DNA of 64,000 bases from Gammaproteobacteria bacterium. GTDB taxonomy: Bacteria; Pseudomonadota; Gammaproteobacteria; Xanthomonadales; SZUA-36. Where the stretch lies: the NCBI GenBank assembly GCA_030431095.1, contig JAUIJU010000016.1:1-64000 (forward strand). The letters are read 5' to 3'. Position 1 is the stretch's first letter. Each line of letters starts with the position of its first letter. The notes below the pieces were generated by a model. It saw only the letters and a list, made by a program, of their open reading frames with translations, was not told the DNA's origin and searched no databases. Below, in pieces: positions 1-64,000 of the stretch. A program made the translations under genes and the position numbers.

Positions 1-63
1 GACTGCGCGCTCGACAGCACCCTCGGCGCGATCGAGCGCCACGACACCTTCACCGTCGAGTGA
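1..63 (+). CDS. 3' end of a gene cut by the window edge
   Basis: An open frame runs from the first base to a TGA at 61-63 and encodes 20 residues ending in DTFTVE. It converges on the polymerase-like gene whose stop lies only a few bases away. Nothing in this tail identifies a family. It is probably the end of a real plus-strand gene because the frame is open to the edge, but chance cannot be excluded. Confidence 0.35.
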   Translation, partial: DCALDSTLGAIERHDTFTVE

Positions 64-66
64 CCC

Positions 67-1524
67 TCAGCGCAGCCGGATGGTGCCCGACCACCACGGA
101 TACCACCCCTCGTCCTGCGGCCCGCCCTCGCCCCACCCGATGCGGAACGCCGTGTAGCTGCGCTCTTCGAAAAGCGCTGATTTCGTGGGGTTTTCAAGCC
201 CCCCCGAATGACGCACGAACAGGTTGTAGTCCACCAGCTCGTGCAGGCCCATCAGCAGCAGGCCCAGCCCGGCGCCCACCTGCAGGTAGCGGAACTCGCC
301 CCAGTCGCCGCGCTTCCACACCGTGCCCCAGCGGCGGGCATACACCACCAGGAAGCCGGCGATCAGCACCATGGCGAACACGCCGCCGGTGAACATCCAC
401 TCCAGGTAGCTGTTGTGCGCCCGGTTGACCAGGAACATCGCCTGCGACACGTCCTGGAACGCTGGAAACGTGTTCACGAAAGAGCCTGTGCCTGAGCCCA
501 GCGGGAAAAACTGCCGAATCCCGTCCAGCACGCCGGCAAAGATGGTCCAGCGCCCGTCAGCAATGGGATCGTGTGCGCTGAAGCGGTCCAGTACAGGCCC
601 CAGGCCGATGGCGATGGCCAGCGCCAGGCCGATCGCGGTGACACGCCCCACGAGTCCGAACACGTTGCCACCACCGATACGCCGCGACAGCAGCACCGTG
701 ATCAGCACGATACCGATCATGGCCATGCCGATGCCCGCGCGCGAACGGCTGAACACCACGGCCAGCAGCAGCAACAGCGACAGCGCCCCGAAGAAGAACG
801 CGAGGTGTCCATCCGAGGTCGCCCAGTAGGCCAGGCGGGCGCGTAATCCCGGCTTGCGACCCGGGAATGCACGGTTGCGCCGTCCCAGGGTCGTGATGAA
901 CATGGCCAGTGACAGCATCAGCACCAGGTACATGAATCCGACGTAATTGTTGCGGCTGGTGTACGTGCCGACCGCGCTGCCGAAATGGCTGTACTCCATG
1001 CCCAGGTACAGCGGACTCTGCGGCCCGCCGCCGAACTGCATCAACCCGATCACCGCCTGGACGATGGCCATGCCGAACACGAAGCGCACCACCAGGCGAA
1101 GCTGGCGATGTGACAGGGCCTGCGCCATCACGAACACACCCAGGGGGAGCAACAACAGCAGTCCGCCCAGCAGCGTGTCACGCGGCACCACCGACAGGCT
1201 GACTGCCCCGTCGTTTGCACCCGCCAATGCAACGGCGGTGTAGTAGTCCGACTGCCCGGGCAGCAGGTCACGGCCCAGGCCCGGAACGGGAAGCCACTGC
1301 AGCAAGGGCAGCAACAGCAGGCCGAACAGCAAACCGGCCATTCCACGCCCCACGCCCCACGCTCTGCCGCGCAACAGGACCCAGGCCAGGCCGACGATGG
1401 CCAGCACGCCCAGCAGGGCCATGGCCAGCGGCGGCTTGCCGGAGCGAAACAGTGGCGCGAGCATCACCAGCGCCAGCATGAGCACGAGGCAGAGTCGATC
1501 TCCCACCTGGCCCCGACGAGGCAT
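67..1524 (-). CDS. O-antigen ligase/polymerase-like membrane protein
   Basis: 485 aa with about ten hydrophobic segments. A long loop between the later segments contains RAHNSYLEW, typical of the O-antigen ligase (Wzy_C) superfamily that polymerises or transfers undecaprenol-linked glycans at the periplasmic face. HELVDYNLFV near residue 430 matches the usual HSLVDFN ending. It is the last gene of the minus-strand block Wzc, J-domain, TPR, polymerase; its ATG overlaps the upstream TGA by one base (TGATG). Oddity: the last ~49 residues (70-216) do not look like the family, which normally continues with another membrane helix, so this end may be rearranged. The locus has a second, unrelated polymerase at 9662-11164; which one acts on the main polymer is not clear. 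Confidence 0.85.
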   Translation of the reverse strand: MPRRGQVGDRLCLVLMLALVMLAPLFRSGKPPLAMALLGVLAIVGLAWVLLRGRAWGVGRGMAGLLFGLLLLPLLQWLPVPGLGRDLLPGQSDYYTAVALAGANDGAVSLSVVPRDTLLGGLLLLLPLGVFVMAQALSHRQLRLVVRFVFGMAIVQAVIGLMQFGGGPQSPLYLGMEYSHFGSAVGTYTSRNNYVGFMYLVLMLSLAMFITTLGRRNRAFPGRKPGLRARLAYWATSDGHLAFFFGALSLLLLLAVVFSRSRAGIGMAMIGIVLITVLLSRRIGGGNVFGLVGRVTAIGLALAIAIGLGPVLDRFSAHDPIADGRWTIFAGVLDGIRQFFPLGSGTGSFVNTFPAFQDVSQAMFLVNRAHNSYLEWMFTGGVFAMVLIAGFLVVYARRWGTVWKRGDWGEFRYLQVGAGLGLLLMGLHELVDYNLFVRHSGGLENPTKSALFEERSYTAFRIGWGEGGPQDEGWYPWWSGTIRLR

Positions 1525-2795
1525 CAGGAACGTCCCTCGATGACCAGGTCATCGAACCAGATGACGCCGGAGACCTCGTGGTCCACTTCACGACTGCCGG
1601 CGGATACCAGGCGCAATATTTGCCCTGCACAGGTCGGTGGCACGACGAGATCGAAGGAAAATTCACGCCATTCACCGTCGCCGGAAAACAGCTCACTTTC
1701 CGCCAGCCACCCCGTGCTGCCTGTGGTACAGACCACGCGCCACTGCAATCCACGGCGGGCTTCCAGGCGTTCCGGCCGCACCCGCCCCCGCACCCGGTAC
1801 GACCCCGGGGCCAGGAACAGGCGCTGGTGGAGATGCGAAAAGCGCTGGCGATCGCCACGAAAACTCAGCTTCAAGGCCGCCTGGCCACCCATGCCCGGTG
1901 TGCGCGCGGTCCCGATCTCGATGCCGTGATTCCGTGGCGGACGCGCCACCCAGTCAAACCCGTGATTGGCGGGCGGGCGCTCGAAGCCGCCGTTATACAG
2001 GTAACCCAGCTGCGCCAACGCTTCAGGCGGCAGCGCATTGACCCAGGCCAGGTAGGCTTCCGCCACCTGGCCGTCGCGGGCCAGGCGATCGGTGAACCGG
2101 CGGTCTTCGGCCGCCGATGTCGGAAAGTTACTGGAAGCGCGCCGGGCAGCGTATACGGAGCGCACGGTCTCCAGGTCCTGCGCCTCCTGAGCCAGGTGGC
2201 GGAAGAAATCGTCCCACCACGATGGCGGTTCGCTCACGTAAGGCGCCAGAAGGCCACGTGCGTCCGGATCCTCGGCCACACGCAGTAACAGGGAAAAAAT
2301 TTCATCGTGATACTCACGCCGATCCCCGTACAGGGCGCGCGCCAGGTGCGACAGGCCCTGCTCTGGCTTCTGGCGGCCCAGCCAGTAATAGCCCAGCTGT
2401 CGCTGCACGGAGGGGCTGACCGGGGACAGGCGATTGGCGGTTTCGGCCAGGGCATCGCTGACGCCGAAATTGTCGGCTTGCGCCTCGATCCCGGCCAACT
2501 GGGCCAGGGCCATCCCGTCCGCCGGATTTCCGCGGATGGCCTCACGCAGGTGACGGGCCGCCGAATCCGCGTCTCCTTTGGCCAGCATGCGTTCCGCCAG
2601 CCGGCGATGCGCCAGGGGGTTGGACGGGTCCCAGTACAGGGCTCGCTGGACGGCATTGTCGTCCCGTGCGCCATCGCGAACCGCTTTCGCCACGAAATGA
2701 TCCGACAGGCTCAAGGTGATCAGCGGCCAGGCGCAAAGCAGGGCCAGGAGTGCCGCGACAGCGCCCTTCAAAGTGTTGAACACGGTGCCCCCCAT
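1524..2795 (-). CDS. TPR protein with C-terminal carbohydrate-binding-like domain
   Basis: 423 aa from the ATG at 2795, chosen because it falls just after the stop of the upstream gene and begins an N-terminal membrane anchor/signal (residues ~6-28). Residues ~45-170 are helical TPR-like repeats (ALYWDPSNPLAHRRLAERML, then AAIRGNPADGMAL-type units). Residues ~265-420 look like a beta-sandwich of the galactose-binding/CBM4-9 type: an NGGFE start, SHLHQRLFLAPGSYRV, and a WFDDLVIEG ending. TPR-plus-jelly-roll proteins are frequent next to polysaccharide polymerases in exopolysaccharide loci and may scaffold assembly in the periplasm. A longer start at 2882 would overlap the upstream gene and lacks a sensible leader. 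Confidence 0.8.
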   Translation of the reverse strand: MGGTVFNTLKGAVAALLALLCAWPLITLSLSDHFVAKAVRDGARDDNAVQRALYWDPSNPLAHRRLAERMLAKGDADSAARHLREAIRGNPADGMALAQLAGIEAQADNFGVSDALAETANRLSPVSPSVQRQLGYYWLGRQKPEQGLSHLARALYGDRREYHDEIFSLLLRVAEDPDARGLLAPYVSEPPSWWDDFFRHLAQEAQDLETVRSVYAARRASSNFPTSAAEDRRFTDRLARDGQVAEAYLAWVNALPPEALAQLGYLYNGGFERPPANHGFDWVARPPRNHGIEIGTARTPGMGGQAALKLSFRGDRQRFSHLHQRLFLAPGSYRVRGRVRPERLEARRGLQWRVVCTTGSTGWLAESELFSGDGEWREFSFDLVVPPTCAGQILRLVSAGSREVDHEVSGVIWFDDLVIEGRS

Positions 2796-2802
2796 GATCC
2801 GG

Positions 2803-4344
2803 TCAACGTGACTCGTAGTGTAATCGGGTGATGCGCAGGCCGGAGGCCAGGCGTTCGACCACCAGGTCGATGCGCAATTCACCCTCGCGGGTGCGCCCGC
2901 CCTTCAGCGGTACCGTGGTGATGCTGGCCACGCCGTCGCCGGCGCCGAGCCCGGACGTGATGCGATTCCATTTGAAGTGTTTCAGTTCGAACTCGCGCCG
3001 CTCCGGCCGGGCAAAGAACTCCGAGTAGGTGTCAAAGATCGCATTACGCCCGTAGGCGTCGGTGGTGCGGGCGTTCTCACTGAACAGGGCCGTGAAGGCG
3101 GCGGCGTCGCCCTGCTCGTACGAGGCCTCGAAAGCCTCGAGCAACTCACCCAATTCCAGGGTCGTGATCTGCGGCTCGGTTGTCCGGGGAGCGATGGCGA
3201 CGGCGGGTAACGACGTGTCTGCGCTCACCCCATCGCTGTGCGCACCGGGTTCCACCGCAGCAGGGAAGGCTTCCGAAGCGGCGCCGCGTGGTGCCGGCTC
3301 GACAGCCGCTGACTCGTTCGGCACAGGCGCGGAAATGATCGGCATGGCCGTCGCGTGCTCCGGTTGGGCCGTGGCGATGTTTGCGCCCGGCTGCGTGGTG
3401 GCCTGCCCGACGACCGGGCCGCCGGCCGATGACGGCTCGGGTGCGGATGCGGAATTCCGGCTCCTGTCGTTCGCGCTTGACCCGGCCGGTGGCTCCCGTC
3501 GCGCCGCTTCGGGTCCGAGCACTGCCCGGGTCGCCTGGGCCACGCGGGCCTTGACCATGTCCTCGATCCGCTGGTCTGCAGAAGGGGTGCCATGGGGGCC
3601 ACCCGTCACGCCTGTGGAACGCGTGGGCTCGTCCCGCCCGGTCGGCCCGGTTTCGTTCGGCGTCACCGCCTTGCCCACCGCTGCTTCCTGCGCACGGGGT
3701 TTGAGGTGCAACTGCGGTTGTCGCGCCTGCATCGCAAGCGCGAGCACGAACAGCAACGCCACGCCCGCAACGAGACCGAGGACCACCTTCCAGGCAAGCG
3801 GCGTCATGCCACCGGCCCTCTCCGGTGCCGGCGGCGGAGGGCGCCGGCGTTCCGTGGCCCGGGTCCGCAGGGTGGTCGGGTCGAATCCGTCACGCTCCGC
3901 CGGCAGATCGGCGTCGTACGCCGCGCGGCGCGCGGCATCCCGCAAGGTGTTGTAGGCCTCGTTGATCCTGGGCGCGTAGACATCGCCCCAGTGCGTACCA
4001 CCCGCGTCATTGTCCGGATGGAACAATTTCATCAGGTAGTGATAGTGCCGACGAATCTGGGCGCGGTCGGCATCACGTCGTACGCCCAGGGTGCGGTAGT
4101 GATCACCGTCGGATTCGAGCATGGCCTGCTTGATGAAAAACGTCACCGCCGCCCTGCACTCTTCCGGTGACGCGCCCAGTCGCTCGGCCGTGCGTTCGAT
4201 GTGCTCGTCGGACAGTGCGTGAAATGGCGCGGCCAGCAGGTCGGATATGCCCGCCGGCAGCGGTCTGCCGCGATCGGTAAAGCGTCCGAAGCGCCGCGGC
4301 GCGCGGTAAAAATCGATGGCCGGACCGAGGAGTTCGGGAATCAC
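2803..4344 (-). CDS. Membrane-anchored J-domain protein with SnoaL-like C-terminus
   Basis: 513 aa, GTG start. Residues ~80-147 form a DnaJ J-domain with an intact HPD at 109-111 (KLFHPDN), so it should stimulate an Hsp70 ATPase. One membrane helix lies at ~184-205. A long Pro/Ala/Thr-rich linker (~210-385) follows, then a ~120-residue alpha+beta domain resembling SnoaL/NTF2 (LLEAFEASYEQGDAAAFTALF). The J-domain would be cytoplasmic and the C-terminal domain periplasmic. It sits directly between the Wzc-type kinase and the TPR protein and is co-transcribed with them, suggesting a chaperone role in export-machine assembly. That role is inferred. Confidence 0.85.
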   Translation of the reverse strand: MIPELLGPAIDFYRAPRRFGRFTDRGRPLPAGISDLLAAPFHALSDEHIERTAERLGASPEECRAAVTFFIKQAMLESDGDHYRTLGVRRDADRAQIRRHYHYLMKLFHPDNDAGGTHWGDVYAPRINEAYNTLRDAARRAAYDADLPAERDGFDPTTLRTRATERRRPPPPAPERAGGMTPLAWKVVLGLVAGVALLFVLALAMQARQPQLHLKPRAQEAAVGKAVTPNETGPTGRDEPTRSTGVTGGPHGTPSADQRIEDMVKARVAQATRAVLGPEAARREPPAGSSANDRSRNSASAPEPSSAGGPVVGQATTQPGANIATAQPEHATAMPIISAPVPNESAAVEPAPRGAASEAFPAAVEPGAHSDGVSADTSLPAVAIAPRTTEPQITTLELGELLEAFEASYEQGDAAAFTALFSENARTTDAYGRNAIFDTYSEFFARPERREFELKHFKWNRITSGLGAGDGVASITTVPLKGGRTREGELRIDLVVERLASGLRITRLHYESR

Positions 4345-4356
4345 GGCAACGCCGCC

Positions 4357-6630
4357 TCAGGCGGGCTGACGCCCTTGCCTGCGGTTGGAGGGCCCGTAGC
4401 TGTACTGGTATTCGTAGCCGTAGCCAAAGCCGGCGCGTTCCAGGTCGAACTTGGTCAGCACCGAGCCCAGGATGTGGGCCCGCGAATGCTGCCGCAGGCG
4501 CTTGATGCCCGCTTCCAGGGCGCCGGAACGGGTGCTCTTGGCCGCCGCGACCAGCATCGTGGCATCGGCGAGGTCGGCGAGGATGACGGCATCCGCCAGG
4601 CCCAGCAACGGTGGACTGTCGATGATGACGTAATCGAAACGTTTGGAGGCCAGGGCCGCCAGGTCCACCATCTTGCCGCTGGAAAGCAATTCCGCCGGAC
4701 TGGGCGGCAAGCGTCCGCTGGTGATGACGAACAGGTTGTCGACTTCGGTCGGCCGGGTGACCTGGGCCGGTTGCTGCTCACTGACCAGCAGGTCGGAAAG
4801 GCCGTGCTGGTTCCCCAGCTTGAACACCCGGTGCAGGGAGGGGTTGCGCAAGTCGGCATCGACCAACAACACGCTGGCGCCATTCTGCGCCAGGTTGATG
4901 GCCGTACTGACCGCGGTCGTGGTCTTGCCCTCTTCCGGGCTGACACTGGTGACGTGCAGCACCTTTGGCGCACCGTGCTCCGTGGAAAACATCAGCGCGG
5001 TGCGCAATGAACGGTAGGCTTCGGCGAAGGCGGAGGTGGGGTCTTCGTGCGCGTGCAGGGCCAGGCTGCTGCGCCGCTCCTTTTGTTCACGCACCCTGGG
5101 CACCACGCCAAGCACGGGCTTGCCGACCAGTTTCTCGAGTTCGTCGGCGGTCTTGATGGTGTCGTCGAGGCTTTCGAACAAAAACGCGAGCAGAACGCCA
5201 AGGAACAGGCCCAGTGCCAGGGCGATGGCCACGTTGAGCATCAGGTTGGGCTTGTACTTGCTGCGTGGAACCTGCGCCCGGTCGACCACGGAAATATTGT
5301 TGGTGCTGACACCGGCGGCAACGCCCACCTCCTTCATGCGCTGCAGCAGCCCGTCATACAGCTCGCGATTGGTGTCCACCTCGCGCTTCAGGGTCTGGAA
5401 ATCGGTGCTGCGCGCCTGCAGGTCGAGAATCTGCTGCTGGGTATTGGCGATGCTCTCCTGCAGTTTGGCCTCCTCCCGCAACTTGGCCTGGTACTGCACC
5501 TGGATGCCGCCACGGATCTGTCCAATCTCGGACTCGATGTCCGAGTCAACCTGCGTGATGCGTTCCTGCAGTCGCTGCATCCGGGGATAGGCCGGCTTGA
5601 AGACCTTCAGCAGCTCCTTGTACTCGGACTCCAGCTCGTTCTTCTGGCTCTTGAGGTTCTGGATCACCGGGCTGTTGAGCATCTGGGAAAGATTGCTGGT
5701 GCTGGCGCCGAGCATTTCCTGGTAATGGGACTCGGCCTCCAGGCGCTCCGCCTCCACCTCGACGAGCGCGACATTCATTTCACGCAGCTTGTCCGTGAGA
5801 ATGCCGAGGCGATCCTCCTGGTTGATGATGCCGCGCTGCTGCGAATAATTAACGAGTTCCCGCTCGGAATCCTCGAGGTCTGCGCGCACCTGCTTGATGC
5901 GGTCTTCGAGAAACTCCTTGGCATAGGTCGAGGCATCGAAACGGCGCTCGAGACTCATCGCCACGTACTCGTCGGCCAGCGTGTTGACCACCATGGCCGC
6001 TTCTTCCGGGTCGGTGCTGTCATAGTGAATCCGAACGAGCCGGGAATTGCGCACCGGTGTCACCGTGAGACGATTGAGGAACAGGGATTCCACGTCCGCC
6101 GAAACAGCGGGCGCGGTGTCGTCACCGGAGCCGCCGAACAGGTTCCGGACGCGACCGAGCAGTGACGGACCGGTCGCGCCATCGGGGTTCGACGGGTCCG
6201 CCACACCGGGACGGATTCCCAGCGTGTCGATCACCCGTCGCGCCAGCGTGCGGCTCTTCAGGAGTTCATACTGGGTCTGGTAGAAATCGCGGGCGTTGGC
6301 GGCCTCTTCCGCGGTGACGGATTCGAACTCGAGAACCTTGCCCGACTCCCGTTCGATCTGCAGCACGGTGCTGGCCCGGAACACCGGGGTCATCATGGTG
6401 GTTGCGACGATGACGATGAGCAGCAACAGGAGCGTGGTGGAAATGATCGTCCACTTGCGCCGTACCAGCACCTGCCAATACTGGCGCAGGTCGATGGCGT
6501 GGTCGTCCTCGGACTCGGCGGCCGCCGACTGGAAGGCCTGCTCGTACTGGACGAGCTGCTTCTTCAGCTCGGCAATCGTCAGCTGATGATCCTGGGGGAT
6601 CGGATCCGGGTGTCGATCATCAGAGTTCAT
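4357..6630 (-). CDS. Wzc-type polysaccharide co-polymerase and tyrosine autokinase
   Basis: 757 aa. ATG at 6630 preferred over an in-frame TTG at 6639. It has a cytoplasmic N-terminus, TM1 at ~59-80, a Wzz chain-length domain, a long periplasmic coiled coil (~205-430) and TM2 at ~460-485. A BY-kinase domain follows: Walker A SVSPEEGKTT at 562-571, Walker A' VLLVDADLRNP at ~587, and YVIIDSPP at 667. The C-terminus carries a tyrosine cluster YGYEYQYSY (737-745), the autophosphorylation tail. Such proteins control chain length and export of Wzy-dependent capsule or exopolysaccharide together with a Wza-like outer-membrane partner, here at 25105-25833. First gene of the leftmost minus-strand operon. 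Confidence 0.95.
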   Translation of the reverse strand: MNSDDRHPDPIPQDHQLTIAELKKQLVQYEQAFQSAAAESEDDHAIDLRQYWQVLVRRKWTIISTTLLLLLIVIVATTMMTPVFRASTVLQIERESGKVLEFESVTAEEAANARDFYQTQYELLKSRTLARRVIDTLGIRPGVADPSNPDGATGPSLLGRVRNLFGGSGDDTAPAVSADVESLFLNRLTVTPVRNSRLVRIHYDSTDPEEAAMVVNTLADEYVAMSLERRFDASTYAKEFLEDRIKQVRADLEDSERELVNYSQQRGIINQEDRLGILTDKLREMNVALVEVEAERLEAESHYQEMLGASTSNLSQMLNSPVIQNLKSQKNELESEYKELLKVFKPAYPRMQRLQERITQVDSDIESEIGQIRGGIQVQYQAKLREEAKLQESIANTQQQILDLQARSTDFQTLKREVDTNRELYDGLLQRMKEVGVAAGVSTNNISVVDRAQVPRSKYKPNLMLNVAIALALGLFLGVLLAFLFESLDDTIKTADELEKLVGKPVLGVVPRVREQKERRSSLALHAHEDPTSAFAEAYRSLRTALMFSTEHGAPKVLHVTSVSPEEGKTTTAVSTAINLAQNGASVLLVDADLRNPSLHRVFKLGNQHGLSDLLVSEQQPAQVTRPTEVDNLFVITSGRLPPSPAELLSSGKMVDLAALASKRFDYVIIDSPPLLGLADAVILADLADATMLVAAAKSTRSGALEAGIKRLRQHSRAHILGSVLTKFDLERAGFGYGYEYQYSYGPSNRRQGRQPA

Positions 6631-6799
6631 CGCTACCAACGAATGGGGTCAATTCGGCCTGGCGCGCAACGGTTCTCTCGACGCGGCCGAGTGGGTGAGT
6701 GACTGAAGCGTGCGCATTCCTGGTCAACTCGCGCCGCATCACCAATAACACCAGCCTTGCCAGGAAAGCATACGGGATATGCAAGTAATGACAAGGTAT
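6631..6799. other. Spacer between two minus-strand operons
   Basis: About 170 bases lie between the pyruvyltransferase end and the Wzc start. It must contain the leader and probably the promoter of the Wzc operon on the minus strand. I see no convincing terminator hairpin or -35/-10 pair. Confidence 0.5.
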
Positions 6800-7789
6800 T
6801 CAGGTCTCGAACTGTGCGCGCCAGGTCGCAATGGCCTCGGTCGGCAAGCGAATTTCGATGGGCTCGGGTCGGGTGAGCCGTTGCCGCAGCACGCTTTCAC
6901 CTGCAGAGAGGTCCAGGACCGGCAGATTCGTATCCCGCGCGATTTCCGACGCGCGGTTGTCGATCGAGACGATCATGGCCCGGTGCCCGTGTTGCAGGGC
7001 CCGGACACCGCCGTGCAGTCGGTTGCCCACGAATTCGAGGTCTTCGGCGTGGCTGAGGAGCTGGTCATAGGAAGCCAGGTTGGCGCCGAGCGCACTGGCC
7101 CGCGGAAACGCCTGGAGCAGTTCGCTGATGTAGGTCTGGTCGGCAATGCCCTGCGGCCACAGATAGACCGACTCATACAGATCACACAGTACGCCCAGCA
7201 GCTGTCGGTCGAACGGATGACGGTGGTGGTCGGCGTTCACGGTGGTGACGACCGTGCCGGCTTTCCTGGCGGGTAACCGGGAGAGCCCCTCCACGTCCAG
7301 GTCCCACATGGTCACGCAACTGGTGTTGACGACGTTTCCCACGCCCCGTTGCTCCAGCATCGACCGGGTGAATCCATCCCTGGCGGAATGCACGGCGGTG
7401 CGATGCAGCGCGCGTCGGAGCAGCAGGTCGGACAGGGAATGTGACCGTTGCTTGTAGTTCCGCCAACCCACACCCAGCAGCACGAGGTCTTTCACGAACG
7501 CGAGATCCCAGGGCCGGATTCGCCACTGGCTGTCGAAACCGAAATTCGGCGCGAGGATGTTGCTGCCACCCACCAACCGCACCCGTGCGCCCGCGCAGAA
7601 GCGATAGGACCGCAGACCGATGCGCTCGTGCGTCGGCACGGACACGTGAAACAGGTCGGGAAACAGGCGTATTAGCTCGCGGAATACGGCATCGGAAATC
7701 ACCTGGTCCCCACAATTCCGGGTGGTGATGGCCGGATCGAAGACCACGACGGAATCCGTCGCTTCGAGATACGTTCTGATCGACTTCAT
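6800..7789 (-). CDS. Polysaccharide pyruvyl transferase family protein
   Basis: 329 aa. The N-terminal NCGDQVISDAVFRELIRLFPD, the GGSNIL motif near residue 75 and a C-terminal NRLHGGVRALQHG (an NR-LH-G motif) are diagnostic of the CsaB/polysaccharide pyruvyl transferase superfamily. These enzymes add a ketal-linked pyruvate from PEP to sugar residues and so give the polymer negative charge. The ATG overlaps the upstream glycosyltransferase stop by four bases (ATGA), so translation is coupled. Last gene of the operon starting at 14111. The sugar acceptor cannot be read from the sequence. Confidence 0.88.
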   Translation of the reverse strand: MKSIRTYLEATDSVVVFDPAITTRNCGDQVISDAVFRELIRLFPDLFHVSVPTHERIGLRSYRFCAGARVRLVGGSNILAPNFGFDSQWRIRPWDLAFVKDLVLLGVGWRNYKQRSHSLSDLLLRRALHRTAVHSARDGFTRSMLEQRGVGNVVNTSCVTMWDLDVEGLSRLPARKAGTVVTTVNADHHRHPFDRQLLGVLCDLYESVYLWPQGIADQTYISELLQAFPRASALGANLASYDQLLSHAEDLEFVGNRLHGGVRALQHGHRAMIVSIDNRASEIARDTNLPVLDLSAGESVLRQRLTRPEPIEIRLPTEAIATWRAQFET

Positions 7790-8892
7790 GGACAGTCCGT
7801 CTCCTGGCGTTCCACCGGGAACAACGACTGCTCGAGCGCCTCGGCGCCCTGCAGGCTGTTCGCGTAACGTTCCGTATAGTGCGCGGTGACACGGCGGCGA
7901 AGTTGCTCCAGGCCGCCGCGTTCGAGTCGTGATTCGAGTTGCATCAGCGTTTGCTCGACGAAATCGACGTCATTCGGCACCAACAGGTCACCCGGCCCGA
8001 GCTGATCGCTGATGCAGCCGCGGTCACGCACGATGACCGGAACACCCTGCGAATGCGCTTCGAAGACCACCAGGGGCTGGGCCTCGTTGCGGTACCGGGT
8101 CGCGAAAACGAACACATCGATCGCCCGGAAGAAATCCGCCTTGGCCTCCCCGTGAACCGGTCCCAGGTAGCGTAGCGCGTGCCCCATCCTTTCGACATGC
8201 TGGTCGATCAACGCCCGGTATTCATCGCTGGCCGGACCCGCGAGGATGCCGTGAACCGGGAGCCCCCGCTTACGTGCCGTGTCCATCACCGCCAGGAATT
8301 CCAGCAGTCCCTTCTGTTCATCGAGATTGCCCAGCAAACCCAGCGTCAGCACGCGCTCCGGGCGTTCCAGGACACGCGCCTGTGGCTCGATGCACACGCT
8401 GTTGTCGACCACGAACGACACCCCGCAACGGTAGGACCGCGCAAAATCGGTGCGCATCGTCCGACTCAGGAAAATGGGAAAGAGGCGGGACCCACCGAGC
8501 CGCAGAATCCAGCTCATGGTCGCGTAGGGGGTGTTGATGTAGGCGTAGGAATGCAGGTGCAGGTATACCTCGAGTCCCAGCAGGCGGCACACCAAGAGGT
8601 GCAGGCAGTGATACACCTGGCCGAGTTTTCCCCCGTTGCAGGCGATGTATACCTTTTTCGCCCCACGGAGGCGTTCCCGGATGGTCTTCGCGATGCTGGC
8701 AAGGTTCCGAACCAGGCGCCGGGCATGGTAGCCGAAGGTGCGCTCCAGCCCGGGCGCGGCAACATCCACGCGGGCGACTTCGTGGCGCCGCGAGAACAGG
8801 TCCGCCAGGCGTTGCGTCACCAGCGACATCCCGTGGGTAGGCGGAGGGAACGGCCCCACCATGACGACTACCCTGCCCGCGGCGCCCGGCAT
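7786..8892 (-). CDS. GT4-type glycosyltransferase
   Basis: 368 aa from the ATG at 8892, four bases after the upstream sulfotransferase stop; extension to 9141 would run antiparallel to nothing useful and overlap that gene by 250 bases. The N-terminus VVMVGPFPPPTHGMS is the classic GT4 beginning. The C-terminal half contains LGLLGNLDEQKGLLEFL and FVFATRYRNEAQPLVVFEAHSQGVPVI, the GT-B nucleotide-sugar site with the acidic EAxxxGxP pattern. It adds one sugar of the repeat unit at the cytoplasmic membrane. Donor and acceptor are unknown. Confidence 0.88.
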   Translation of the reverse strand: MPGAAGRVVVMVGPFPPPTHGMSLVTQRLADLFSRRHEVARVDVAAPGLERTFGYHARRLVRNLASIAKTIRERLRGAKKVYIACNGGKLGQVYHCLHLLVCRLLGLEVYLHLHSYAYINTPYATMSWILRLGGSRLFPIFLSRTMRTDFARSYRCGVSFVVDNSVCIEPQARVLERPERVLTLGLLGNLDEQKGLLEFLAVMDTARKRGLPVHGILAGPASDEYRALIDQHVERMGHALRYLGPVHGEAKADFFRAIDVFVFATRYRNEAQPLVVFEAHSQGVPVIVRDRGCISDQLGPGDLLVPNDVDFVEQTLMQLESRLERGGLEQLRRRVTAHYTERYANSLQGAEALEQSLFPVERQETDCP

Positions 8893-8896
8893 TCGC

Positions 8897-9658
8897 CTAG
8901 CTCGTCTCGCCACCGGCAAAATCCCGCATCTGTTCTCCATGCAATGACTGCATATGCCGGTAGATACCCTTCGCCTCCGCCAGGACCCCGGCATGCTCGG
9001 CGCTCTCGACCGAAGCGACGAAAGCCCTGGCCAGCGCGCTTTTCCGGGACGAAGGCACGGTCGAACTGGCCACGCCCTGTTCCGAGTCCAGGCGCTCGCC
9101 CCAGAAACGCGCCCGCCGCTCTTCGATTGCAGATCTGACACGTCGCTCCAACGCTTCCGAGTGGGGAAGCCATTGAAGCCGGCATCCGAAACGCTGGTTG
9201 CACCTTCGTAGGGTGAGATCGAAATGCGACGTCACCTCCTCGAAGGGCGCGGCGACAAACGACCGGGAGTGCGCCAGGCTCGATCGGTAAAAATGCACGT
9301 ACCTGGCCAGGGCTTCCCGTGCTGAGACCTGGCCCCCATGGTAGGCGAGAAACGACGCCACCGCGGGCACCGGGGCGCGGAACAGGACAATCGCCGGAAT
9401 CCGGTGCTTCTCGGCCAGTGCGACCTGCATCGGGGAATGGTAGTGATTGCCCACCACCAGGCCTTCATTCCCCATGACGCGCAACGCCATGACGGCGAAC
9501 GTATTGGCGGACCTGGGGTAACCCTCGATGACCAGATCGCAATCCGGCCCCGCCACCCTTCGCCCCTGCCCCCGCGACCGTGTCAGTCTCGCCAGGCACC
9601 GAAACAACTGCGGCCGTGAATGAACCGCCTTCCTGATCGTCCACGGCAGCCTGTACAC
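8897..9658 (-). CDS. Sulfotransferase-like protein, EPS cluster copy 1
   Basis: 253 aa with a GTG start. The motif VIEGYPRSANTFA near residue 45 is a PAPS 5'-phosphosulfate-binding loop (PRSxNT variant), followed by a beta-strand and IVLFRAPVPAVASFLAYH, which matches the 3'-phosphate-binding RxPxxxxxS segment of sulfotransferases. It would transfer sulfate from PAPS to a glycan on the cytoplasmic side. It lies between the Wzy-like polymerase and a glycosyltransferase with gaps of 3-4 bases. It is the shortest of the three sulfotransferases in the cluster and differs most from the others. Confidence 0.8.
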   Translation of the reverse strand: MYRLPWTIRKAVHSRPQLFRCLARLTRSRGQGRRVAGPDCDLVIEGYPRSANTFAVMALRVMGNEGLVVGNHYHSPMQVALAEKHRIPAIVLFRAPVPAVASFLAYHGGQVSAREALARYVHFYRSSLAHSRSFVAAPFEEVTSHFDLTLRRCNQRFGCRLQWLPHSEALERRVRSAIEERRARFWGERLDSEQGVASSTVPSSRKSALARAFVASVESAEHAGVLAEAKGIYRHMQSLHGEQMRDFAGGETS

Positions 9659-9661
9659 CGG

Positions 9662-11164
9662 CTAATTGCCCAGGACCTGGTTGGCGCCGAGCCGGGAAGG
9701 AATCGGGATGCGCCGGGCGGGTTTTCCGCGAACGCTGTACAGGAACAACACCATCGGAATCGCCAGGATCAGAACCTGGCTCACCCCGTGGGCCAGGTTC
9801 AGACCGAACATGCTTACCCCCAGGCGCCAGGCGATGTACGAATACAGCAGTGTCAGGGCGACGTTTTTTCCCAGGTGCTCGCGGAAGGAGTTGTAGAAAA
9901 TCCTGCAGCACAGACCGTACAGAAACATGATCGCCGGCACTCCGATGATGCCAAAATTCAGGTAGGCTTCCGCGATGGTTCCTGCTGGCCAGCCGTTGTT
10001 GCCGGGTACGGGGTAGCCGAAAATTTCCTCTTTCACGAACGGGCCAAGCGCGACGTCCGGCTTACCCGGCCAGATCGACCGGGGAATGAAAAACGTGAAA
10101 ACCGAAACGTACGACCGGCCCAGCAGGTAGTCCGTTTCCGCGGGAACCTTGTCGACGATCGCCGCTGTGCGAACGAAATCGAGACCGTTTCCCGACCCGA
10201 TGATCGAATCGATGGGGGATTCGTCGATCTGCGTTCCGGACATGTTTTGCGCCCTGAGCCCGCCCATGACCGTCACCACGGCGACCAGGACCAGCACCAC
10301 GGCGAGAATGTGCCCCCGCCGCAATTTCCCGTAGTAATGCGCAAATGCCGCAATCGCGATGATGACCAGGGCGATCGATGAGCGCGAGGAGGTGATGAAC
10401 GGCGCCAGGAAGACCGGAACGCTGAGCGCCGCCAGCGTCACCAGCACGATGCTCCGGGGGCGGATCTTGCGCGCGATCACGAAACATACGAGCGCGACGA
10501 AGCACACTTCCGCCGCCTTCATCAGGAACCTGAGCGCACCGGCGCCCGCCACGACATCGCCTGACGCCGTCTCGTGCCTCAGGAAGACCTTTCGCGAACT
10601 GGACGCCAGCCCCCCACTCAGGTCGATCCCCGCCGAAGAGAGGAACAAAAAGAAGGCGAGCATGCCCAGGCCACCGAAGATCAGGGTCGAATAGACCAGC
10701 TTCTTCTTCGACACGGTGAAGTCCCGACGCCGCGACAAACGGCCGATCACGAACTTCCTGGTCGTGCAGCAATAGCCGACCGTGAAGCACAGAATTCCCA
10801 GCAGGATGATGGCGCTCGATCCCACCAGGTCCTCCAGGTTCTGATCGAACAACAGAAACCGTGCCCGCTCGTGATCGGAGAACAGGATGTACGGAATACG
10901 CAGCCCGGTTCCCAACAGCACGGCGACCGAGGCCAGCGTGAGGGGATCGAAGGGATCCGGTCGCACCAGGTTCAGGCAATAGGGCGCCAGCATGATGGCC
11001 ATGCAGATACCGGCCAGGGCCAGGAACGCCCCACCGATTTCACCACCCAGCAACATGACCAGGCCGACCAGGGACTGGATCATGAACGCGACAACGGCCA
11101 GCAGATACGCGTTGCGGTATCCCGTTCCGATGCCATGACTGTGCAAGGATTTGACCCTCACCAT
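9662..11164 (-). CDS. Wzy-like oligosaccharide repeat-unit polymerase
   Basis: 500 aa, about twelve predicted membrane segments, starting MVRVKSLHS. The arrangement, with a periplasmic loop containing GSGNGLDFVRTAAIVDKVP and a later loop with FIPRSIWPGKPDVALGPF ... NNGWPAGTIAEAYLNFG, is characteristic of O-antigen polymerase/oligosaccharide repeat-unit polymerases. It would polymerise flipped repeat units in the periplasm. It is flanked on both sides by sulfotransferases, so substituted repeats may be its substrate. Identification rests on topology and these loop motifs, since Wzy proteins share little sequence. Confidence 0.85.
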   Translation of the reverse strand: MVRVKSLHSHGIGTGYRNAYLLAVVAFMIQSLVGLVMLLGGEIGGAFLALAGICMAIMLAPYCLNLVRPDPFDPLTLASVAVLLGTGLRIPYILFSDHERARFLLFDQNLEDLVGSSAIILLGILCFTVGYCCTTRKFVIGRLSRRRDFTVSKKKLVYSTLIFGGLGMLAFFLFLSSAGIDLSGGLASSSRKVFLRHETASGDVVAGAGALRFLMKAAEVCFVALVCFVIARKIRPRSIVLVTLAALSVPVFLAPFITSSRSSIALVIIAIAAFAHYYGKLRRGHILAVVLVLVAVVTVMGGLRAQNMSGTQIDESPIDSIIGSGNGLDFVRTAAIVDKVPAETDYLLGRSYVSVFTFFIPRSIWPGKPDVALGPFVKEEIFGYPVPGNNGWPAGTIAEAYLNFGIIGVPAIMFLYGLCCRIFYNSFREHLGKNVALTLLYSYIAWRLGVSMFGLNLAHGVSQVLILAIPMVLFLYSVRGKPARRIPIPSRLGANQVLGN

Positions 11165-11171
11165 GATCCCG

Positions 11172-12044
11172 TCAGCACGATTCCGCCGAGTAACCCATCG
11201 CCTCGATCGGTTGCTTCAGCCGCTCCGTGATTTCGGCGCCCAGTTCGGCGCCTAGCTCGTCTTTCCATGCGCCCGTCTGTCCCCGGCGAAACGTGGGGCC
11301 GGTGCTGCCACTGGCATTCCGAACGATGCCTTCGCACACCGGAAGGTCGGCTTCGAGGCCGGCGAATCCGAACATGGCCTGCAGGACGTCTGTTTGCGTC
11401 TGCGCGCTCCCGCCCCCACGCTCACCCACCAACTGCTCGAACTTCACCGTCATGACGTTCGTGTCGGTACGCCACCCGGCGAACCTGTCCAGCAACACGG
11501 GGTACGGCGTGAACCGGGCTTCCGCGTCAGCATCTTCGCAGCCTGCCAGCAGGGCAAGCAAACGCGCCCTGTCGCCGCCCTCGACCCGGGTGATGAACGG
11601 GTGCAGGTAATGGCGCTTGAGACCCACCACGTAACGCAACCGGGACAGGAGCAGATCGCGCGGATCCCTGATCACGTTGATGATGCGAATGCCCTGTTCC
11701 GCCAACAATCCTGAGACCCCGGTCGAATACGGCATGTGCGCCGTGAAAAAATGCCCCTCCGGCACCGTGCTGACCAGGGCCGACAGGCGGGCCAGGTCAG
11801 GCCTGAATTCACCACCGGCCAAGCCACCGCCAAATCGCTCGTTCCTGAGGTGAACGTACGCGTTGTCGATGCCAGGATGCTCGTCGAACAGCCGGGTCAC
11901 CAGGTGCGTGCCGGCCTTTGGCAAGCTGTTGACGAGCACCCGGGGACCGCTGGTGTTTCGCCACCTTGCCCTGGCCCGAAGCAAGGCGAGCGCCATGGAT
12001 CTCAGCCAGGCGCTTTGTACAAAATGTTTCGACACGTCGTTCAA
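11172..12044 (-). CDS. Sulfotransferase, EPS cluster copy 2
   Basis: 290 aa from a TTG at 12044 that overlaps the flippase TGA; an ATG at 11996 is the conservative alternative and would lose 16 residues. The PAPS loop is VLVNSLPKAGTHLVTRLF, and the 3'-phosphate site is NVIRDPRDLLLSRLRYVVG, both canonical for cytosolic-type sulfotransferases. FFTAHMPYS lies between them. It lies between the Wzx flippase and the Wzy-like polymerase. The acceptor sugar is unknown; with gmd and fcl nearby, fucose is a reasonable but untested candidate. Confidence 0.88.
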   Translation of the reverse strand: MNDVSKHFVQSAWLRSMALALLRARARWRNTSGPRVLVNSLPKAGTHLVTRLFDEHPGIDNAYVHLRNERFGGGLAGGEFRPDLARLSALVSTVPEGHFFTAHMPYSTGVSGLLAEQGIRIINVIRDPRDLLLSRLRYVVGLKRHYLHPFITRVEGGDRARLLALLAGCEDADAEARFTPYPVLLDRFAGWRTDTNVMTVKFEQLVGERGGGSAQTQTDVLQAMFGFAGLEADLPVCEGIVRNASGSTGPTFRRGQTGAWKDELGAELGAEITERLKQPIEAMGYSAESC

Positions 12045-13294
12045 ACCAGCCGGAAGCGGGATCGCCTGACCAGCCAGTGCTGGGCGACGAGCAGAAAACC
12101 CATGCCGACAGCCGAGGACGCCGCGGCGCCGAGCGCGCCGTAGGGAGGAATCAGCAACAGGTTCAGCGCCACGTTGAGGGCGAGCACACCGGCAATCAGC
12201 ACGCCGTAGGGTTTCTCTCTTCCAGTCATCATCAACAGGGACGAGAGGGGGATGCTCAATGATGCGAAAAACTGGGAAACGATCACCAGCGTCAACACGT
12301 CACCTCCCCCCGCGTAGCTGTCACCATAGACGATCTTCAGCACTGATTCCGGCACGAGCACGAAGGGCAGCGCGAGGGGTACCAGGGTAACCAGTGACAG
12401 GCGGGTCGCCTGTCGCACGGCCTGTCTCAGTTCCGCCTGGTTCCCGCTGGCGTAAGCTGACGAGAAAACCGGGCTCAGGACCATGGAAAGCGCCACCTGC
12501 GGAAACGTCAGCACGTAGGACAGCCGGACACAGGCGCCGTACAGGCCTGTCGCCTCCAGCGTGGACAGGGGCCCCAGCATGACGACGTCCACGCGGTTGA
12601 GCAGCACCTTGCACGCTGTCGCCAGGAGAATGAACCATCCCATCAGCATCCAGGACTTCAGCGGCGCCTCCGAAAAGGCCGGGCGCCCGCTTTGCGCCCC
12701 GTGATCGAAGGCGCTCCGGTTCACGAGCAGCGCCACCATGCCCGCCAGGGCCGAGGCGATCAGGCAATCGGTCGCGGAAGCGCCCGGCAGCAGGAGGATC
12801 AGCGCAATGACCCCGAGCGCGGGCAGCAGCTCATCGACCGTCACCGCCAGCGCCGGCCTGCCGTTGGCGGCGAGGCGCTGACGATACAGGCTGCGAAAAG
12901 CCAGGGTCGGCACCAGCACGGCGGCGTACAGGGAAGACTCCAGCAGCTCGCCGCCCGCGCCGACGCCGGCGCCCAACCAGCCGCCCACCAGCAATACGCC
13001 CGCCAGCGCCAGCGACGACGCCAGCAGCAGATAGTCGGCGAACCGCAGGAACGCCGCCAGTTCTCCCCCTTTGTTCTCCGCCGCGAGGGCGGGCACCATC
13101 CTGAGCATCAGGGTCGGCCACCCCAGCGCGGCAAAGTGCGCGACGATGGTGGCCAGGCCCTGAGCGAACACGAAAAATCCGAACTCCGCCGGCCCCAGCT
13201 TCCTGGCCAGTAGAACCGCCATGGCCAGCGCGGCGAGCTTTCCGGGGACCGCGGCTATGACGACGCGAACATATCGGGCACTGATGGCGCGCAT
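12041..13294 (-). CDS. Wzx-type polysaccharide flippase
   Basis: 417 aa with twelve or more hydrophobic helices. It begins MRAISARYVRVVIAAVPGKLAALAMAVLLARKLGPAEFGFFVFAQGL, the typical PST/MATE-fold flippase N-terminus with the GPxxFG turn. It would move undecaprenyl-pyrophosphate-linked repeat units across the inner membrane. Its start is one base after the stop of the sulfotransferase at 13296, and its stop overlaps the start of the next sulfotransferase, so all three are probably translated together. Confidence 0.9.
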   Translation of the reverse strand: MRAISARYVRVVIAAVPGKLAALAMAVLLARKLGPAEFGFFVFAQGLATIVAHFAALGWPTLMLRMVPALAAENKGGELAAFLRFADYLLLASSLALAGVLLVGGWLGAGVGAGGELLESSLYAAVLVPTLAFRSLYRQRLAANGRPALAVTVDELLPALGVIALILLLPGASATDCLIASALAGMVALLVNRSAFDHGAQSGRPAFSEAPLKSWMLMGWFILLATACKVLLNRVDVVMLGPLSTLEATGLYGACVRLSYVLTFPQVALSMVLSPVFSSAYASGNQAELRQAVRQATRLSLVTLVPLALPFVLVPESVLKIVYGDSYAGGGDVLTLVIVSQFFASLSIPLSSLLMMTGREKPYGVLIAGVLALNVALNLLLIPPYGALGAAASSAVGMGFLLVAQHWLVRRSRFRLV

Positions 13295-13295
13295 C

Positions 13296-14111
13296 CTAGG
13301 CCTCGCCGCTTCCCGCCGGCTGACCGAACTGTTCGAGCAAGTAGGACCGGGTGGCCTCGGAAATGATCTCGGGTGAATCGGCGGCGCGTGGCAGCACCCG
13401 CCGCTTCAACCACGCCCTCACGGAATGCGGCAGCCACGGTTTGATGACGTCCCGGTACCACCGGCTGTGCAGCAATGCCCTGCTGGGTCCGGTGGCCACG
13501 CGTTTGTCGCTGGACGAGTTGTAGATCCGGCGCGCCTCCAGGGCGGGAAGCCGCGCCGGGTCGGCGCCCAGGTATCGGCAAACACGACGCACGTGCAGGT
13601 CACGGTCCGCGATGAAGTCTTCGAACCGGACCCGAAGGATGGCCCCGGGCCCGAAGGCTTCGAGCCACGGCTGGAGCTGCCACTCGTAGCGGCCATAGTC
13701 GACATACTTGCTGCAGCGCGTCAACGCCTGGTCGATGTCGAGATCCTGGGTTCCCTCGAGGAAATTGTGTCGGTAGTGGCTGATGGCGCGCGACACGGGC
13801 TCGCGCTCCATGTAGACGACCTTCAGGCCCGGTCCGAACAGCGCTCTCGCCGTCTGCGCCACCACCGGGTGGTCGGGCCGCTTGGTGTATGCCGTCGATG
13901 CTTCACCACGAAGACTGCCCGGTCCGGCTTTCCGAAACAGCCTGGCGTACGCGCGTTTCAACGCCGTTTCATCCAGTCCGCGACACAGCAGCTCGGGCTC
14001 CTTCTGCTCAGGCAGGAACAGGTCCGGGTGCCGCCGGAGGTCACGATACAGCGAAGTCGTGCCGGCCTTCATGGCGCCGATGATCAGGAAATCGCAAACG
14101 GCCAAAACCAC
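13296..14111 (-). CDS. Sulfotransferase, EPS cluster copy 3 (heparan-sulfotransferase-like)
   Basis: 271 aa from the GTG at 14111; a TTG at 14105 has better spacing (6 bases) to a GGGAG ribosome site and may be the true start. Near the N-terminus FLIIGAMKAGTTSLYRDLRRHP is the PAPS loop of the Sulfotransfer_1/NDST type, then EKEPELL-like KEPELLCRG. VVYMEREPVSRAISHYRHN is the 3'-phosphate-binding motif (RxPxxRxxSxY). This family O- or N-sulfates polysaccharides. First gene of the 14111-6800 operon. Confidence 0.88.
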   Translation of the reverse strand: MVLAVCDFLIIGAMKAGTTSLYRDLRRHPDLFLPEQKEPELLCRGLDETALKRAYARLFRKAGPGSLRGEASTAYTKRPDHPVVAQTARALFGPGLKVVYMEREPVSRAISHYRHNFLEGTQDLDIDQALTRCSKYVDYGRYEWQLQPWLEAFGPGAILRVRFEDFIADRDLHVRRVCRYLGADPARLPALEARRIYNSSSDKRVATGPSRALLHSRWYRDVIKPWLPHSVRAWLKRRVLPRAADSPEIISEATRSYLLEQFGQPAGSGEA

Positions 14112-14251
14112 ACTCCCGGTATGCCGCCGGCCATCAGGCGCAGGGAATCCAACGGCCGAACGCGGGGCCCGGCGCGCCGCTTCATCCTGGGCAGCGACGC
14201 GACCGACGGGCTGCGCTGACGCCCAGCCCTACCGTCTTCGACGATCCCGGC
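14112..14251. other. Spacer upstream of the sulfotransferase operon
   Basis: 140 bases separate the subtilase stop from the sulfotransferase start. It holds the GGGAG ribosome site of the downstream gene. I see no clear terminator or promoter. Confidence 0.5.
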
Positions 14252-17140
14252 TCACTGCTCTGGTACGGCGAACAGGCTGCCCCCGTTGGGCACCACGTTC
14301 AGGGTCGAACGCGTGGACGAGTCCATCACCTGGATGGAAATCCCCCGATTCGCGTTGCTCATCCTGAAAAACGCCTCTTCCGTGCTGCCGTTGGTGTTGG
14401 CGTCCGGCAATGTCGTGTGTTGCGACACCGCGAAATTGGAGGACGAGAACAGGTTGTTGAGCAAAGTGCCGGTCGTCGGATCGCGAACCTGGATTTGCGT
14501 ACGTGCATCCACCAGGCGATACAGGCTGACCGAAACGTGCCCCGTTCCCGAGGACGCGAGGTCTATAAACCTCATCCCGTCCGGCAACAGCTTGTTCGCG
14601 AAGGACGTTCCGGCGTACGCATCGTTGCAGCGCAGACGCAGGCGCTCGTTGGATATCTGGAAAAACACCGCGCAGACATCCAGCGCGTCCACGGCTTCCA
14701 GGGCCAGGGGAACCAGGCCCGAGGGATACGTCACCGTCGTGCCGGTAAAGGCGCCGGTGAGCACATCCATCACGTCGAGGGTCGCGACGCCGGCGCCGTC
14801 CCACCAGGAGAGCAAGGCGACCTCGGTGGCACTCATGGCCACCACGCCGCGCAACACCTGGCCGGCAGCCAGCGGTGTGTTTTTGAGCACCGCACCCGTG
14901 AACGCGTCCCTGACTTCCAGCGATTGGGCCCGGGTTGCATCTTCCTTGCGCAAGGTGACCGCCAGCGTCGTGTCGAGGCCCGCAAGCGCGCCGGTGGAAT
15001 ACCCGACAGGCAGCGTCCGGCTGTTCACGATGGAGCCGTCCACCACCGAGAGTGTCAGCAGCCTGACCCGGCCATCACTGTCCCGCTGCAGCTGCGCCAG
15101 CAGGTGGTCGGTGCCCAGGTTCGTAATTCCCCGCAGAGAGAAACCGGGCGGCAGCAATGTCGACCAGATGGTCGCGTCGGATTCGCTGTCCTTGGCGTAC
15201 AGCCGGGTCCGGTCGGCATCCATCCGCTGAACCATGGTGACGAGTTCCGGGAAGCCGTTGGTGTTCTGGTCCTCGATGACCACGATCCGGTCGAACGTGC
15301 CGCCCGCCGAGCGGACCGCCTCCAGGCCCTCGATCAGGCCGGAGCCACTGTCACTGTCGAATCCGGCATCGAACACGTCTCCCAGGTAATTCCCGACGAT
15401 GTCGACCGCGGAACGCTTCATCGCGCCCAGAATCTGTTGCGGGGTGAGCGCAGGATCCACCTCGAGCATCAATGCCGCCATGGCTGCGGCATGGGGCGCC
15501 GCTGCCGAGGTGCCGAAGAAATTCGGAAATCCGCTGGAATCGATATCGGACCCGAAGAAGGTCGTGTCGGTACCGTCCGGCGCCGTGATCTCCGGCTTGT
15601 GGCGGGTCACGTTGACCGGACCCCCACCCACATCGAACAGGATGGGCACGGGACCCGCCGACGAAAAGGGCTCGAGCAGCGGCGGCGAAACGCCGAACGC
15701 CGGCGTCTCGAAATAGGCGGCCGCACCAACCGCGACCGCGCCGGCAGCGTTGGCGTGTCCGTAGCTGGTACTGGCCTCGATACCCGGATGCGCTTCCGGG
15801 AAGGAAATGCTGCCGAAGGTGACGAACTTCAGCAGACCCGGTGAAGGGCCGGAAAAATGCTCGATGGAAATCTCGAGGTCACCCCCGCCGGTCAGCGAAG
15901 CGATCTCGATGGGATCGCTTCCCGTGTTGGTCACGGCAGCGCAGGTGAAGGGCGCCGCTGCACCGACCGGAAAGTAGAAGCAGATGTCGAAGTCGTTGGC
16001 CGCGCCCGGCGCGCCACTGACCGAGAAGGTCGGATCCTGCCACTGCAACACGTAGATCGTGTCGCTGCTCTGGGTGACGGTCAGCCGGGTGTCGACACCG
16101 GCGCCCGGATCGAAATCGTGCATGTCGCCGCCGGTGGGCCCGGGGGTGCCGGAACTGGTGAACATGCCCTGGTAGCCTTCGCGGTTGCCGTTGCCGGCCG
16201 ACGAAAAGTAGGGAATCCCGGATTTGACGACGGTATCCGCCGCCTGCGCGATGACCCCGTCCTGGAACATGGGCTCGGCGAAGTAGATGATGTCATCCAC
16301 GATCACGTCCGAATCCCCCAGCAGGGGATCGGCAAGGTTCAGGATCTCGGTGGCGAACCCGGCCTGGCCGCCGACGAACGCGGAACTGAAGGCGAGGCCC
16401 GCGCCGGGCGCCACGTCGTGAATCAACTGCAGCATCGCGCGCCCTTCGTCGATGCAGCCACTGCCCGGCGAGAGATCCAGCAGGACGTTGACGCCGGACG
16501 GCAGGTCGCCGCTGGCCACGTCGTCCGCGGCATCCGGCGCGGTGCCGAGGCAGTCGTAGCTGTCGGACAGCACGCCAACGGTCACGCCCGTGCCGTCCAC
16601 ACCGAAATCACTGCGAACCAGGTCGGTCCGCATGGCGGCATCCCCCTGGCTGGTGACCAGGCCCACGTTGCGGTGCGCCACGGCAAGCCGCACGAAGTGC
16701 AGGGAGGTCAGGGTTTCCGCATCCGGCAGCGCATTGACGGGAATGGTTCCCGAAACCATGCGTCCGAAGACATACACGTTGGTCATGCCAAGCGCTTCCA
16801 TGTCCGCCGCCAGCGCATTGGCGTCACCGCTCGCCGTGGCGTCGACGATCACCGATTCGCCGACGAGATTGGCCATGGTCCCGTCCGAACTGAACCCACC
16901 GACCGGCTCACCGGCAGCCACCGCGTCGAGCCAGGCCTGGTACTCGTCGTACAGGACGCGAATTCCCGGCGACACCCGGGAACGGATCGTTTCCTTCTTG
17001 CCGACAGGCGTCGGTGCGCCTACGCTGTGGGTCACCACGCCCGGTGTCGCGGAACCATCCGGAATCGGCGTGATCGTGTCTGCAAAGGCAGACCCTGAAA
17101 GGGTCAGAACTACGGCAAGATAAACAGTCGTGCGCGTCAT
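14252..17140 (-). CDS. Secreted S8-type subtilase with variant triad and repeat C-terminus
   Basis: 962 aa from the ATG at 17140, which has a GGGGGAG ribosome site 7 bases upstream. A signal peptide (cleaved after SAFA, ~20) precedes a pro-region. The protease domain (~185-600) has Asp193 in VGVLSDSYD, Asn317 in SSAGN and Ser545 in GTSAAAPHAAAMAALM. The place of the usual HGT histidine is taken by Glu232 (DEGRAMLQLIHDVAPGA). From ~611 seven repeats of about 48 residues follow, each with a strand, an acidic or charged turn and a T/S-G-x-L element; this may be a seven-bladed propeller. It stands between EPS operons and could process secreted proteins or matrix components; that is inference. Confidence 0.88.
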   Translation of the reverse strand: MTRTTVYLAVVLTLSGSAFADTITPIPDGSATPGVVTHSVGAPTPVGKKETIRSRVSPGIRVLYDEYQAWLDAVAAGEPVGGFSSDGTMANLVGESVIVDATASGDANALAADMEALGMTNVYVFGRMVSGTIPVNALPDAETLTSLHFVRLAVAHRNVGLVTSQGDAAMRTDLVRSDFGVDGTGVTVGVLSDSYDCLGTAPDAADDVASGDLPSGVNVLLDLSPGSGCIDEGRAMLQLIHDVAPGAGLAFSSAFVGGQAGFATEILNLADPLLGDSDVIVDDIIYFAEPMFQDGVIAQAADTVVKSGIPYFSSAGNGNREGYQGMFTSSGTPGPTGGDMHDFDPGAGVDTRLTVTQSSDTIYVLQWQDPTFSVSGAPGAANDFDICFYFPVGAAAPFTCAAVTNTGSDPIEIASLTGGGDLEISIEHFSGPSPGLLKFVTFGSISFPEAHPGIEASTSYGHANAAGAVAVGAAAYFETPAFGVSPPLLEPFSSAGPVPILFDVGGGPVNVTRHKPEITAPDGTDTTFFGSDIDSSGFPNFFGTSAAAPHAAAMAALMLEVDPALTPQQILGAMKRSAVDIVGNYLGDVFDAGFDSDSGSGLIEGLEAVRSAGGTFDRIVVIEDQNTNGFPELVTMVQRMDADRTRLYAKDSESDATIWSTLLPPGFSLRGITNLGTDHLLAQLQRDSDGRVRLLTLSVVDGSIVNSRTLPVGYSTGALAGLDTTLAVTLRKEDATRAQSLEVRDAFTGAVLKNTPLAAGQVLRGVVAMSATEVALLSWWDGAGVATLDVMDVLTGAFTGTTVTYPSGLVPLALEAVDALDVCAVFFQISNERLRLRCNDAYAGTSFANKLLPDGMRFIDLASSGTGHVSVSLYRLVDARTQIQVRDPTTGTLLNNLFSSSNFAVSQHTTLPDANTNGSTEEAFFRMSNANRGISIQVMDSSTRSTLNVVPNGGSLFAVPEQ

Positions 17141-17249
17141 CGAGATGCTCCCCCATCGTCGGCATTCAGTTTGTGGTTGGGACAGTGTCTTTCGGATTGC
17201 GGGCCAGTGCAAATGATCAGTGGTCTATTGAACACCACGGAGGATCCCG

Positions 17250-18302
17250 ATGAAGAAGGCCCTGATTTCCGGCATCACCGGCCAGGACGGCTCCTACCTC
17301 ACCGAGCTGTTGCTCGAAAAGGGCTACGAAGTCCATGGCATCGTGCGCCGGGCCAGCACGTTCAACACCGACCGGATCGATCATCTCTACAAGGATCCGC
17401 TGATGTTCGACACGCGGATGTTTCTGCACCATGGCGACCTGACCGATTCGAGCAACCTCAACCGCCTGATCGAGAAGATCGACCCTGACGAGATTTACAA
17501 CCTGGGCGCGCAATCCCACGTCCAGGTGTCTTTCGAGGTCCCGGAATACACCGCGGAGGTGGACGCCGTGGGCACCCTGCGCTTTCTGGACGCCATTCGC
17601 GAGACGGGATCACCGGCGCGTTTCTACCAGGCTTCGACCTCCGAGCTCTACGGCAAGGTGCAGGAAGTGCCCCAGACCGAGACCACGCCGTTTTATCCAC
17701 GCTCGCCCTATGGCGTGGCCAAGCTCTACGCCTACTGGATCGTGAGAAACTACCGCGAGTCCTATGGACTGCACGCCAGCAACGGCATCCTGTTCAATCA
17801 CGAATCGCCCCGCCGGGGTGAAACCTTCGTCACGCGCAAGATCACCATGGCCGTGGCGCGCATCTCGCGTGGCCTGCAGCCGTGTCTCTACATGGGCAAC
17901 CTGGACGCCAGGCGTGACTGGGGTTACGCCCCGGAATATGTCGAAATGATGTGGCGGATGCTGCAGCAGGAAAGGCCGGACGACTACGTGGCCGCCACCG
18001 GGGAAATGCATACCGTGCGCGAATTCATCGAGCGCGCCTTTTTCGAAGTGGACATCGACATCGACTGGCAGGGCGCGGGCAGGGACGAAGTCGGGCGGAA
18101 TTCCGCAAGCGGCGAAGCCGTCGTGAAAATCGACCCGCGCTACTACCGGCCGGCCGAAGTCGACCAGTTGCTGGGTGACGCTTGCCGGGCCAGGCAACAG
18201 CTGGGCTGGACGCCCAGGGTCCGATTTCCACAACTCGTGCAGCTGATGGTCCAGGGAGACCTCAGGCTGCTCGACCGCCCCGGCTACGAAATCGGCTTCT
18301 AG
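17250..18302 (+). CDS. gmd: GDP-mannose 4,6-dehydratase
   Basis: 350 aa. The N-terminal [25 protein letters not shown] is the NAD(P)-binding GxxGxxG of the extended SDR family, and the TSELYGK and [12 protein letters not shown] segments carry the catalytic Thr/Ser, Tyr and Lys. It converts GDP-D-mannose to GDP-4-keto-6-deoxy-D-mannose in the cytoplasm, the first step to GDP-L-fucose. GGAGG at 17239-17243 lies 6 bases before the ATG. With the fcl gene at 19625 it forms a complete fucose-donor pathway. Length is slightly below the usual ~370 residues but the C-terminus looks complete. Confidence 0.96.
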
Positions 18303-18322
18303 GGCCTGTCAGCACGATCCGG

Positions 18323-19561
18323 ATGCGCATCCTGTTCCTGGGACTGAACTATGCCCCCGAGCAGATCGGCATCGCGGTCTACTCGACCGACCTGTGCGAA
18401 TTCCTGGCTGCCCGGGGGCACCAGGTCCGGGCCGTGACCGGCAAACCCTACTACCCTGAATGGTGCGTGTACGACGGGTACCGGGGTGGCGGCTCGCGGC
18501 GGGATGCCCAGAACGGGGTGGAACTCATTCGGGTTCCTCACTACGTACCCGCCGAGCCCTCGGGCAAAAAGCGCCTGCTGCACCACGCCACTTTCGCCTT
18601 GCGCGCCCTGGCGCCCATGCTGCGCGAGGCACGGCGACTCAAGCCCGATCTCGTGGTGACCGTGGCGCCGTCCCTGGTTGCCGCCCCGGTGGCCGTGCTG
18701 GCCGCCCGCCTTGCCGGCGCCGCCTCGTGGCTGCACCTGCAGGACTTCGAGGTCGACGCCGCATTCGCCACCGGCCTGGTGGCTTCGGACGGGTGGCTTG
18801 CGCGGCTGGCAAAACGCTTCGAACGCTTCGCCCTGGGCCGCTTCGACAGGATCAGCAGCATTTCGCTGGAAATGTGCGACCGGGCGGGCGCGGCCGCCCG
18901 CACCGGCAACGCCTACCTGTTCCGCAACAGCGCCGATATCGAATCCATCCAGCCCCTCGAGCGGCCTTCTGCCTACCGCGGGCGATGGAAGATCACGACA
19001 CCTCACGTCGCACTCTATTCCGGCAACATCGCCAACAAGCAGGGCATCGAGATCATCGTCGAGGTCGCTCGCCGACTCGCCCACCGCCAGGACCTCACGT
19101 TCGTGATCTGCGGTCAGGGACCCAACCGCGGAAGCCTGGAGCAGCTGGCCGGTGGACTGACCAACATCCAGTTCCACGACCTGCAACCCAAAGCGCGCCT
19201 GAACGAGCTCATGGGGTTGGCCACCGTGCACCTGTTGCCACAGCGGGCCGACGCCGCCGACCTGGTGCTTCCCTCCAAGCTGACCAACATCCTGGCATCG
19301 GGCCGCCCGGTCGTGGCCACGGCCCATCACGGCACCGGGTTGGCCCGCGAAGTCGAACACTGCGGCCTGGCCGTCCCGCCGGAAAGCGCGCAGGCGATGG
19401 CCAGTGCCCTCGAGCGTCTGCTGGACGACACGTCCTTCTACCAGGCCACCGCCTCGGCGGCCAGGGAACGGGCCCTGGAACGCTGGGATCGCCGCCGCGT
19501 ACTCGCACGATTCGAGACCGAACTGGCCGAACAGGTGGCATCGACCGCGCAAGCTGACTAG
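18323..19561 (+). CDS. WcaI-like GT4 glycosyltransferase
   Basis: 412 aa from the ATG at 18323; the open frame reaches back to 18182 but that part overlaps gmd. MRILFLGLNYAPEQIGIAVY is the characteristic beginning of colanic-acid WcaI-type glycosyltransferases, and PYYPEWCVYDGY and VALYSGNIANKQGIEII follow. The C-terminal ASGRPVVATAHHGTGLA gives the GT-B donor site. In colanic acid synthesis WcaI is a putative fucosyltransferase; position between gmd and fcl makes a fucosyltransferase role likely here too, by context rather than proof. Confidence 0.9.
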   Translation: MRILFLGLNYAPEQIGIAVYSTDLCEFLAARGHQVRAVTGKPYYPEWCVYDGYRGGGSRRDAQNGVELIRVPHYVPAEPSGKKRLLHHATFALRALAPMLREARRLKPDLVVTVAPSLVAAPVAVLAARLAGAASWLHLQDFEVDAAFATGLVASDGWLARLAKRFERFALGRFDRISSISLEMCDRAGAAARTGNAYLFRNSADIESIQPLERPSAYRGRWKITTPHVALYSGNIANKQGIEIIVEVARRLAHRQDLTFVICGQGPNRGSLEQLAGGLTNIQFHDLQPKARLNELMGLATVHLLPQRADAADLVLPSKLTNILASGRPVVATAHHGTGLAREVEHCGLAVPPESAQAMASALERLLDDTSFYQATASAARERALERWDRRRVLARFETELAEQVASTAQAD

Positions 19562-19624
19562 GCTGCGACAGGTATCGATGACCGAACTGCAACGTCTTCC
19601 AGGAAAACGCCCCACCTCGCCGCC

Positions 19625-20596
19625 ATGAAACCGGACTCGAAAATCTACATTGCCGGCCACCACGGCCTCGTCGGCTCCGCCATCTGGCGCGCCCTGTCAC
19701 GCGCCGGCTACAACAACCTGCTGGGCCGGCGCAGCGCACGCCTGGACCTGGTGAACCAGGCCGCAACCAACGCCTTTTTTGCCGCCGAGCAGCCCGAGTA
19801 CGTGGTGCTGGCGGCAGCGAGGGTCGGCGGAATCGCCGCCAACGACGCCTATCGCGCTGACTTCATCTACGAAAATCTCATGATGGAGCTGAATGTCATC
19901 CACGCGGCCTGGCAGCACGGTGTGCGCAAGCTCCTGTTCCTGGGTTCAAGTTGTATCTACCCACGCCTGGCGCCCCAACCCATGCGCGAAGAACACCTGC
20001 TCACCGGACCCCTGGAGCCCACCAACGAGCCGTATGCGATCGCCAAGATCGCCGGGATCCGCGCCTGCGATGCCTTCAACCGTCAGTATGGAACCAACTT
20101 TATCAGCGCGATGCCGACCAATCTGTACGGACCCGGCGACAACTACGATCCGGAAGGCTCGCACGTGCTGCCGGCCCTGATTCGTCGTTTCCACGAGGCG
20201 CAAGCCCAGGGGCTGGAGGAAGTGGTGTGCTGGGGCACCGGCGCGCCCTTGCGCGAGTTTCTTTACAGTGACGACCTTGCCGACGCGTGCGTCTACCTGT
20301 TAAACCACGTGGACTACCCGGACATCGCTTTCGAAGACGACAGCGGCACGGTCCAGTCTCACATCAATATCGGCTCAGGCACCGAGGTGTCGATCAGGGA
20401 ACTGGCCGAAAGGGTGGCCGACGGCGTCGGCTATAGTGGTCAAATCAGTTGGGATACCCGTCGCCCAGACGGCACACCGCGCAAACTGATGGATTCTTCC
20501 CGGCTACGGGCCCTGGGTTGGGCCCCCAGGATCGGCTTGAGCGAAGGCATCAGGCTGGCCTACGAAGATTTCAGGTCGCAGTACGCCAGCGCCTGA
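19625..20596 (+). CDS. fcl: GDP-L-fucose synthase
   Basis: 323 aa. [14 protein letters not shown] (GxxGxxG), [17 protein letters not shown] and [10 protein letters not shown] (the YxxxK catalytic pair) are all hallmarks of the 3,5-epimerase/4-reductase. It makes GDP-L-fucose from the Gmd product using NADPH. Preceded by the WcaI-like gene with a 63-base gap and followed by a terminator-like hairpin at 20614-20635. Length matches the family (~320). Confidence 0.96.
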
Positions 20597-20613
20597 TGCG
20601 CTGGCAAGCCCAT

Positions 20614-20635
20614 ATGCGTCTCAGTACGCATTTTT
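20614..20635 (+). terminator. Intrinsic terminator after fcl
   Basis: ATGCGT and ACGCAT form a 6-bp stem with a 6-base loop followed by TTTTT on the plus strand, 18 bases past the fcl stop. It overlaps the last codons of the convergent sugar-phosphate transferase gene. Confidence 0.6.
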
Positions 20636-22042
20636 CGCGGTGAACAGCACCCACGGCGTCTTCAGGACGATGGCCAGGTCCATCCAGATGGACCAGTTGT
20701 TGATGTACTCCACGTCGAATCGGACACGCTCCCTCATCTTTTCGTCGGTGTCGGTTTCTCCTCGGAAACCGTTCACCTGGGCCAAGCCCGTGATGCCCGG
20801 CTTCGCCTTGTGCCGCAACATGTACCCGCTGATCCGACTACGGAATTCCTCGTTGTGCGCCGCCGCGTGGGGCCTTGGGCCAACGACCGACATTTCGCCA
20901 TTCAACACGTTCAGAAACTGCGGCAGTTCATCCAGCGACGTTCTCCGCAGGAACGCACCGAACGGCGTGACGCGGGTATCGTTTCTGCTGGCCTGAACAA
21001 ACTCCTCGTCTTTTTCGGTCACCGACATGCTGCGAAACTTCAACATGTTGAACGACCGCCCGCTCAGGCCATAACGCCGTTGCTTGTAAAACACGGGGCC
21101 CGGCGAACTCAGCTTGACGCCAAGGGCGATCAACAGCATGGGTAAGGCGAAGAAGGCCAGGGCCGCTCCGGCCAGCAACAGGTCCTCCAGGCGTTTTGCC
21201 ACCGCATCCAGCCCCTGGGCCGGGTCGTCGATGATCGACACCGTGGGAATGCCGCCCAGCGACACCCAGTTTCCCTGCATCACCGCGGCGGTATGAAAGT
21301 CCGGCACGACGAAGATGGAAACCGTGCTGTCACCCAGTTCATGGATAACCGACTCAATGACTTCCCGCTCCGAGGTCGGCGTGGCGATGTACACCATGTC
21401 CACGCCACCGTCGCGCGCCCGGGCAAAGAGATCTTCGAGCGTGCCCAGCACCGGCACGCTGAGGCCGGAGCTTGATTCATCCTGGACGCATACGGACCCT
21501 TCGTGCTCCTGGGTCACGAACCCAAGCAGCCGGAGGCCTGCCCAGGGCATCCTTGAAATTTCCGCAGCCAGCCGCTTCGCATTCTCGTTGGCGCCGATGA
21601 TCACCACGGATCGGGTGTTGCGGCCCTCTTTTCTCAGTTGATAGAGAAAACTGCGGATGAGCTGCCGCACCACGAGCAAGGCGACCGGGGTGATGACGGC
21701 CCAGAAGGTCAGCGTCACGCGAGAAACCGTGTGCGCCACTTTGAGCAGGTAGCCAAGCAACAGCAACCCCGCCAGGGTCATCAACCAGGTCATGATCAAT
21801 CGCGGCATTTCCTCGACAATGCCGCCGAGGCGATAGGACTGGTACAGATGATTGATGTTCGCCGCCAGGTAGAACACGGCCACGGCACTGAATGCGACCA
21901 CCGACCAGCGTGGCCCCCAGCCACCGCCCAGGTACGCCTGTTTGACGGCAAAGAGCACGCCGACGATGATCACGGCGTCCAGCACCCGGATCAATATTCC
22001 CAGGCTGTGATCATGCTGTCGTATCAATCCATTTTTCGGCAT
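20621..22042 (-). CDS. wcaJ: Undecaprenyl-phosphate glucose phosphotransferase (WcaJ type)
   Basis: 473 aa from the ATG at 22042 (MPKNGLIRQH); longer starts add unrelated sequence. Four N-terminal helices and a CoA-binding-like middle domain (VVIIGANENAKRLAAEI) precede the bacterial sugar-transferase domain, with KRLEDLLLAGAALAFFALP, YKQRRYGLSGRSFNMLKFRSM, a RRTSLDELPQ-type motif and VGPRPHA. It loads the first sugar-1-phosphate, usually glucose, onto undecaprenyl phosphate at the cytoplasmic membrane and so starts repeat-unit synthesis. Convergent with fcl, divergent from the M16 peptidase. Substrate (glucose versus galactose) is inferred from family. Confidence 0.92.
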   Translation of the reverse strand: MPKNGLIRQHDHSLGILIRVLDAVIIVGVLFAVKQAYLGGGWGPRWSVVAFSAVAVFYLAANINHLYQSYRLGGIVEEMPRLIMTWLMTLAGLLLLGYLLKVAHTVSRVTLTFWAVITPVALLVVRQLIRSFLYQLRKEGRNTRSVVIIGANENAKRLAAEISRMPWAGLRLLGFVTQEHEGSVCVQDESSSGLSVPVLGTLEDLFARARDGGVDMVYIATPTSEREVIESVIHELGDSTVSIFVVPDFHTAAVMQGNWVSLGGIPTVSIIDDPAQGLDAVAKRLEDLLLAGAALAFFALPMLLIALGVKLSSPGPVFYKQRRYGLSGRSFNMLKFRSMSVTEKDEEFVQASRNDTRVTPFGAFLRRTSLDELPQFLNVLNGEMSVVGPRPHAAAHNEEFRSRISGYMLRHKAKPGITGLAQVNGFRGETDTDEKMRERVRFDVEYINNWSIWMDLAIVLKTPWVLFTAKNAY

Positions 22043-22160
22043 AAGGCCTGCACCCCCCGTGCAAATTCCCGTGAGCCCAAAAACTTCGTTATTGACACCA
22101 TGCAGGCGTGGACGAGCCCGGTGCCTTATTGGTTGGCGTTTCCTCCAGCGGGCGTCGGAG

Positions 22161-22185
22161 GGCATCCCGTAGTGGGCGGGATGCC
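22161..22185. repeat. Hairpin in the wcaJ/M16 divergent region
   Basis: GGCATCCCG and CGGGATGCC are a perfect 9-bp inverted repeat with a 7-base loop. It lies in the ~267-base region between two divergent genes. No T-run follows on either strand, so an operator or leader structure is as likely as a terminator. Confidence 0.45.
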
Positions 22186-22309
22186 GCTCAGTCGCCTATT
22201 GGGTATTCTAGTACCAACTTGCCTGATTTGTCGCCTGGGGCACTGAATCATCGGTCGTGGCGCCAACAACTTTCTGAACCTGTCGCCCGGCCGACGATGC
22301 GCCGCGCTG

Positions 22310-25042
22310 ATGCTCTGCATGCTGATCGCCACGAGCACGCTTGCTGTCGAACCACGAAAAAGCGCAGGCGATCCGGCACGATATCAAACCCTGGCGCTGC
22401 CGAACGGCCTGCAGGCCATCGTGGTCTCCGATCCCACCGTCCTTACCGCCGCTATTTCCCTGGACATCGCCGTCGGTAACGGCGATAACCCGCCCGACTG
22501 GCCGGGCCTGGCCCACTACCTGGAGCACGTGTTCACCGTAGGGCCGTCGGATCGGGATTCCTTTGGCGGCTGGCTGGCCCGGCGTGGCGGCAGTCGCAAC
22601 GCTTACACCACCTTCGAACACACGAACTACCAGGTGGAACTGCCGTCAGGTTCGCTACGCTCCGGACTACGGCGTTTTGCCGATTGGATCGGTGATCCCA
22701 CGTTTACCGCGAAACGGGTCGACGCGGAACTCGAAGCGGTGGAGGCGGAATTTCGCCTGGGCTATGGGCACGAGGGACGCCGGACCCTGGAAGTACTGCA
22801 ATCCGTGGCCAATCCAGCGCACCCTTACAGTCGTTTCTCTTCCGGCAACGCGGCCACCCTGGGGGGGCGAAGTGTCGGGGAAACCACCGCTGCATTGCAG
22901 GCTTTCTACCGACGTCACTACTCGGCCAGGCGCATGACGCTGGCGGTTGTGGGGCCGGAACCGCTGGAGCGGCTGGCGGATTGGGTGGCCAGCGCCTTCG
23001 ACGGGTTGCCCGCGGGCAATGCCCCGCCGGTCATCAGCCCACCCCTGTTCGCCGCCGGACGCCTGCCTCTACAGGTCAATCTGCACCCCGGCGGCGTGCA
23101 GCGTCAGCTGCAGCTGTTGTTTCCCATTCCCGATCCACGTCCGGCCTATGAGGTCAGGCCCGCCGTTTACCTGAGCGAGCTGATCGGCCACGAAGGTCCG
23201 GGCAGCCTGCTGGCGCTGCTCGAGGCCGAGGGCCTGGCCTCGGCGCTGGCGGCCGGCACCACGCTGACCTGGAGAGCAGCCGACCCGAACGAGGCCGGTG
23301 CCCTGTACGGCATCACCCTGGACCTGACCGCCGATGGCGCGAATGACGTGGACTCGGTTCTTCACGCCGTTTTCGGCTACCTGGCGCTCCTGCGCGATTC
23401 CGGTGCGGAACGGCTGCGCTACCAGGAAATGGCCCGCCTCGGCGAACTGCGGTTCCGTTTCGCCGAGCGCGCGTCACCTCGGGTGCGCGCTGCCGCCCTG
23501 GCGGCAGCGCTGCATGACCATGAGCCCGAAGACGTGCTCTCCGGCCCTTACACCATGACGCGCTTCGATCAAGCCCGGATCGCCGCCACGCTGGGACGCC
23601 TGCGCCCCGAGAACGTGCTGCTTCTGCTGACTGCACCCGGGTTGGCCACCGACGAGGTCTCCGGGCAACATCGCGTCCCCTTTACACAGTTTCCGGTGAA
23701 CAAAGAGCGCTTGAGCACCTGGCAAGACGCCACCCCGGACCCTCGGCTGTCCCTGCCTGAATCCAACCCCTGGCTCCCGGACGACTTTGCCCTGGTCGCC
23801 CCCGACACGTCAGCAGCGCCGGAAGCAGTGCTGACGGGTGACCTCATGCAGGCCTGGTTCGCGCCCGACGCCAGCTTTGCCGAACCCCGTGGCGCCATCC
23901 TCGCCCATGTACGCTCGCAGGAGAACACGGGTACGGTGCAACAGGCCGCATTGCTGGCCGTATACGCCAAAGTCCTGGAAGACGAGATCACGGCGCCAGC
24001 CTATGCGGCACGCCTGGCGGGGCTCGACTGGCGCATGGGCAAGGAACAGGACGGGCTGGCCATCCAGGTAAGTGGTTTCAGCCAGCATCTGCCGGCATTT
24101 TTCGCACAGTTGCTTGACCACCTGGGAGCCTGGGAAGCCACACCGGCCAACCTCGAACGCGTCAAGTCAGTGCTGGCGAACAATCTGCACAACCGCGATA
24201 TCGCCAGTCCGGCCGGCCGCCGCGTGCTCGACAATCTGGCTACCCGCGTTCGCGCCGACCGGTTCCCTCTCGACGAGATGGCCAGCGCGCTCGCCGGCGT
24301 CAACGCTGAATCGCTGACCGCCTTTCACCTGGCATTCTGGTCCGGCGCCAATGCACGGATGCTGGTAGTCGGCAATTTGACCCGGGAAGGCTTCGACCTG
24401 GCCGCCGCCAGACTTGAAGCGCTGTTAGACCCAGGTGCCGCAGCGCCGCCGGCACCCGCGATTCTGAGGCTGCCCGGAGACACGCGCACCGTGGACATCC
24501 CGTCACCCGCCGCGAATGCGGGCGATACTGCCGCAGCCTGGTACGTGCAAGGGCCCGGCTCCGGCTGGCGCCATCGCGCCCACCTGGCGCTTGCCGCCGA
24601 ATTACTGCGCGCGCGCCTGTTTGCCAAACTGCGTGATGATCAGCAAATCGGCTACCTGTTGGATGCCTTTTCCTGGCCGCAGGGGGATATTCCGGGCGTT
24701 GTCTTGCTGGTGCAGTCGCCGAGCCACACGGCCGATGAGGTGTTGGGTGCGCTCCAGGAGCAGGTGGAGAATCTCGACAGGCGCGTTAGCCGCGCCGAAT
24801 TCGACCGGCGCAAGACCAGTTTGCAGATGCGCCTCGAGACGCCCTACGACAATTTGTCCGCCCGGGTGGATGCCCTGTGGACCGACCTCATGGCGGGTAA
24901 CGTGAATTTCGACACCCGCGAACGCCTGTCCCGGGCCGTGACACCCATCTCCCGGGAGGGCTGGCGGGACGCCTATCGCGAAACGTTCCTGGAGGACCCC
25001 CACAGTCTCCGGGTCACCACCCGCGGGGCCGATTCCCGCTGA
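22310..25042 (+). CDS. M16-family zinc metallopeptidase (insulinase/pitrilysin-like)
   Basis: 910 aa from the ATG at 22310. The inverted zinc motif HYLEH is at 69-73 (HxxEH) and the third ligand is probably Glu147 in ELEAVEAEF. A complete M16 protein has two M16 pairs of ~450 residues; the second half (from ~460) is present but lacks a zinc site, as is normal for pitrilysin. It is likely periplasmic: LIATSTLAVE is a short leader. The frame stays open upstream to 22247 without ATG or GTG, and a CTG at 22274 would give a better signal peptide, so the start is uncertain. No ribosome site decides it. Its place inside the EPS locus may be incidental. Confidence 0.9.
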   Translation: MLCMLIATSTLAVEPRKSAGDPARYQTLALPNGLQAIVVSDPTVLTAAISLDIAVGNGDNPPDWPGLAHYLEHVFTVGPSDRDSFGGWLARRGGSRNAYTTFEHTNYQVELPSGSLRSGLRRFADWIGDPTFTAKRVDAELEAVEAEFRLGYGHEGRRTLEVLQSVANPAHPYSRFSSGNAATLGGRSVGETTAALQAFYRRHYSARRMTLAVVGPEPLERLADWVASAFDGLPAGNAPPVISPPLFAAGRLPLQVNLHPGGVQRQLQLLFPIPDPRPAYEVRPAVYLSELIGHEGPGSLLALLEAEGLASALAAGTTLTWRAADPNEAGALYGITLDLTADGANDVDSVLHAVFGYLALLRDSGAERLRYQEMARLGELRFRFAERASPRVRAAALAAALHDHEPEDVLSGPYTMTRFDQARIAATLGRLRPENVLLLLTAPGLATDEVSGQHRVPFTQFPVNKERLSTWQDATPDPRLSLPESNPWLPDDFALVAPDTSAAPEAVLTGDLMQAWFAPDASFAEPRGAILAHVRSQENTGTVQQAALLAVYAKVLEDEITAPAYAARLAGLDWRMGKEQDGLAIQVSGFSQHLPAFFAQLLDHLGAWEATPANLERVKSVLANNLHNRDIASPAGRRVLDNLATRVRADRFPLDEMASALAGVNAESLTAFHLAFWSGANARMLVVGNLTREGFDLAAARLEALLDPGAAAPPAPAILRLPGDTRTVDIPSPAANAGDTAAAWYVQGPGSGWRHRAHLALAAELLRARLFAKLRDDQQIGYLLDAFSWPQGDIPGVVLLVQSPSHTADEVLGALQEQVENLDRRVSRAEFDRRKTSLQMRLETPYDNLSARVDALWTDLMAGNVNFDTRERLSRAVTPISREGWRDAYRETFLEDPHSLRVTTRGADSR

Positions 25043-25104
25043 GTGCGCCCGGATCGGTCAGGATCACTGGGGGCTGGCCGTTTTCGGCCCGGTTGGTCTG
25101 GAAG

Positions 25105-25833
25105 TCAGTAAGGCCGAAACCCCACGAACCCGCGCAAGGTATCCGTTATCCCCTTGATGAACGACTTGGCGCCGGATTCGGCGATCACGATGCGGTCGTT
25201 GCCGATCACTTCCGGGTCGCGTTTTTCACCGGCGATGATTTCCTCCAGGTTCACCACGTAGCCCACCACTTCGCCGGGGCCCAGGGTGCGGAACACGATG
25301 ATCTCCTCTTCGTCCGCCAGGCGGTTGGTGCCGCCGGCCATGGCCAGGGCTTCCAGCAGGGTGGTGTGGCCCTTGAGGGGGTAGATGCCCGGTTTTTCCA
25401 CTGCGCCCATCAGGGTGACCTGCTGGCTGGCGTAGTCGGTGATGTCGATATTGACCTGCGGGTCCTGCAGGTAATCGACCTCGTAGAGTTGCGCGATCAG
25501 GTCCTCGGCCTGCTCAGGGCTCAGGCCGGCCACCTGCACGTTGCCGATCAGCGGCATGCGGATGAAGCCGCGGGAGTTCACCTTTTCCACGCCCGAGAGT
25601 TCTTCCACCTGGAAGATTTCGATTTCCAGTTCGTCCGCCGGACCGATCACGTAGCCGGCCTCGGACAGCAAAAAACCTGCGCCATTCTGGGCGCCGTCGG
25701 GAATGGCGCCCAATTCACCGCCCTGCGTGGGGCCGGCGCCGGTGTCGAGTTCGGTGAAGTTGGAATCCTGTGCCTGGACGGCGGTCGCGGCGAGCAGGAG
25801 CGTGGTGAAAAGCAGGATGTTGGCGCGGTTCAT
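25105..25833 (-). CDS. Wza-like polysaccharide export protein
   Basis: 242 aa. A signal peptide (MNRANILLFTTLLLAATAVQA) precedes a Poly_export domain (YVIGPADELEIEIFQVEELS ... VNSRGFIRMPLIGNVQVAGLS) and an SLBB domain (VTLMGAVEKPGIYPLKGHTTLLEALAMAGG). There is no lipobox cysteine. It lacks the long C-terminal amphipathic helix of E. coli Wza (379 aa), so it is a short OPX protein that would need another outer-membrane partner. It is the export partner expected for the Wzc-type kinase at 4357-6630, although it lies at the opposite end of the locus. Confidence 0.92.
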   Translation of the reverse strand: MNRANILLFTTLLLAATAVQAQDSNFTELDTGAGPTQGGELGAIPDGAQNGAGFLLSEAGYVIGPADELEIEIFQVEELSGVEKVNSRGFIRMPLIGNVQVAGLSPEQAEDLIAQLYEVDYLQDPQVNIDITDYASQQVTLMGAVEKPGIYPLKGHTTLLEALAMAGGTNRLADEEEIIVFRTLGPGEVVGYVVNLEEIIAGEKRDPEVIGNDRIVIAESGAKSFIKGITDTLRGFVGFRPY

Positions 25834-25891
25834 GGCTGTCCCCCCCAGGGGCGGATGGTGCCCCCCAAGTATGGCACGTAAAAACCAAATC

Positions 25892-25992
25892 GGGGTCGGA
25901 TCCAGTTAAATCCGCTTAACTGGATCCGACCCCGATTACGGATTTTTAACTGGATCCGACCCCGCCGGGTTCATTTAACTGGATCCGACCCC
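25892..25992. repeat. Palindromic repeat element A (18-mer units)
   Basis: One forward copy of GGGGTCGGATCCAGTTAA (25892-25909) and three inverted copies (25916-25933, 25946-25963, 25975-25992) are exact over 18 bases. The first pair can fold into a hairpin. The inverted copies provide the last codons and the stop of the RND permease. It shares the GGGGTC...TAA frame with elements B-D in this window, so it is probably a variant of the same family. Confidence 0.85.
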
Positions 25993-28900
25993 GTTTCTGG
26001 TTGGTCAGGCGCCGGGCGTCTTCCAGCACCATGTACAGGCATGGCACCACCACCAGCATGATCGAGGTGGAGAACAGGATGCCGAAGCCCAGCGATATGG
26101 CCATGGGCACCAGGTGGTAGGCCTGCAGGCTGGTCTCGAGGATGATCGGGGCCACGCCGCCGAAGGTGGTCAGGGTGGTCAGAACGATGGGACGGAAGCG
26201 GCGGGTGCCGGCTTCCAGGACGGCCTCGAAGGCGCCCAGTTCCTCGCGCTTGCCGTTGGCGTAGTGCACCATGATCAGCGCGCCGTTGACCACCACGCCC
26301 GAGACGGCCACCACCCCCATCATGCTCACCAGCGACAGGTCGTAGCCCAGGATGATGTGGCCCATGATGGCGCCCACCACGCCGAAGGGAATCGACACCA
26401 TCACGATCAGCGGCTGGGTGTAGCTGCCGAAGGCGATGGCCAGCAGGGCGTAGATGGCGAACAGCGCCAGGCCGAAGCCGCCCCACAGGCTGGCGGTGGA
26501 TTCGCGCATCTCCGCCTCGTTACCCTCGAAGGTCCAGGTCAGGCCCGGGAAGTCAGCGCGCAACTGCGGCAGCACGTCGCTGCGCACCGCGTTCAGCACG
26601 CGACCGGTGGCGCTGGCCGGCACCACGTCGGTACTCACGGTGATCACGCGGCGCCCGTCACGGCGGTCGATGTTGCGAAAGGCCGTGTCGTGGCTCACGG
26701 TGACCACGTCCAGCAGCGGCACCTCGGTGCCGTCGGGGGCCAGCACCACGAAGTTTTCCAGCGTGCGCCGGTCCTCGCGCTCGGCCTCGGGCAGCTTGAC
26801 GCGCACCTCCACCTCGTTGGTGCCGCGCAAGAAGCGCAGCGCCACCGCCCCGTAAAAGGCGTCGCGCACCTGGCGGCCCACGTCGTTGGGGGTCAGCCCC
26901 AGCGCCCGGCCCTCGGGCAGCAGCGTGAAACTCATCTGCGCCTTGCCCGGCTGGTAGTTGATGTTCACCCCATCGGCCGCCTGGAAAGCCTCCAGGCGCT
27001 CCACCAGCGCTGCGCCGGCGCGCGCCAGCGTGTCCACGTTGGCGTGGCTGAGGTCGATCTCGATGTCCTTGCGCCAGCTGCCCGGCCCGCGCTCGGCCTC
27101 GAAGGTGATCTGGTCCACGCCGTCGATGTCGCCGATCTCCTCGCGCCACAGCTGGATGACTTCGCGGGCGCTCATGTCGCGTTCGTCCGGCGGCTTCATC
27201 ACGATCTCCACGTCCACGAAGCTCGAGCCTCCGCGCACGTTGGTCTTGACGCCCTCGGCGGCACGGTACAGGTTCTGCTCGTCGAACATGCGCATGGTGG
27301 CATCGGTGACTTCCACCGCGATCGCCGCCGCCTGGTCGCGGGTGGTGCCGGTGGGCAGGCGCACGCCTGCCTCGATCTCGTCCGCGGCCAGTTCGGGCAT
27401 CAGTACCATGCCCATGTGGTCGCTCAATGCGTAGCCACCGGTCACCGCCAGCAACGTCACCGCGGCGGTCAGCGAGATGAAGCGGTGGCGCAGGCACATG
27501 CTCAAAAAGGGGCGGTAGCGCGTATCGATCCAGTCGCTCACCCCGCGCGCAAACCGCCGCTGCGCCTGGTGCAGCGAATCGGTCAGGGGATTGTGGGTGC
27601 GGTCCTTCACGTGGGCCAGGTGGGCGGGCAGGATGAAGAGCGCCTCGAGCAGGCTGAACAGCAGCACCGCCACGACCACCACCGGCAGGGCGAACCAGTA
27701 GTTGCCCATGGTGCCGGGAATGAACATCACCGGCAGGAAGGCCACGATGTTGGTCAGAATGGAGAAGGTCACGGGCCAGGCCATCTCGCGCGCGCCGCGG
27801 ATTGCCGCCTCCATGTTGCCCATGCCGCGCTCGCGGTACTCGTAGACGTTTTCCCCCACCACGATGGCGTCGTCCACCACGATGCCCAGCGCCACCAGGA
27901 AGCCGAACATGCTGACCATGTTGATGCTCACGCCCAGCGCGGGCAGCACGGTGACCGAGCCGATGAAGGAGATGGTCATACCCATCATGATCCAGAAGGC
28001 CAGGCGGTACTCCAGGAACAGGCTCAGGATCAGCACGATGATGAGGATCGCCGTGACCCCGTTCTCCAGCAGCAGGTTCATGCGGTCTGCGAAATCCTTG
28101 GCCGCGTTGGAGTCGATGCGGTACTCGATGCCCTCCGGCAGGGAGTGGTCCAGGTCGGCCAGCACGGTCTCGACCGCCTCGGCCACCTCCAGCGGCGACT
28201 GCTCGCCGATGCGGAATACCTCCAGGTCGATCGAGGGCCGGCGGTTGAACTGGCTCTGGAAGCCCACTTCCTCGAATCCGTCGCTGATCTCGGCAATGTC
28301 CGCCAGCGTGACCGGTGAACCGGTGGCGGCGCTGCGGATCACGATCTCGCCCAGCTGGTCGGCCCATTGTTTGCGCTCTTCCACGCGCAGCAGGATCTGC
28401 CCGCCGCTGGTGTCGATGGAGCCCGCGGGAACGTCGCGGCTGGATTGTTCGATCAGGTTGGCCACTTCCCCAAGGGTCAGGCCGTACTCGCGCAGGCGAT
28501 TGGCGGAAATTTCCACGTGGGTGATGTAATCCAGCGCGCCGCCAATCTCCACCATGGAAATGGCCGGCTGGTTGAGCAGCTGGTCACGCACGCGCTCGGC
28601 CAGCTGGCGCATGGTCCACACGTCGGCATCGCCGAACAGCGCGATCTCCATGACGTCGCGAATGCGGTCCTGCAGCCGCACTTCGGGCTCCTCGGCGTCG
28701 TCCGGGAAGGTGCGAATCTGGGTCACGGCCTGGTCGATGTCCTGGTAGGCCTTCATGCGGTCCACACCGGCCACCAGTTCAAGGCTGACCGCGCCGCGAC
28801 CTTCCCACGCCCACGAACTGAGCTCGCGAACACCTGGGACACCACGAACCGCCTCTTCGATCGGCAGGATGATGCCCTGCTCCACCTCTTCGGGCGCGGC

Positions 28901-29091
28901 CCCGGGATAGCTGACCGACACCTCGACGATGTCCAGCGCAAAATCCGGATCGACTTCCTTCTGCATGGTGATGGCGGTATAGATACCCCCGCCCAGCAGA
29001 ATGAACATCAACAGGTTGGCGGCAATCGCATTGTGGGCCATCCACGCGATCGGGCCGCGCGAACGGCCGTCGCTGTCGCGGCCGAACGCGT

Positions 29092-29095
<4 letters not shown>
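25946..29095 (-). CDS. RND-family efflux permease
   Basis: 1049 aa, GTG start overlapping the stop of the adaptor gene (GTGA). Two large periplasmic loops and twelve helices are arranged as in AcrB/HAE1. TM4 has [24 protein letters not shown] (two adjacent Asp residues of the proton relay), and the second half has [47 protein letters not shown]. It exports small hydrophobic or amphiphilic compounds with the adaptor at 29092-30360; the outer-membrane channel is not in the window. The last ~16 residues ([15 protein letters not shown]) are encoded by two copies of repeat element A, so the natural C-terminus has been replaced or extended. Confidence 0.95.
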
Positions 29096-30360
<1,265 letters not shown>

Positions 30361-30435
30361 GCCCCTCCCTGTCTGAAGCATGCTCAATGGTACTGGAAAC
30401 CGCCTATGATCCCGTGAAACGGGCCGGCGACTTAA

Positions 30436-30450
30436 TGAGAATGACTCTTA
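30436..30450 (-). promoter_or_regulatory. Possible Fur box upstream of the RND operon
   Basis: TGAGAATGACTCTTA is an imperfect 7-1-7 inverted repeat of the Fur type, about 76 bases before the adaptor start. A real Fur site would make this efflux pump iron-regulated. The match is weaker than the hemP site at 62789-62805. Confidence 0.4.
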
Positions 30451-30496
30451 ATCGCGGGGATAGTTTCCTCACGTGACAAGAAATTCGCAACAATTG

Positions 30497-30633
30497 GGGG
30501 TCAGAGTAAGGGGTCAGAGTAAGGGGTCAGAGTAAGGGGTCAGAGTAAAAATGCCCACTCAATAACTGGCGTTGATGTTACATACACGGCATTTTTACCC
30601 TGACCCCTTACTCTGACCCCTTACTCTGACCCC
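30497..30633. repeat. Palindromic repeat element B (13-mer arms)
   Basis: Four tandem copies of GGGGTCAGAGTAA (30497-30548) face three inverted copies (30595-30633), one with a single change. The arms meet through AAAAATGCC / GGCATTTTT around a ~30-base loop. The 137-base element lies between the RND operon and the amidoligase gene and ends 20 bases before that gene's first possible start. Confidence 0.9.
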
Positions 30634-30652
30634 ATCAATTCCGTCAATCAGT

Positions 30653-31675
30653 TTGGCCCATGATGCTCCGAAATCCACCCTGCGAAGGACCGGTGTGAAC
30701 TCAACGCCCTGGCCCCTGCCCCCGCGCCCGGCGAAGGCCGACGGCGCCATGCGCCGCGTCGGTGTTGAGATCGAACTGCAGGGCATCGAGGTCGCCCAGC
30801 TGGCCCGGCTGACTGCGGAGGTGCTGGGTGGAGCCCTTATCCAGGACTCGGCGGCAATGTTCACCATCGACGTCGCCGGCCAGGGTGAATGGCGGGTGGA
30901 AGTGGACCTGCTGCTGCTCAAGGAACTGGCGCGAGAGGCGCAGTCGGGAGACAGCTTCAAGGCGTTGCTGGCCGATGTGGTCGAAGCCACTACCTCGCTG
31001 GTCGTGCCCTGCGAGATCGTCAGCCCACCACTGCCGATGGACACCATGGGTCCGGTGCTCGACGAGCTGGTCCAGGCCCTGTACAAGGCCGGCGCACGGG
31101 GCACGCGGCACACGCCCTGGTATGCCTTCGGCGTACACCTGAACGTGGACGTCCCTGACGCCTCGGCGGCCACCCTGCTGACCTACCTGCAGGCCTTCGT
31201 CTGCGCCTACGACTGGCTGGTATGGCACGGCAAGGTGGACCTGGCGCGCCGCATCACACCCTATATCGACGCCTTCCCAAGAGACTACGACCTGCTGATC
31301 ACGAAGCCGAACTACACCGCCGACATGACCCTGCTGATCGATGACTACCTGGCGCACAGTCCCACGCGCAACCGCGCCCTGGACATGCTGCCCATGTTCA
31401 GCCAGGTTGACCCGGCACGCGTGCAGCGGGCGGTGGATGACCCATTGGTCCAGGCCCGCCCTGCCTTGCACTACCGCCTGGCGAACAGCAGCGTGGACGA
31501 GCCGGACTGGAGCATCAGACAGCCCTGGGTCGAATGGGTAGCCCTGGAGCGGCTCGCCGCCGACAGTGACGCGCTGCGTGAGTGTTGCGCGGCGTTCCGA
31601 AAACACCGCAAGCAATGGCTGCACGCGATGAATGCCGACTGGCGGCGCGAAGCGGGGCGATGGTTGCACGTCTGA
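30653..31675 (+). CDS. Amidoligase-family protein
   Basis: 340 aa from a TTG at 30653; a GTG at 30695 would also keep the conserved LPPRPAKADG...RRVGVEIEL start. The RRVGVEIELQGI, CEIVSPPLPMDTM and YAFGVHLNVDV segments are signatures of the amidoligase_2 family, glutamine-synthetase-fold ligases that form amide bonds using ATP. Iyer and Aravind described this family next to class-I glutamine amidotransferases, and such a gene follows here with a 16-base overlap (31660-31675). The product may be a peptide-like or modified amino acid metabolite; substrate unknown. The repeat element B lies directly upstream. Confidence 0.85.
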   Translation: MAHDAPKSTLRRTGVNSTPWPLPPRPAKADGAMRRVGVEIELQGIEVAQLARLTAEVLGGALIQDSAAMFTIDVAGQGEWRVEVDLLLLKELAREAQSGDSFKALLADVVEATTSLVVPCEIVSPPLPMDTMGPVLDELVQALYKAGARGTRHTPWYAFGVHLNVDVPDASAATLLTYLQAFVCAYDWLVWHGKVDLARRITPYIDAFPRDYDLLITKPNYTADMTLLIDDYLAHSPTRNRALDMLPMFSQVDPARVQRAVDDPLVQARPALHYRLANSSVDEPDWSIRQPWVEWVALERLAADSDALRECCAAFRKHRKQWLHAMNADWRREAGRWLHV

Positions 31676-32361
31676 CCATCGGCGTCACCGGTCCCGACCG
31701 GCGACTGCCCTGGGCCTGGTGGGCGACGCGTTGGCAGCTGCGGCGTCACGGCGTACGCGCCCTGCAATTGACACCGCGCCGCGACCGCGACCTGCGTGCG
31801 TGTGCCGGATTCGTGATCGGGGGCGGGAACGACATCGACCCGGCGGCCTACGGCGGAGACGTCTCCCTGTCGCCCAACGCCGATCCCGAACGTGACCGGT
31901 TCGAGCTGGGCGTGCTGGACCACGCGGCGCGGCACGGCCTGCCCGTGCTGGGCATCTGCCGCGGCGCCCAGCTGCTCAATGTTCACGCCGGTGGCACCCT
32001 GTTCAGCGACCTGCGGGCGCAACGGGTGCACACGTCCAACCGCGGCACGCTGTTACCCCGAAAGCACGTGGACGTGATTGCCGGCACGCGGCTGGCGCAA
32101 CTGCTGGGCGCCACCACCACGCGCGTGAACAGCCTGCACCACCAGGCGGTGGACCTGTGCGGCCAGGGACTGGCCATCGTCGCGCGCGATCGGGACGGCA
32201 TTGCCCAGGCCATCGAGGCCGACCAGCCACCCCTGCGCGTGGGCGTGCAATGGCACCCGGAATACCTGTTGCAGCGGGAAGACCAGCGGCGGCTGTTCGC
32301 GGGTTTCGTCGCTGCCTGTGGCGCTATCGCCCCCACTCCCAGCCCAGCACATCCTGCATGA
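31660..32361 (+). CDS. Class-I glutamine amidotransferase (gamma-glutamyl-GABA hydrolase-like)
   Basis: 233 aa from the ATG at 31660, which overlaps the amidoligase stop; the frame extends upstream to 31582 but that part is shadow. The nucleophile Cys100 lies in GICRGAQLLN, and the catalytic His and Glu are in GVQWHPEYL near 199-201. FVIGGGNDIDPAAYG near the N-terminus is typical of the PuuD/peptidase C26 family, which cleaves gamma-glutamyl amides. It could remove or exchange the amide group made by the amidoligase. The 3' end overlaps the convergent transporter gene by 38 bases. Confidence 0.88.
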   Translation: MVARLTIGVTGPDRRLPWAWWATRWQLRRHGVRALQLTPRRDRDLRACAGFVIGGGNDIDPAAYGGDVSLSPNADPERDRFELGVLDHAARHGLPVLGICRGAQLLNVHAGGTLFSDLRAQRVHTSNRGTLLPRKHVDVIAGTRLAQLLGATTTRVNSLHHQAVDLCGQGLAIVARDRDGIAQAIEADQPPLRVGVQWHPEYLLQREDQRRLFAGFVAACGAIAPTPSPAHPA

Positions 32362-34516
32362 CGGACCAGCGGCGTTCGCGGGTGGCGGCGCCCTGGCCGA
32401 GCACCCAGTTGCGGTAGGCGACGTCGACCGCACCGGTGTCGCGAGCCACGGTGATCCATTCGTTGATGGTCAGGGCCAGCGCTTCGGAACCGCTGGCCAC
32501 GCCGAAGGCGATGGAAATCTGCACCGGGTTGGGCTGGGGCACCACGGCGGTGTACTCGGGGTGCAGCAGGCTCCAGCCCGAGGCGTGCTCCACCGGCATC
32601 AGGAAGGCGTCGAGCTCCGGGTGCTCCCCTTCGAAGTATTCCTTCCAGTATGGCACCACCCGGGTCTCGTAATCCGCGTCTCCCAGGTAGCGATCCAGGC
32701 TGGCGCCAAGCTGGCGCACGTCCAGCGGTACACCGATCACCAGGCCCTCGCTGCGGTGCAGGTCCCCGATGCGCGCGAAATCGTGACGCCGCTCGTCGCG
32801 CACCGCGAAGCCCACCGTGGCCTTCATGTACGGCTCGCTGAAGTGCAGGCGGCCGAACCAGTTGGGCCGGTACCAGACGCCGGGCATGACGTCGACCTCG
32901 CCGGAATCGAGCATCTCGGGCAGGCGCGGCCACTCGATCGGCACGAACACCGCTTCCACGCCCAGGGCGCGTGCCAGGCGCAGGCCGAACTCCACGTCCA
33001 GTCCCACCAGCTCCCCGTCGGCGTTGTGGAACGAGAACGGCAGGTTGTTCGGCTCAAAGCCGATGCGCAGTCTGCCGCGCGCCAGGATGCGCTGCATGAT
33101 GGCGCCGCCACCCGCGCCGGCGGCGTCGCCGGGCGGCGGCGATTCCAGCACCGTGTACGCGCCCAGCGCCGGGGGCAACTGCATGCCCAGCGCCCGCTGA
33201 TCCAGGTCGTACTCAGTGTCGATGGTCAGCGCCAGCAACAGGCGCACCCCCACCACGGTGGCCACCGTGGCGGCCGCCATGATGGCGCCAGCGCGCAGCA
33301 GGCGGGCCGCGTTGAGCTGCAAAAAGCCCGCCATGGCGCCGGCGCCCAGCAACGCGAAGACCAGCAGATTCATGGCGGTGACCATGGAGTCGAATTTGCC
33401 GGTCACGATGGTGGTGGGGATGTACAGCAAAAACAGGTCGTGCGGCAGGCTGAACAGGTCCAGCAGAAACGGCAGCGCGATCTGCGCCTTGGCGAAATAG
33501 CTGGGAATGCCCGCCGCGAACAGCGCCGGGTAATCCCCCAGCCCCAGCGTGTTCCCCGCCAGCCAGGCCGCGAAGGGGATGAACAGCAGGGTCAGCAGCT
33601 TGCCCGCGTTGGGAAAGTTGAACAGCACCGGGATCATCACGTCGGCGGCCGAGTCGCTGCGTTCGTCCAACAGGCCGTGCTTCTCGAACAGTTGCTTGGA
33701 TCGCTCGATCAGAATCGGCATGACGATGAAGGCGTTGTGCGCCACGAAGGCGGTCAGCAGCGCGTCCCTGGCCACGCCCACCACCTCGCGGTAACTGAAC
33801 GGCGTCATGGCGGTGACCAGCAACGGCAGGATCACGAAACCCAGCAACACCGACACCGCCGCGAAGGCCACGAAGTAGGCCTCCAGGCGCACGAAGGTGT
33901 CCAGGTCCATGGTGCCGGCGGTGGACGCCACGATGCAGAACACGCCATAGGGCGTCAGGGCGATCACCATGTGCGTGATGCGCACAATGGCTTCGTTCCA
34001 CACCCGCAGCGGGTCCAGCAGCTGCGCCTTGTCCTTGAGGCCCATCAGGGCGATGCCCAGCAGGCAACTGAACAACACCACGGCGGGCACCACGTTGCGC
34101 GACAGCGACTCGAAGGGGTTGGAGGTGAAATAGATCTCCGCCAGCGAGAATTCCTGCGGCGGCTCCACCAGCGCCGAGCTGTAGAAGGAGGCGCTGATGA
34201 TCTGCGGAAAGGAAAACGGGATGACGGTGAGCACCACGATCATCACCGCCCACACCACCAGCAGCAGCAGGCCACCACGCAGCGCCAGGCGACGGGCCTC
34301 ACCCGGCGCCAGCTGCCCGAAGGCCACCACCAGGGCGGTGACCAGGTAGGGCAGCACGGTCATCTGCATCAGGCGGATGTAGATGTCGCCCAGTGGGCTG
34401 AGTTGCTCGGCGGGTTCGCCCAGAAACAGGCCGACAGCGACGCCCAGGCCCAGGCCGACCAGGATCTGGACCGACAGGCTCAGGCGCGACCAGGCGCGCC
34501 AGGGGGATGTCAGCAT
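32324..34516 (-). CDS. SLC1-type dicarboxylate symporter fused to a periplasmic solute-binding domain
   Basis: 730 aa, ATG start. Residues ~1-420 are a GltP/DctA-type sodium:dicarboxylate symporter: LGLGVAVGLFLG, LPYLVTALVVAFGQLAPGEA, a central AFVAHNAFIVMPILIE and the GIPSYFAKAQIALPFLLDLF region. An extra helix (~408-430) then takes the chain across the membrane. From ~480 to 715 is an SBP_bac_3 domain (RLRIGFEPNNLPFSFHNADGELVGLDVEFGLRLARAL, EVDVMPGVWYRPNWF). Binding proteins are normally partners of ABC, TRAP or TTT systems, so a fused domain on an elevator symporter is uncommon. Last of three co-oriented genes. Confidence 0.88.
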   Translation of the reverse strand: MLTSPWRAWSRLSLSVQILVGLGLGVAVGLFLGEPAEQLSPLGDIYIRLMQMTVLPYLVTALVVAFGQLAPGEARRLALRGGLLLLVVWAVMIVVLTVIPFSFPQIISASFYSSALVEPPQEFSLAEIYFTSNPFESLSRNVVPAVVLFSCLLGIALMGLKDKAQLLDPLRVWNEAIVRITHMVIALTPYGVFCIVASTAGTMDLDTFVRLEAYFVAFAAVSVLLGFVILPLLVTAMTPFSYREVVGVARDALLTAFVAHNAFIVMPILIERSKQLFEKHGLLDERSDSAADVMIPVLFNFPNAGKLLTLLFIPFAAWLAGNTLGLGDYPALFAAGIPSYFAKAQIALPFLLDLFSLPHDLFLLYIPTTIVTGKFDSMVTAMNLLVFALLGAGAMAGFLQLNAARLLRAGAIMAAATVATVVGVRLLLALTIDTEYDLDQRALGMQLPPALGAYTVLESPPPGDAAGAGGGAIMQRILARGRLRIGFEPNNLPFSFHNADGELVGLDVEFGLRLARALGVEAVFVPIEWPRLPEMLDSGEVDVMPGVWYRPNWFGRLHFSEPYMKATVGFAVRDERRHDFARIGDLHRSEGLVIGVPLDVRQLGASLDRYLGDADYETRVVPYWKEYFEGEHPELDAFLMPVEHASGWSLLHPEYTAVVPQPNPVQISIAFGVASGSEALALTINEWITVARDTGAVDVAYRNWVLGQGAATRERRWSVMQDVLGWEWGR

Positions 34517-34529
34517 GTCGGGTGCCGGC

Positions 34530-35018
34530 TCAGGAAGATTCCGTCTCCGGTTCCGGGTCCTGGTCGAAAAGGTGCCAGTCCACTTCCTCGTTGGCCATCA
34601 GCGCTCCGACCTCGGCGCAGAACGGGGTGGCGCTGTCGGCGTGCTCGGCGAGCATCACGCCCAGCACGATGCCGAAGTTGGTGGCCAGGGCCAGGTTCCA
34701 GTGCTTCTGCTTGTCCTCGTCGAGTTCGTCCCAGTTGGCCGGGCGCAGTTCCAGCATGGCGGCGCCGACCTTCTCCGGGTCGGAATGCACGCCCTCGCAG
34801 ACCTGCTCGGCGGCCAGGTGATAGGCGATCAGCTGCAGTTTGGACACGGCCTGCGCCGACATGTAGGGCTCGGCGATGGCATGGACCTGGTCCCAGGCGC
34901 CTTTCGCGTGAGACTCGATCTCAGCGGTGACCTCGGCCTCGTCCTGGGCCAGGGCCTGCACGGCCAGGCCGGCACTCAGTGCGGCCGCCGCCAGGAATTG
35001 CCTTGTGCGTCGTTGCAT
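34530..35018 (-). CDS. Small exported protein of unknown function
   Basis: 162 aa from the ATG at 35018, supported by GGAGG 7 bases upstream; an ATG at 35033 overlaps the preceding stop (TGATG) but is worse placed. The first ~25 residues are a signal peptide ending QALAQ. The mature part is helical, with single cysteines (VCEGVH, PFCAEV) that could pair and an acidic C-terminus (DQDPEPETESS). I do not recognise a family. It is coupled to the upstream gene and precedes the transporter fusion by 13 bases. Confidence 0.75.
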   Translation of the reverse strand: MQRRTRQFLAAAALSAGLAVQALAQDEAEVTAEIESHAKGAWDQVHAIAEPYMSAQAVSKLQLIAYHLAAEQVCEGVHSDPEKVGAAMLELRPANWDELDEDKQKHWNLALATNFGIVLGVMLAEHADSATPFCAEVGALMANEEVDWHLFDQDPEPETESS

Positions 35019-35032
35019 GGTTCTGGCCTCCA

Positions 35033-35575
35033 TCAGTGAAATTCCCGGTTGGTCCAGTAGGCGCTGTAGCCCTTGCCGGTTTCGTAGCACTGGCGTGTGT
35101 TGCGGTAGCAGTTGACGTTGCGCGCCGGCGACCAGGTGACGGGGCGGTCGTCGTCGTCATCGTAGCGGCCGTGCTCGTAGTCGTGGTCGTTGTCGTGGCT
35201 CTTCTTGGCCGAGGCGATGGCGGCGATAATCGCCACCGCGGCGACGCCGGCGGCGACCTTCTTGGCCTTGTCGTCATCATCGTCGTCGTCGCGATGTGAC
35301 CAGCCGTCGAAGTCCAGGTCCTCGACACGGCCGTTGTCCACCCAGCACTCGAACCAGGCATCCTCGCGGTCCTGCTCGGCGTAGCCGGTGACCTTGTAGT
35401 CGCCACCGCGGTAGGACACGGTCACGCCGTGAAAGCCCTCGGCGTCGTAGCGACGCTCCAGGGCGTCTTCGCATTCGTACTGGGCGTCGCGTGACGCCCG
35501 GGACGCGGAAGCGTCTTCCGCGACCACCGCCAGGCCCAGCAGCCCCGTGGTCAATGTCACCATCAGTCGATTCAT
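35033..35575 (-). CDS. Asp-rich exported protein of unknown function
   Basis: 180 aa from the ATG at 35575, with GGAGGAG 6 bases upstream. A leader of about 25 residues (LLGLAVVAEDASA) is followed by a small conserved-looking part with two Cys-containing strands (AQYECEDALERRY, DAWFECWVDNGRVEDL), then runs of aspartates (DDDDDDDKAKK), a hydrophobic stretch that may be a membrane helix (VAAGVAAVAIIAAIASA) and a second Asp-rich stretch. Acidic clusters suggest cation binding, but no function can be assigned. Starts the minus-strand operon ending with the transporter fusion. Confidence 0.75.
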   Translation of the reverse strand: MNRLMVTLTTGLLGLAVVAEDASASRASRDAQYECEDALERRYDAEGFHGVTVSYRGGDYKVTGYAEQDREDAWFECWVDNGRVEDLDFDGWSHRDDDDDDDKAKKVAAGVAAVAIIAAIASAKKSHDNDHDYEHGRYDDDDDRPVTWSPARNVNCYRNTRQCYETGKGYSAYWTNREFH

Positions 35576-35781
35576 TAGTTTCTCCTCCGGCAGGAAACAG
35601 CGATCAGGGCTTGCAGGCAGGATAGCCCGGAGCGCGACCATCGCGCCCTAAAAATAGCACAGCCACGTTGCGCCGGCAGGGTGGCCGTCACCGATTGGCC
35701 TATACTGCACTGGCTCCACGCGCTCCCGGGGGAATGATGAGAGAAATTTCAGGGCGGTACACCGCGAATTGCGGTCATATC
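35576..35781. other. Divergent promoter region
   Basis: About 200 bases between the two outward-reading genes at 35575 and 35782. The only clear element is the ribosome site of the minus-strand gene. I see no strong -35/-10 pair, repeat or structured RNA. Confidence 0.4.
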
Positions 35782-38676
35782 ATGCATTTATCGCGCATGT
35801 TCATCCTGCTGGCCTGCCTGGTGGCAGCCCCGGCCCTGGCCGACGACGTGGCCACCTGGCGCGGCTGGATCGCCGACATGAAGACCGCCGAACGCGGTCC
35901 CTTCCAGCGCCTGCGCTGGTTCTGCAACGACGGCCAGGTTCTGCCGCCCAGGGCTTACGCCTGCGCCGATCACGGCGGCGGCGTGCAGCACGGCCAGTGG
36001 AGCGAACACACGCTGTTGCTGCGCCAGAACGGCTACTACGTGGCCAACCTGCTGGCCGGGCTGGAACCCGACCGCTGGCTGGACGGTGACGCGGCTCGCG
36101 AGCGCTACGGGCAGCTGCTGGTGGAGCGCTTCCTGGTCGGCGCCGATGACGGCTGGATCTTCCGCCGCGCCCTGTTTTATCGCGGCGCCATCCAGGAAGA
36201 GGACGAGCGTGAAGGCGCGCGTACGCTGCTGACCGCCATGGCCACCGACCCCTGGTGGTCGGGCGCCGGCTTTCCGGCCTGGCGCATCGGCGCCAGACTG
36301 TTGCCCCACGGCGGTGACAGCGCCTCGGTGGACCGGGTGCGGCAACAGTCCGCCAGCCTGTCCGACCGCGACGCGGGCTTTCGTGGCCTGCGCGCCAAGA
36401 TCCACGGCGCGCCCGACGCCGGCGACGCCGCCCGCGTGCGCGACTACGCCGCCGGCCTGGCCGGGGACCAGCGCGCGCCCTACCTGGCGTTGGCCGATGA
36501 AATCGACGCCGTCTACGCCGCGCCGCCGCTGACCGATCAGCTGGACGCCTTCCTCGCCGGCAACCCGCCCGCGCCGCTGCACGACGCCGTGGCAAAGGCC
36601 AACCAGGCGTTGCCGACCGCGACCACGCCGGTGGCCAGGCTGCAGGCCTCCGCCGCTCTGCTGGCCGGCCTGTTCGAGGCCATGCCGGCCACCGAATCCA
36701 CGCGTTGGCGCCTGGCCGCCCTGGACCTGGGCCTGGCGGTGGAAACCGACTTTTTCGCCCGCGCCGCGGAACTGCGTCCTTCGCTGGGCACGCTGAGCCG
36801 GCGCGAGCACCTGGCCATACTGGCCGCCGCCGGGCAGGCCGCCTACGGCGCCGGGCTGATCAACCCGCGGCTGCACGGCGAACTGGCCGGCGCCCTGGCC
36901 CGCCTGGACGGTGACCGCGTCGACCTGGCCACCTACCGCGAAGTGCTGGGCACCCTGAACCGCGTGCCCGGCTGGGGCACCCAGCGCCTGCGCATGCACT
37001 TTTTCGGCGCCATGCAGCAGCTGGGCGAGCTCGAGCCCATGGCCATGCGTTTCATCCAGGACCAGCTGCGCGCCAGCCCGCTGCTGCTGTTCGCCGACAC
37101 GCTGAAGGTGCTGTCCGCGGACGCCGGGCGCCTGGCCGGGGTGCGCCACCGCATTTTCGACACCGAGGCCGGCACCGCCTTCAACGCGCTGAATCCGGGC
37201 GTGGCTCGCGGCGTGCTGCGGGTCAAGCCCGACCTGGCCGACGTCGAAGAGCTGGCCCCGGACGGCATCTACGTGCTGCCCGAGACGGTCTCCGACCTGC
37301 CACCGGTGCGCGGCATACTGACCGCCGGCGAGGGCAACCCCCTGAGCCACGTGCAGCTGCTGGCGCGCAACCTGGGCATCCCCAATGCGACGGTGGGCGA
37401 ACAGTGGCTGGAAACCCTGGCCGGTCACGACGGCAAACCGGTGGTGCTGGCGGTCAGCCGCGCCGGGCTGGTGGAGCTTGTTGCCGACGGCCCCGAGTGG
37501 GACGCCGTGTTCGAGGACGGGGCCGCCACCGAGACCGCCCTGATCCGGCCCGACCTGGACAAGCTGCAGCTGGACGTGGACCGATTTTTGCCCCTGGACG
37601 ACCTGCGCGCCGACGACTCGGGCCGCACCGTGGGGCCCAAGGCGGCCAAACTGGGCGGCCTGCGCGCGGCCTACCCCGAGGCGGTGTCCAACGGCCTGGC
37701 CATTCCCTTCGGCCTGTTCAAGGCCCAGGCCCTGGAGCAGCCTTACGGCGACGGCACGCTGCGCGACTGGATGGTGTCCCGGTTCGAGGAACTGGGCCCC
37801 GTGGACCCGGGCGACCCCGGGCAGGCCGGCGCCTACGAGACCTTCCGTGCCGAGCTGTACCGGCAACTGCTGCAGACCCCGGTGGACGGCGCCTTCCGCG
37901 AGCAACTGCTCAACGACCTGCACGGCGTGTTCGGCGACCGGTTGCCCGGCCTGTTCATCCGCTCCGACACCAACGTGGAAGACCTGGCCGGCTTTACCGG
38001 CGCGGGCCTGAACCTCACCCTGCCCAACGTGGTGGGCGAGGAGGCGCTGATGGCCGGTATTCAGCGTGTGTGGGCCTCGCCCTTCACCGCGCGCGCCTTC
38101 GCCTGGCGCCAGTCGCTGATGAGCGACCCGGAGCATGTCTACACCTCCATCCTGCTGCTCGAATCCACCGCCTCGGACAAGTCCGGGGTGCTGGTCACAC
38201 GCAATATCGACACCGGCAATCCCGGTGAGCTGTCCGTGGCCGTCAACGAGGGCATCGGCGGAGCCGTGGACGGCCAGGCCGCGGAAAACCTGCGTATCGA
38301 CCGGCAAAGCGGCGCGGTGCGCGTGCTGGCCACCGCGACCGCGCCCACCCGGCGTGTACCGGACCCGGCCGGCGGCCTGCGCGAGGTGCCGGCTTCGGGT
38401 AGCGACACGGTGCTGCAGGCGGAAGAGATCCGCCAGCTGATCGAGTTCACCGACAGCCTGCCCGAACGCTTTCCGCCCATCGTGGACGACGCGGGCCAGC
38501 CCGCGGCGGCGGACGTGGAATTCGGCTTCGTGGACGGCGAACTGCGCCTGTTCCAGCTGCGGCCATTCCTGGAAAGCCGCTACGCCACCGGCGCCGCGCA
38601 CCTGGCGGAAATGGACGAGGGCCTGGCCGACACCCGCGGTGTGCGGGTGGCGCTGGACCAGGCGCCGGAATCATGA
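35782..38676 (+). CDS. Exported dikinase-like protein (phosphohistidine domain plus pyruvate/ATP-binding domain)
   Basis: 964 aa from the ATG at 35782, giving a signal peptide ending APALA. Residues ~1-460 are helical and unassigned. The swivelling phosphohistidine domain of PEP-utilising enzymes follows, with His523 in GNPLSHVQLLARNLGIPNATV. The pyruvate/PEP-type ATP-grasp domain (PPDK_N) comes after it (~600-930; VGPKAAKLGGLRAAYP, FIRSDTNVEDLAGFTGAGLN, SVAVNEGIGGAVDGQ). The order histidine domain then ATP-grasp is that of plant glucan water dikinases, opposite to PEP synthase. Export of such a protein is puzzling because periplasmic ATP is absent. Its stop overlaps the next gene (ATGA). Confidence 0.85.
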   Translation: MHLSRMFILLACLVAAPALADDVATWRGWIADMKTAERGPFQRLRWFCNDGQVLPPRAYACADHGGGVQHGQWSEHTLLLRQNGYYVANLLAGLEPDRWLDGDAARERYGQLLVERFLVGADDGWIFRRALFYRGAIQEEDEREGARTLLTAMATDPWWSGAGFPAWRIGARLLPHGGDSASVDRVRQQSASLSDRDAGFRGLRAKIHGAPDAGDAARVRDYAAGLAGDQRAPYLALADEIDAVYAAPPLTDQLDAFLAGNPPAPLHDAVAKANQALPTATTPVARLQASAALLAGLFEAMPATESTRWRLAALDLGLAVETDFFARAAELRPSLGTLSRREHLAILAAAGQAAYGAGLINPRLHGELAGALARLDGDRVDLATYREVLGTLNRVPGWGTQRLRMHFFGAMQQLGELEPMAMRFIQDQLRASPLLLFADTLKVLSADAGRLAGVRHRIFDTEAGTAFNALNPGVARGVLRVKPDLADVEELAPDGIYVLPETVSDLPPVRGILTAGEGNPLSHVQLLARNLGIPNATVGEQWLETLAGHDGKPVVLAVSRAGLVELVADGPEWDAVFEDGAATETALIRPDLDKLQLDVDRFLPLDDLRADDSGRTVGPKAAKLGGLRAAYPEAVSNGLAIPFGLFKAQALEQPYGDGTLRDWMVSRFEELGPVDPGDPGQAGAYETFRAELYRQLLQTPVDGAFREQLLNDLHGVFGDRLPGLFIRSDTNVEDLAGFTGAGLNLTLPNVVGEEALMAGIQRVWASPFTARAFAWRQSLMSDPEHVYTSILLLESTASDKSGVLVTRNIDTGNPGELSVAVNEGIGGAVDGQAAENLRIDRQSGAVRVLATATAPTRRVPDPAGGLREVPASGSDTVLQAEEIRQLIEFTDSLPERFPPIVDDAGQPAAADVEFGFVDGELRLFQLRPFLESRYATGAAHLAEMDEGLADTRGVRVALDQAPES

Positions 38677-40022
38677 GGACCCCGACCATGCTGCACACCC
38701 AACGCTGGCGCTACGCCAGAAACATTTGCAGCCGGCTGCTGTCCGTCAGCAGCGTGGCCGCCCTGCTGGGCGTGGGCGCCGCCGGACCCGCCGGCGCCTG
38801 GCCGCTGGACGGTTACCCCGACACCGGCATTCGCCGCCTGGAGCACGACCGCCTGGTGGTCGCCGGCGAACTCGAGGGCACGCCGCCGCCGCCCGGCGCG
38901 CGCGCGGCGACCTCCGCCATCGATCTGCGCCTGACCGCTCATGCCCACCTCGACCTGCCCGAACCCGACGCGGCCTTCACCGCGCAGATCCACGAATTGC
39001 TGGGCGAGGACACCGAAGCCTACGCCCTGGCCGTGCTCGACCTGACCGACCCCGACGACATCTCCTACGCCGAGTGGCGCGGCGACTACCGCCAGAACGT
39101 GGGCAGCGTGGGCAAGCTGGTGGCCGGCCTGGGCCTGTTCCAGGGGCTGGCCGACGCCTGGCCGGACGACACCACGAAGCGCTGGGAGGTGCTGAAGACC
39201 ACCGAGGTGGTGGCGGACGATTTTTCGCGCAGCGACCACCACACGGTGCGCTTCTATGACCCGGAGACGCGCAGCGGCGAACGCCGCGCCATTCACGACG
39301 GCGACCGCGCCAGCCTGTTCGAGTTCCTGGACTGGACCCTGTCGGTCAGCTCCAACTCGGCCGCAGCCATGGTCATGCGCGAAGCCATGCTGCTGCGCGA
39401 ACTGGGCACGGCCTATCCGCCCGACAACGGGGCCATCACCGGCATCCTCGACGCACTGGGCAGCTCCGGGCGCACCGCCCTGTTCCAGGAGACCTTCTGG
39501 GCGCCGTTGACGCGCAACGGCTTCGACCTGGAGCAGTTCCGCCAGGGCAGCTTCTTCACCCGGGGCGGCAAGGCCCGTGTAAACGGCGGCGGCAACAGCT
39601 ATGCCACCGTGCACAGCCTGGCGCTGTTCGCCCTGCGCATGGAGCAGGGCCGGCTGGTGGACGAATGGTCCAGCCGCCAGTTCAAGCGCCTGCTGTACCT
39701 GACGGAGCGACGCATCCGCTATGCCAGTTCGCCGAAGCTGAACGACGCCGCGGTGTGGTTCAAGAGCGGATCGCTGTATTCGTGCAAGGAAGAGCCCGGC
39801 TTCAGCTGCGGGCGTTACAAGGGCAATGTGCGCAACTACATGAACTCGCTGGCGATCGTCGAGCAGGAACAGGACGGCCAGCGGATTCACTACGTCGCGG
39901 CGCTGATCTCCAACAAGCTGCGCGAAAACGCGGCCGTTGCCCACCAGTCGCTGGGCGGGCGGGTGCACGAACTGGTGCTGGCGCGACACGCCGGTGGGGA
40001 TGAAGCGCTCACCGCGCCCTGA
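38673..40022 (+). CDS. Exported serine hydrolase, class-A beta-lactamase/PBP fold
   Basis: 449 aa. A long leader (signal region to ~45, ending AGAW) precedes a penicillin-recognising hydrolase core: Ser145 in NVGSVGKLVAGLG (SxxK), an SSN-type motif in SVSSNSAAAMVM, and KSG in AVWFKSGSLYSCK. An acyl-serine DD-peptidase or beta-lactamase-like activity is expected in the periplasm. The ATGA overlap with the dikinase-like gene makes them an operon, so the two may act on the same envelope substrate. It is unlike the short paralogue at 40096-40986. Confidence 0.85.
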   Translation: MRTPTMLHTQRWRYARNICSRLLSVSSVAALLGVGAAGPAGAWPLDGYPDTGIRRLEHDRLVVAGELEGTPPPPGARAATSAIDLRLTAHAHLDLPEPDAAFTAQIHELLGEDTEAYALAVLDLTDPDDISYAEWRGDYRQNVGSVGKLVAGLGLFQGLADAWPDDTTKRWEVLKTTEVVADDFSRSDHHTVRFYDPETRSGERRAIHDGDRASLFEFLDWTLSVSSNSAAAMVMREAMLLRELGTAYPPDNGAITGILDALGSSGRTALFQETFWAPLTRNGFDLEQFRQGSFFTRGGKARVNGGGNSYATVHSLALFALRMEQGRLVDEWSSRQFKRLLYLTERRIRYASSPKLNDAAVWFKSGSLYSCKEEPGFSCGRYKGNVRNYMNSLAIVEQEQDGQRIHYVAALISNKLRENAAVAHQSLGGRVHELVLARHAGGDEALTAP

Positions 40023-40095
40023 CGCCCGTCCACGACGATTGCCAAAGGTCCGGCCGCACCGCCATCCGGCCGGTATCGCCGCAGCACAGTGCAGC

Positions 40096-40986
40096 TCAGC
40101 GCGGCAGCGCCACCATGCGGTCGTATACCGCGGCTGACAGCCGCTCCAGCCACTCGCCGCCGCGGGCATCGTTCGCCAGGCCGACCAGGATGTAGCTGCC
40201 GCCCTCCGCCTCCACCAGTACACTGTCGGCGTGATAGCGCCGCCATGTGCCTGACTTGCGGTACAGGCGTTTCACGCCCTTGCCGTGCAGGCCCTTGACG
40301 AACTTGTGCGGAATGGCCGGTTCGGACAACGCCTCCAGCATCAGGTCGGTCCGTTCGGGGCTGGCGAGCTCACCCTGGATCAGCAGATAGTAGAACCGCG
40401 CCGCCTGCCACGGCGTCGCCCCGTGCGACACGCCGGCCAGCGGATCGCGGCGGTAGGCCGCTTCTTTCGCGTAAGCCTTACCCACCCACAATCCGCCGCC
40501 CAGGGCTTCGTCGTACAGCTTGTAGCGGCCGTTTTCCAGCAGGTCCAGCAGCCAATCACGGCCCACCAGCCCCAGCACGCGCGTGGCGCAGGGATTGCAG
40601 GAACGACGGATCATGGCCACAAGATCGTCGTGCAGGTAGGGGTCGAGCTCGAACCGCCCCTGGTCCAGCGACACGGCGGCGCCGTACAGGATGGCGATCT
40701 TGGGCAGGCTGGCCGCGTAGTACATGCGGTGACCGTTGGCCAGGCCCAAGCCCAGGCTGCCGTCGTCGCCCAGGCGAACCAGGGCAATGCCCAGGCGCCC
40801 GTCGGCCACGGCGCGCTGCAGGCCCAGGTCGGCCACGGTGGCGTCCAGCACGTCCTGCACCGGACCTGCGCCCTCGCGCGCCAGGTCGGCCGGTGGTGGC
40901 GGTACCGCTGCGGTGGACACCGCGAACAGCGCCCATGCCAGCAGGCAAATCAGTGCGCATCGCGGCAGCCAGGTCAGTGCTCCCAT
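40096..40986 (-). CDS. Exported serine hydrolase, class-A beta-lactamase-like
   Basis: 296 aa with a signal peptide (~1-27). The three active-site elements are intact: Ser93 in ASLPKIAIL (SxxK), SCN at 129-131 (RSCNPCATRVLGL) and KSG in LYRKSGTWRRYHADS. Overall length and spacing match Beta-lactamase2 (class A) proteins. It lacks an obvious Glu of the omega loop that class-A beta-lactamases need for deacylation, so a DD-peptidase-like or other hydrolase role is at least as likely as resistance. It is convergent with the preceding serine hydrolase gene. Confidence 0.85.
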   Translation of the reverse strand: MGALTWLPRCALICLLAWALFAVSTAAVPPPPADLAREGAGPVQDVLDATVADLGLQRAVADGRLGIALVRLGDDGSLGLGLANGHRMYYAASLPKIAILYGAAVSLDQGRFELDPYLHDDLVAMIRRSCNPCATRVLGLVGRDWLLDLLENGRYKLYDEALGGGLWVGKAYAKEAAYRRDPLAGVSHGATPWQAARFYYLLIQGELASPERTDLMLEALSEPAIPHKFVKGLHGKGVKRLYRKSGTWRRYHADSVLVEAEGGSYILVGLANDARGGEWLERLSAAVYDRMVALPR

Positions 40987-41094
40987 GCTGATTCCTCACT
41001 CTTCAATGTCGGCAATTATTCCCTCCTGGGCTATGCTCTGAAAACCGGCTCCTGCAATTCCCCTGATTCACAACCGCCCAGGAAACTTTCGCCC

Positions 41095-42024
41095 ATGACG
41101 TTGAAACACGCCCGCACTGCCCTGTTCGTGGCCATTCTGGCCCCCCTTGCCGCCCTGGACGCCGTTCATGCCCAGGACACCCGTGCCGCCGAGCGCGACT
41201 GCCTCGACACCGTGGAAGACGACTATCGTCCACGCGGCCGCCTGCGCGTGGTCAGCTCGGAGTGGGCCCAGGCGGGCACCCAGGTGGTCGTCGAAGCCGA
41301 CGGCGAGCGCTGGACCTGCATCGCCGACGACCGGGGCGACGTCTGGGACATCGATGCCCAGGGAAGTTCCGGGGGACACGGTTATGACCGGGACGACGAC
41401 GATGGCGGCGACTGGGACGACGATGATCACGACCGCTATCCGGGCGGCGACGGTGCGGGTGTGACCCTGTACCGTGACACCGAGTTCCGCGGCACCAGCG
41501 AAACCTTCAGGGACAACGTGTCCTACCTGGGCGATACGCGCATCGGCAACGACGAATTGTCCTCCATCCGCATCCCCTCCGGCTGCCGGGTGTGGCTGTT
41601 CCGCGATGCGAACTACGAGGGCCGTTCGGTGGAACTCGACAGTGACGAGCGTGAACTGGGCCGCACTGCCATGGGCAACGATGAGGCCTCCTCGATGGAG
41701 GTGGAGTGTCGGGGTGGCGGCCATGGCTATGACGATGACGACGACGATGGATACGGCCATGACCGTGGCGTCACACTCTACAGCGACTCGGAATTCCGCG
41801 GCACCAGCATTACCCTGTACGGCGACGAGCGCTACCTGGGCGACACGCGCATCGGCAACGACGAGGTCTCCTCGGTCCGGGTGTCTTCGGGATGCCGCGC
41901 CTGGCTCTACGCCGATTCCGAATTTCGGGGCCATTCACTCGCCCTGGACCGGGACGAACGCTACCTGGGCGATACGCGCATCGGCAATGACAGCGTTTCA
42001 TCCATCCAGGTGAATTGCCGCTGA
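41095..42024 (+). CDS. Secreted calcium-type beta/gamma-crystallin protein
   Basis: 309 aa from the ATG at 41095; the same frame is open further upstream but only as antisense shadow. A signal peptide (ending AVHAQ, ~27) and a small cysteine-containing domain (~30-90) come first. Two crystallin domains of two Greek keys each then follow (122-206, 225-309), separated by Asp/Gly/His-rich linkers. All four calcium signatures of the N/D-N/D-x-x-S/T-S type are intact: NDELSS at 152, NDEASS at 195, NDEVSS at 255 and NDSVSS at 298. Microbial members bind calcium outside the cytoplasm, often for stability or adhesion. Confidence 0.9.
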   Translation: MTLKHARTALFVAILAPLAALDAVHAQDTRAAERDCLDTVEDDYRPRGRLRVVSSEWAQAGTQVVVEADGERWTCIADDRGDVWDIDAQGSSGGHGYDRDDDDGGDWDDDDHDRYPGGDGAGVTLYRDTEFRGTSETFRDNVSYLGDTRIGNDELSSIRIPSGCRVWLFRDANYEGRSVELDSDERELGRTAMGNDEASSMEVECRGGGHGYDDDDDDGYGHDRGVTLYSDSEFRGTSITLYGDERYLGDTRIGNDEVSSVRVSSGCRAWLYADSEFRGHSLALDRDERYLGDTRIGNDSVSSIQVNCR

Positions 42025-42057
42025 GGCGCCGACCGCGCGCGATTTACCCGAAGGCGC

Positions 42058-43053
42058 TCAGTCCCGTAACGGCACCGGCCCTTCGACCCGCCGGAGTTCA
42101 CCGGCGGGACCGCTCACCCGGGCCGGCAGACCGGCTTCGGGCACCTCGCCCGTGAAGCCGGGCGCCGCCATGGCGTGCACCCGCAGCGCGGATCCGTCGC
42201 GCTCCAGTACCGCGAAACTGTGCGGCTGGCGCGCCCCGCCTCCCGCGAAACCCCTGGCGTTGCCGCCCAGGGCGCCCACCGAGAGGTGCAGCATGCCGTC
42301 GCTGTCCACGCCAGCGTAGTACAGGTGGTGGTGTCCGCTGGCGTAGCAGTCCACGCCTGCCCCGTGCAGCAGCTCCAGAAATCCCGGGTCGTCGATAATC
42401 TCCGACTCCCGTCGCTGCGCAAGTGGCCAGAACGGCAAGTGGGAAAACACCACGGTCCAGTCGGCCTCTGCGCCGTGCTCGGCGAGCATTCGCGCCACGA
42501 ATTCTTGCTCAGCGCCGGCCACCTTGCCCGGCAGGGTGCCGTCGAAGGCAATGAGCAGCAGGCCGTCGCGCTCCAGGGCGTAACGCCAGGGCCACTGGCT
42601 GCCCGCCAGCAGGCCGGGGGGTTCGCCCTGTTCCAGCCAGTAGGCCTCGAAGGCATCCCGGTCCGCTTCGAAACCCGGAAACGCCGAGCCGTCGTGATTG
42701 CCCACGGTAATCGCCAGGGGGATGCCGGCGGTTGTCAGGGGGGCGACAAATGCGTCGTGAAACCCTTTCCACATCGCTGTTCGGGTGGCGTCGTCCAGTC
42801 CGCGGGGCGCCTGTCCCGCGACCATGTCGCCCGCACCCACCACCAGGTCCGGCGTCAGCGCGATGATGGCTTCGGCCGCGCCGGTCACCCGCTGGCTGTA
42901 GTCGGTGCTGCCGTAACGCCCGTTCAGATCCGACACCAGCGCCAGGCGCTCCATCGGCACCGGTTCCGCGGTCGGCCCGGTGGCCTGGAGCGCGGGCGCG
43001 GGCGCCGCCAGGCAGAGCACACAGGTCGCCGCCAGCAGGCCACGATTGATCAT
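42058..43053 (-). CDS. Exported calcineurin-like metallophosphoesterase
   Basis: 331 aa from the ATG at 43053, which overlaps the TGA of the upstream gene (ATGA). A leader of ~20 residues is followed by the metallophosphoesterase signature: LVSDLNGRYG, VVGAGDMVAGQ (GD), ITVGNHDGS (GNHD), VVFSHLPF and ASGHHHLYYAG (GHxH). The usual first DxH is replaced by D-L-N, so one metal ligand may differ. Probably a two-metal phosphomono- or diesterase acting in the periplasm. Cotranscription with a kinase-like protein is notable. Confidence 0.88.
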   Translation of the reverse strand: MINRGLLAATCVLCLAAPAPALQATGPTAEPVPMERLALVSDLNGRYGSTDYSQRVTGAAEAIIALTPDLVVGAGDMVAGQAPRGLDDATRTAMWKGFHDAFVAPLTTAGIPLAITVGNHDGSAFPGFEADRDAFEAYWLEQGEPPGLLAGSQWPWRYALERDGLLLIAFDGTLPGKVAGAEQEFVARMLAEHGAEADWTVVFSHLPFWPLAQRRESEIIDDPGFLELLHGAGVDCYASGHHHLYYAGVDSDGMLHLSVGALGGNARGFAGGGARQPHSFAVLERDGSALRVHAMAAPGFTGEVPEAGLPARVSGPAGELRRVEGPVPLRD

Positions 43054-44534
43054 TGGGTTGCCACCTGGCAATCGGCCACCATGGTGGGCGCCGTGCCGCC
43101 AAGCAGCGCCACCAGGTCGAAGTCCAGTTTGAGCGAGCCGGCCTCGCATTGGGCCTTGAGCCCTTCGAACGCCGCGGTGGCGCGTTCGGTGATTCTGCCG
43201 GCTTCGTTCTCGCTGAGTCCGGCGGACTCGCGCATCCAGCGCCAGGCCGGGCCCCTGGCTTGCAGGTCCGCGACCAGCTCGCCCAGGCGGCGGTACAGTG
43301 CAGGGTCGAAGTGGGCCAGCTCCTCCAGCATGCCGGTGCGCTGGGCGAAATTGGCGTAACCGGCACGCACGCCGGCGTCGTTGTCATTGATCGCACTCTG
43401 GCGCAGGCGCCAGGCGGTCTGGCCCTGGAGTTCGCCGGGCGCCTCCTGGCCATGGGCGGCGCGATCGCGCAGCACGCCGTCCTCCACCCAGTACCAGCGC
43501 CAGCGGTAGTCGATGTTGCCGATGCGGTCCTGCTGGCCCAGCACGCTGTCCAGCAACACGATCTCCATCACCGCCTGCATCCAGGAATAGACCTGCTCCA
43601 CCGGGGTGTCCGCGGGCAGGTCCTTGGCCATTTTCGGATTGCGGCGCGCGGCGCGGATGCCGGCGGCGGCCGCTTGCGGGATCGCCGCCGGGTCGCGCAA
43701 CGCCAGGAAGGGCGCGGTTTGCTGAAAGTCCTCGTTCTGGCCCGAACCCCAGCCGGATTCGCGGGTGCCGTTCACCTCGGCGCCGTAGCGGTCGCCCTTG
43801 TTGTCGATCAGTACACCGAATACCTGCCGGCCGTCGTCGGTCAGCGCCTGGCGGGCGGCGGTGCCGCCCAGCTCGCCGGATTCCAGGGCCTGCATGTACG
43901 CCCAGCCGGCGCTGAGCATACGTGCGTGGCGACCCTTGACGAGGCGCAGCGCCGGTTCCACCACGCGCTCGTGGTGGGACTGCAGCGACAGACTGCGGTA
44001 CACCGCCGGCGGCACGTAGGCATGGGTGCGGAAATAACGCGACAGGTGATAATAGACCCAGGACGCCGGAGCAAAGGTGGCGCTGGTCGCCTTGCCGTTT
44101 ACGGAGACTTTAAGCACCGCGGGCTTGTCCGACGCGTAGTCTTTCGCGTGGTGGCCGTCGTCGCAGTGCTCGCGCTCGAATTCGGCCGGTGAGACACCGG
44201 CCTTCATCGTGAAAATAACCGTGCCCGGACTGGTGCTCCACAACTTGGGACACAGCCCCGCCTGTTCGAGGTCGATGGCGCAGTAGTTCGCCTCGGTTTC
44301 CCGGTCTTTGTGGGAATAGGCCGCGCCGGGGAAATCGGCGATCTGGACACAGCGCTCCACGATTCCGCCTGGCCCGGGGTACTCGGTGACCTCACCATCG
44401 ACGGTGATCGAAAAGCCCGTGACGGGGCCCAGCGCCAGGCAGGCGGCCAGGCGCCGGACCCAGCGCGCGGGCGCGGCTGCGACCAACGGTCGCGGTTCGC
44501 GCCCGGACACGGATCGTACAAAGCGGGTTTTCAT
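43050..44534 (-). CDS. Exported FAM20/HipA-like kinase-fold protein (putative)
   Basis: 494 aa from the ATG at 44534, which gives an N-terminal leader ending near GFSI. Three segments match the order seen in FAM20C-type kinases. YYHLSRYFRTHAYVPPAVYRSL resembles HLDR-type helix plus VPP; LLDSVLGQQDRIGNIDYR resembles the GNxDRH catalytic loop; INDNDAGVRAGY resembles the metal-binding DNGRGFG segment. A lysine in PAVLKVSVNG may be the N-lobe lysine. No known bacterial family name comes to mind, so this is inference from motif order. It sits in an operon with a phosphoesterase. Confidence 0.7.
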   Translation of the reverse strand: MKTRFVRSVSGREPRPLVAAAPARWVRRLAACLALGPVTGFSITVDGEVTEYPGPGGIVERCVQIADFPGAAYSHKDRETEANYCAIDLEQAGLCPKLWSTSPGTVIFTMKAGVSPAEFEREHCDDGHHAKDYASDKPAVLKVSVNGKATSATFAPASWVYYHLSRYFRTHAYVPPAVYRSLSLQSHHERVVEPALRLVKGRHARMLSAGWAYMQALESGELGGTAARQALTDDGRQVFGVLIDNKGDRYGAEVNGTRESGWGSGQNEDFQQTAPFLALRDPAAIPQAAAAGIRAARRNPKMAKDLPADTPVEQVYSWMQAVMEIVLLDSVLGQQDRIGNIDYRWRWYWVEDGVLRDRAAHGQEAPGELQGQTAWRLRQSAINDNDAGVRAGYANFAQRTGMLEELAHFDPALYRRLGELVADLQARGPAWRWMRESAGLSENEAGRITERATAAFEGLKAQCEAGSLKLDFDLVALLGGTAPTMVADCQVATQ

Positions 44535-44644
44535 GGCGTCACCATCGATTCCGAAGGCCCTGAGTATAGAAAATTTGCAGTTCATGGACCCGCCAGGAGC
44601 CATTTGGTTCTTTTCCCGGCTGACCATCTGGCCTATGGTTCTGA

Positions 44645-46009
44645 ATGATGCGCCCTGACATTCACAGCGACCACGACAAGCGTTCGGCCCGGTGTCGAGT
44701 CACGCCCGTCGCCCGGCGCGCGCTGGCCGGGCTGGCGCTGACGCTGTTGCTGGCGTCCTGCGCCACCTTCGTACCGGAGCCGGTAGACCCGTCCGACAGC
44801 GCCGCGGGGATCTACCGGGACACGATCGATGGCGTGACCGTCGCCACCACCCTGCTTGCGGACGAAGACGCTCGGCGCCTGTATGGCGTCCCACTGGCAG
44901 ACGTCGGGCTCCAGGCCATCTGGGTGCAAGTGGACAACCGTTCGGACCGCGCGCTGTGGTTGCTGGTCTCGGCCCTGGACGAACGCTACTTCGCCCCCGA
45001 CGAGGCCGCGGTGCTGTTTCACGCCGGGTTCTCAAGCGAGGACGAGGAACGGATCACGCACCGTTTCCGGGAACTGGCCGTGCCGCTGAAGACCACGGCG
45101 GGCGGCATCAGCGAAGGCTACGTGCTGGCGCCGCGCCACGAGGGCGGTCGCTACGTGTCCGTTCAGCTGGCCGGCGGCGACGGCGTCCGCGACTTCGGCT
45201 TTGCCGTCACCCTGCCGGATGGCGATTTCGACTTCGAGCGGCTGCATCCGGACCTGATCTATGCCGGGGCCACCCACCCGGACCTGGACCTCGACCAGGC
45301 CCGGGCGGTTTTGCGTGACCTGCCCTGCTGCACCCACAGAAAGGACGGCAGCGGCGCCGGCGACCCGCTGAACCTGGTGCTGGTCGGCGACATTGATACC
45401 GTGCTGGCTTCCCTGTCGCGCAGCAGCTGGTCTTTCACACACCGCATCGGGCCCGAATCGATCAAGCGCCTGATCGGGGCCACGCTGTCAGGCGCCGCTT
45501 ACAGCGTCGCGCCGGTCAGCAATCTTTACCTGTTCGGGCGGCCCCAGGACATCGCCCTGCAGCACGCGCGCAACACCATCGTCCAGCGCAATCACCTGCG
45601 CCTGTGGCTGGCCCCTTTCCGCATCGAAGGGCGGGCGGTGTGGGTCGGCCAGGTGAGCCGCGACATCGACATCAAGCTGACCAGCAAGAGCACCTCGCTG
45701 ACCACCCACGTGATCGACCCCAACATCGACGAGGCCCGCGAGCACTTGCTGCAAACCCTGATGGTCAAGGGCGCCATCGACCGCTTCGGCTTCATCCGGG
45801 GCCAGGCGCCCACCACCGAGGAGGCGCCGTACACCAACCTCACGGACGACCCCTATTTCACCGATGGCCTGCGCCTGCTGGCGCGCCTGACCGGCGCCAC
45901 CACCACTCCGCTTCACCACATCGAGTTCCTGGAGTGGAACAACAGCGCCGACCCGGTCCGGGAATTCCAGGAACCCACAGAGCGTTCAGAGTCGGGGGGG
46001 TCAGAGTAA
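44645..46009 (+). CDS. LssY-C-domain lipoprotein
   Basis: 454 aa. The N-terminus has a signal sequence with a lipobox LLASC at ~38, so it is a lipoprotein. The C-terminal half (WLAPFRIEGRAVWVGQVSRDIDIKLTSKS ... HVIDPNIDEAREHLLQTLMVKG) is the LssY C-terminal domain, found in PAP2-associated and envelope proteins of unknown function. The final residues ERSESGGSE and the TAA stop are encoded by the first unit of repeat element C. Divergent from the kinase-like gene, with about 110 bases between. Confidence 0.85.
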   Translation: MMRPDIHSDHDKRSARCRVTPVARRALAGLALTLLLASCATFVPEPVDPSDSAAGIYRDTIDGVTVATTLLADEDARRLYGVPLADVGLQAIWVQVDNRSDRALWLLVSALDERYFAPDEAAVLFHAGFSSEDEERITHRFRELAVPLKTTAGGISEGYVLAPRHEGGRYVSVQLAGGDGVRDFGFAVTLPDGDFDFERLHPDLIYAGATHPDLDLDQARAVLRDLPCCTHRKDGSGAGDPLNLVLVGDIDTVLASLSRSSWSFTHRIGPESIKRLIGATLSGAAYSVAPVSNLYLFGRPQDIALQHARNTIVQRNHLRLWLAPFRIEGRAVWVGQVSRDIDIKLTSKSTSLTTHVIDPNIDEAREHLLQTLMVKGAIDRFGFIRGQAPTTEEAPYTNLTDDPYFTDGLRLLARLTGATTTPLHHIEFLEWNNSADPVREFQEPTERSESGGSE

Positions 46010-46100
46010 AGGGTCAGAGTAAAAACGCCTGTTGATCCCAACCAGGATGTTGTACGCGGTACAGGGCGTTTTTACTCTGACCCTTTACTCTGACCCCCCC
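45994..46100. repeat. Palindromic repeat element C (13-mer arms)
   Basis: Two GGGTCAGAGTAA units (45994-46022) face two inverted units (46072-46100). The arms continue inward as AAAAACGCC-TGT against ACAGGGCGTTTTT, so the 107-base element can fold into a long hairpin. It supplies the stop codon of the LssY-C gene and ends 19 bases before the next start. Confidence 0.9.
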
Positions 46101-46118
46101 AACTCCTATCGTCTCGCG

Positions 46119-47843
46119 ATGCGCTTGAACCTGTTCTGTTGGCTGTCGGTCCTGGCGGCTGTTTGCTTCGCTCCTGGCCTGGCCGCGGAGGACCGCGGCG
46201 GCCTGAAGGCCATCGACCTTGCCGGTGGTCAGGTGCCGGCGGCGCCACTGAACACCGCGGTGTTCACACCCGTCGCCGCGACCAAGCCAGGCAACAAGTT
46301 TCCCGGACGCCTGGTGCTGGCCCCGCATGCCGATGGCGGTCGCATCGACGTGCTGCGTGACGGCCGCGATCGCACCGACCTGCCCGCGAACCGCGTTGAT
46401 CAATTGCCGCCCATGGCCTTCGACCTGGTGCAGAGTGGCGATGATCTGGTCCCCCTGCAGCGGGGGCTGGTGTCGGGCACCCATCCATACTGGGAATGGT
46501 TCGTCGGCCCGGGCAAGGCCTGGGATGAACCCGGCGACGCCGGCTGGACCCGTGCCGTGCTGCCATTCGCCCTGCAGGAGCGCAACCAGAACTGCACCCA
46601 CAACGGCCTGTTGAGCTTCCTGTACCGATCCGATGGGCGCGTGTCCCAGGTGTACTACCAGGTGGGCAGCGAGACCTGCACCTACCTGAGGGTGGACCTG
46701 TGGGGCATGGCGCCAGCCAGCACGTCCTTCGCCACAGAACCCGTGGCGGGCGCGACGGTAGCCGCCTTTCGGCGCGAACGGGGCCGGCGGCTTCCAGTCC
46801 GCCCCATGGCGCAACTGGCCTCGGATTTTCCGGGCGCCGACCCAGCCGCTTTCACGCCCCCCTCCGTCGACGACGTGACGGTCTACGGCCTGGTGGCGGA
46901 CGGCGTTCACTACCGGGCCGGCTGCGAGACCCGCCACGGTCCCTATCCCCTGTGCGACGAGCTGCACCTGCCGTCCTATTCCACCGCCAAGTCAGTGTAT
47001 GCCGGCCTGGGCGTGATGCGCATGGCGCGCCTGTGGCCGGAATTTCCTGGCCAGGCAATCGCGTCGCAGGTGACGGCCTGCGGCCTGGGCGACGGGCGGT
47101 GGAGCGACGTGAGCGTGGACGACGCGCTGGACATGACGACGGGCAATTTCGTTTCGTCCACCTACATGGCGGACGAAGACGACCTGGTCTGGAATTTCCT
47201 GCGCGCCGAATCGCACGCCGACAAGGCGTCGGTGGCTTGCGGGGAATACCCGCGCGCCGCCACGCCGGGCAACACCTGGGTCTACCACACCTCTGACACC
47301 TACCTGGTCGCCACGGCCATGAACGCCTTTCTGCAGGCTCGGCGCGGCGTCGGCCAGGATGCCTACCGCGACCTGCTGGTGGACGATCTGTGGCGCCCAC
47401 TGGGCCTGAGCCCGGTGACCCACACCACCCTGCGCACCTTTGACGCAGTCGCCCAGGGATTCGGTGGGCTGGGCCTGACCTTCCTGCCCGACGACGTGGC
47501 CCGCATCGGCCAGTTCCTCGGCGTGGCGGGCGGGCGCATCGACGGCCAGGCCATGTTCGACGCCGAAATGCTCGACCAGGCTTTGTTCCGCGGCGCCGGC
47601 GCCACACCGGAGCACAAGGCCACGGCGCTGTTCGCCTACAGCAACGGGTTCTGGGGGGCGCCCGGCCACGTCTGGGCCGGCTGCGAAAACGATACCTGGA
47701 TTCCCCACATGTCGGGCTTCGGCGGCATCACCATCGCGCTGCTGCCCAACGGCATGACGTACTACGTGTTCGCCGACTCCGGCCAGTTCCAGTGGTCCGA
47801 GGCGGCCGCCGAGGCCAATCGCCAGCGCGATTTCTGTTCATGA
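46119..47843 (+). CDS. Exported serine hydrolase with N-terminal unassigned domain, copy 1
   Basis: 574 aa from the ATG at 46119, which begins a clear signal peptide (MRLNLFCWLSVLAAVCFA). Residues ~45-225 form a domain shared with the lipoprotein at 50284-51990 (HPYWEWFVGPG, LQERNQNCTHNGLL). The C-terminal part is a class-C beta-lactamase/PBP4-type fold with Ser288-Thr-Ala-Lys291 (PSYSTAKSVYAG), a tyrosine motif YHTSDTY and HMSGFGG as the KTG-like strand. Cysteine pairs in the mature part suggest disulfides. The two paralogues differ in sorting: this one looks soluble or secreted, the other is a lipoprotein. Confidence 0.87.
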   Translation: MRLNLFCWLSVLAAVCFAPGLAAEDRGGLKAIDLAGGQVPAAPLNTAVFTPVAATKPGNKFPGRLVLAPHADGGRIDVLRDGRDRTDLPANRVDQLPPMAFDLVQSGDDLVPLQRGLVSGTHPYWEWFVGPGKAWDEPGDAGWTRAVLPFALQERNQNCTHNGLLSFLYRSDGRVSQVYYQVGSETCTYLRVDLWGMAPASTSFATEPVAGATVAAFRRERGRRLPVRPMAQLASDFPGADPAAFTPPSVDDVTVYGLVADGVHYRAGCETRHGPYPLCDELHLPSYSTAKSVYAGLGVMRMARLWPEFPGQAIASQVTACGLGDGRWSDVSVDDALDMTTGNFVSSTYMADEDDLVWNFLRAESHADKASVACGEYPRAATPGNTWVYHTSDTYLVATAMNAFLQARRGVGQDAYRDLLVDDLWRPLGLSPVTHTTLRTFDAVAQGFGGLGLTFLPDDVARIGQFLGVAGGRIDGQAMFDAEMLDQALFRGAGATPEHKATALFAYSNGFWGAPGHVWAGCENDTWIPHMSGFGGITIALLPNGMTYYVFADSGQFQWSEAAAEANRQRDFCS

Positions 47844-47850
47844 GCCGCGC

Positions 47851-49092
47851 TCAGTCGACCACCGGACCGGGTCCGGGCAGTTGCTCCGCGCACAAGGAAA
47901 CGTTGTCGTTCACCACCCGTGACAGGGGGATCGAACCGACGGCCTGGGCCGGGGGCAAATCGTAGTCCAGCGTGGCGCTGGCACAATCGTGGAACGTCAG
48001 TGTGAGACTGCCATAGTCGTCGTCCTGCACCTGGCCAGGGTCCCGCATGTCGAAACGTCCCCGACCGGTGTTCGAGACCGCCAGTTCCACGCTGGCCGCG
48101 CCCGCTGCAAAAGCGCCCAGGGCGGTGACCCAGCGCTGGCTGGCGTCACCCAGGGTCGCCTCGTCGGGATCGAACGGCGCCGTCACGTCGAAGGTGAACC
48201 AGGCCACGAACACCAATCCCTGCTCGGGATAGACCTCCAGCAGCAGGCCCTGGCCGGCCGTAGCCGGCTCGTACCAGGCGCCGCTGAGCCCGGCGTTGAT
48301 CGCCATGTCGCCGGGCGAAAGCAGGGTCAGGCGGACGTCGCCGGTATCGCCGGGGTGAAAGGCGGTGGCCACCACGCGGTAGTCGGTGCCGGCCTGCAGG
48401 AATACGCGGCCGGCGTCATCCAGGGTGGCAACGAGATTCCGCGCGGCATCCGCCGGGTTGAAAGCGTCGGCATAGAGCCGAACCTCCGCATCCAGGCCGG
48501 TATATAACGACACGTCGGCCAGGGCCCAATTGCCGCTGCGCGCCACCTGTAGGACGCCCAGGTTGCGGTAACGCTCGTCGCCGTCGCCAAAATCGGCCTG
48601 GGGCGCGTTCCCGCCCAGGGTCCCAACGCTCCAGGGTGGCGCGGGGAACGCCGCGTCGGAGCCGATCGCGCCCGGCCCCGACAGGGTGACCGCCCAGGCG
48701 CCGGGATCACCGGCGCACTGACGCTGCACCACCAGCTCATAGCTCGGCCCACCCTGCAGGCGTACGGTGCCGCCGCCATCGATCACCACGAGCCGGCCGG
48801 CGGCCGGCGCAGCCGGTGAGAACTCGCCCTCGTGGATCGCCATCTGTACGTCGACCGCGAGCAGCTCGCCGGCGTCGGCAAGGGCATAGTCGCCCGCCGC
48901 GGTCACAGTGAACGCCCCGGCGGATTGCCAGGCCAGCGCACCACTGTCGACACAGGCGCCCGGCAGGGCCGCCACGGTCGGTTCGTCACCGGCGAAGGCG
49001 CCGGAAAAGGTCACGTCATCGGCCAGGACGGAGCCGCCGGTCCCGCCCCGCGCCAGGAGCAACAGGCACATCATGATGGTGTAGCGGTTCAT
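47851..49092 (-). CDS. Secreted protein with two PPC-like domains and a shared C-terminal domain
   Basis: 413 aa from the ATG at 49092, 4 bases after the MFS stop. A signal peptide (ending SVLADD) precedes two beta-rich segments (~25-140 and ~160-270) of the bacterial pre-peptidase C-terminal type. The last ~150 residues (NAGLSGAWYEPATAGQGLLLEVYP ... GSIPLSRVVNDNVSLCAEQL) align over their length with the C-terminus of the protein at 61453-62646. I know no family name for it. Last gene of the 53408-47851 operon, convergent with a hydrolase. Confidence 0.8.
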   Translation of the reverse strand: MNRYTIMMCLLLLARGGTGGSVLADDVTFSGAFAGDEPTVAALPGACVDSGALAWQSAGAFTVTAAGDYALADAGELLAVDVQMAIHEGEFSPAAPAAGRLVVIDGGGTVRLQGGPSYELVVQRQCAGDPGAWAVTLSGPGAIGSDAAFPAPPWSVGTLGGNAPQADFGDGDERYRNLGVLQVARSGNWALADVSLYTGLDAEVRLYADAFNPADAARNLVATLDDAGRVFLQAGTDYRVVATAFHPGDTGDVRLTLLSPGDMAINAGLSGAWYEPATAGQGLLLEVYPEQGLVFVAWFTFDVTAPFDPDEATLGDASQRWVTALGAFAAGAASVELAVSNTGRGRFDMRDPGQVQDDDYGSLTLTFHDCASATLDYDLPPAQAVGSIPLSRVVNDNVSLCAEQLPGPGPVVD

Positions 49093-49096
49093 GGCC

Positions 49097-50287
49097 TTAC
49101 GGTACCGCATCCTCACCTGCCAGCGCCGCCACCCCCGTTTTCATCCGCGCGGCATCCTGCCGCCGGGCCGGCACCAGCGTGGCCGCCAGGCACAGCACCA
49201 GCGCGAGCACCGAGGCCCAGATGATCAGCGCGTACTGGTCCTCGCCCAGCAAGACGGCGAATACCGCCGGTCCCGAAGCCAGGCCCATCTTGGACGCGAA
49301 CCCGGCCATGGCTGCCATCTGGCCATGGCGGTCGAAACGCGAGGCCAGGCCCAGCAGGTAAGGAATGGTGAATGCCCAGGTCACGCCGATCGCAAAATTG
49401 GCCGCGATCCAAACCCAGGGCAGATCGCTGAACAGGTAGGCCCAACAGCCCACCGCCGTCACCCCGATGCCCAGAACCAAGGGGCGCGTGTAGCCCATGC
49501 GGTCGGAAACCACGATGACCAGGCCCGCGCCGGCCAGGCCGATCCAGGCGGCGATGCCCAGGGTGCGGGTGATGAAGGACGGCTGCAGGCCGTAGTGCTC
49601 GCCCAGCCCGATAATAAAGGCGTAGAGTCCCATGTTGGCGCCCTGAAACAGGAAAATCGCCAGCAGCACCAGCACCAGCGGTGCGCTCCAGCAAGCGGCG
49701 CTGAACAACGAGGGCGGCCGCCCGCCCCTGACGGCATAGTCGGGAATGAACGCCAGCATGGCCAGCGTCACGAGACTGAATGCCACCAGCGACAGAAACA
49801 GGACTGAAGTGCCCAGCGTGGGCACCAGGCCCGGAATGAGCATCACGCCCAGCCCGCCCAGGCCGAACTGCACGAACAGCAATACGCCAAAGGTGCGGTC
49901 CGGTTCCACGGTGCGTGCGATCACGGAGAAGGCCGTACCGACCAGCATGCCGCCGACGAATCCGTGACCGAAACGAACCGCCGTCAGCACCGAGGGGCTG
50001 GAAATCGACAGCGAGGCCAGGTCCACAGCGATCAGGGCCAACAGGAATCCCAATGCCGCCCTGCGCCAGGCCAGGTGACGCACCAGGAACACGATCAGCA
50101 GGGCGCCGAATGCAGCACCGTACATGTTGGCGCTGGCCACCGCACCGGCCTGTCGATTGCTGAAGCCCAGCGCCTGGATCAATCCGTCCACGATGGCCGG
50201 CATGATGTTGACGTAGAACAGGCCCGCCGTCGCCAGGAAGGCGAGGAAGACGCGGGCGGTCATGCCGCCGGGAGAAACGGTTGTCAT
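49097..50287 (-). CDS. Major facilitator superfamily transporter
   Basis: 396 aa, ATG overlapping the hydrolase stop (ATGA). Twelve helices; the first loop has SVLTAVRFGHGFVGG, and TM regions such as IMPAIVDGLIQALGFSNRQAGAVASAN are typical of the MFS drug/sugar porters. Substrate unknown. Its coupling to a serine hydrolase and a sulfotransferase suggests import or export of the molecule they act on. Confidence 0.88.
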   Translation of the reverse strand: MTTVSPGGMTARVFLAFLATAGLFYVNIMPAIVDGLIQALGFSNRQAGAVASANMYGAAFGALLIVFLVRHLAWRRAALGFLLALIAVDLASLSISSPSVLTAVRFGHGFVGGMLVGTAFSVIARTVEPDRTFGVLLFVQFGLGGLGVMLIPGLVPTLGTSVLFLSLVAFSLVTLAMLAFIPDYAVRGGRPPSLFSAACWSAPLVLVLLAIFLFQGANMGLYAFIIGLGEHYGLQPSFITRTLGIAAWIGLAGAGLVIVVSDRMGYTRPLVLGIGVTAVGCWAYLFSDLPWVWIAANFAIGVTWAFTIPYLLGLASRFDRHGQMAAMAGFASKMGLASGPAVFAVLLGEDQYALIIWASVLALVLCLAATLVPARRQDAARMKTGVAALAGEDAVP

Positions 50288-51990
50288 GAGGATCCTCTTG
50301 TGCCGCACAGGTCGCTGACGCGGCCCAGTTCGATGACGGCGTCCATCCAGCTGCCGTGACCGCCGTCGGTGAAAAACCAGTAAACCGCCCCACCGGGCGG
50401 CAGCGCCCAGCGAATACCGCCGTAGCCGGACATGAACGGGACCCAGGCCGGCGCTTCACAGCCTGCATGGGGCGCAATGTCGAAGCCCCAGAATCCGGCG
50501 TAGTATCCCTCGCCGCGCGACAGGGCCCATTGCTGCATGCCCGAGCGGTCACGAAAACGCAGGCCGGCCAGGTCATCTTTCGCCACCAGCGCCCCCAGTG
50601 CGGCGTCGTTCTGCAACCAGGCGCCGATGCGCGCCACGTCGTCGGGGTGGTAGTACAGGCCATAGGCCACGAAGGGCTGAGCGGCTTCGTCGTAAGTGCG
50701 CTGGGTATGGTCCAGCAGCGGACCTGGATTCACGGGACCCAGGATGTCCCGGGCCAGGATGTCGCGGTGAATGTCGGCTGAAGCGCCCAGGAGGTCCTTC
50801 AGGAATCGATTCAGCGCCACGCCCAACAGGTAGTCGTCGGTGCTGTGATAAACCGGCGCCGTCCCGGGCGCGGCGTGCCGGGGCCAGGCTTCGCAGGCAA
50901 AACGGAGTTTCCCGGCATTGCCCGTGGCCAGGAAGAACGGCTGCATCTTCTCCGCCGATTCGTCGGCGTGAAACTCGGTGGAATCGAAGTTTCCCGTGGT
51001 CATGTCCACCAGGTGACGCAGGCGTACGCCCTTCCAGCGTCCGTCAGGCAGGTCGCACTCGGGCACCAGGTCAGGCACCTCGACGGCCTCCAGTTCAGGC
51101 CAGCGTTTCACCATGTTGAGGAAAACCAGCCCGGCAAAAAGGCTCTTGGCCGTGGAATAGGACGGCAACGCGACCAGTTCACAGTAGGGGTGTGGTCCCT
51201 GCCGCGTGGGACAATCGCTGCGGTAGTGCACACCATCCAGAACCACGCCCCAGGCGGTGGCGTCGTCCGATGCGGGCGGGGCCAGGGCGGCCAGGTCCAG
51301 GTCCGGATCGATCTCCAGCAGGGCCTCCAGGGGTCGCACCGGCAGGCGCGCCGCACGCTCGGCGACATGATCCGCCACCAGGCGCCGGGCCGACTCGAGC
51401 GGCCGACGCTCGAAACGCGCGCTGCTTCGACCCCAGGCGTCGAACTTCAGGTACTGGCAGGTTTCACTGGCCACTTGCCATTCCAGGCCGGAGACTATGC
51501 CCTGCGCCGAAAGGCCGAACCGCAACAGACCATTGTGCAGGCAGTTCTGGTTCGACTCCTTGAGCGAGAAGGGCAGCGACACGCGCGTCCATTCGGGGCG
51601 GGCCGGATCAGCCCAGACGCGACCGGGCTCGACAAGCACTTCCCAGTAGGGGTGATCCACCGCGCGTGGACCCCGGCGTGCCGGCACCACCCAGGACCCG
51701 TCACTGACCAGGTCCAGAGTCAGCGGCGGCAGGGACGATATCGCCCAACGCGTATCACCGCTCAGCGCGAAATGGTCCACCCGTGTCTCGAAACCGGCCG
51801 CCGGTCCACCCTCGATGGTCAGGCGGCCCTCGAGCGGAAACGGTGGCGGAGCCCAATCGGTCGGGGGTGCGAAACGGGCTGTCGGCCACGGACCGTCGGT
51901 GGCCGGCGACGGGACCGGCGTCGCCACCGGGACGGGACGGGTACAGGCCGCCAGCACGCCAAACGCAGTCGCCAGGATCACGCGCGCCAT
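50284..51990 (-). CDS. Serine hydrolase lipoprotein, copy 2
   Basis: 568 aa from the ATG at 51990, which overlaps the preceding TGA by one base. The lipobox is LAAC (Cys16), so the protein is membrane anchored. It has the same two-part build as the gene at 46119-47843: an unassigned N-terminal domain (HPYWEVLVEPG, KESNQNCLHNGLL), then Ser279-Thr-Ala-Lys282 (PSYSTAKSLFAG), YHSTDDY and FMSGYGG. The third motif lacks the His of copy 1. The substrate could be a peptide or ester; antibiotic resistance cannot be claimed. Confidence 0.87.
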   Translation of the reverse strand: MARVILATAFGVLAACTRPVPVATPVPSPATDGPWPTARFAPPTDWAPPPFPLEGRLTIEGGPAAGFETRVDHFALSGDTRWAISSLPPLTLDLVSDGSWVVPARRGPRAVDHPYWEVLVEPGRVWADPARPEWTRVSLPFSLKESNQNCLHNGLLRFGLSAQGIVSGLEWQVASETCQYLKFDAWGRSSARFERRPLESARRLVADHVAERAARLPVRPLEALLEIDPDLDLAALAPPASDDATAWGVVLDGVHYRSDCPTRQGPHPYCELVALPSYSTAKSLFAGLVFLNMVKRWPELEAVEVPDLVPECDLPDGRWKGVRLRHLVDMTTGNFDSTEFHADESAEKMQPFFLATGNAGKLRFACEAWPRHAAPGTAPVYHSTDDYLLGVALNRFLKDLLGASADIHRDILARDILGPVNPGPLLDHTQRTYDEAAQPFVAYGLYYHPDDVARIGAWLQNDAALGALVAKDDLAGLRFRDRSGMQQWALSRGEGYYAGFWGFDIAPHAGCEAPAWVPFMSGYGGIRWALPPGGAVYWFFTDGGHGSWMDAVIELGRVSDLCGTRGSS

Positions 51991-53408
51991 CACAGTGGTA
52001 CGCCGCCTTCCCGTAATTTACCGGCCAGCGGCGCCAATTGCCGTTCGTAGCAACGCCAGCGACCCACCGAGCTTCGGTACACCGGCCGACGCACCTGGGC
52101 CGCGCTGGCGGTGGCGGCCGGGGTGTCGCGGCGCTCGGGCGCCAGGCAGGCCGGGTCCCAGTCCAGGCCGGTGAAATCCAGCATGCGGCGCACCTGGGTT
52201 TCCGGGTCGTCCACCAGGGCCTCGTAGTCCACGTCCAGGAAAAAGCCGCCCAGGTTTCGCCGCCAGTGCCCCATCAGTCGGTGGTAGGCCAGGTAGTAGC
52301 GGCCCACGTCCTGCAGGCTGTAGCTGAAGGGATAGCCCATGCGAAACAGGGTTTTGTAGATGGCGTAACAACTGTCCAGCGGATGGCGGCGCAGGTGAAC
52401 GACCTTCGCGCCCGGCAAGGCGCGCCGCAGCAGGCCAAGGTAGAGAAAGTTCAGCGGCGTCTTGTCGATCAGCCAGGGCGCATCCACACCGTGGGCACGG
52501 GTACCGCGCAGATAGGCCGCGCCCAGCGTGACCGGGTCGATGTGTGCGGCCCGGGTTACCAGGGTCGTCCTGTCGCCCTCGCCCGCCAGGCGGGTGACGG
52601 CCATCGCCAGTGTGCTGACTTCACCCAGGCTGGCCACCGAATCGTGGCCGGACAGCATGCGGTCGGTCAGCGTGGTGCCGCTGCGAGGCAGCCCCAGGAT
52701 GAACAGCGGCCCCGATTCAGCCGGTGCGGCCGAGCCGGCCAGCCAGTCGGCGTCGAACACGTCGGCCAGTCGGGCCAGGGTGGCCACGTCGGCGCCGACA
52801 TCGTAGTCCAGGCGACGGCGGCGAGCCGCGGCGCCGCGTTGCAGCCAGGCGAAGGCGGCCTCGTGACGCCCCAGATCTTCCAGTTCCTTCGCCAGCGCGT
52901 AACACACCGGTGCGCGACCGGGATGATCCGACGGCAGGCTGGCGGCCAGACGGCCCAGCTCGTCCACGTGGTTGCGCTCCTCGCTCCAGGTCCGCAGGGT
53001 CGAGCGGTTCTGCCAGGCGTCGTGGTCGTCGGGATCGAGTGCAATCACGCGCTCGAACAGCCGTTCGGCTTCGTCGATATCGCCCACCGCCACCGCGCTG
53101 GAGGCGGCGTTGTAGGCCAGCCGCGAGTCGCCCGGCCGCAGGGCCAGGGCCGCCAGGTGGCAGCGATGGGCAGCCTCGAAACGGCTGCAGGCCGTGTGAA
53201 AACCACCGACGCGGGCCAGGGACAGGGGGTCCTGGCCGGCCTGGGCCTCGAGTTCATCGCCCGCCTCACGCGCCTGTGCGACCTCGCCGGCCTGCAGCAG
53301 ACACTCGGCCAGGCGCAGCCCGGCGTCGAATCGCTGCGGACCGTTCCCTGCCCGCGACACGGCCTCGCGGGCCGCCTGCAGGGATTCCTCGGTGGGGTCG
53401 TGCGTCAT
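51990..53408 (-). CDS. TPR-containing sulfotransferase family protein
   Basis: 472 aa. Residues ~1-200 are TPR repeats (LHRCHLAALALRPGDSRLAYNAASS-type units). The C-terminal half is a sulfotransferase with PAPS loop FILGLPRSGTTLTDRML and VVHLRRHPLDSCYAIY as the 3'-phosphate site. TPR-sulfotransferases resembling tyrosylprotein sulfotransferases are common beside TonB-dependent receptors in some proteobacteria, as here. The acceptor is unknown. First gene of a four-gene operon with overlapping starts. Confidence 0.9.
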   Translation of the reverse strand: MTHDPTEESLQAAREAVSRAGNGPQRFDAGLRLAECLLQAGEVAQAREAGDELEAQAGQDPLSLARVGGFHTACSRFEAAHRCHLAALALRPGDSRLAYNAASSAVAVGDIDEAERLFERVIALDPDDHDAWQNRSTLRTWSEERNHVDELGRLAASLPSDHPGRAPVCYALAKELEDLGRHEAAFAWLQRGAAARRRRLDYDVGADVATLARLADVFDADWLAGSAAPAESGPLFILGLPRSGTTLTDRMLSGHDSVASLGEVSTLAMAVTRLAGEGDRTTLVTRAAHIDPVTLGAAYLRGTRAHGVDAPWLIDKTPLNFLYLGLLRRALPGAKVVHLRRHPLDSCYAIYKTLFRMGYPFSYSLQDVGRYYLAYHRLMGHWRRNLGGFFLDVDYEALVDDPETQVRRMLDFTGLDWDPACLAPERRDTPAATASAAQVRRPVYRSSVGRWRCYERQLAPLAGKLREGGVPL

Positions 53409-53473
53409 GATCGCGGGGGCGCTCCAGCCGGGCCGGTTACGATGCCGGAGGAGCGTATCATCGCCGTCAATGC

Positions 53474-53514
53474 GGGCACAGGCGCCCCCGGGGGGAGGCG
53501 GAACGCCTGTGCCC
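53474..53514. terminator. Hairpin after the TonB-dependent receptor gene
   Basis: GGGCACAGGCG (53474) and CGCCTGTGCCC (53504) form a perfect 11-bp stem with a ~19-base loop, 24 bases past the receptor stop. No U-run follows on the minus strand, so it may be a rho-independent-like stop without a tail or an mRNA-stabilising hairpin. Confidence 0.45.
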
Positions 53515-53537
53515 TTTCGCGGGCTTCCTGCCCGTGA

Positions 53538-55910
53538 TCAGAAATCGTAGGTCACGGCCACACCGACGGTGCGCGGTCGCGCGATCACCGTCTTGGCGCC
53601 GTTGCCGTAGTAGTTCTGAGAGGGGTCGGTGCCCATGTATCCCTCGGTGAACACGCCCACGCGACCCCGCTCATTGGTCAGGTTTTTCACGAACAGGCCC
53701 AGCGACCACTGGTCACCCAGGAACACCGTGGAGTTGAAGTTGAAGATCGAGAAGCTCGGCAACGTGGCCGTCAATACGCTGGTTTCGCTGACGATATTCT
53801 TGGTGTCGTCCTGGTAGTAGCCGGTCAGGCGGTTGTTCCACTCCCAACCGTTGTCGAAGGTGGCGGTGTGCTCGATCATTGCGTTGAGCGTATGCTCCGC
53901 CAGGCCGGGCAGCTCCCAGCCTTCCACGCCGGCGACGTAAACGCCGTCGGCGGACAGGAAGGTGTCGTCCAACTCGCCCTGGTTGTAGCTGTACCCCAGG
54001 TTGGCGTGCCAGCTGTCGCCGAAGAAAGTGTCCCACTCGAACTCCACGCCCTGCGTATGGGCGTCCCCGCCGTTCTGGGCCGCGTAGAAGCCCCAGTTGG
54101 TGGTCGATGTGTTGAGCTGGATGTCACGCCAGTCCACGTAGTACAGCGCCACGCTCCAGAAATTACCGCTGCCGCCACCCTTCAGGCCCAGCTCGTAGTT
54201 CTTGGTGAAATCGGGACCGTAGGTCTGCCAGGCCGGGTCTTCCGCGAACACGCCGGACAGGGGCACGGCATTGGCGCCGCCGCGGCGGAAGCCTTCCGAG
54301 TACGTGGCGTACAGCAGTTTGTCCTCACCTACGTCCCAGGAAGCATTCAGCTTCCACAGGGTGTCCTTGTCGCTGCCGCTGAACCGGGCCTCGTCGGTAA
54401 TGGCAAACGACGTGTAAAGCCCGACACCCATGAGGGTGTCGTTTTCATAGTCGTTGTCGAAGGTGCGGAACCCGCCGGTCAGGCGAAACGTGTCGCTCAA
54501 TCGCCAGGTGACCTCGCCGAAAACGGCCAGGTCTTCGAAATTTTCCTGCCGCTCGTATCGGAAGTCGTTGTCGTCCACCACGAATCCCGGGCCCCAGGCG
54601 GTGTCCGCCCAGCGCTGGAAACCGTGCAGGTAGCTGTACTGTGTGGAGAGCGCGTCCTGGTCGCGGTAAAACACGCCCACGATCCACGGGAAATCGATGT
54701 CATCGTTGGACACCAGGCGCAGTTCCTGGATGAAGGCCTCGTCCTCGAAGCTGCGATCGGCGCTGGCCAAGGGACGCGGGTAATTGTAGTAGAACGCGCC
54801 GAGCCAACCGTTCTGCGCGTAGAAGCCGGTGTTCTCGCTGACGCTGGATCCGCTGTGGTCGTAAGCCGAAGTGCTGCTGGTCAGGGTCGCGAAACCGAAG
54901 TCCACGTTCAGTTCCAGGGCCGCGGCGTCCACCTCGCGTTCGGACGGTTCGCGCTGGACGGAACCGATCTCGTATTCGCCGTACGGATCGCCCCAGCCGT
55001 CGACGCCCTCGGTGGGCTGCATGCGGCCACCCACGTCGTCTTCCTGGTGGGCGTACCACAGCAGGGCTTCGAAGGTATCGCTGGGCTGCCACAGCGCGGA
55101 CACGCGGGCATAGTCGATTTCCACCGTGTCCAGGTCCTTGACGCTCTCGTACTGCGCGGTCCCGGCCAGCACGCCGTCCGGCGCCACGGGGAGCCCCTGT
55201 CCATCCAGCACGTAGAGGTTCGGGGCGTCCACGATGCCGTCGTAGTCGATGGTGCCCACCAGGGCACGGACCGCGAATGTGTCGCCGATCGGGAAGTTGA
55301 GCACGGCATCGCCGTCCCAGTTGCTGCCGTCGGAGCCGTCGGTCTGGCTGTAGGACGCCTCCAGGCGGCCCTCGAACTCACCCAGCACCGGTTTGCGGGT
55401 GATGTAGCGCACGGTGCCGCCCAGCGAGCCGGAACCATACAGGGTGCCCTGCGGACCGCGCAGGACCTCCACGCGCTCCAGGTCCTTGAGCACCATGGGG
55501 GCGTAGAGCGGGGATTCGTTGAGATAGGTGGACACCGGCGGTACGGCGGACAGGCGCACGTCCATGTTCACGTTGGAGTCGATGGCCAGGCCGCGAATGC
55601 GGATCGCGTTCACCGCGCCGGAGTTACGCGCGCCGAAATCGATGGTGGCCGCGCCGGGCACCCCCTGCAGCAGCTCCCCGGTGTCCTGGATGCGGCCCTT
55701 GTCGATGAAATCGCCGCTGATCGCGGAAATGTTGTAGGGGATTTCCACCATGGTGGTCTCCCGCCGCGTCGCGGTCACCACGATTTCCTCCACCAGCAGG
55801 TCGCCGTCCTGGTCTGCGCTGTTCTGCGCCAGAGCGGGTACGGCCAGGGAGGCCAACAGGGAGGTTGTGATGGCGGTTGACAGTGCCTTGCGTTCGAAAC
55901 TGCGTTTCAT
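53538..55910 (-). CDS. TonB-dependent outer-membrane receptor
   Basis: 790 aa. A signal peptide (~1-28) is followed by a TonB box region (EEIVVTATRRE), the plug domain (IRIRGLAIDSNVN; RVEVLRGPQGTLYGSGSLGGTVRYITRKP) and a 22-strand barrel ending in VGVAVTYDF with the C-terminal Phe needed for insertion. It imports a substrate such as an oligosaccharide, siderophore or other nutrient using TonB energy; sequence alone does not tell which. No Fur box lies upstream, so iron is not specially favoured. A 22-bp palindrome sits 18 bases before the ATG. Confidence 0.95.
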   Translation of the reverse strand: MKRSFERKALSTAITTSLLASLAVPALAQNSADQDGDLLVEEIVVTATRRETTMVEIPYNISAISGDFIDKGRIQDTGELLQGVPGAATIDFGARNSGAVNAIRIRGLAIDSNVNMDVRLSAVPPVSTYLNESPLYAPMVLKDLERVEVLRGPQGTLYGSGSLGGTVRYITRKPVLGEFEGRLEASYSQTDGSDGSNWDGDAVLNFPIGDTFAVRALVGTIDYDGIVDAPNLYVLDGQGLPVAPDGVLAGTAQYESVKDLDTVEIDYARVSALWQPSDTFEALLWYAHQEDDVGGRMQPTEGVDGWGDPYGEYEIGSVQREPSEREVDAAALELNVDFGFATLTSSTSAYDHSGSSVSENTGFYAQNGWLGAFYYNYPRPLASADRSFEDEAFIQELRLVSNDDIDFPWIVGVFYRDQDALSTQYSYLHGFQRWADTAWGPGFVVDDNDFRYERQENFEDLAVFGEVTWRLSDTFRLTGGFRTFDNDYENDTLMGVGLYTSFAITDEARFSGSDKDTLWKLNASWDVGEDKLLYATYSEGFRRGGANAVPLSGVFAEDPAWQTYGPDFTKNYELGLKGGGSGNFWSVALYYVDWRDIQLNTSTTNWGFYAAQNGGDAHTQGVEFEWDTFFGDSWHANLGYSYNQGELDDTFLSADGVYVAGVEGWELPGLAEHTLNAMIEHTATFDNGWEWNNRLTGYYQDDTKNIVSETSVLTATLPSFSIFNFNSTVFLGDQWSLGLFVKNLTNERGRVGVFTEGYMGTDPSQNYYGNGAKTVIARPRTVGVAVTYDF

Positions 55911-55928
55911 CGTTGTGCTCCGTTCCTC

Positions 55929-55950
55929 GACGCGCCCGGCCGGGCGCGTC
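55929..55950. promoter_or_regulatory. Perfect 22-bp palindrome in the receptor leader
   Basis: The 22 bases read identically on both strands, GC-rich with a GGCC centre. On the minus strand it lies just before the ribosome site (GGAG) of the TonB-dependent receptor. It could be an operator or a hairpin that masks the start. No T-run follows it downstream. Confidence 0.5.
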
Positions 55951-56049
55951 TAAACAAATTTTTAACCCCTGCGTCACGGTACTCTGCGAGCGAGGACGCC
56001 AATAGGGCCAGTTGGGCCCCATTCTTGAGTCCAGTTGATGTCACGCCGG

Positions 56050-56901
56050 TCATTTGCCGCGTTGCGGGAGTTCCAGCGGACCCAGATCGGCCAGCGCGCC
56101 AGGTCCGGCGCCTTCCTGGTAGACCGGATAGTTCACCGCGGCTTCGCGGAAACTCTTCAGGGTCTGACCAAGGCCGTGCATGCCGCGCCGACGCACGCGA
56201 CGGGCGTGCTCGAAATCCAGTTCCACGGTAATCACCTCGCGGCCCACACCGGCGTTGTGAATCACGGTGCCGTCGGGACCGACCACGATGGACTGCCCGT
56301 AACCGAGCCGCCCGGCATTGTTGATGTTCACGAACCAGCACTGGTTCACCGCGGCATTGGTCCGCGCGATGGCCAGCTCGAGATCCCGGTCGATGGTATT
56401 GGTCAGGGTCGGCACGATGATGGCCTCCGCGCCCATCCAGGCGAGCTGCCGGGCCATTTCCGGGTACCACATGTCGTAGCAGATCATGAGGCCCAGGCGG
56501 CCGACTCCGGGCACGTCGAACACGGTGAAGTCGTCGCCACCGGCCACGCCGCGTTCGTAGGGCAGAAAGGGGTAGCGTTTTCGGTATCGGGCGACGACCG
56601 CACCGCTCGGGTCAAACACCGGTGCGGCGTTGTACACGGACCCGCCATCGCGCACGAAGTAGGAACCCGGCACCAGCCAGACGCCGTGGCGGCGGGCCAG
56701 ATCCGCGTAGAAGCCCTCGACATGATCCGGCGCATCAACCGCGCAATCGATGCCCGGGCCGAAGCTGCACAGTTCCGGCAGCACGACCATCTGCAGCCAG
56801 GGAAACCGCGCCATGGCCAGGTCGATTTCCTGCCCGATCCGCTCGAGATTGTCGCCGGCCGGCAGTTCCAGTTGCAGGCCGCCGATGGCCAGATGCGCCA
56901 T
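56050..56901 (-). CDS. Carbon-nitrogen hydrolase (nitrilase superfamily)
   Basis: 283 aa from the ATG at 56901, with GGAG 7 bases upstream. The catalytic triad is complete: Glu43 (VLPELCSFG), Lys108 (RYRKRYPF) and Cys141 (MICYDMWYPE). It hydrolyses an amide or nitrile in the cytoplasm; substrate not identifiable. It is between the MocR-like gene and the receptor, all on the minus strand, and may be regulated by the former. Confidence 0.92.
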   Translation of the reverse strand: MAHLAIGGLQLELPAGDNLERIGQEIDLAMARFPWLQMVVLPELCSFGPGIDCAVDAPDHVEGFYADLARRHGVWLVPGSYFVRDGGSVYNAAPVFDPSGAVVARYRKRYPFLPYERGVAGGDDFTVFDVPGVGRLGLMICYDMWYPEMARQLAWMGAEAIIVPTLTNTIDRDLELAIARTNAAVNQCWFVNINNAGRLGYGQSIVVGPDGTVIHNAGVGREVITVELDFEHARRVRRRGMHGLGQTLKSFREAAVNYPVYQEGAGPGALADLGPLELPQRGK

Positions 56902-57006
56902 GCGGGTTCTCCGTGATCACCACCCGCCATCCGCGGGCCGAATCACCTTAGCCGTGGCCGCTGTCGGCCTCATAGAACCAGTTTCGGGCCCGGCGTGGGT
57001 CCAGAT

Positions 57007-58821
57007 TCAGGAGCTGCGCTCGAGAACGGCCGAATCCACCAGGCGCCCGCCCGGGCGCCACCAGCGAATCACGTTGTCATGCACGGTCACCTGATAGCGC
57101 CCTTCCTCGCCGTAGGACCAGCGCGACCACTGGCGGCAGTAGAGACCGTCCTCCACCCACCAGCGGCCCTCGTCACAGTCCTCGTCGGCGTGACCGGATC
57201 GCCCCACCATGCGGCCGTCGGGGTGCAGCTCGATGGTGCAGGGGTCGGTGTAGAAGGTGCGGTAGTGGATCAGTGACCCGGCCAGGGCCTGGCGCAGGTC
57301 GTCGCTGTCGAGCAGGCCGGGATCCGCGGGGTCGATCCGCACCAGCTGGTCGCCGGTGAGCTCGCGCACGAGTCGCTCGAGCTGGTTGACACCCTCGCGT
57401 ATGCGCTCCTCGCGAAGCGAGGTAACCCCCAGGCGGTAAAAGTTGCGCGAGCCGCCACCCCTGCCATAGTAATGAGAATCCGGCTCGATCAGGATGCCGC
57501 GGCGCGCCGCCTGGTCCACCAGCTGGTCGACGGAAACATGATCGGGGGCGCGCACCCACAGGGACGTACCACCACGCGTGGGCAGGGTGATTTCGGTTTC
57601 GCGGTGGTAGTGGTTCAGCGCCTGGCGCAGGGCGTCCCAGCGCTTGCCGAGCACCTTGTGCAGTCGGGTCAGGGCCGCATCGTAGTGCCCCAGCGACAGG
57701 AACAGCGCCGCGGTGCGCTGGGTCAGCAGGCTGGGCCGACCGACCACCATCTGCCGCAGCTTCCGTGCCTCGTGGATCAACGCCGGGGCGGCCACGATGA
57801 AGCCGATTCTGAGACCCGGGGACAGCATGCGGGGCAGACCGGAGACGTACGCCACGCGGTTTTCGCGATCCATGCCACGCAACGCCGGGTGTGGTGAGCC
57901 CAGGTAATTGTGTTCGGTGTCGAAATCGTCCTCGATGATCACCTGGTCATGACGTGCGGCCACGGCCAGCAGCGCCTCCCGGCGCGCCTTGTTCATGGTC
58001 ACCGCGGTGGGCACCTGGTGGCTGGGAGTGACGCACACCACCTGGGCCTGGGCCAGATCTTCGTCGATCACCATGCCCCCGGCGTCCACGCTCTGGTAGT
58101 GCAGTTCGGCACCGGCCTGGCGCAGCAACTGTCGCAGGCGCGGGTTACCAGGTTCCTCCACCGCGACCAGGGTGGACGCGTCAGCCAGGAGACGGGTCAG
58201 CAGGTACAGGGCGTTCTGTTCCCCCGCCGTGATGAGGATTTCGTCGGCGGAGGCGGCGATTCCGCGCCGCGGCAGCATCTTCGTGCGGATTTCCTCGATC
58301 AGCGCGGGGTCGTCCGCACTGCCTTCGTTCATGGCGCCGTCTTCCACGATACGCGTACCCAGCGCCAGGCGACTGGCCTCGCGCCATTGCGCGGTGGGGT
58401 AGAGCGAGGCGTCGAAGTAGCCCTCGATGAACGGGAACGGGTGCAGCTGCCAGTTCCGCGGTACGTGGAAACCGGGCGCCGATTGTGTGCGAAGGCGAAG
58501 CTTACGTCGCCAGCCCGCGTCCGGGGCGGCGGCGCCTTGCGGACGGTCGGTGGCCCCCACGCGGTCACGCAGGATGTTGTCGCGGACGTAAACGCCACTG
58601 CGCTCACGGGTCTCGATAAAACCTTCCCCGGTGAGCTGTTCGTAGGCCAGAACCACGGTGTTGCGCGCCACGCCCAGCTGCTGCGCCAGCTTGCGCGACG
58701 AGGGCAGCCGGCTGCCGGCGGGAAACGCGCCGCCGATGATGCCCTCGACGACCCGCTGGCGGATCTGGCTCTGCAGGCTGAGCGGGCTGTCGGGGTCCAG
58801 GTAGATCAGGGCGTTGGCCAT
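57007..58821 (-). CDS. MocR-type GntR/aminotransferase regulator lacking the PLP lysine, with extra C-terminal domain
   Basis: 604 aa from the ATG at 58821. Residues ~1-75 are a GntR winged helix (GGAFPAGSRLPSSRKLAQQLGVARNTVVLAYEQL). A fold-type-I aminotransferase domain follows (~100-480). The segment that normally holds the PLP lysine, GTFSK-x-L-x-P-x-LRLG, reads SGLPRMLSPGLRIG; the lysine position is Arg331 (codon at 57829-57831). A ~100-residue extension after ~500 (IELHPDGRMVGRSG, CDEGRWWVEDGLYC) is not part of the usual family. It may sense something other than a PLP adduct and regulate the adjacent nitrilase or the divergent oxidoreductase. Confidence 0.9.
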   Translation of the reverse strand: MANALIYLDPDSPLSLQSQIRQRVVEGIIGGAFPAGSRLPSSRKLAQQLGVARNTVVLAYEQLTGEGFIETRERSGVYVRDNILRDRVGATDRPQGAAAPDAGWRRKLRLRTQSAPGFHVPRNWQLHPFPFIEGYFDASLYPTAQWREASRLALGTRIVEDGAMNEGSADDPALIEEIRTKMLPRRGIAASADEILITAGEQNALYLLTRLLADASTLVAVEEPGNPRLRQLLRQAGAELHYQSVDAGGMVIDEDLAQAQVVCVTPSHQVPTAVTMNKARREALLAVAARHDQVIIEDDFDTEHNYLGSPHPALRGMDRENRVAYVSGLPRMLSPGLRIGFIVAAPALIHEARKLRQMVVGRPSLLTQRTAALFLSLGHYDAALTRLHKVLGKRWDALRQALNHYHRETEITLPTRGGTSLWVRAPDHVSVDQLVDQAARRGILIEPDSHYYGRGGGSRNFYRLGVTSLREERIREGVNQLERLVRELTGDQLVRIDPADPGLLDSDDLRQALAGSLIHYRTFYTDPCTIELHPDGRMVGRSGHADEDCDEGRWWVEDGLYCRQWSRWSYGEEGRYQVTVHDNVIRWWRPGGRLVDSAVLERSS

Positions 58822-58970
58822 GCGCCTATTGTACGAAGGAAGCGGAACGGTGATATGCGGCGATTTCCCACAGCTTGGCCCGACAGTTGGCCATCGATCC
58901 CTTGCCGGCGACTGGGTCAACCTCTGTACAGGTTTGATCCCAACCGCATTTCGATCGTCGCGAGGTTCGA
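58822..58970. other. Divergent region between MocR-like gene and di-heme oxidoreductase
   Basis: 149 bases; MocR proteins usually bind such intergenic regions. A short TGTACA-centred palindrome (CTGTACAG) lies near 58925. I do not see the paired direct repeats that MocR sites often have. Confidence 0.35.
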
Positions 58971-60446
58971 ATGAAATATCCCGTTCTTTTCGGTTTTCCG
59001 TCTTTCACGGCGGCCATGCTGCTCCTGTCACTGTCCGTTGCCGTGCCGCCGGCAACAGCGGACCCGGGCAGGGATGTCGTTCTGATCGGGGAGCGCCCTG
59101 CCATCGCGAACCATGTGCAACAGGCGGAGATCGAGGCAGGAGACGTCACACTGCGCGAATTGCTGAGTGCCGGTGAACGGCTGTTCAACGCCCAGTTCAA
59201 TATCCTGGACGGGCAAGGGCGCCCGGCCTCGACGGGGACCGGTGCGCCACGAGCACCGGGCCAGCCGCGCTTCATCCGGACCTCCGGCCCTGACGCGAAT
59301 GCCTGTGCCGGCTGCCACAATCAGCCACGCAGCGGCGGTGCCGGAGAGATCGTCGCCAACGTGTTTGTCCTCGCGCAGACGCTGGACCCGGTCACCGAAT
59401 CGGTGAGCGGTGCATTCAGCAATGAGCGCAACACGCTCGGCATGTTCGGCGCGGGCGCGATCGAAATGCTCGCGCGGGAAATGTCATCCGAGCTCATCGC
59501 CATCCGCGAAGCCGCCCGCCGGGAGGCGCGTCGCACCGGTCACGACCAGACGCGCGACCTGGTGGCCAAGGGCGTCAGCTTTGGCCGCATCACGGTGCTT
59601 CCGGACGGGCGGGTCGATCCACGGGCCATCGAAGGCGTCGACTGGGACCTGATCGTCAAGCCTTTTCACCAGAAAGGCGCGGTGGTTTCACTCCGGGAGT
59701 TCACCAACAACGCCATGAATCACCACCATGGCATGCAGTCCGAGGAGCGGTTCGGAATCGGCGTCGACGCGGACAACGACGGCCTGGCGGGCGAGCTGAC
59801 GGTGGGCGACATCACGGCCGTGACCCTGCACCAGGCGGCCCTTCCCGCGCCCCGGCCACGACTCGGGGGAAACCCGACACGCCGACGCGCGATCCGGGCC
59901 GGCGCCAGGCTGTTCAGTGAAATCGGCTGCGGGGGTTGCCACCGCCCAGTGCTGGTGCTCGAGTCGCGCCGGTTTGTCGAGCCCAATCCATTCAATCCCC
60001 CGGGAAATCTACACCCCGACGAGGTGTCGGCCTCGGTGGAATTCGACCTGGTCGCACGTTCGGCCAGCACGCTGGTTCGCCCTGTCGGCAAGGAAAAGGT
60101 CGCCGTCTTCGCCATGACCGACCTGAAACGTCATAACCTCAATGATGAACAACTGGACCATTTCGACAACGAACAGTTGCCCCAGGGCATGCTCACGGGT
60201 TTCGCTGACCCGGCCGAATTCACTGTTCCACCAAGGCCCAGGCCAACGGGCGACTTCCTGACCCGAAAACTCTGGGATGCCGGCAACTCGGCGCCTTATG
60301 GCCACCGCGGCGACCTGACGACCCTGACCGAAGCGGTCTGGTTTCACGGTGGCGCTGCGCGGAACTCGCGCGAACGGTTCTTCTCGATGTCGGGTCGTGA
60401 CCAGGCGCGCGTGATCGAGTTTCTGAAATCCAGGGTCGTGCGCTAG
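58971..60446 (+). CDS. Di-heme oxidoreductase family protein
   Basis: 491 aa with a CGAGG ribosome site 5 bases before the ATG. A signal peptide ends near 30. Two heme-c motifs are present, Cys112-Ala-Gly-Cys115-His116 (CAGCH) and Cys320-Gly-Gly-Cys323-His324 (CGGCH). The overall layout (GxGAIEMLAREM, GDITAVTLHQAALPAP, APYGHRGD) fits the DHOR/DUF1111 family of periplasmic c-type cytochromes, whose substrates are unknown. Divergent from the MocR-like gene and convergent with a HAD phosphatase. Confidence 0.9.
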   Translation: MKYPVLFGFPSFTAAMLLLSLSVAVPPATADPGRDVVLIGERPAIANHVQQAEIEAGDVTLRELLSAGERLFNAQFNILDGQGRPASTGTGAPRAPGQPRFIRTSGPDANACAGCHNQPRSGGAGEIVANVFVLAQTLDPVTESVSGAFSNERNTLGMFGAGAIEMLAREMSSELIAIREAARREARRTGHDQTRDLVAKGVSFGRITVLPDGRVDPRAIEGVDWDLIVKPFHQKGAVVSLREFTNNAMNHHHGMQSEERFGIGVDADNDGLAGELTVGDITAVTLHQAALPAPRPRLGGNPTRRRAIRAGARLFSEIGCGGCHRPVLVLESRRFVEPNPFNPPGNLHPDEVSASVEFDLVARSASTLVRPVGKEKVAVFAMTDLKRHNLNDEQLDHFDNEQLPQGMLTGFADPAEFTVPPRPRPTGDFLTRKLWDAGNSAPYGHRGDLTTLTEAVWFHGGAARNSRERFFSMSGRDQARVIEFLKSRVVR

Positions 60447-60470
60447 GGCGCGCCACCGCGCCTCAACCGA

Positions 60471-61301
60471 TCAGCGCCCGGCAATGTTGAACCGTTCGCG
60501 CAGGAAGCGGGCGATGCCGTCTTCGTCATGGCGGCCGATCACCGCGGTGGCGGCGGCCTTGACCTCCTCGTCGGCGTTGTCGGGGGCGTAGCTCTCGTCC
60601 GCGGTGGCGAACATGCTCAGGTCGTTGTCGCTGTCGCCGAAGCACACCACGCGTTCGATGCCCAGCTGGTCACGCAGCAGGTCCACCGCACCGCCTTTAC
60701 TGGCGTCAGTGTGGTGAATGTCGATCCAGCGCCACCCGTCGCCTTCCCAGGCGGTCCCGCTGTATGCCACCAGGTGTGGTTCGCCTGCGACCAGGGTCGC
60801 AATTCGGTCAATGGCCGAGCCGGGGCCAAGGGCGCTGATGTTCGTGATCTCGGCGTCGGCGGGAAGCCTGGAAGCCGGGAATACCTGGACCTCGCGGCGA
60901 TCCACGAAGGCCCGGGCCAGGCGCGCCTCCGTGTCGTTCTGCAGTGGCGGGTGATAGATGGCGTGGTGATTGCCCGGCTCCAGGGTGAATACGAACGGTG
61001 TCACTTCCTGGGCCAGCACCGCGCTGAGCACATGTTCCACCTCGGCCAGGGTGAGATGGTTCTGGTGGGAGTAGGCGTCGTCACGCGGGTCCCAGATCAT
61101 GACGCCGTTCTTGTACACCTGGGGCAGCGCAAAACCGTGTGGCTCTAGCAAATGTCGCGCCGCATGCAACGTGCGTCCGGTGGCCACGGTGTAGGCCACG
61201 CCCTCGCGCGACAATGCAGCCAGCGTCTCGCGGGTGTAGGTGGAAAGACTGCCCTCGGCATCCAGCAGGGTGCCGTCGAGGTCAAATACGATGAGTTCCA
61301 T
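60471..61301 (-). CDS. Cof-type HAD-superfamily phosphatase
   Basis: 276 aa from the ATG at 61301; an ATG at 61334 would add 11 residues and cannot be excluded. The nucleophile motif is VFDLDGTLLD (Asp7, Asp9), TVATGR is motif II, and CFGDSDNDLSMF is motif IV. The cap (~85-190) is of the C2B type seen in Cof proteins that dephosphorylate sugar phosphates, pyridoxal phosphate or flavins. Probably a cytoplasmic housekeeping enzyme. Confidence 0.9.
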   Translation of the reverse strand: MELIVFDLDGTLLDAEGSLSTYTRETLAALSREGVAYTVATGRTLHAARHLLEPHGFALPQVYKNGVMIWDPRDDAYSHQNHLTLAEVEHVLSAVLAQEVTPFVFTLEPGNHHAIYHPPLQNDTEARLARAFVDRREVQVFPASRLPADAEITNISALGPGSAIDRIATLVAGEPHLVAYSGTAWEGDGWRWIDIHHTDASKGGAVDLLRDQLGIERVVCFGDSDNDLSMFATADESYAPDNADEEVKAAATAVIGRHDEDGIARFLRERFNIAGR

Positions 61302-61452
61302 GGGCCTGGTCGGTGTTCGGTGCGCAAGAATCATCTTACACCCGGTTCATGAACCTGCCGTTGCGCCCATCGACAACCTGATCCCGGCATCCTCGTCTAT
61401 AATTGCGGACCCCAGGCTGGGCATGCCCGCCCCTTATCAATCACTGCATCAC

Positions 61453-62646
61453 ATGACAGGCCATCATCCCGTGAATTCATTCGCCAGTAACACCCTTCCG
61501 ACCCGCCTGCTCGGCATCATCGCCGGACTCGTGCTGGGCATGGCCCCCGCGTTCGCGCAGGACAGGACCCTGACCATCGCCACCGACGCGGCGGCGGTGA
61601 ACCACTTCCCGGGACCTGACGGGCTGATCGGCACGGCGGACGACGTGGTGTCTGCCGACAATTCCAGCGTGCGGGGATCGGAGCCAAACGCCGCCGGCAG
61701 TTTCGGCTACAACGCCTTTGCGTTTTCCGACGTGGCGGACCCGGCGATGCCGGACGGCACCAATGGCATCACGTTCGTGGAAGGCACGGTCACGATTGAC
61801 GAAGACGTCGCAGCCAACGGTGGGGGTGCGCTGATCACGGCCCTGGACATCACCGCCGGCACGGAGCCGTTTCCGGGCCACGGTGCCTACACCTCCAGCA
61901 TCACCCAGGTGCACAGCGGCAGTTACGACCCCGGCACCGGTGAGTTCATGCTCGATGCGAGCTTCTCCTACACCATCCTGGGCGTTACCCAGCCGGATCG
62001 CGTGGCCATGAGCGGCCAGGGCTTTTACCGCACCGCCGACCAGTACGGTACACCCACCGGTGATCCCTACATGGACAACGTGGCGATTCCCCTGGCGCAG
62101 GCCGCCGGTTCGGAATCCGTGCTGTACGTCGAGGCCAGCGGCATGTTGACCAACCTGGGCTACCCGGTGGCCCAGGCCCTGGTGGCCCTGGACAACGGAG
62201 CTTTCATGATCAACCCCGGGCTGAACGACGCCTGGTTCTACCCGCCAACCGCCGGGCAGGGGTTTTTCGTGAACGTGTTTCCCATCAACGGAAGCATGTT
62301 CCTGGCCTGGTTCACCTACGACACCGAGCGCCCGCCGGAAGACGTGACCGCCATCCTGGGCGAACCGGGGCATCGCTGGGTCACGGCGCTGGGGCCCATT
62401 AACGGCGACACCGCCGTACTCGATGTGTACCTGACCCAGGGCGGCGTATTCGACGCGGAAGAGCCACCGGCCATCACCGACGAGGAACCGGTCGGTACGA
62501 TCACCATCGTGTGGTCCGGCTGCAATGCGGCCGAGCTGAGCTATGACTTTCTGGGACTGACCGGCACCATCCCGATCGAGCGCGTCTCTCCGGACAACGT
62601 TTCGCTGTGCGAGGCCTTCCTGTCCGCCGAGCCCCCGGTTCGCTGA
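61453..62646 (+). CDS. Secreted protein with the shared GAWY-type C-terminal domain
   Basis: 397 aa from the ATG at 61453; a GTG at 61471 is an alternative with a more compact signal peptide. The mature chain begins after APAFAQ. The N-terminal domain (~30-250) is beta-rich with repeated GT/GD turns and PGPDGLIGTADDVVSADNSS, a calcium-loop-like stretch. The C-terminal ~150 residues (NPGLNDAWFYPPTAGQGFFVNVFP ... GTIPIERVSPDNVSLCEAFL) match the end of the protein at 47851-49092. Function unknown. Confidence 0.8.
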   Translation: MTGHHPVNSFASNTLPTRLLGIIAGLVLGMAPAFAQDRTLTIATDAAAVNHFPGPDGLIGTADDVVSADNSSVRGSEPNAAGSFGYNAFAFSDVADPAMPDGTNGITFVEGTVTIDEDVAANGGGALITALDITAGTEPFPGHGAYTSSITQVHSGSYDPGTGEFMLDASFSYTILGVTQPDRVAMSGQGFYRTADQYGTPTGDPYMDNVAIPLAQAAGSESVLYVEASGMLTNLGYPVAQALVALDNGAFMINPGLNDAWFYPPTAGQGFFVNVFPINGSMFLAWFTYDTERPPEDVTAILGEPGHRWVTALGPINGDTAVLDVYLTQGGVFDAEEPPAITDEEPVGTITIVWSGCNAAELSYDFLGLTGTIPIERVSPDNVSLCEAFLSAEPPVR

Positions 62647-62773
62647 CGCCCCTGGGTCGGGCCGCCGACGCGGCCTGCCGCGTGATCTGCCGAGCCGAAA
62701 CGCAACGAGGTCTCACTCCGGCCTGATCTCAGACTCCGCGATCACCGGTGCGAGCCACCCCGAAACGGGGGAC

Positions 62774-62805
62774 TTGAAGCCCTAAATGTGAATGATTATC
62801 ATTCA
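62774..62805 (+). promoter_or_regulatory. hemP promoter overlapped by a perfect Fur box
   Basis: TTGAAG (62774-62779) and TATCAT (62797-62802) are -35 and -10 candidates with a 17-base spacer. The -10 lies inside TGAATGATTATCATTCA (62789-62805), a perfect 8-1-8 palindrome of the Fur type. Iron-loaded Fur would block RNA polymerase. Confidence 0.75.
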
Positions 62806-62808
62806 TTA

Positions 62809-62973
62809 ATGGAAACCGAACGCACGCCCCGCCCCAATGAAGGCACACCGCCCCGTGAGCGGATGAAGGTCAGTGACCTGATGCGCCACGGCCCCGTCCT
62901 CGAGCTCGATCACGACGGCCAGATCTACCGCCTGCGCATCACCCGCAACCGGAAATTGATCCTGACCAAGTAG
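62809..62973 (+). CDS. hemP: Hemin uptake protein HemP
   Basis: 54 aa from the ATG at 62809. The C-terminal half has the HemP pattern: KVSDLMRHGPVLELDHDG, YRLRITRNRKLILTK. The predicted transcription start lies at or near the ATG, and no ribosome site precedes it, so the mRNA may be leaderless; an internal ATG at 62863 is the alternative. HemP is an iron-starvation protein linked to heme uptake and often sits next to a heme receptor, but here no receptor follows. Frames starting at GTG 62788 lie inside the Fur box and are not credible. Confidence 0.88.
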   Translation: METERTPRPNEGTPPRERMKVSDLMRHGPVLELDHDGQIYRLRITRNRKLILTK

Positions 62974-63195
62974 TCACGGGCGCCCTGGGCGCCTCATTAC
63001 GAACCGCATGGTTCATTTCGGTGCATCGACGCCCCAAATGCATGCGCCGATATCGTGCACGATACGACGCCAAGTACTTATCCCTTTGTTTTTTCAGACC
63101 TTTCCAGGCTGGCACGTTTCCTGCTTGTAAGGGGGCAAGAGGCTGACTGAATTTGCCCATAACCAAGGCCCCTACGTAGATAAGGAGTGACAGGC
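62974..63195. other. Spacer before the TorF-like gene
   Basis: About 220 bases. It ends with an AAGGAG ribosome site (63182-63187) and includes CAAGTACTTA near 63070. I do not see a clear terminator for hemP or a confident promoter. Confidence 0.4.
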
Positions 63196-63837
63196 ATGAT
63201 GAAGAAAACGATCGCAGGCATTTTGACCCTGGCGACACTGACCGCGGCCCCGGCTGCGATGGCCGTGGATTTCTCGGCCAACCTCGGCTGGAACAGCGAG
63301 TACATCTTCCGCGGTATTCCGCAGAAGAATTCATCGGCCTTTGGCGGCCTGGATCTCGAAGCGGGTGGATTCTACGCCGGAACATGGGCAGCCGACGTCG
63401 GCGACGGGCTCGAGATCGACTACTACGCGGGCTACGGTATCGACGTGGGAGATTTCTCACTGGGCGCCGGGTTCACCGTGTACACCTACACCGGTGACTT
63501 CGACGACACCTACAAGGAAGTGAACCTGTCCGCAGGTTGGGAATGGCTGACCTTCGATGCGGCGATCGGCGAGTACGACAACTTCGGCATGGGAACCCTG
63601 GACTACCAGTTCTATTCCCTGACCGCCGAGTACAACGGATTTTATGGTGTCTTCGGCACGTTCGAAGATGACTTTGACGGGAATTACTACGAGGGCGGCT
63701 ATGGCGGCACGCTCAGCGTAAACGATACGGACCTTCTCGATTACGCACTGGCGGTGATCTACAGCGACTCCACGCTCCTGGGCGGGGACTCCGACACCAA
63801 CCTGGTGCTGACATTGAGCAAGTCGTTCGATCTGTAA
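63196..63837 (+). CDS. TorF-like putative porin
   Basis: 213 aa from the ATG at 63196 with AAGGAG 8 bases upstream. A signal peptide ends in AAPAAMA (~23). The mature part is a small beta-barrel: VDFSANLGWNSEYIFRGIPQ at the N-terminus is the signature of the TorF/Gcw_chp family, and many aromatic-glycine alternating strands end in VLTLSKSFDL with the final Leu/Phe pattern of outer-membrane barrels. It probably forms a channel in the outer membrane. A strong intrinsic terminator follows at 63903-63930. Confidence 0.9.
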   Translation: MMKKTIAGILTLATLTAAPAAMAVDFSANLGWNSEYIFRGIPQKNSSAFGGLDLEAGGFYAGTWAADVGDGLEIDYYAGYGIDVGDFSLGAGFTVYTYTGDFDDTYKEVNLSAGWEWLTFDAAIGEYDNFGMGTLDYQFYSLTAEYNGFYGVFGTFEDDFDGNYYEGGYGGTLSVNDTDLLDYALAVIYSDSTLLGGDSDTNLVLTLSKSFDL

Positions 63838-63902
63838 ACAGCGTTCTCCAACAGGCCATGACCGGATTGAGCCCCCGGTCGACTGAGCTGGCCTGAACAT
63901 TC

Positions 63903-63930
63903 AGCCCCGGCCCCCCCGGGGCTTTTTTTT
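63903..63930 (+). terminator. Intrinsic terminator after the TorF-like gene
   Basis: AGCCCCGG and CCGGGGCT form an 8-bp stem with a 5-base loop, followed by eight T residues. It lies 66 bases past the stop codon. Confidence 0.9.
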
Positions 63931-63951
63931 GTCTGCGCACCGCGAAACTGC

Positions 63952-64000
63952 GGGGTCAGAGTAGGGGGTCAGAGTAAAGGGACAGGGTAAATGCGCGCTG
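63952..64000. repeat. Palindromic repeat element D, cut by the window end
   Basis: Three degenerate arm units are visible (GGGGTCAGAGTAG, GGGGTCAGAGTAA and AGGGACAGGGTAA), followed by ATGCGCGCTG where the loop should begin. It is the left half of an element like B and C. Confidence 0.75.

Follow-up and report, generated by a model that had tools for sequence, protein, structure and literature searches.

Can a MocR-type transcription regulator do its work once the lysine that anchors its PLP cofactor is gone? The question is raised by a gene in the window, the 64,000-nucleotide stretch of gammaproteobacterial DNA analysed here. This gene encodes a protein of MocR architecture that carries an arginine at the lysine position and an additional domain at its C-terminus. 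A reading made from the DNA letters alone (hereafter the sequence-only reading) had concluded that the sensing mechanism of such a protein must differ.

A MocR-type regulator with arginine at the Schiff-base position

The regulator gene occupies positions 57007-58821 on the minus strand. Its open reading frame begins with an ATG, a start that agrees with those of its orthologues, and encodes 604 residues followed by a stop codon. The N-terminus is formed by a GntR winged helix-turn-helix (HTH; residues 17-79, 58585-58773, minus strand; Pfam PF00392, 53.4 bits). It is followed by a fold type I aminotransferase-like (AAT) domain (residues ~100-487, 57361-58524, minus strand), delimited from Pfam PF00155 and from the comparison of the predicted model with GabR. 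The Aminotran_1_2 match itself covers residues 170-479, and Pfam returned no match in the C-terminus. A phmmer search of solved structures retrieved PdxR of Bacillus clausii (7pq9, 4e-40) and GabR (4mgr, 1.1e-39). The full-length model had a mean pLDDT of 85.8, and its AAT domain superposed on GabR 6uxz_C with a Z of 34.8 and an rmsd of 2.3 over 355 residues.

GabR of Bacillus subtilis, a member of the MocR subfamily of GntR regulators, shares the GntR winged helix and the fold type I AAT domain with the window protein. The two proteins differ at the PLP site: GabR has K312, Y205 and S311 where the window protein has R331, N226 and P330 (HMMER alignment with 4mgr_A). S311 of GabR is presumably the phosphate-binding serine position of AAT. 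The same alignment pairs D298 with D279, F300 with Y281, and R338 with R319, and D299 is the counterpart of GabR D280. D298, D299, H268, and R338 are retained in the window protein, with Asp298 (codon 57928-57930, minus strand) standing at the position that contacts the pyridine nitrogen. S311 apart, the GabR residues are given the roles set out in Table 2 of PMC6917764.

The sequence-only reading had placed Arg331, encoded by CGC at 57829-57831 (minus strand), at the position of the Schiff-base lysine, and the alignment of R331 with K312 bears this out. It had also described a new C-terminal extension of ~100 residues. This extension is real and comprises residues ~490-604, past the end of the GabR match; GabR has no C-terminal barrel of the kind described below, and its downstream genes differ from those of the window. 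Among the features of the MocR subfamily, the window protein displays the N-terminal GntR winged helix, the fold type I aminotransferase-like domain, and the aspartate at GabR D279; it lacks the PLP-binding lysine (GabR K312) and the ring-stacking aromatic (GabR Y205). Hence, it is a MocR-type protein by architecture and descent, and judged by the lysine it falls outside the PLP-dependent MocR proteins, strictly defined.

The regulator gene is under purifying selection

The gene was found in four of six genomes of the same genus (its own included). All four encode arginine at the site, using the codons CGC, CGC, AGA, and CGG, which disposes of a sequencing error at the CGC codon, a doubt that the sequence-only reading had itself raised. 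Many of the records are metagenome-assembled, a circumstance that favours an artefact, but replacements of the lysine also occur in records not marked as such (Luminiphilus syltensis and Thalassotalea mangrovi). Whole-gene dN/dS, calculated with a Nei-Gojobori script, ranged from 0.03 to 0.14 in ten unsaturated pairs, seven of which include at least one Lys-less member; two further pairs were saturated. Broken down by domain across five pairs in which both members lack the lysine, dN/dS was 0.04-0.12 for the HTH, 0.04-0.11 for the AAT domain, and 0.05-0.24 for the barrel, with the top barrel value of 0.24 coming from the pair of the window protein and L054. The window regulator gene is not decaying and is under purifying selection. 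Given the genus-wide arginine with different codons, the open frames, and the low dN/dS, we dismiss a sequencing error or a pseudogene as extremely improbable.

The lysine has changed repeatedly in the barrel-fused family

The C-terminal domain was detected in 18 of 39 genomes of the same taxonomic family (own included), and every full-length match in these 39 genomes with at least 50% identity to the window protein was barrel-fused. Seventeen barrel-fused proteins from same-family genomes display lysine (11) or arginine (six) at the site. A scan of species genomes provided 86 relatives, of which the best 80 were taken as loci. An alignment of 81 rows was obtained from these by removing L058, which has an in-frame stop, and adding the window protein and L010; L024 and L025 served in it solely as outgroups. 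The frame of L058 (6992-8695, from a metagenome-assembled record) stops after 104 residues.

Across the 81 rows the site is occupied by lysine in 61, asparagine in eight, arginine in seven, glutamate in two, and histidine (L087), alanine, and aspartate in one each, leaving 20 Lys-less rows. Changes were counted on two quick trees, built without the lysine-site column and containing some long branches. The first tree demands at least 11 changes between Lys and non-Lys. The second comprises 98 rows, including 19 of the 69 control proteins described below and excluding L108, L113, and L122, and again gave 11 changes, with eight independent Lys/non-Lys pairs on well-supported branches. L025 is absent from both trees. 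Part of these 11 may instead reflect lysine being regained. On the first tree, arginine appears at four distinct points (L072, L117, L133, and the genus of the window), and it is also found in L134, a distant relative outside both trees. The emphasis of the sequence-only reading on arginine therefore holds for the window protein, but arginine is only one of six replacements, arising repeatedly in the family.

Other positions of the PLP site vary as well. An aromatic residue at GabR Y205 is present in 30 of the 81 rows, arginine at R319 in 60, and aspartate at D279 in 75. All six rows without this aspartate are Lys-less; three of them, L054, L086, and L010, come from the window's genus and have asparagine where the window protein has aspartate. 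Counted on rows, with kinship ignored, this co-loss yields a Fisher p of 1.2e-4; we rejected it as an association, as the tree offers only three independent pairs and the signal loses significance when kinship is taken into account.

Five residues of the AAT domain (D170, R186, R356, E446, and R463) are invariant in 81/81 rows, and D299 (GabR D280) is also kept in all of them. We take the R463 motif to be equivalent to the carboxylate-binding Arg386 of AAT. The invariance of R463, together with that of D170, R186, R356, and E446, suggests that the AAT pocket has been remodelled yet is in use. The window protein, in which D298 and R338 are kept along with the family-wide D299, may still bind some cofactor or phosphate. 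In addition, three quarters of the family still carry the lysine, so most members may use PLP. Median pairwise identity within the family is highest for the HTH (62%), followed by the AAT domain (51%) and the barrel (41%).

We compared the family with other MocR/PdxR-like proteins. Searching 252 genomes of the class with the PdxR model provided 69 controls, made up of 29 returned loci and 40 places picked by hand from the list; they represent the better-scoring part of the matches and no random draw. The sequence-only reading had proposed an alignment with MocR paralogues; lysine is present in 69/69 controls, as opposed to 61/81 relatives. The controls also have an aromatic at Y205 (69/69), arginine at R319 (68/69), and aspartate at D279 (68/69). 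The controls are the more divergent set, with a median pairwise identity of 25% (46% in the barrel-fused family). Since these more divergent proteins keep the lysine and the other PLP contacts, the relaxation of the PLP site, as read from the alignments, is peculiar to the barrel-fused family in this comparison. All controls but one (68/69) reach a stop codon without an extension; the stop of the remaining one (L209, open frame of 528 aa) lies beyond the fetched DNA.

The window regulator has lysines at residues 44, 107, 181, 278, 354, 389, and 393. Within residues 100-490 of the alignment, the Lys-less rows show no enrichment of lysine at any position. Takeover by another lysine was therefore rejected; K181, which is lysine in 81/81 rows, is equally present in those with Lys331. 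With arginine in place of the lysine and no substitute site showing a surplus of lysine, the chemistry forbids an internal aldimine at its normal location, and to this extent the earlier claim that the aldimine cannot form stands. Lys181 (codon 58279-58281) is in its own right a family-specific residue, found in one of the 69 controls and replaced by arginine in L134.

The C-terminal extension is a predicted lipocalin-like barrel

The barrel was predicted alone, from 32 rows, and the model (mean pLDDT 93.4) depicts an eight-stranded lipocalin-like barrel at residues ~505-604 (57010-57309, minus strand). The best Foldseek match of this model was TP0435 (E 1.4e-3, probability 1.00), with none at E of 0.001 or below, and VIA-align matched it to lipocalin-like proteins (Z 9.4-9.5 over 87-96 residues) and to ToxS (Z 8.5). 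That other folds do not appear in these structure lists carries no weight as evidence. Overall, lipocalin-like bacterial barrels (4i95, 4iab, 4gzv), TP0435 (4u3q), and the periplasmic domain of ToxS (8u2f) display the same fold as the window barrel, with Z of 8.5-9.5 over 87-97 residues and sequence identities of 9-17%. Presumably all of these are extracytoplasmic proteins, none of them serving as a domain of a transcription factor in the cytoplasm.

Sequence searches assigned the extension to no family. Among 32 members, Pfam gave only four weak matches, each in 1/32 members (best E 0.011); a profile search of the PDB with the extension gave nothing up to E 5; and for four whole proteins, the best stretches of the NCBIfam families listed (25 per protein) stop short of the extension. 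Based on the fold of the model, the extension is predicted with high confidence to be a lipocalin-like barrel, a match of fold and not of family, and we consider it potentially ligand-binding.

The extension is complete in 77 of the 81 relatives; three of the remaining four run off the contig end, and L131 lacks it. It was gained once: the 77 rows form a clade (SH-aLRT 99), and the nearest proteins without the extension have the lysine. Residues G540, G552, W554, R563, W565, and W568 are invariant in 77/77 barrel rows. The missing lysine and the new domain are not tied to each other, because the extension was gained once, ahead of the losses. A link between the extension and the loss of lysine or the arginine was accordingly rejected, as lysine is kept in 59 of the 77 barrel-complete rows.

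The barrel profile was found in other architectures in four of 274 genomes, in two single-domain proteins and two class III cyclase proteins. The former (L136, 1372-1872, and L137, 1330-1833) are ~167-aa proteins that match with E of 1.1e-8 and 8.7e-8, respectively; by eye they have a signal-like start, and they gave no Pfam family above the cut-off. The latter (L138, 319-1821, and L139, 172-1827) are class III cyclase-like (PF00211) with the match in the C-terminal region, where two tandem copies of the barrel can be seen by eye. These cyclase-like proteins are a second setting of the barrel domain.

The regulator stays with a conserved operon

In the window, the regulator is the first of a series of genes on the minus strand; the intervening stretches measure 105, 139, and 129 bases, after which the genes overlap. 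The second gene encodes a CN_hydrolase, an amidase of the nitrilase superfamily (56050-56901; PF00795). It is followed by genes encoding a TonB-dependent receptor (53538-55910; Pfam), a protein with TPR and Sulfotransfer_3 domains (51990-53408; PF13469), a beta-lactamase-family serine hydrolase with an extra N-terminal part (50284-51993; PF00144, 30.7 bits with a cut-off of 27), and an MFS transporter (49097-50308; PF07690). A 421-aa protein overlapping the MFS gene (47851-49116, minus strand; no Pfam match at E 0.01) lies outside the conserved core.

We searched 80 loci by tblastn with the proteins of the window. In 73 of the 80 loci, and in 70 of the 72 with room for it, the CN_hydrolase follows the regulator downstream in the same orientation. 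The TonB receptor was matched in 69 loci, in 67 of them downstream in the same orientation; the corresponding figures are 62 and 60 for the sulfotransferase, 53 and 41 for the beta-lactamase-family hydrolase, and 30 and 19 for the MFS transporter. The 421-aa protein was matched in a single locus, there upstream on the opposite strand. L118 and L131 have room, yet lack the CN_hydrolase, the TonB receptor, and the sulfotransferase. Among the 18 Lys-less rows within the 80 loci, both the CN_hydrolase and the TonB receptor are downstream in 16, whereas L108 and L113, the remaining two, break off within the gene. Therefore, the regulator stays with its operon, lysine or not. In L134/L210, from another family of the class, the six genes occur in the same order, and the regulator has arginine at K312, alanine at D280, and cysteine at H248.

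Judging from the names of the families, the operon would take up and hydrolyse an amide- or peptide-like compound. Our literature search found no published work on this operon. The upstream DNA of four genus members gave no convincing alignment, so no operator was found there. Upstream of the regulator in the window is a divergent di-haem oxidoreductase-like gene (PF06537, 58971-60446, plus strand); this neighbour is not conserved in L054, where a relative of window ORF 60471-61334 is directly upstream of the regulator. ARAGORN called a tRNA-Lys at 53769-53857 (plus strand), within the TonB receptor gene and antisense to it, which is probably a false match.

How a regulator without the anchor may work

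We consider it slightly better than an even bet that the window protein regulates its operon, its own gene included, without needing a covalent PLP anchor, and that its ligand sensing is non-covalent, involving the barrel, the remodelled AAT pocket, or both. The protein would descend from a PLP-dependent MocR regulator that acquired a lipocalin-like barrel at its C-terminus on one occasion. After this fusion the covalent anchor would have become dispensable and been lost repeatedly, leaving arginine in the window's genus, while the DNA-binding domain and a probably dimerising aminotransferase-like domain would have been retained. As the product of the first gene, the regulator would probably control itself together with the conserved uptake-and-hydrolysis operon. 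The signal would probably be a carboxylate of amide or peptide origin that the operon produces or brings into the cell. The barrel, the remodelled aminotransferase pocket, or both would accommodate it non-covalently, and its binding would alter the hold of the dimer on the operon promoter. PLP would presumably be absent from the window protein. Weighing against this reading are the lysine kept by most of the family, the retained D298, D299, and R338, the non-significant co-loss of D279, the match of the barrel to a fold and not a family, its place as the least conserved domain with the highest dN/dS in the window/L054 pair, and the lack of an operator in the upstream DNA of the four genus members.

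An engineered counterpart of this natural loss is EnuR Lys302His of Ruegeria pomeroyi; L087 naturally has histidine at the site. According to PMC8739950, each of the 278 EnuR proteins surveyed in that work keeps Lys302, the Lys302His protein incorporates no PLP and behaves as a constitutive repressor, and EnuR is described with DNA-binding and aminotransferase domains only, to which the window protein adds the barrel. Because the EnuR mutant is a constitutive repressor, a plain loss of the lysine would be expected to be costly; its recurrent loss under purifying selection argues that the barrel-fused family does not need the anchor. A broader reading, which we hold tentatively and at somewhat below an even chance, is that the family is leaving the cofactor: a single barrel fusion would have been followed by PLP independence in many lineages (at least 11 anchor changes, some possibly regains), with sensing moved to the barrel and the AAT domain turned into a dimerising pseudo-enzyme.

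Other explanations assign a different fate to the cofactor or to the response. The arginine protein might, with no internal aldimine, still bind PLP, PMP, or an adduct of PLP with an amino acid, the resulting complex being what it senses. Lys-to-Arg mutants of aspartate aminotransferase hold PLP, and the window protein, besides keeping D298, D299, H268, and R338, preserves a positive charge at the site. Against this, the ring-stacking Tyr205 and S311 have given way to Asn226 and Pro330, D279 is replaced by asparagine in three relatives of the same genus, and the Asn, Glu, Asp, Ala, and His found elsewhere in the family are no mimics of lysine; EnuR Lys302His, without PLP according to PMC8739950, points the same way. 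We judge such non-covalent use of the cofactor rather unlikely. If instead the protein bound DNA without responding, with other factors setting the operon, it would resemble the constitutive EnuR mutant, and the HTH is indeed the most conserved domain. Such a non-inducible repressor is improbable, however, given purifying selection on the AAT domain and the barrel in the five Lys-less pairs, the invariant D170, R186, R356, E446, and R463, and the recurrence of lysine loss with the operon intact.

The lysine could also serve a purpose unrelated to PLP even in the members that have it, the whole family being PLP-free and the site drifting. This would fit the 61 Lys-bearing rows insofar as 33 have lost the stacking aromatic and 19 have lost R319, but all 61 keep both the aspartate at D279 and the histidine at H248, which looks like a site in use, and we regard this explanation as quite improbable. 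The claim of the sequence-only reading that the sensing mechanism must differ is thus a good inference, though unproven, non-covalent binding of PLP or PMP and a non-inducible repressor being its alternatives. The dispensable anchor, with a ligand read non-covalently, is the reading that we retain.

Naming and significance

The NCBIfam model NF052282 names the window protein PdxR (336 bits, cut-off 320), and three relatives tested (the Lys-bearing Colwellia protein L076, L097, and L111) also pass its cut-off. Compared with PdxR, the window protein lacks the Schiff-base lysine and has an added barrel; by Pfam, the five downstream genes of the window operon that can be placed in a family include no vitamin B6 gene. 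The name is probably wrong, an automatic misnaming. Accounts of the subfamily include the Bramucci 2011 survey and a 2018 MocR review, as cited in PMC6522883. Among the matches listed in our literature search, made on titles and the starts of abstracts, we found no report of a natural MocR without the lysine or with a barrel, which is no proof of absence from print.

As the window protein demonstrates, automatic naming as PdxR can be wrong. Meanwhile, close sisters with and without the lysine (L071 and L072; the Thalassotalea proteins L112 and L111, the latter with asparagine) constitute matched pairs in which one can ask whether a MocR regulator needs PLP, and these same pairs also allow the contribution of the fused barrel to be asked.
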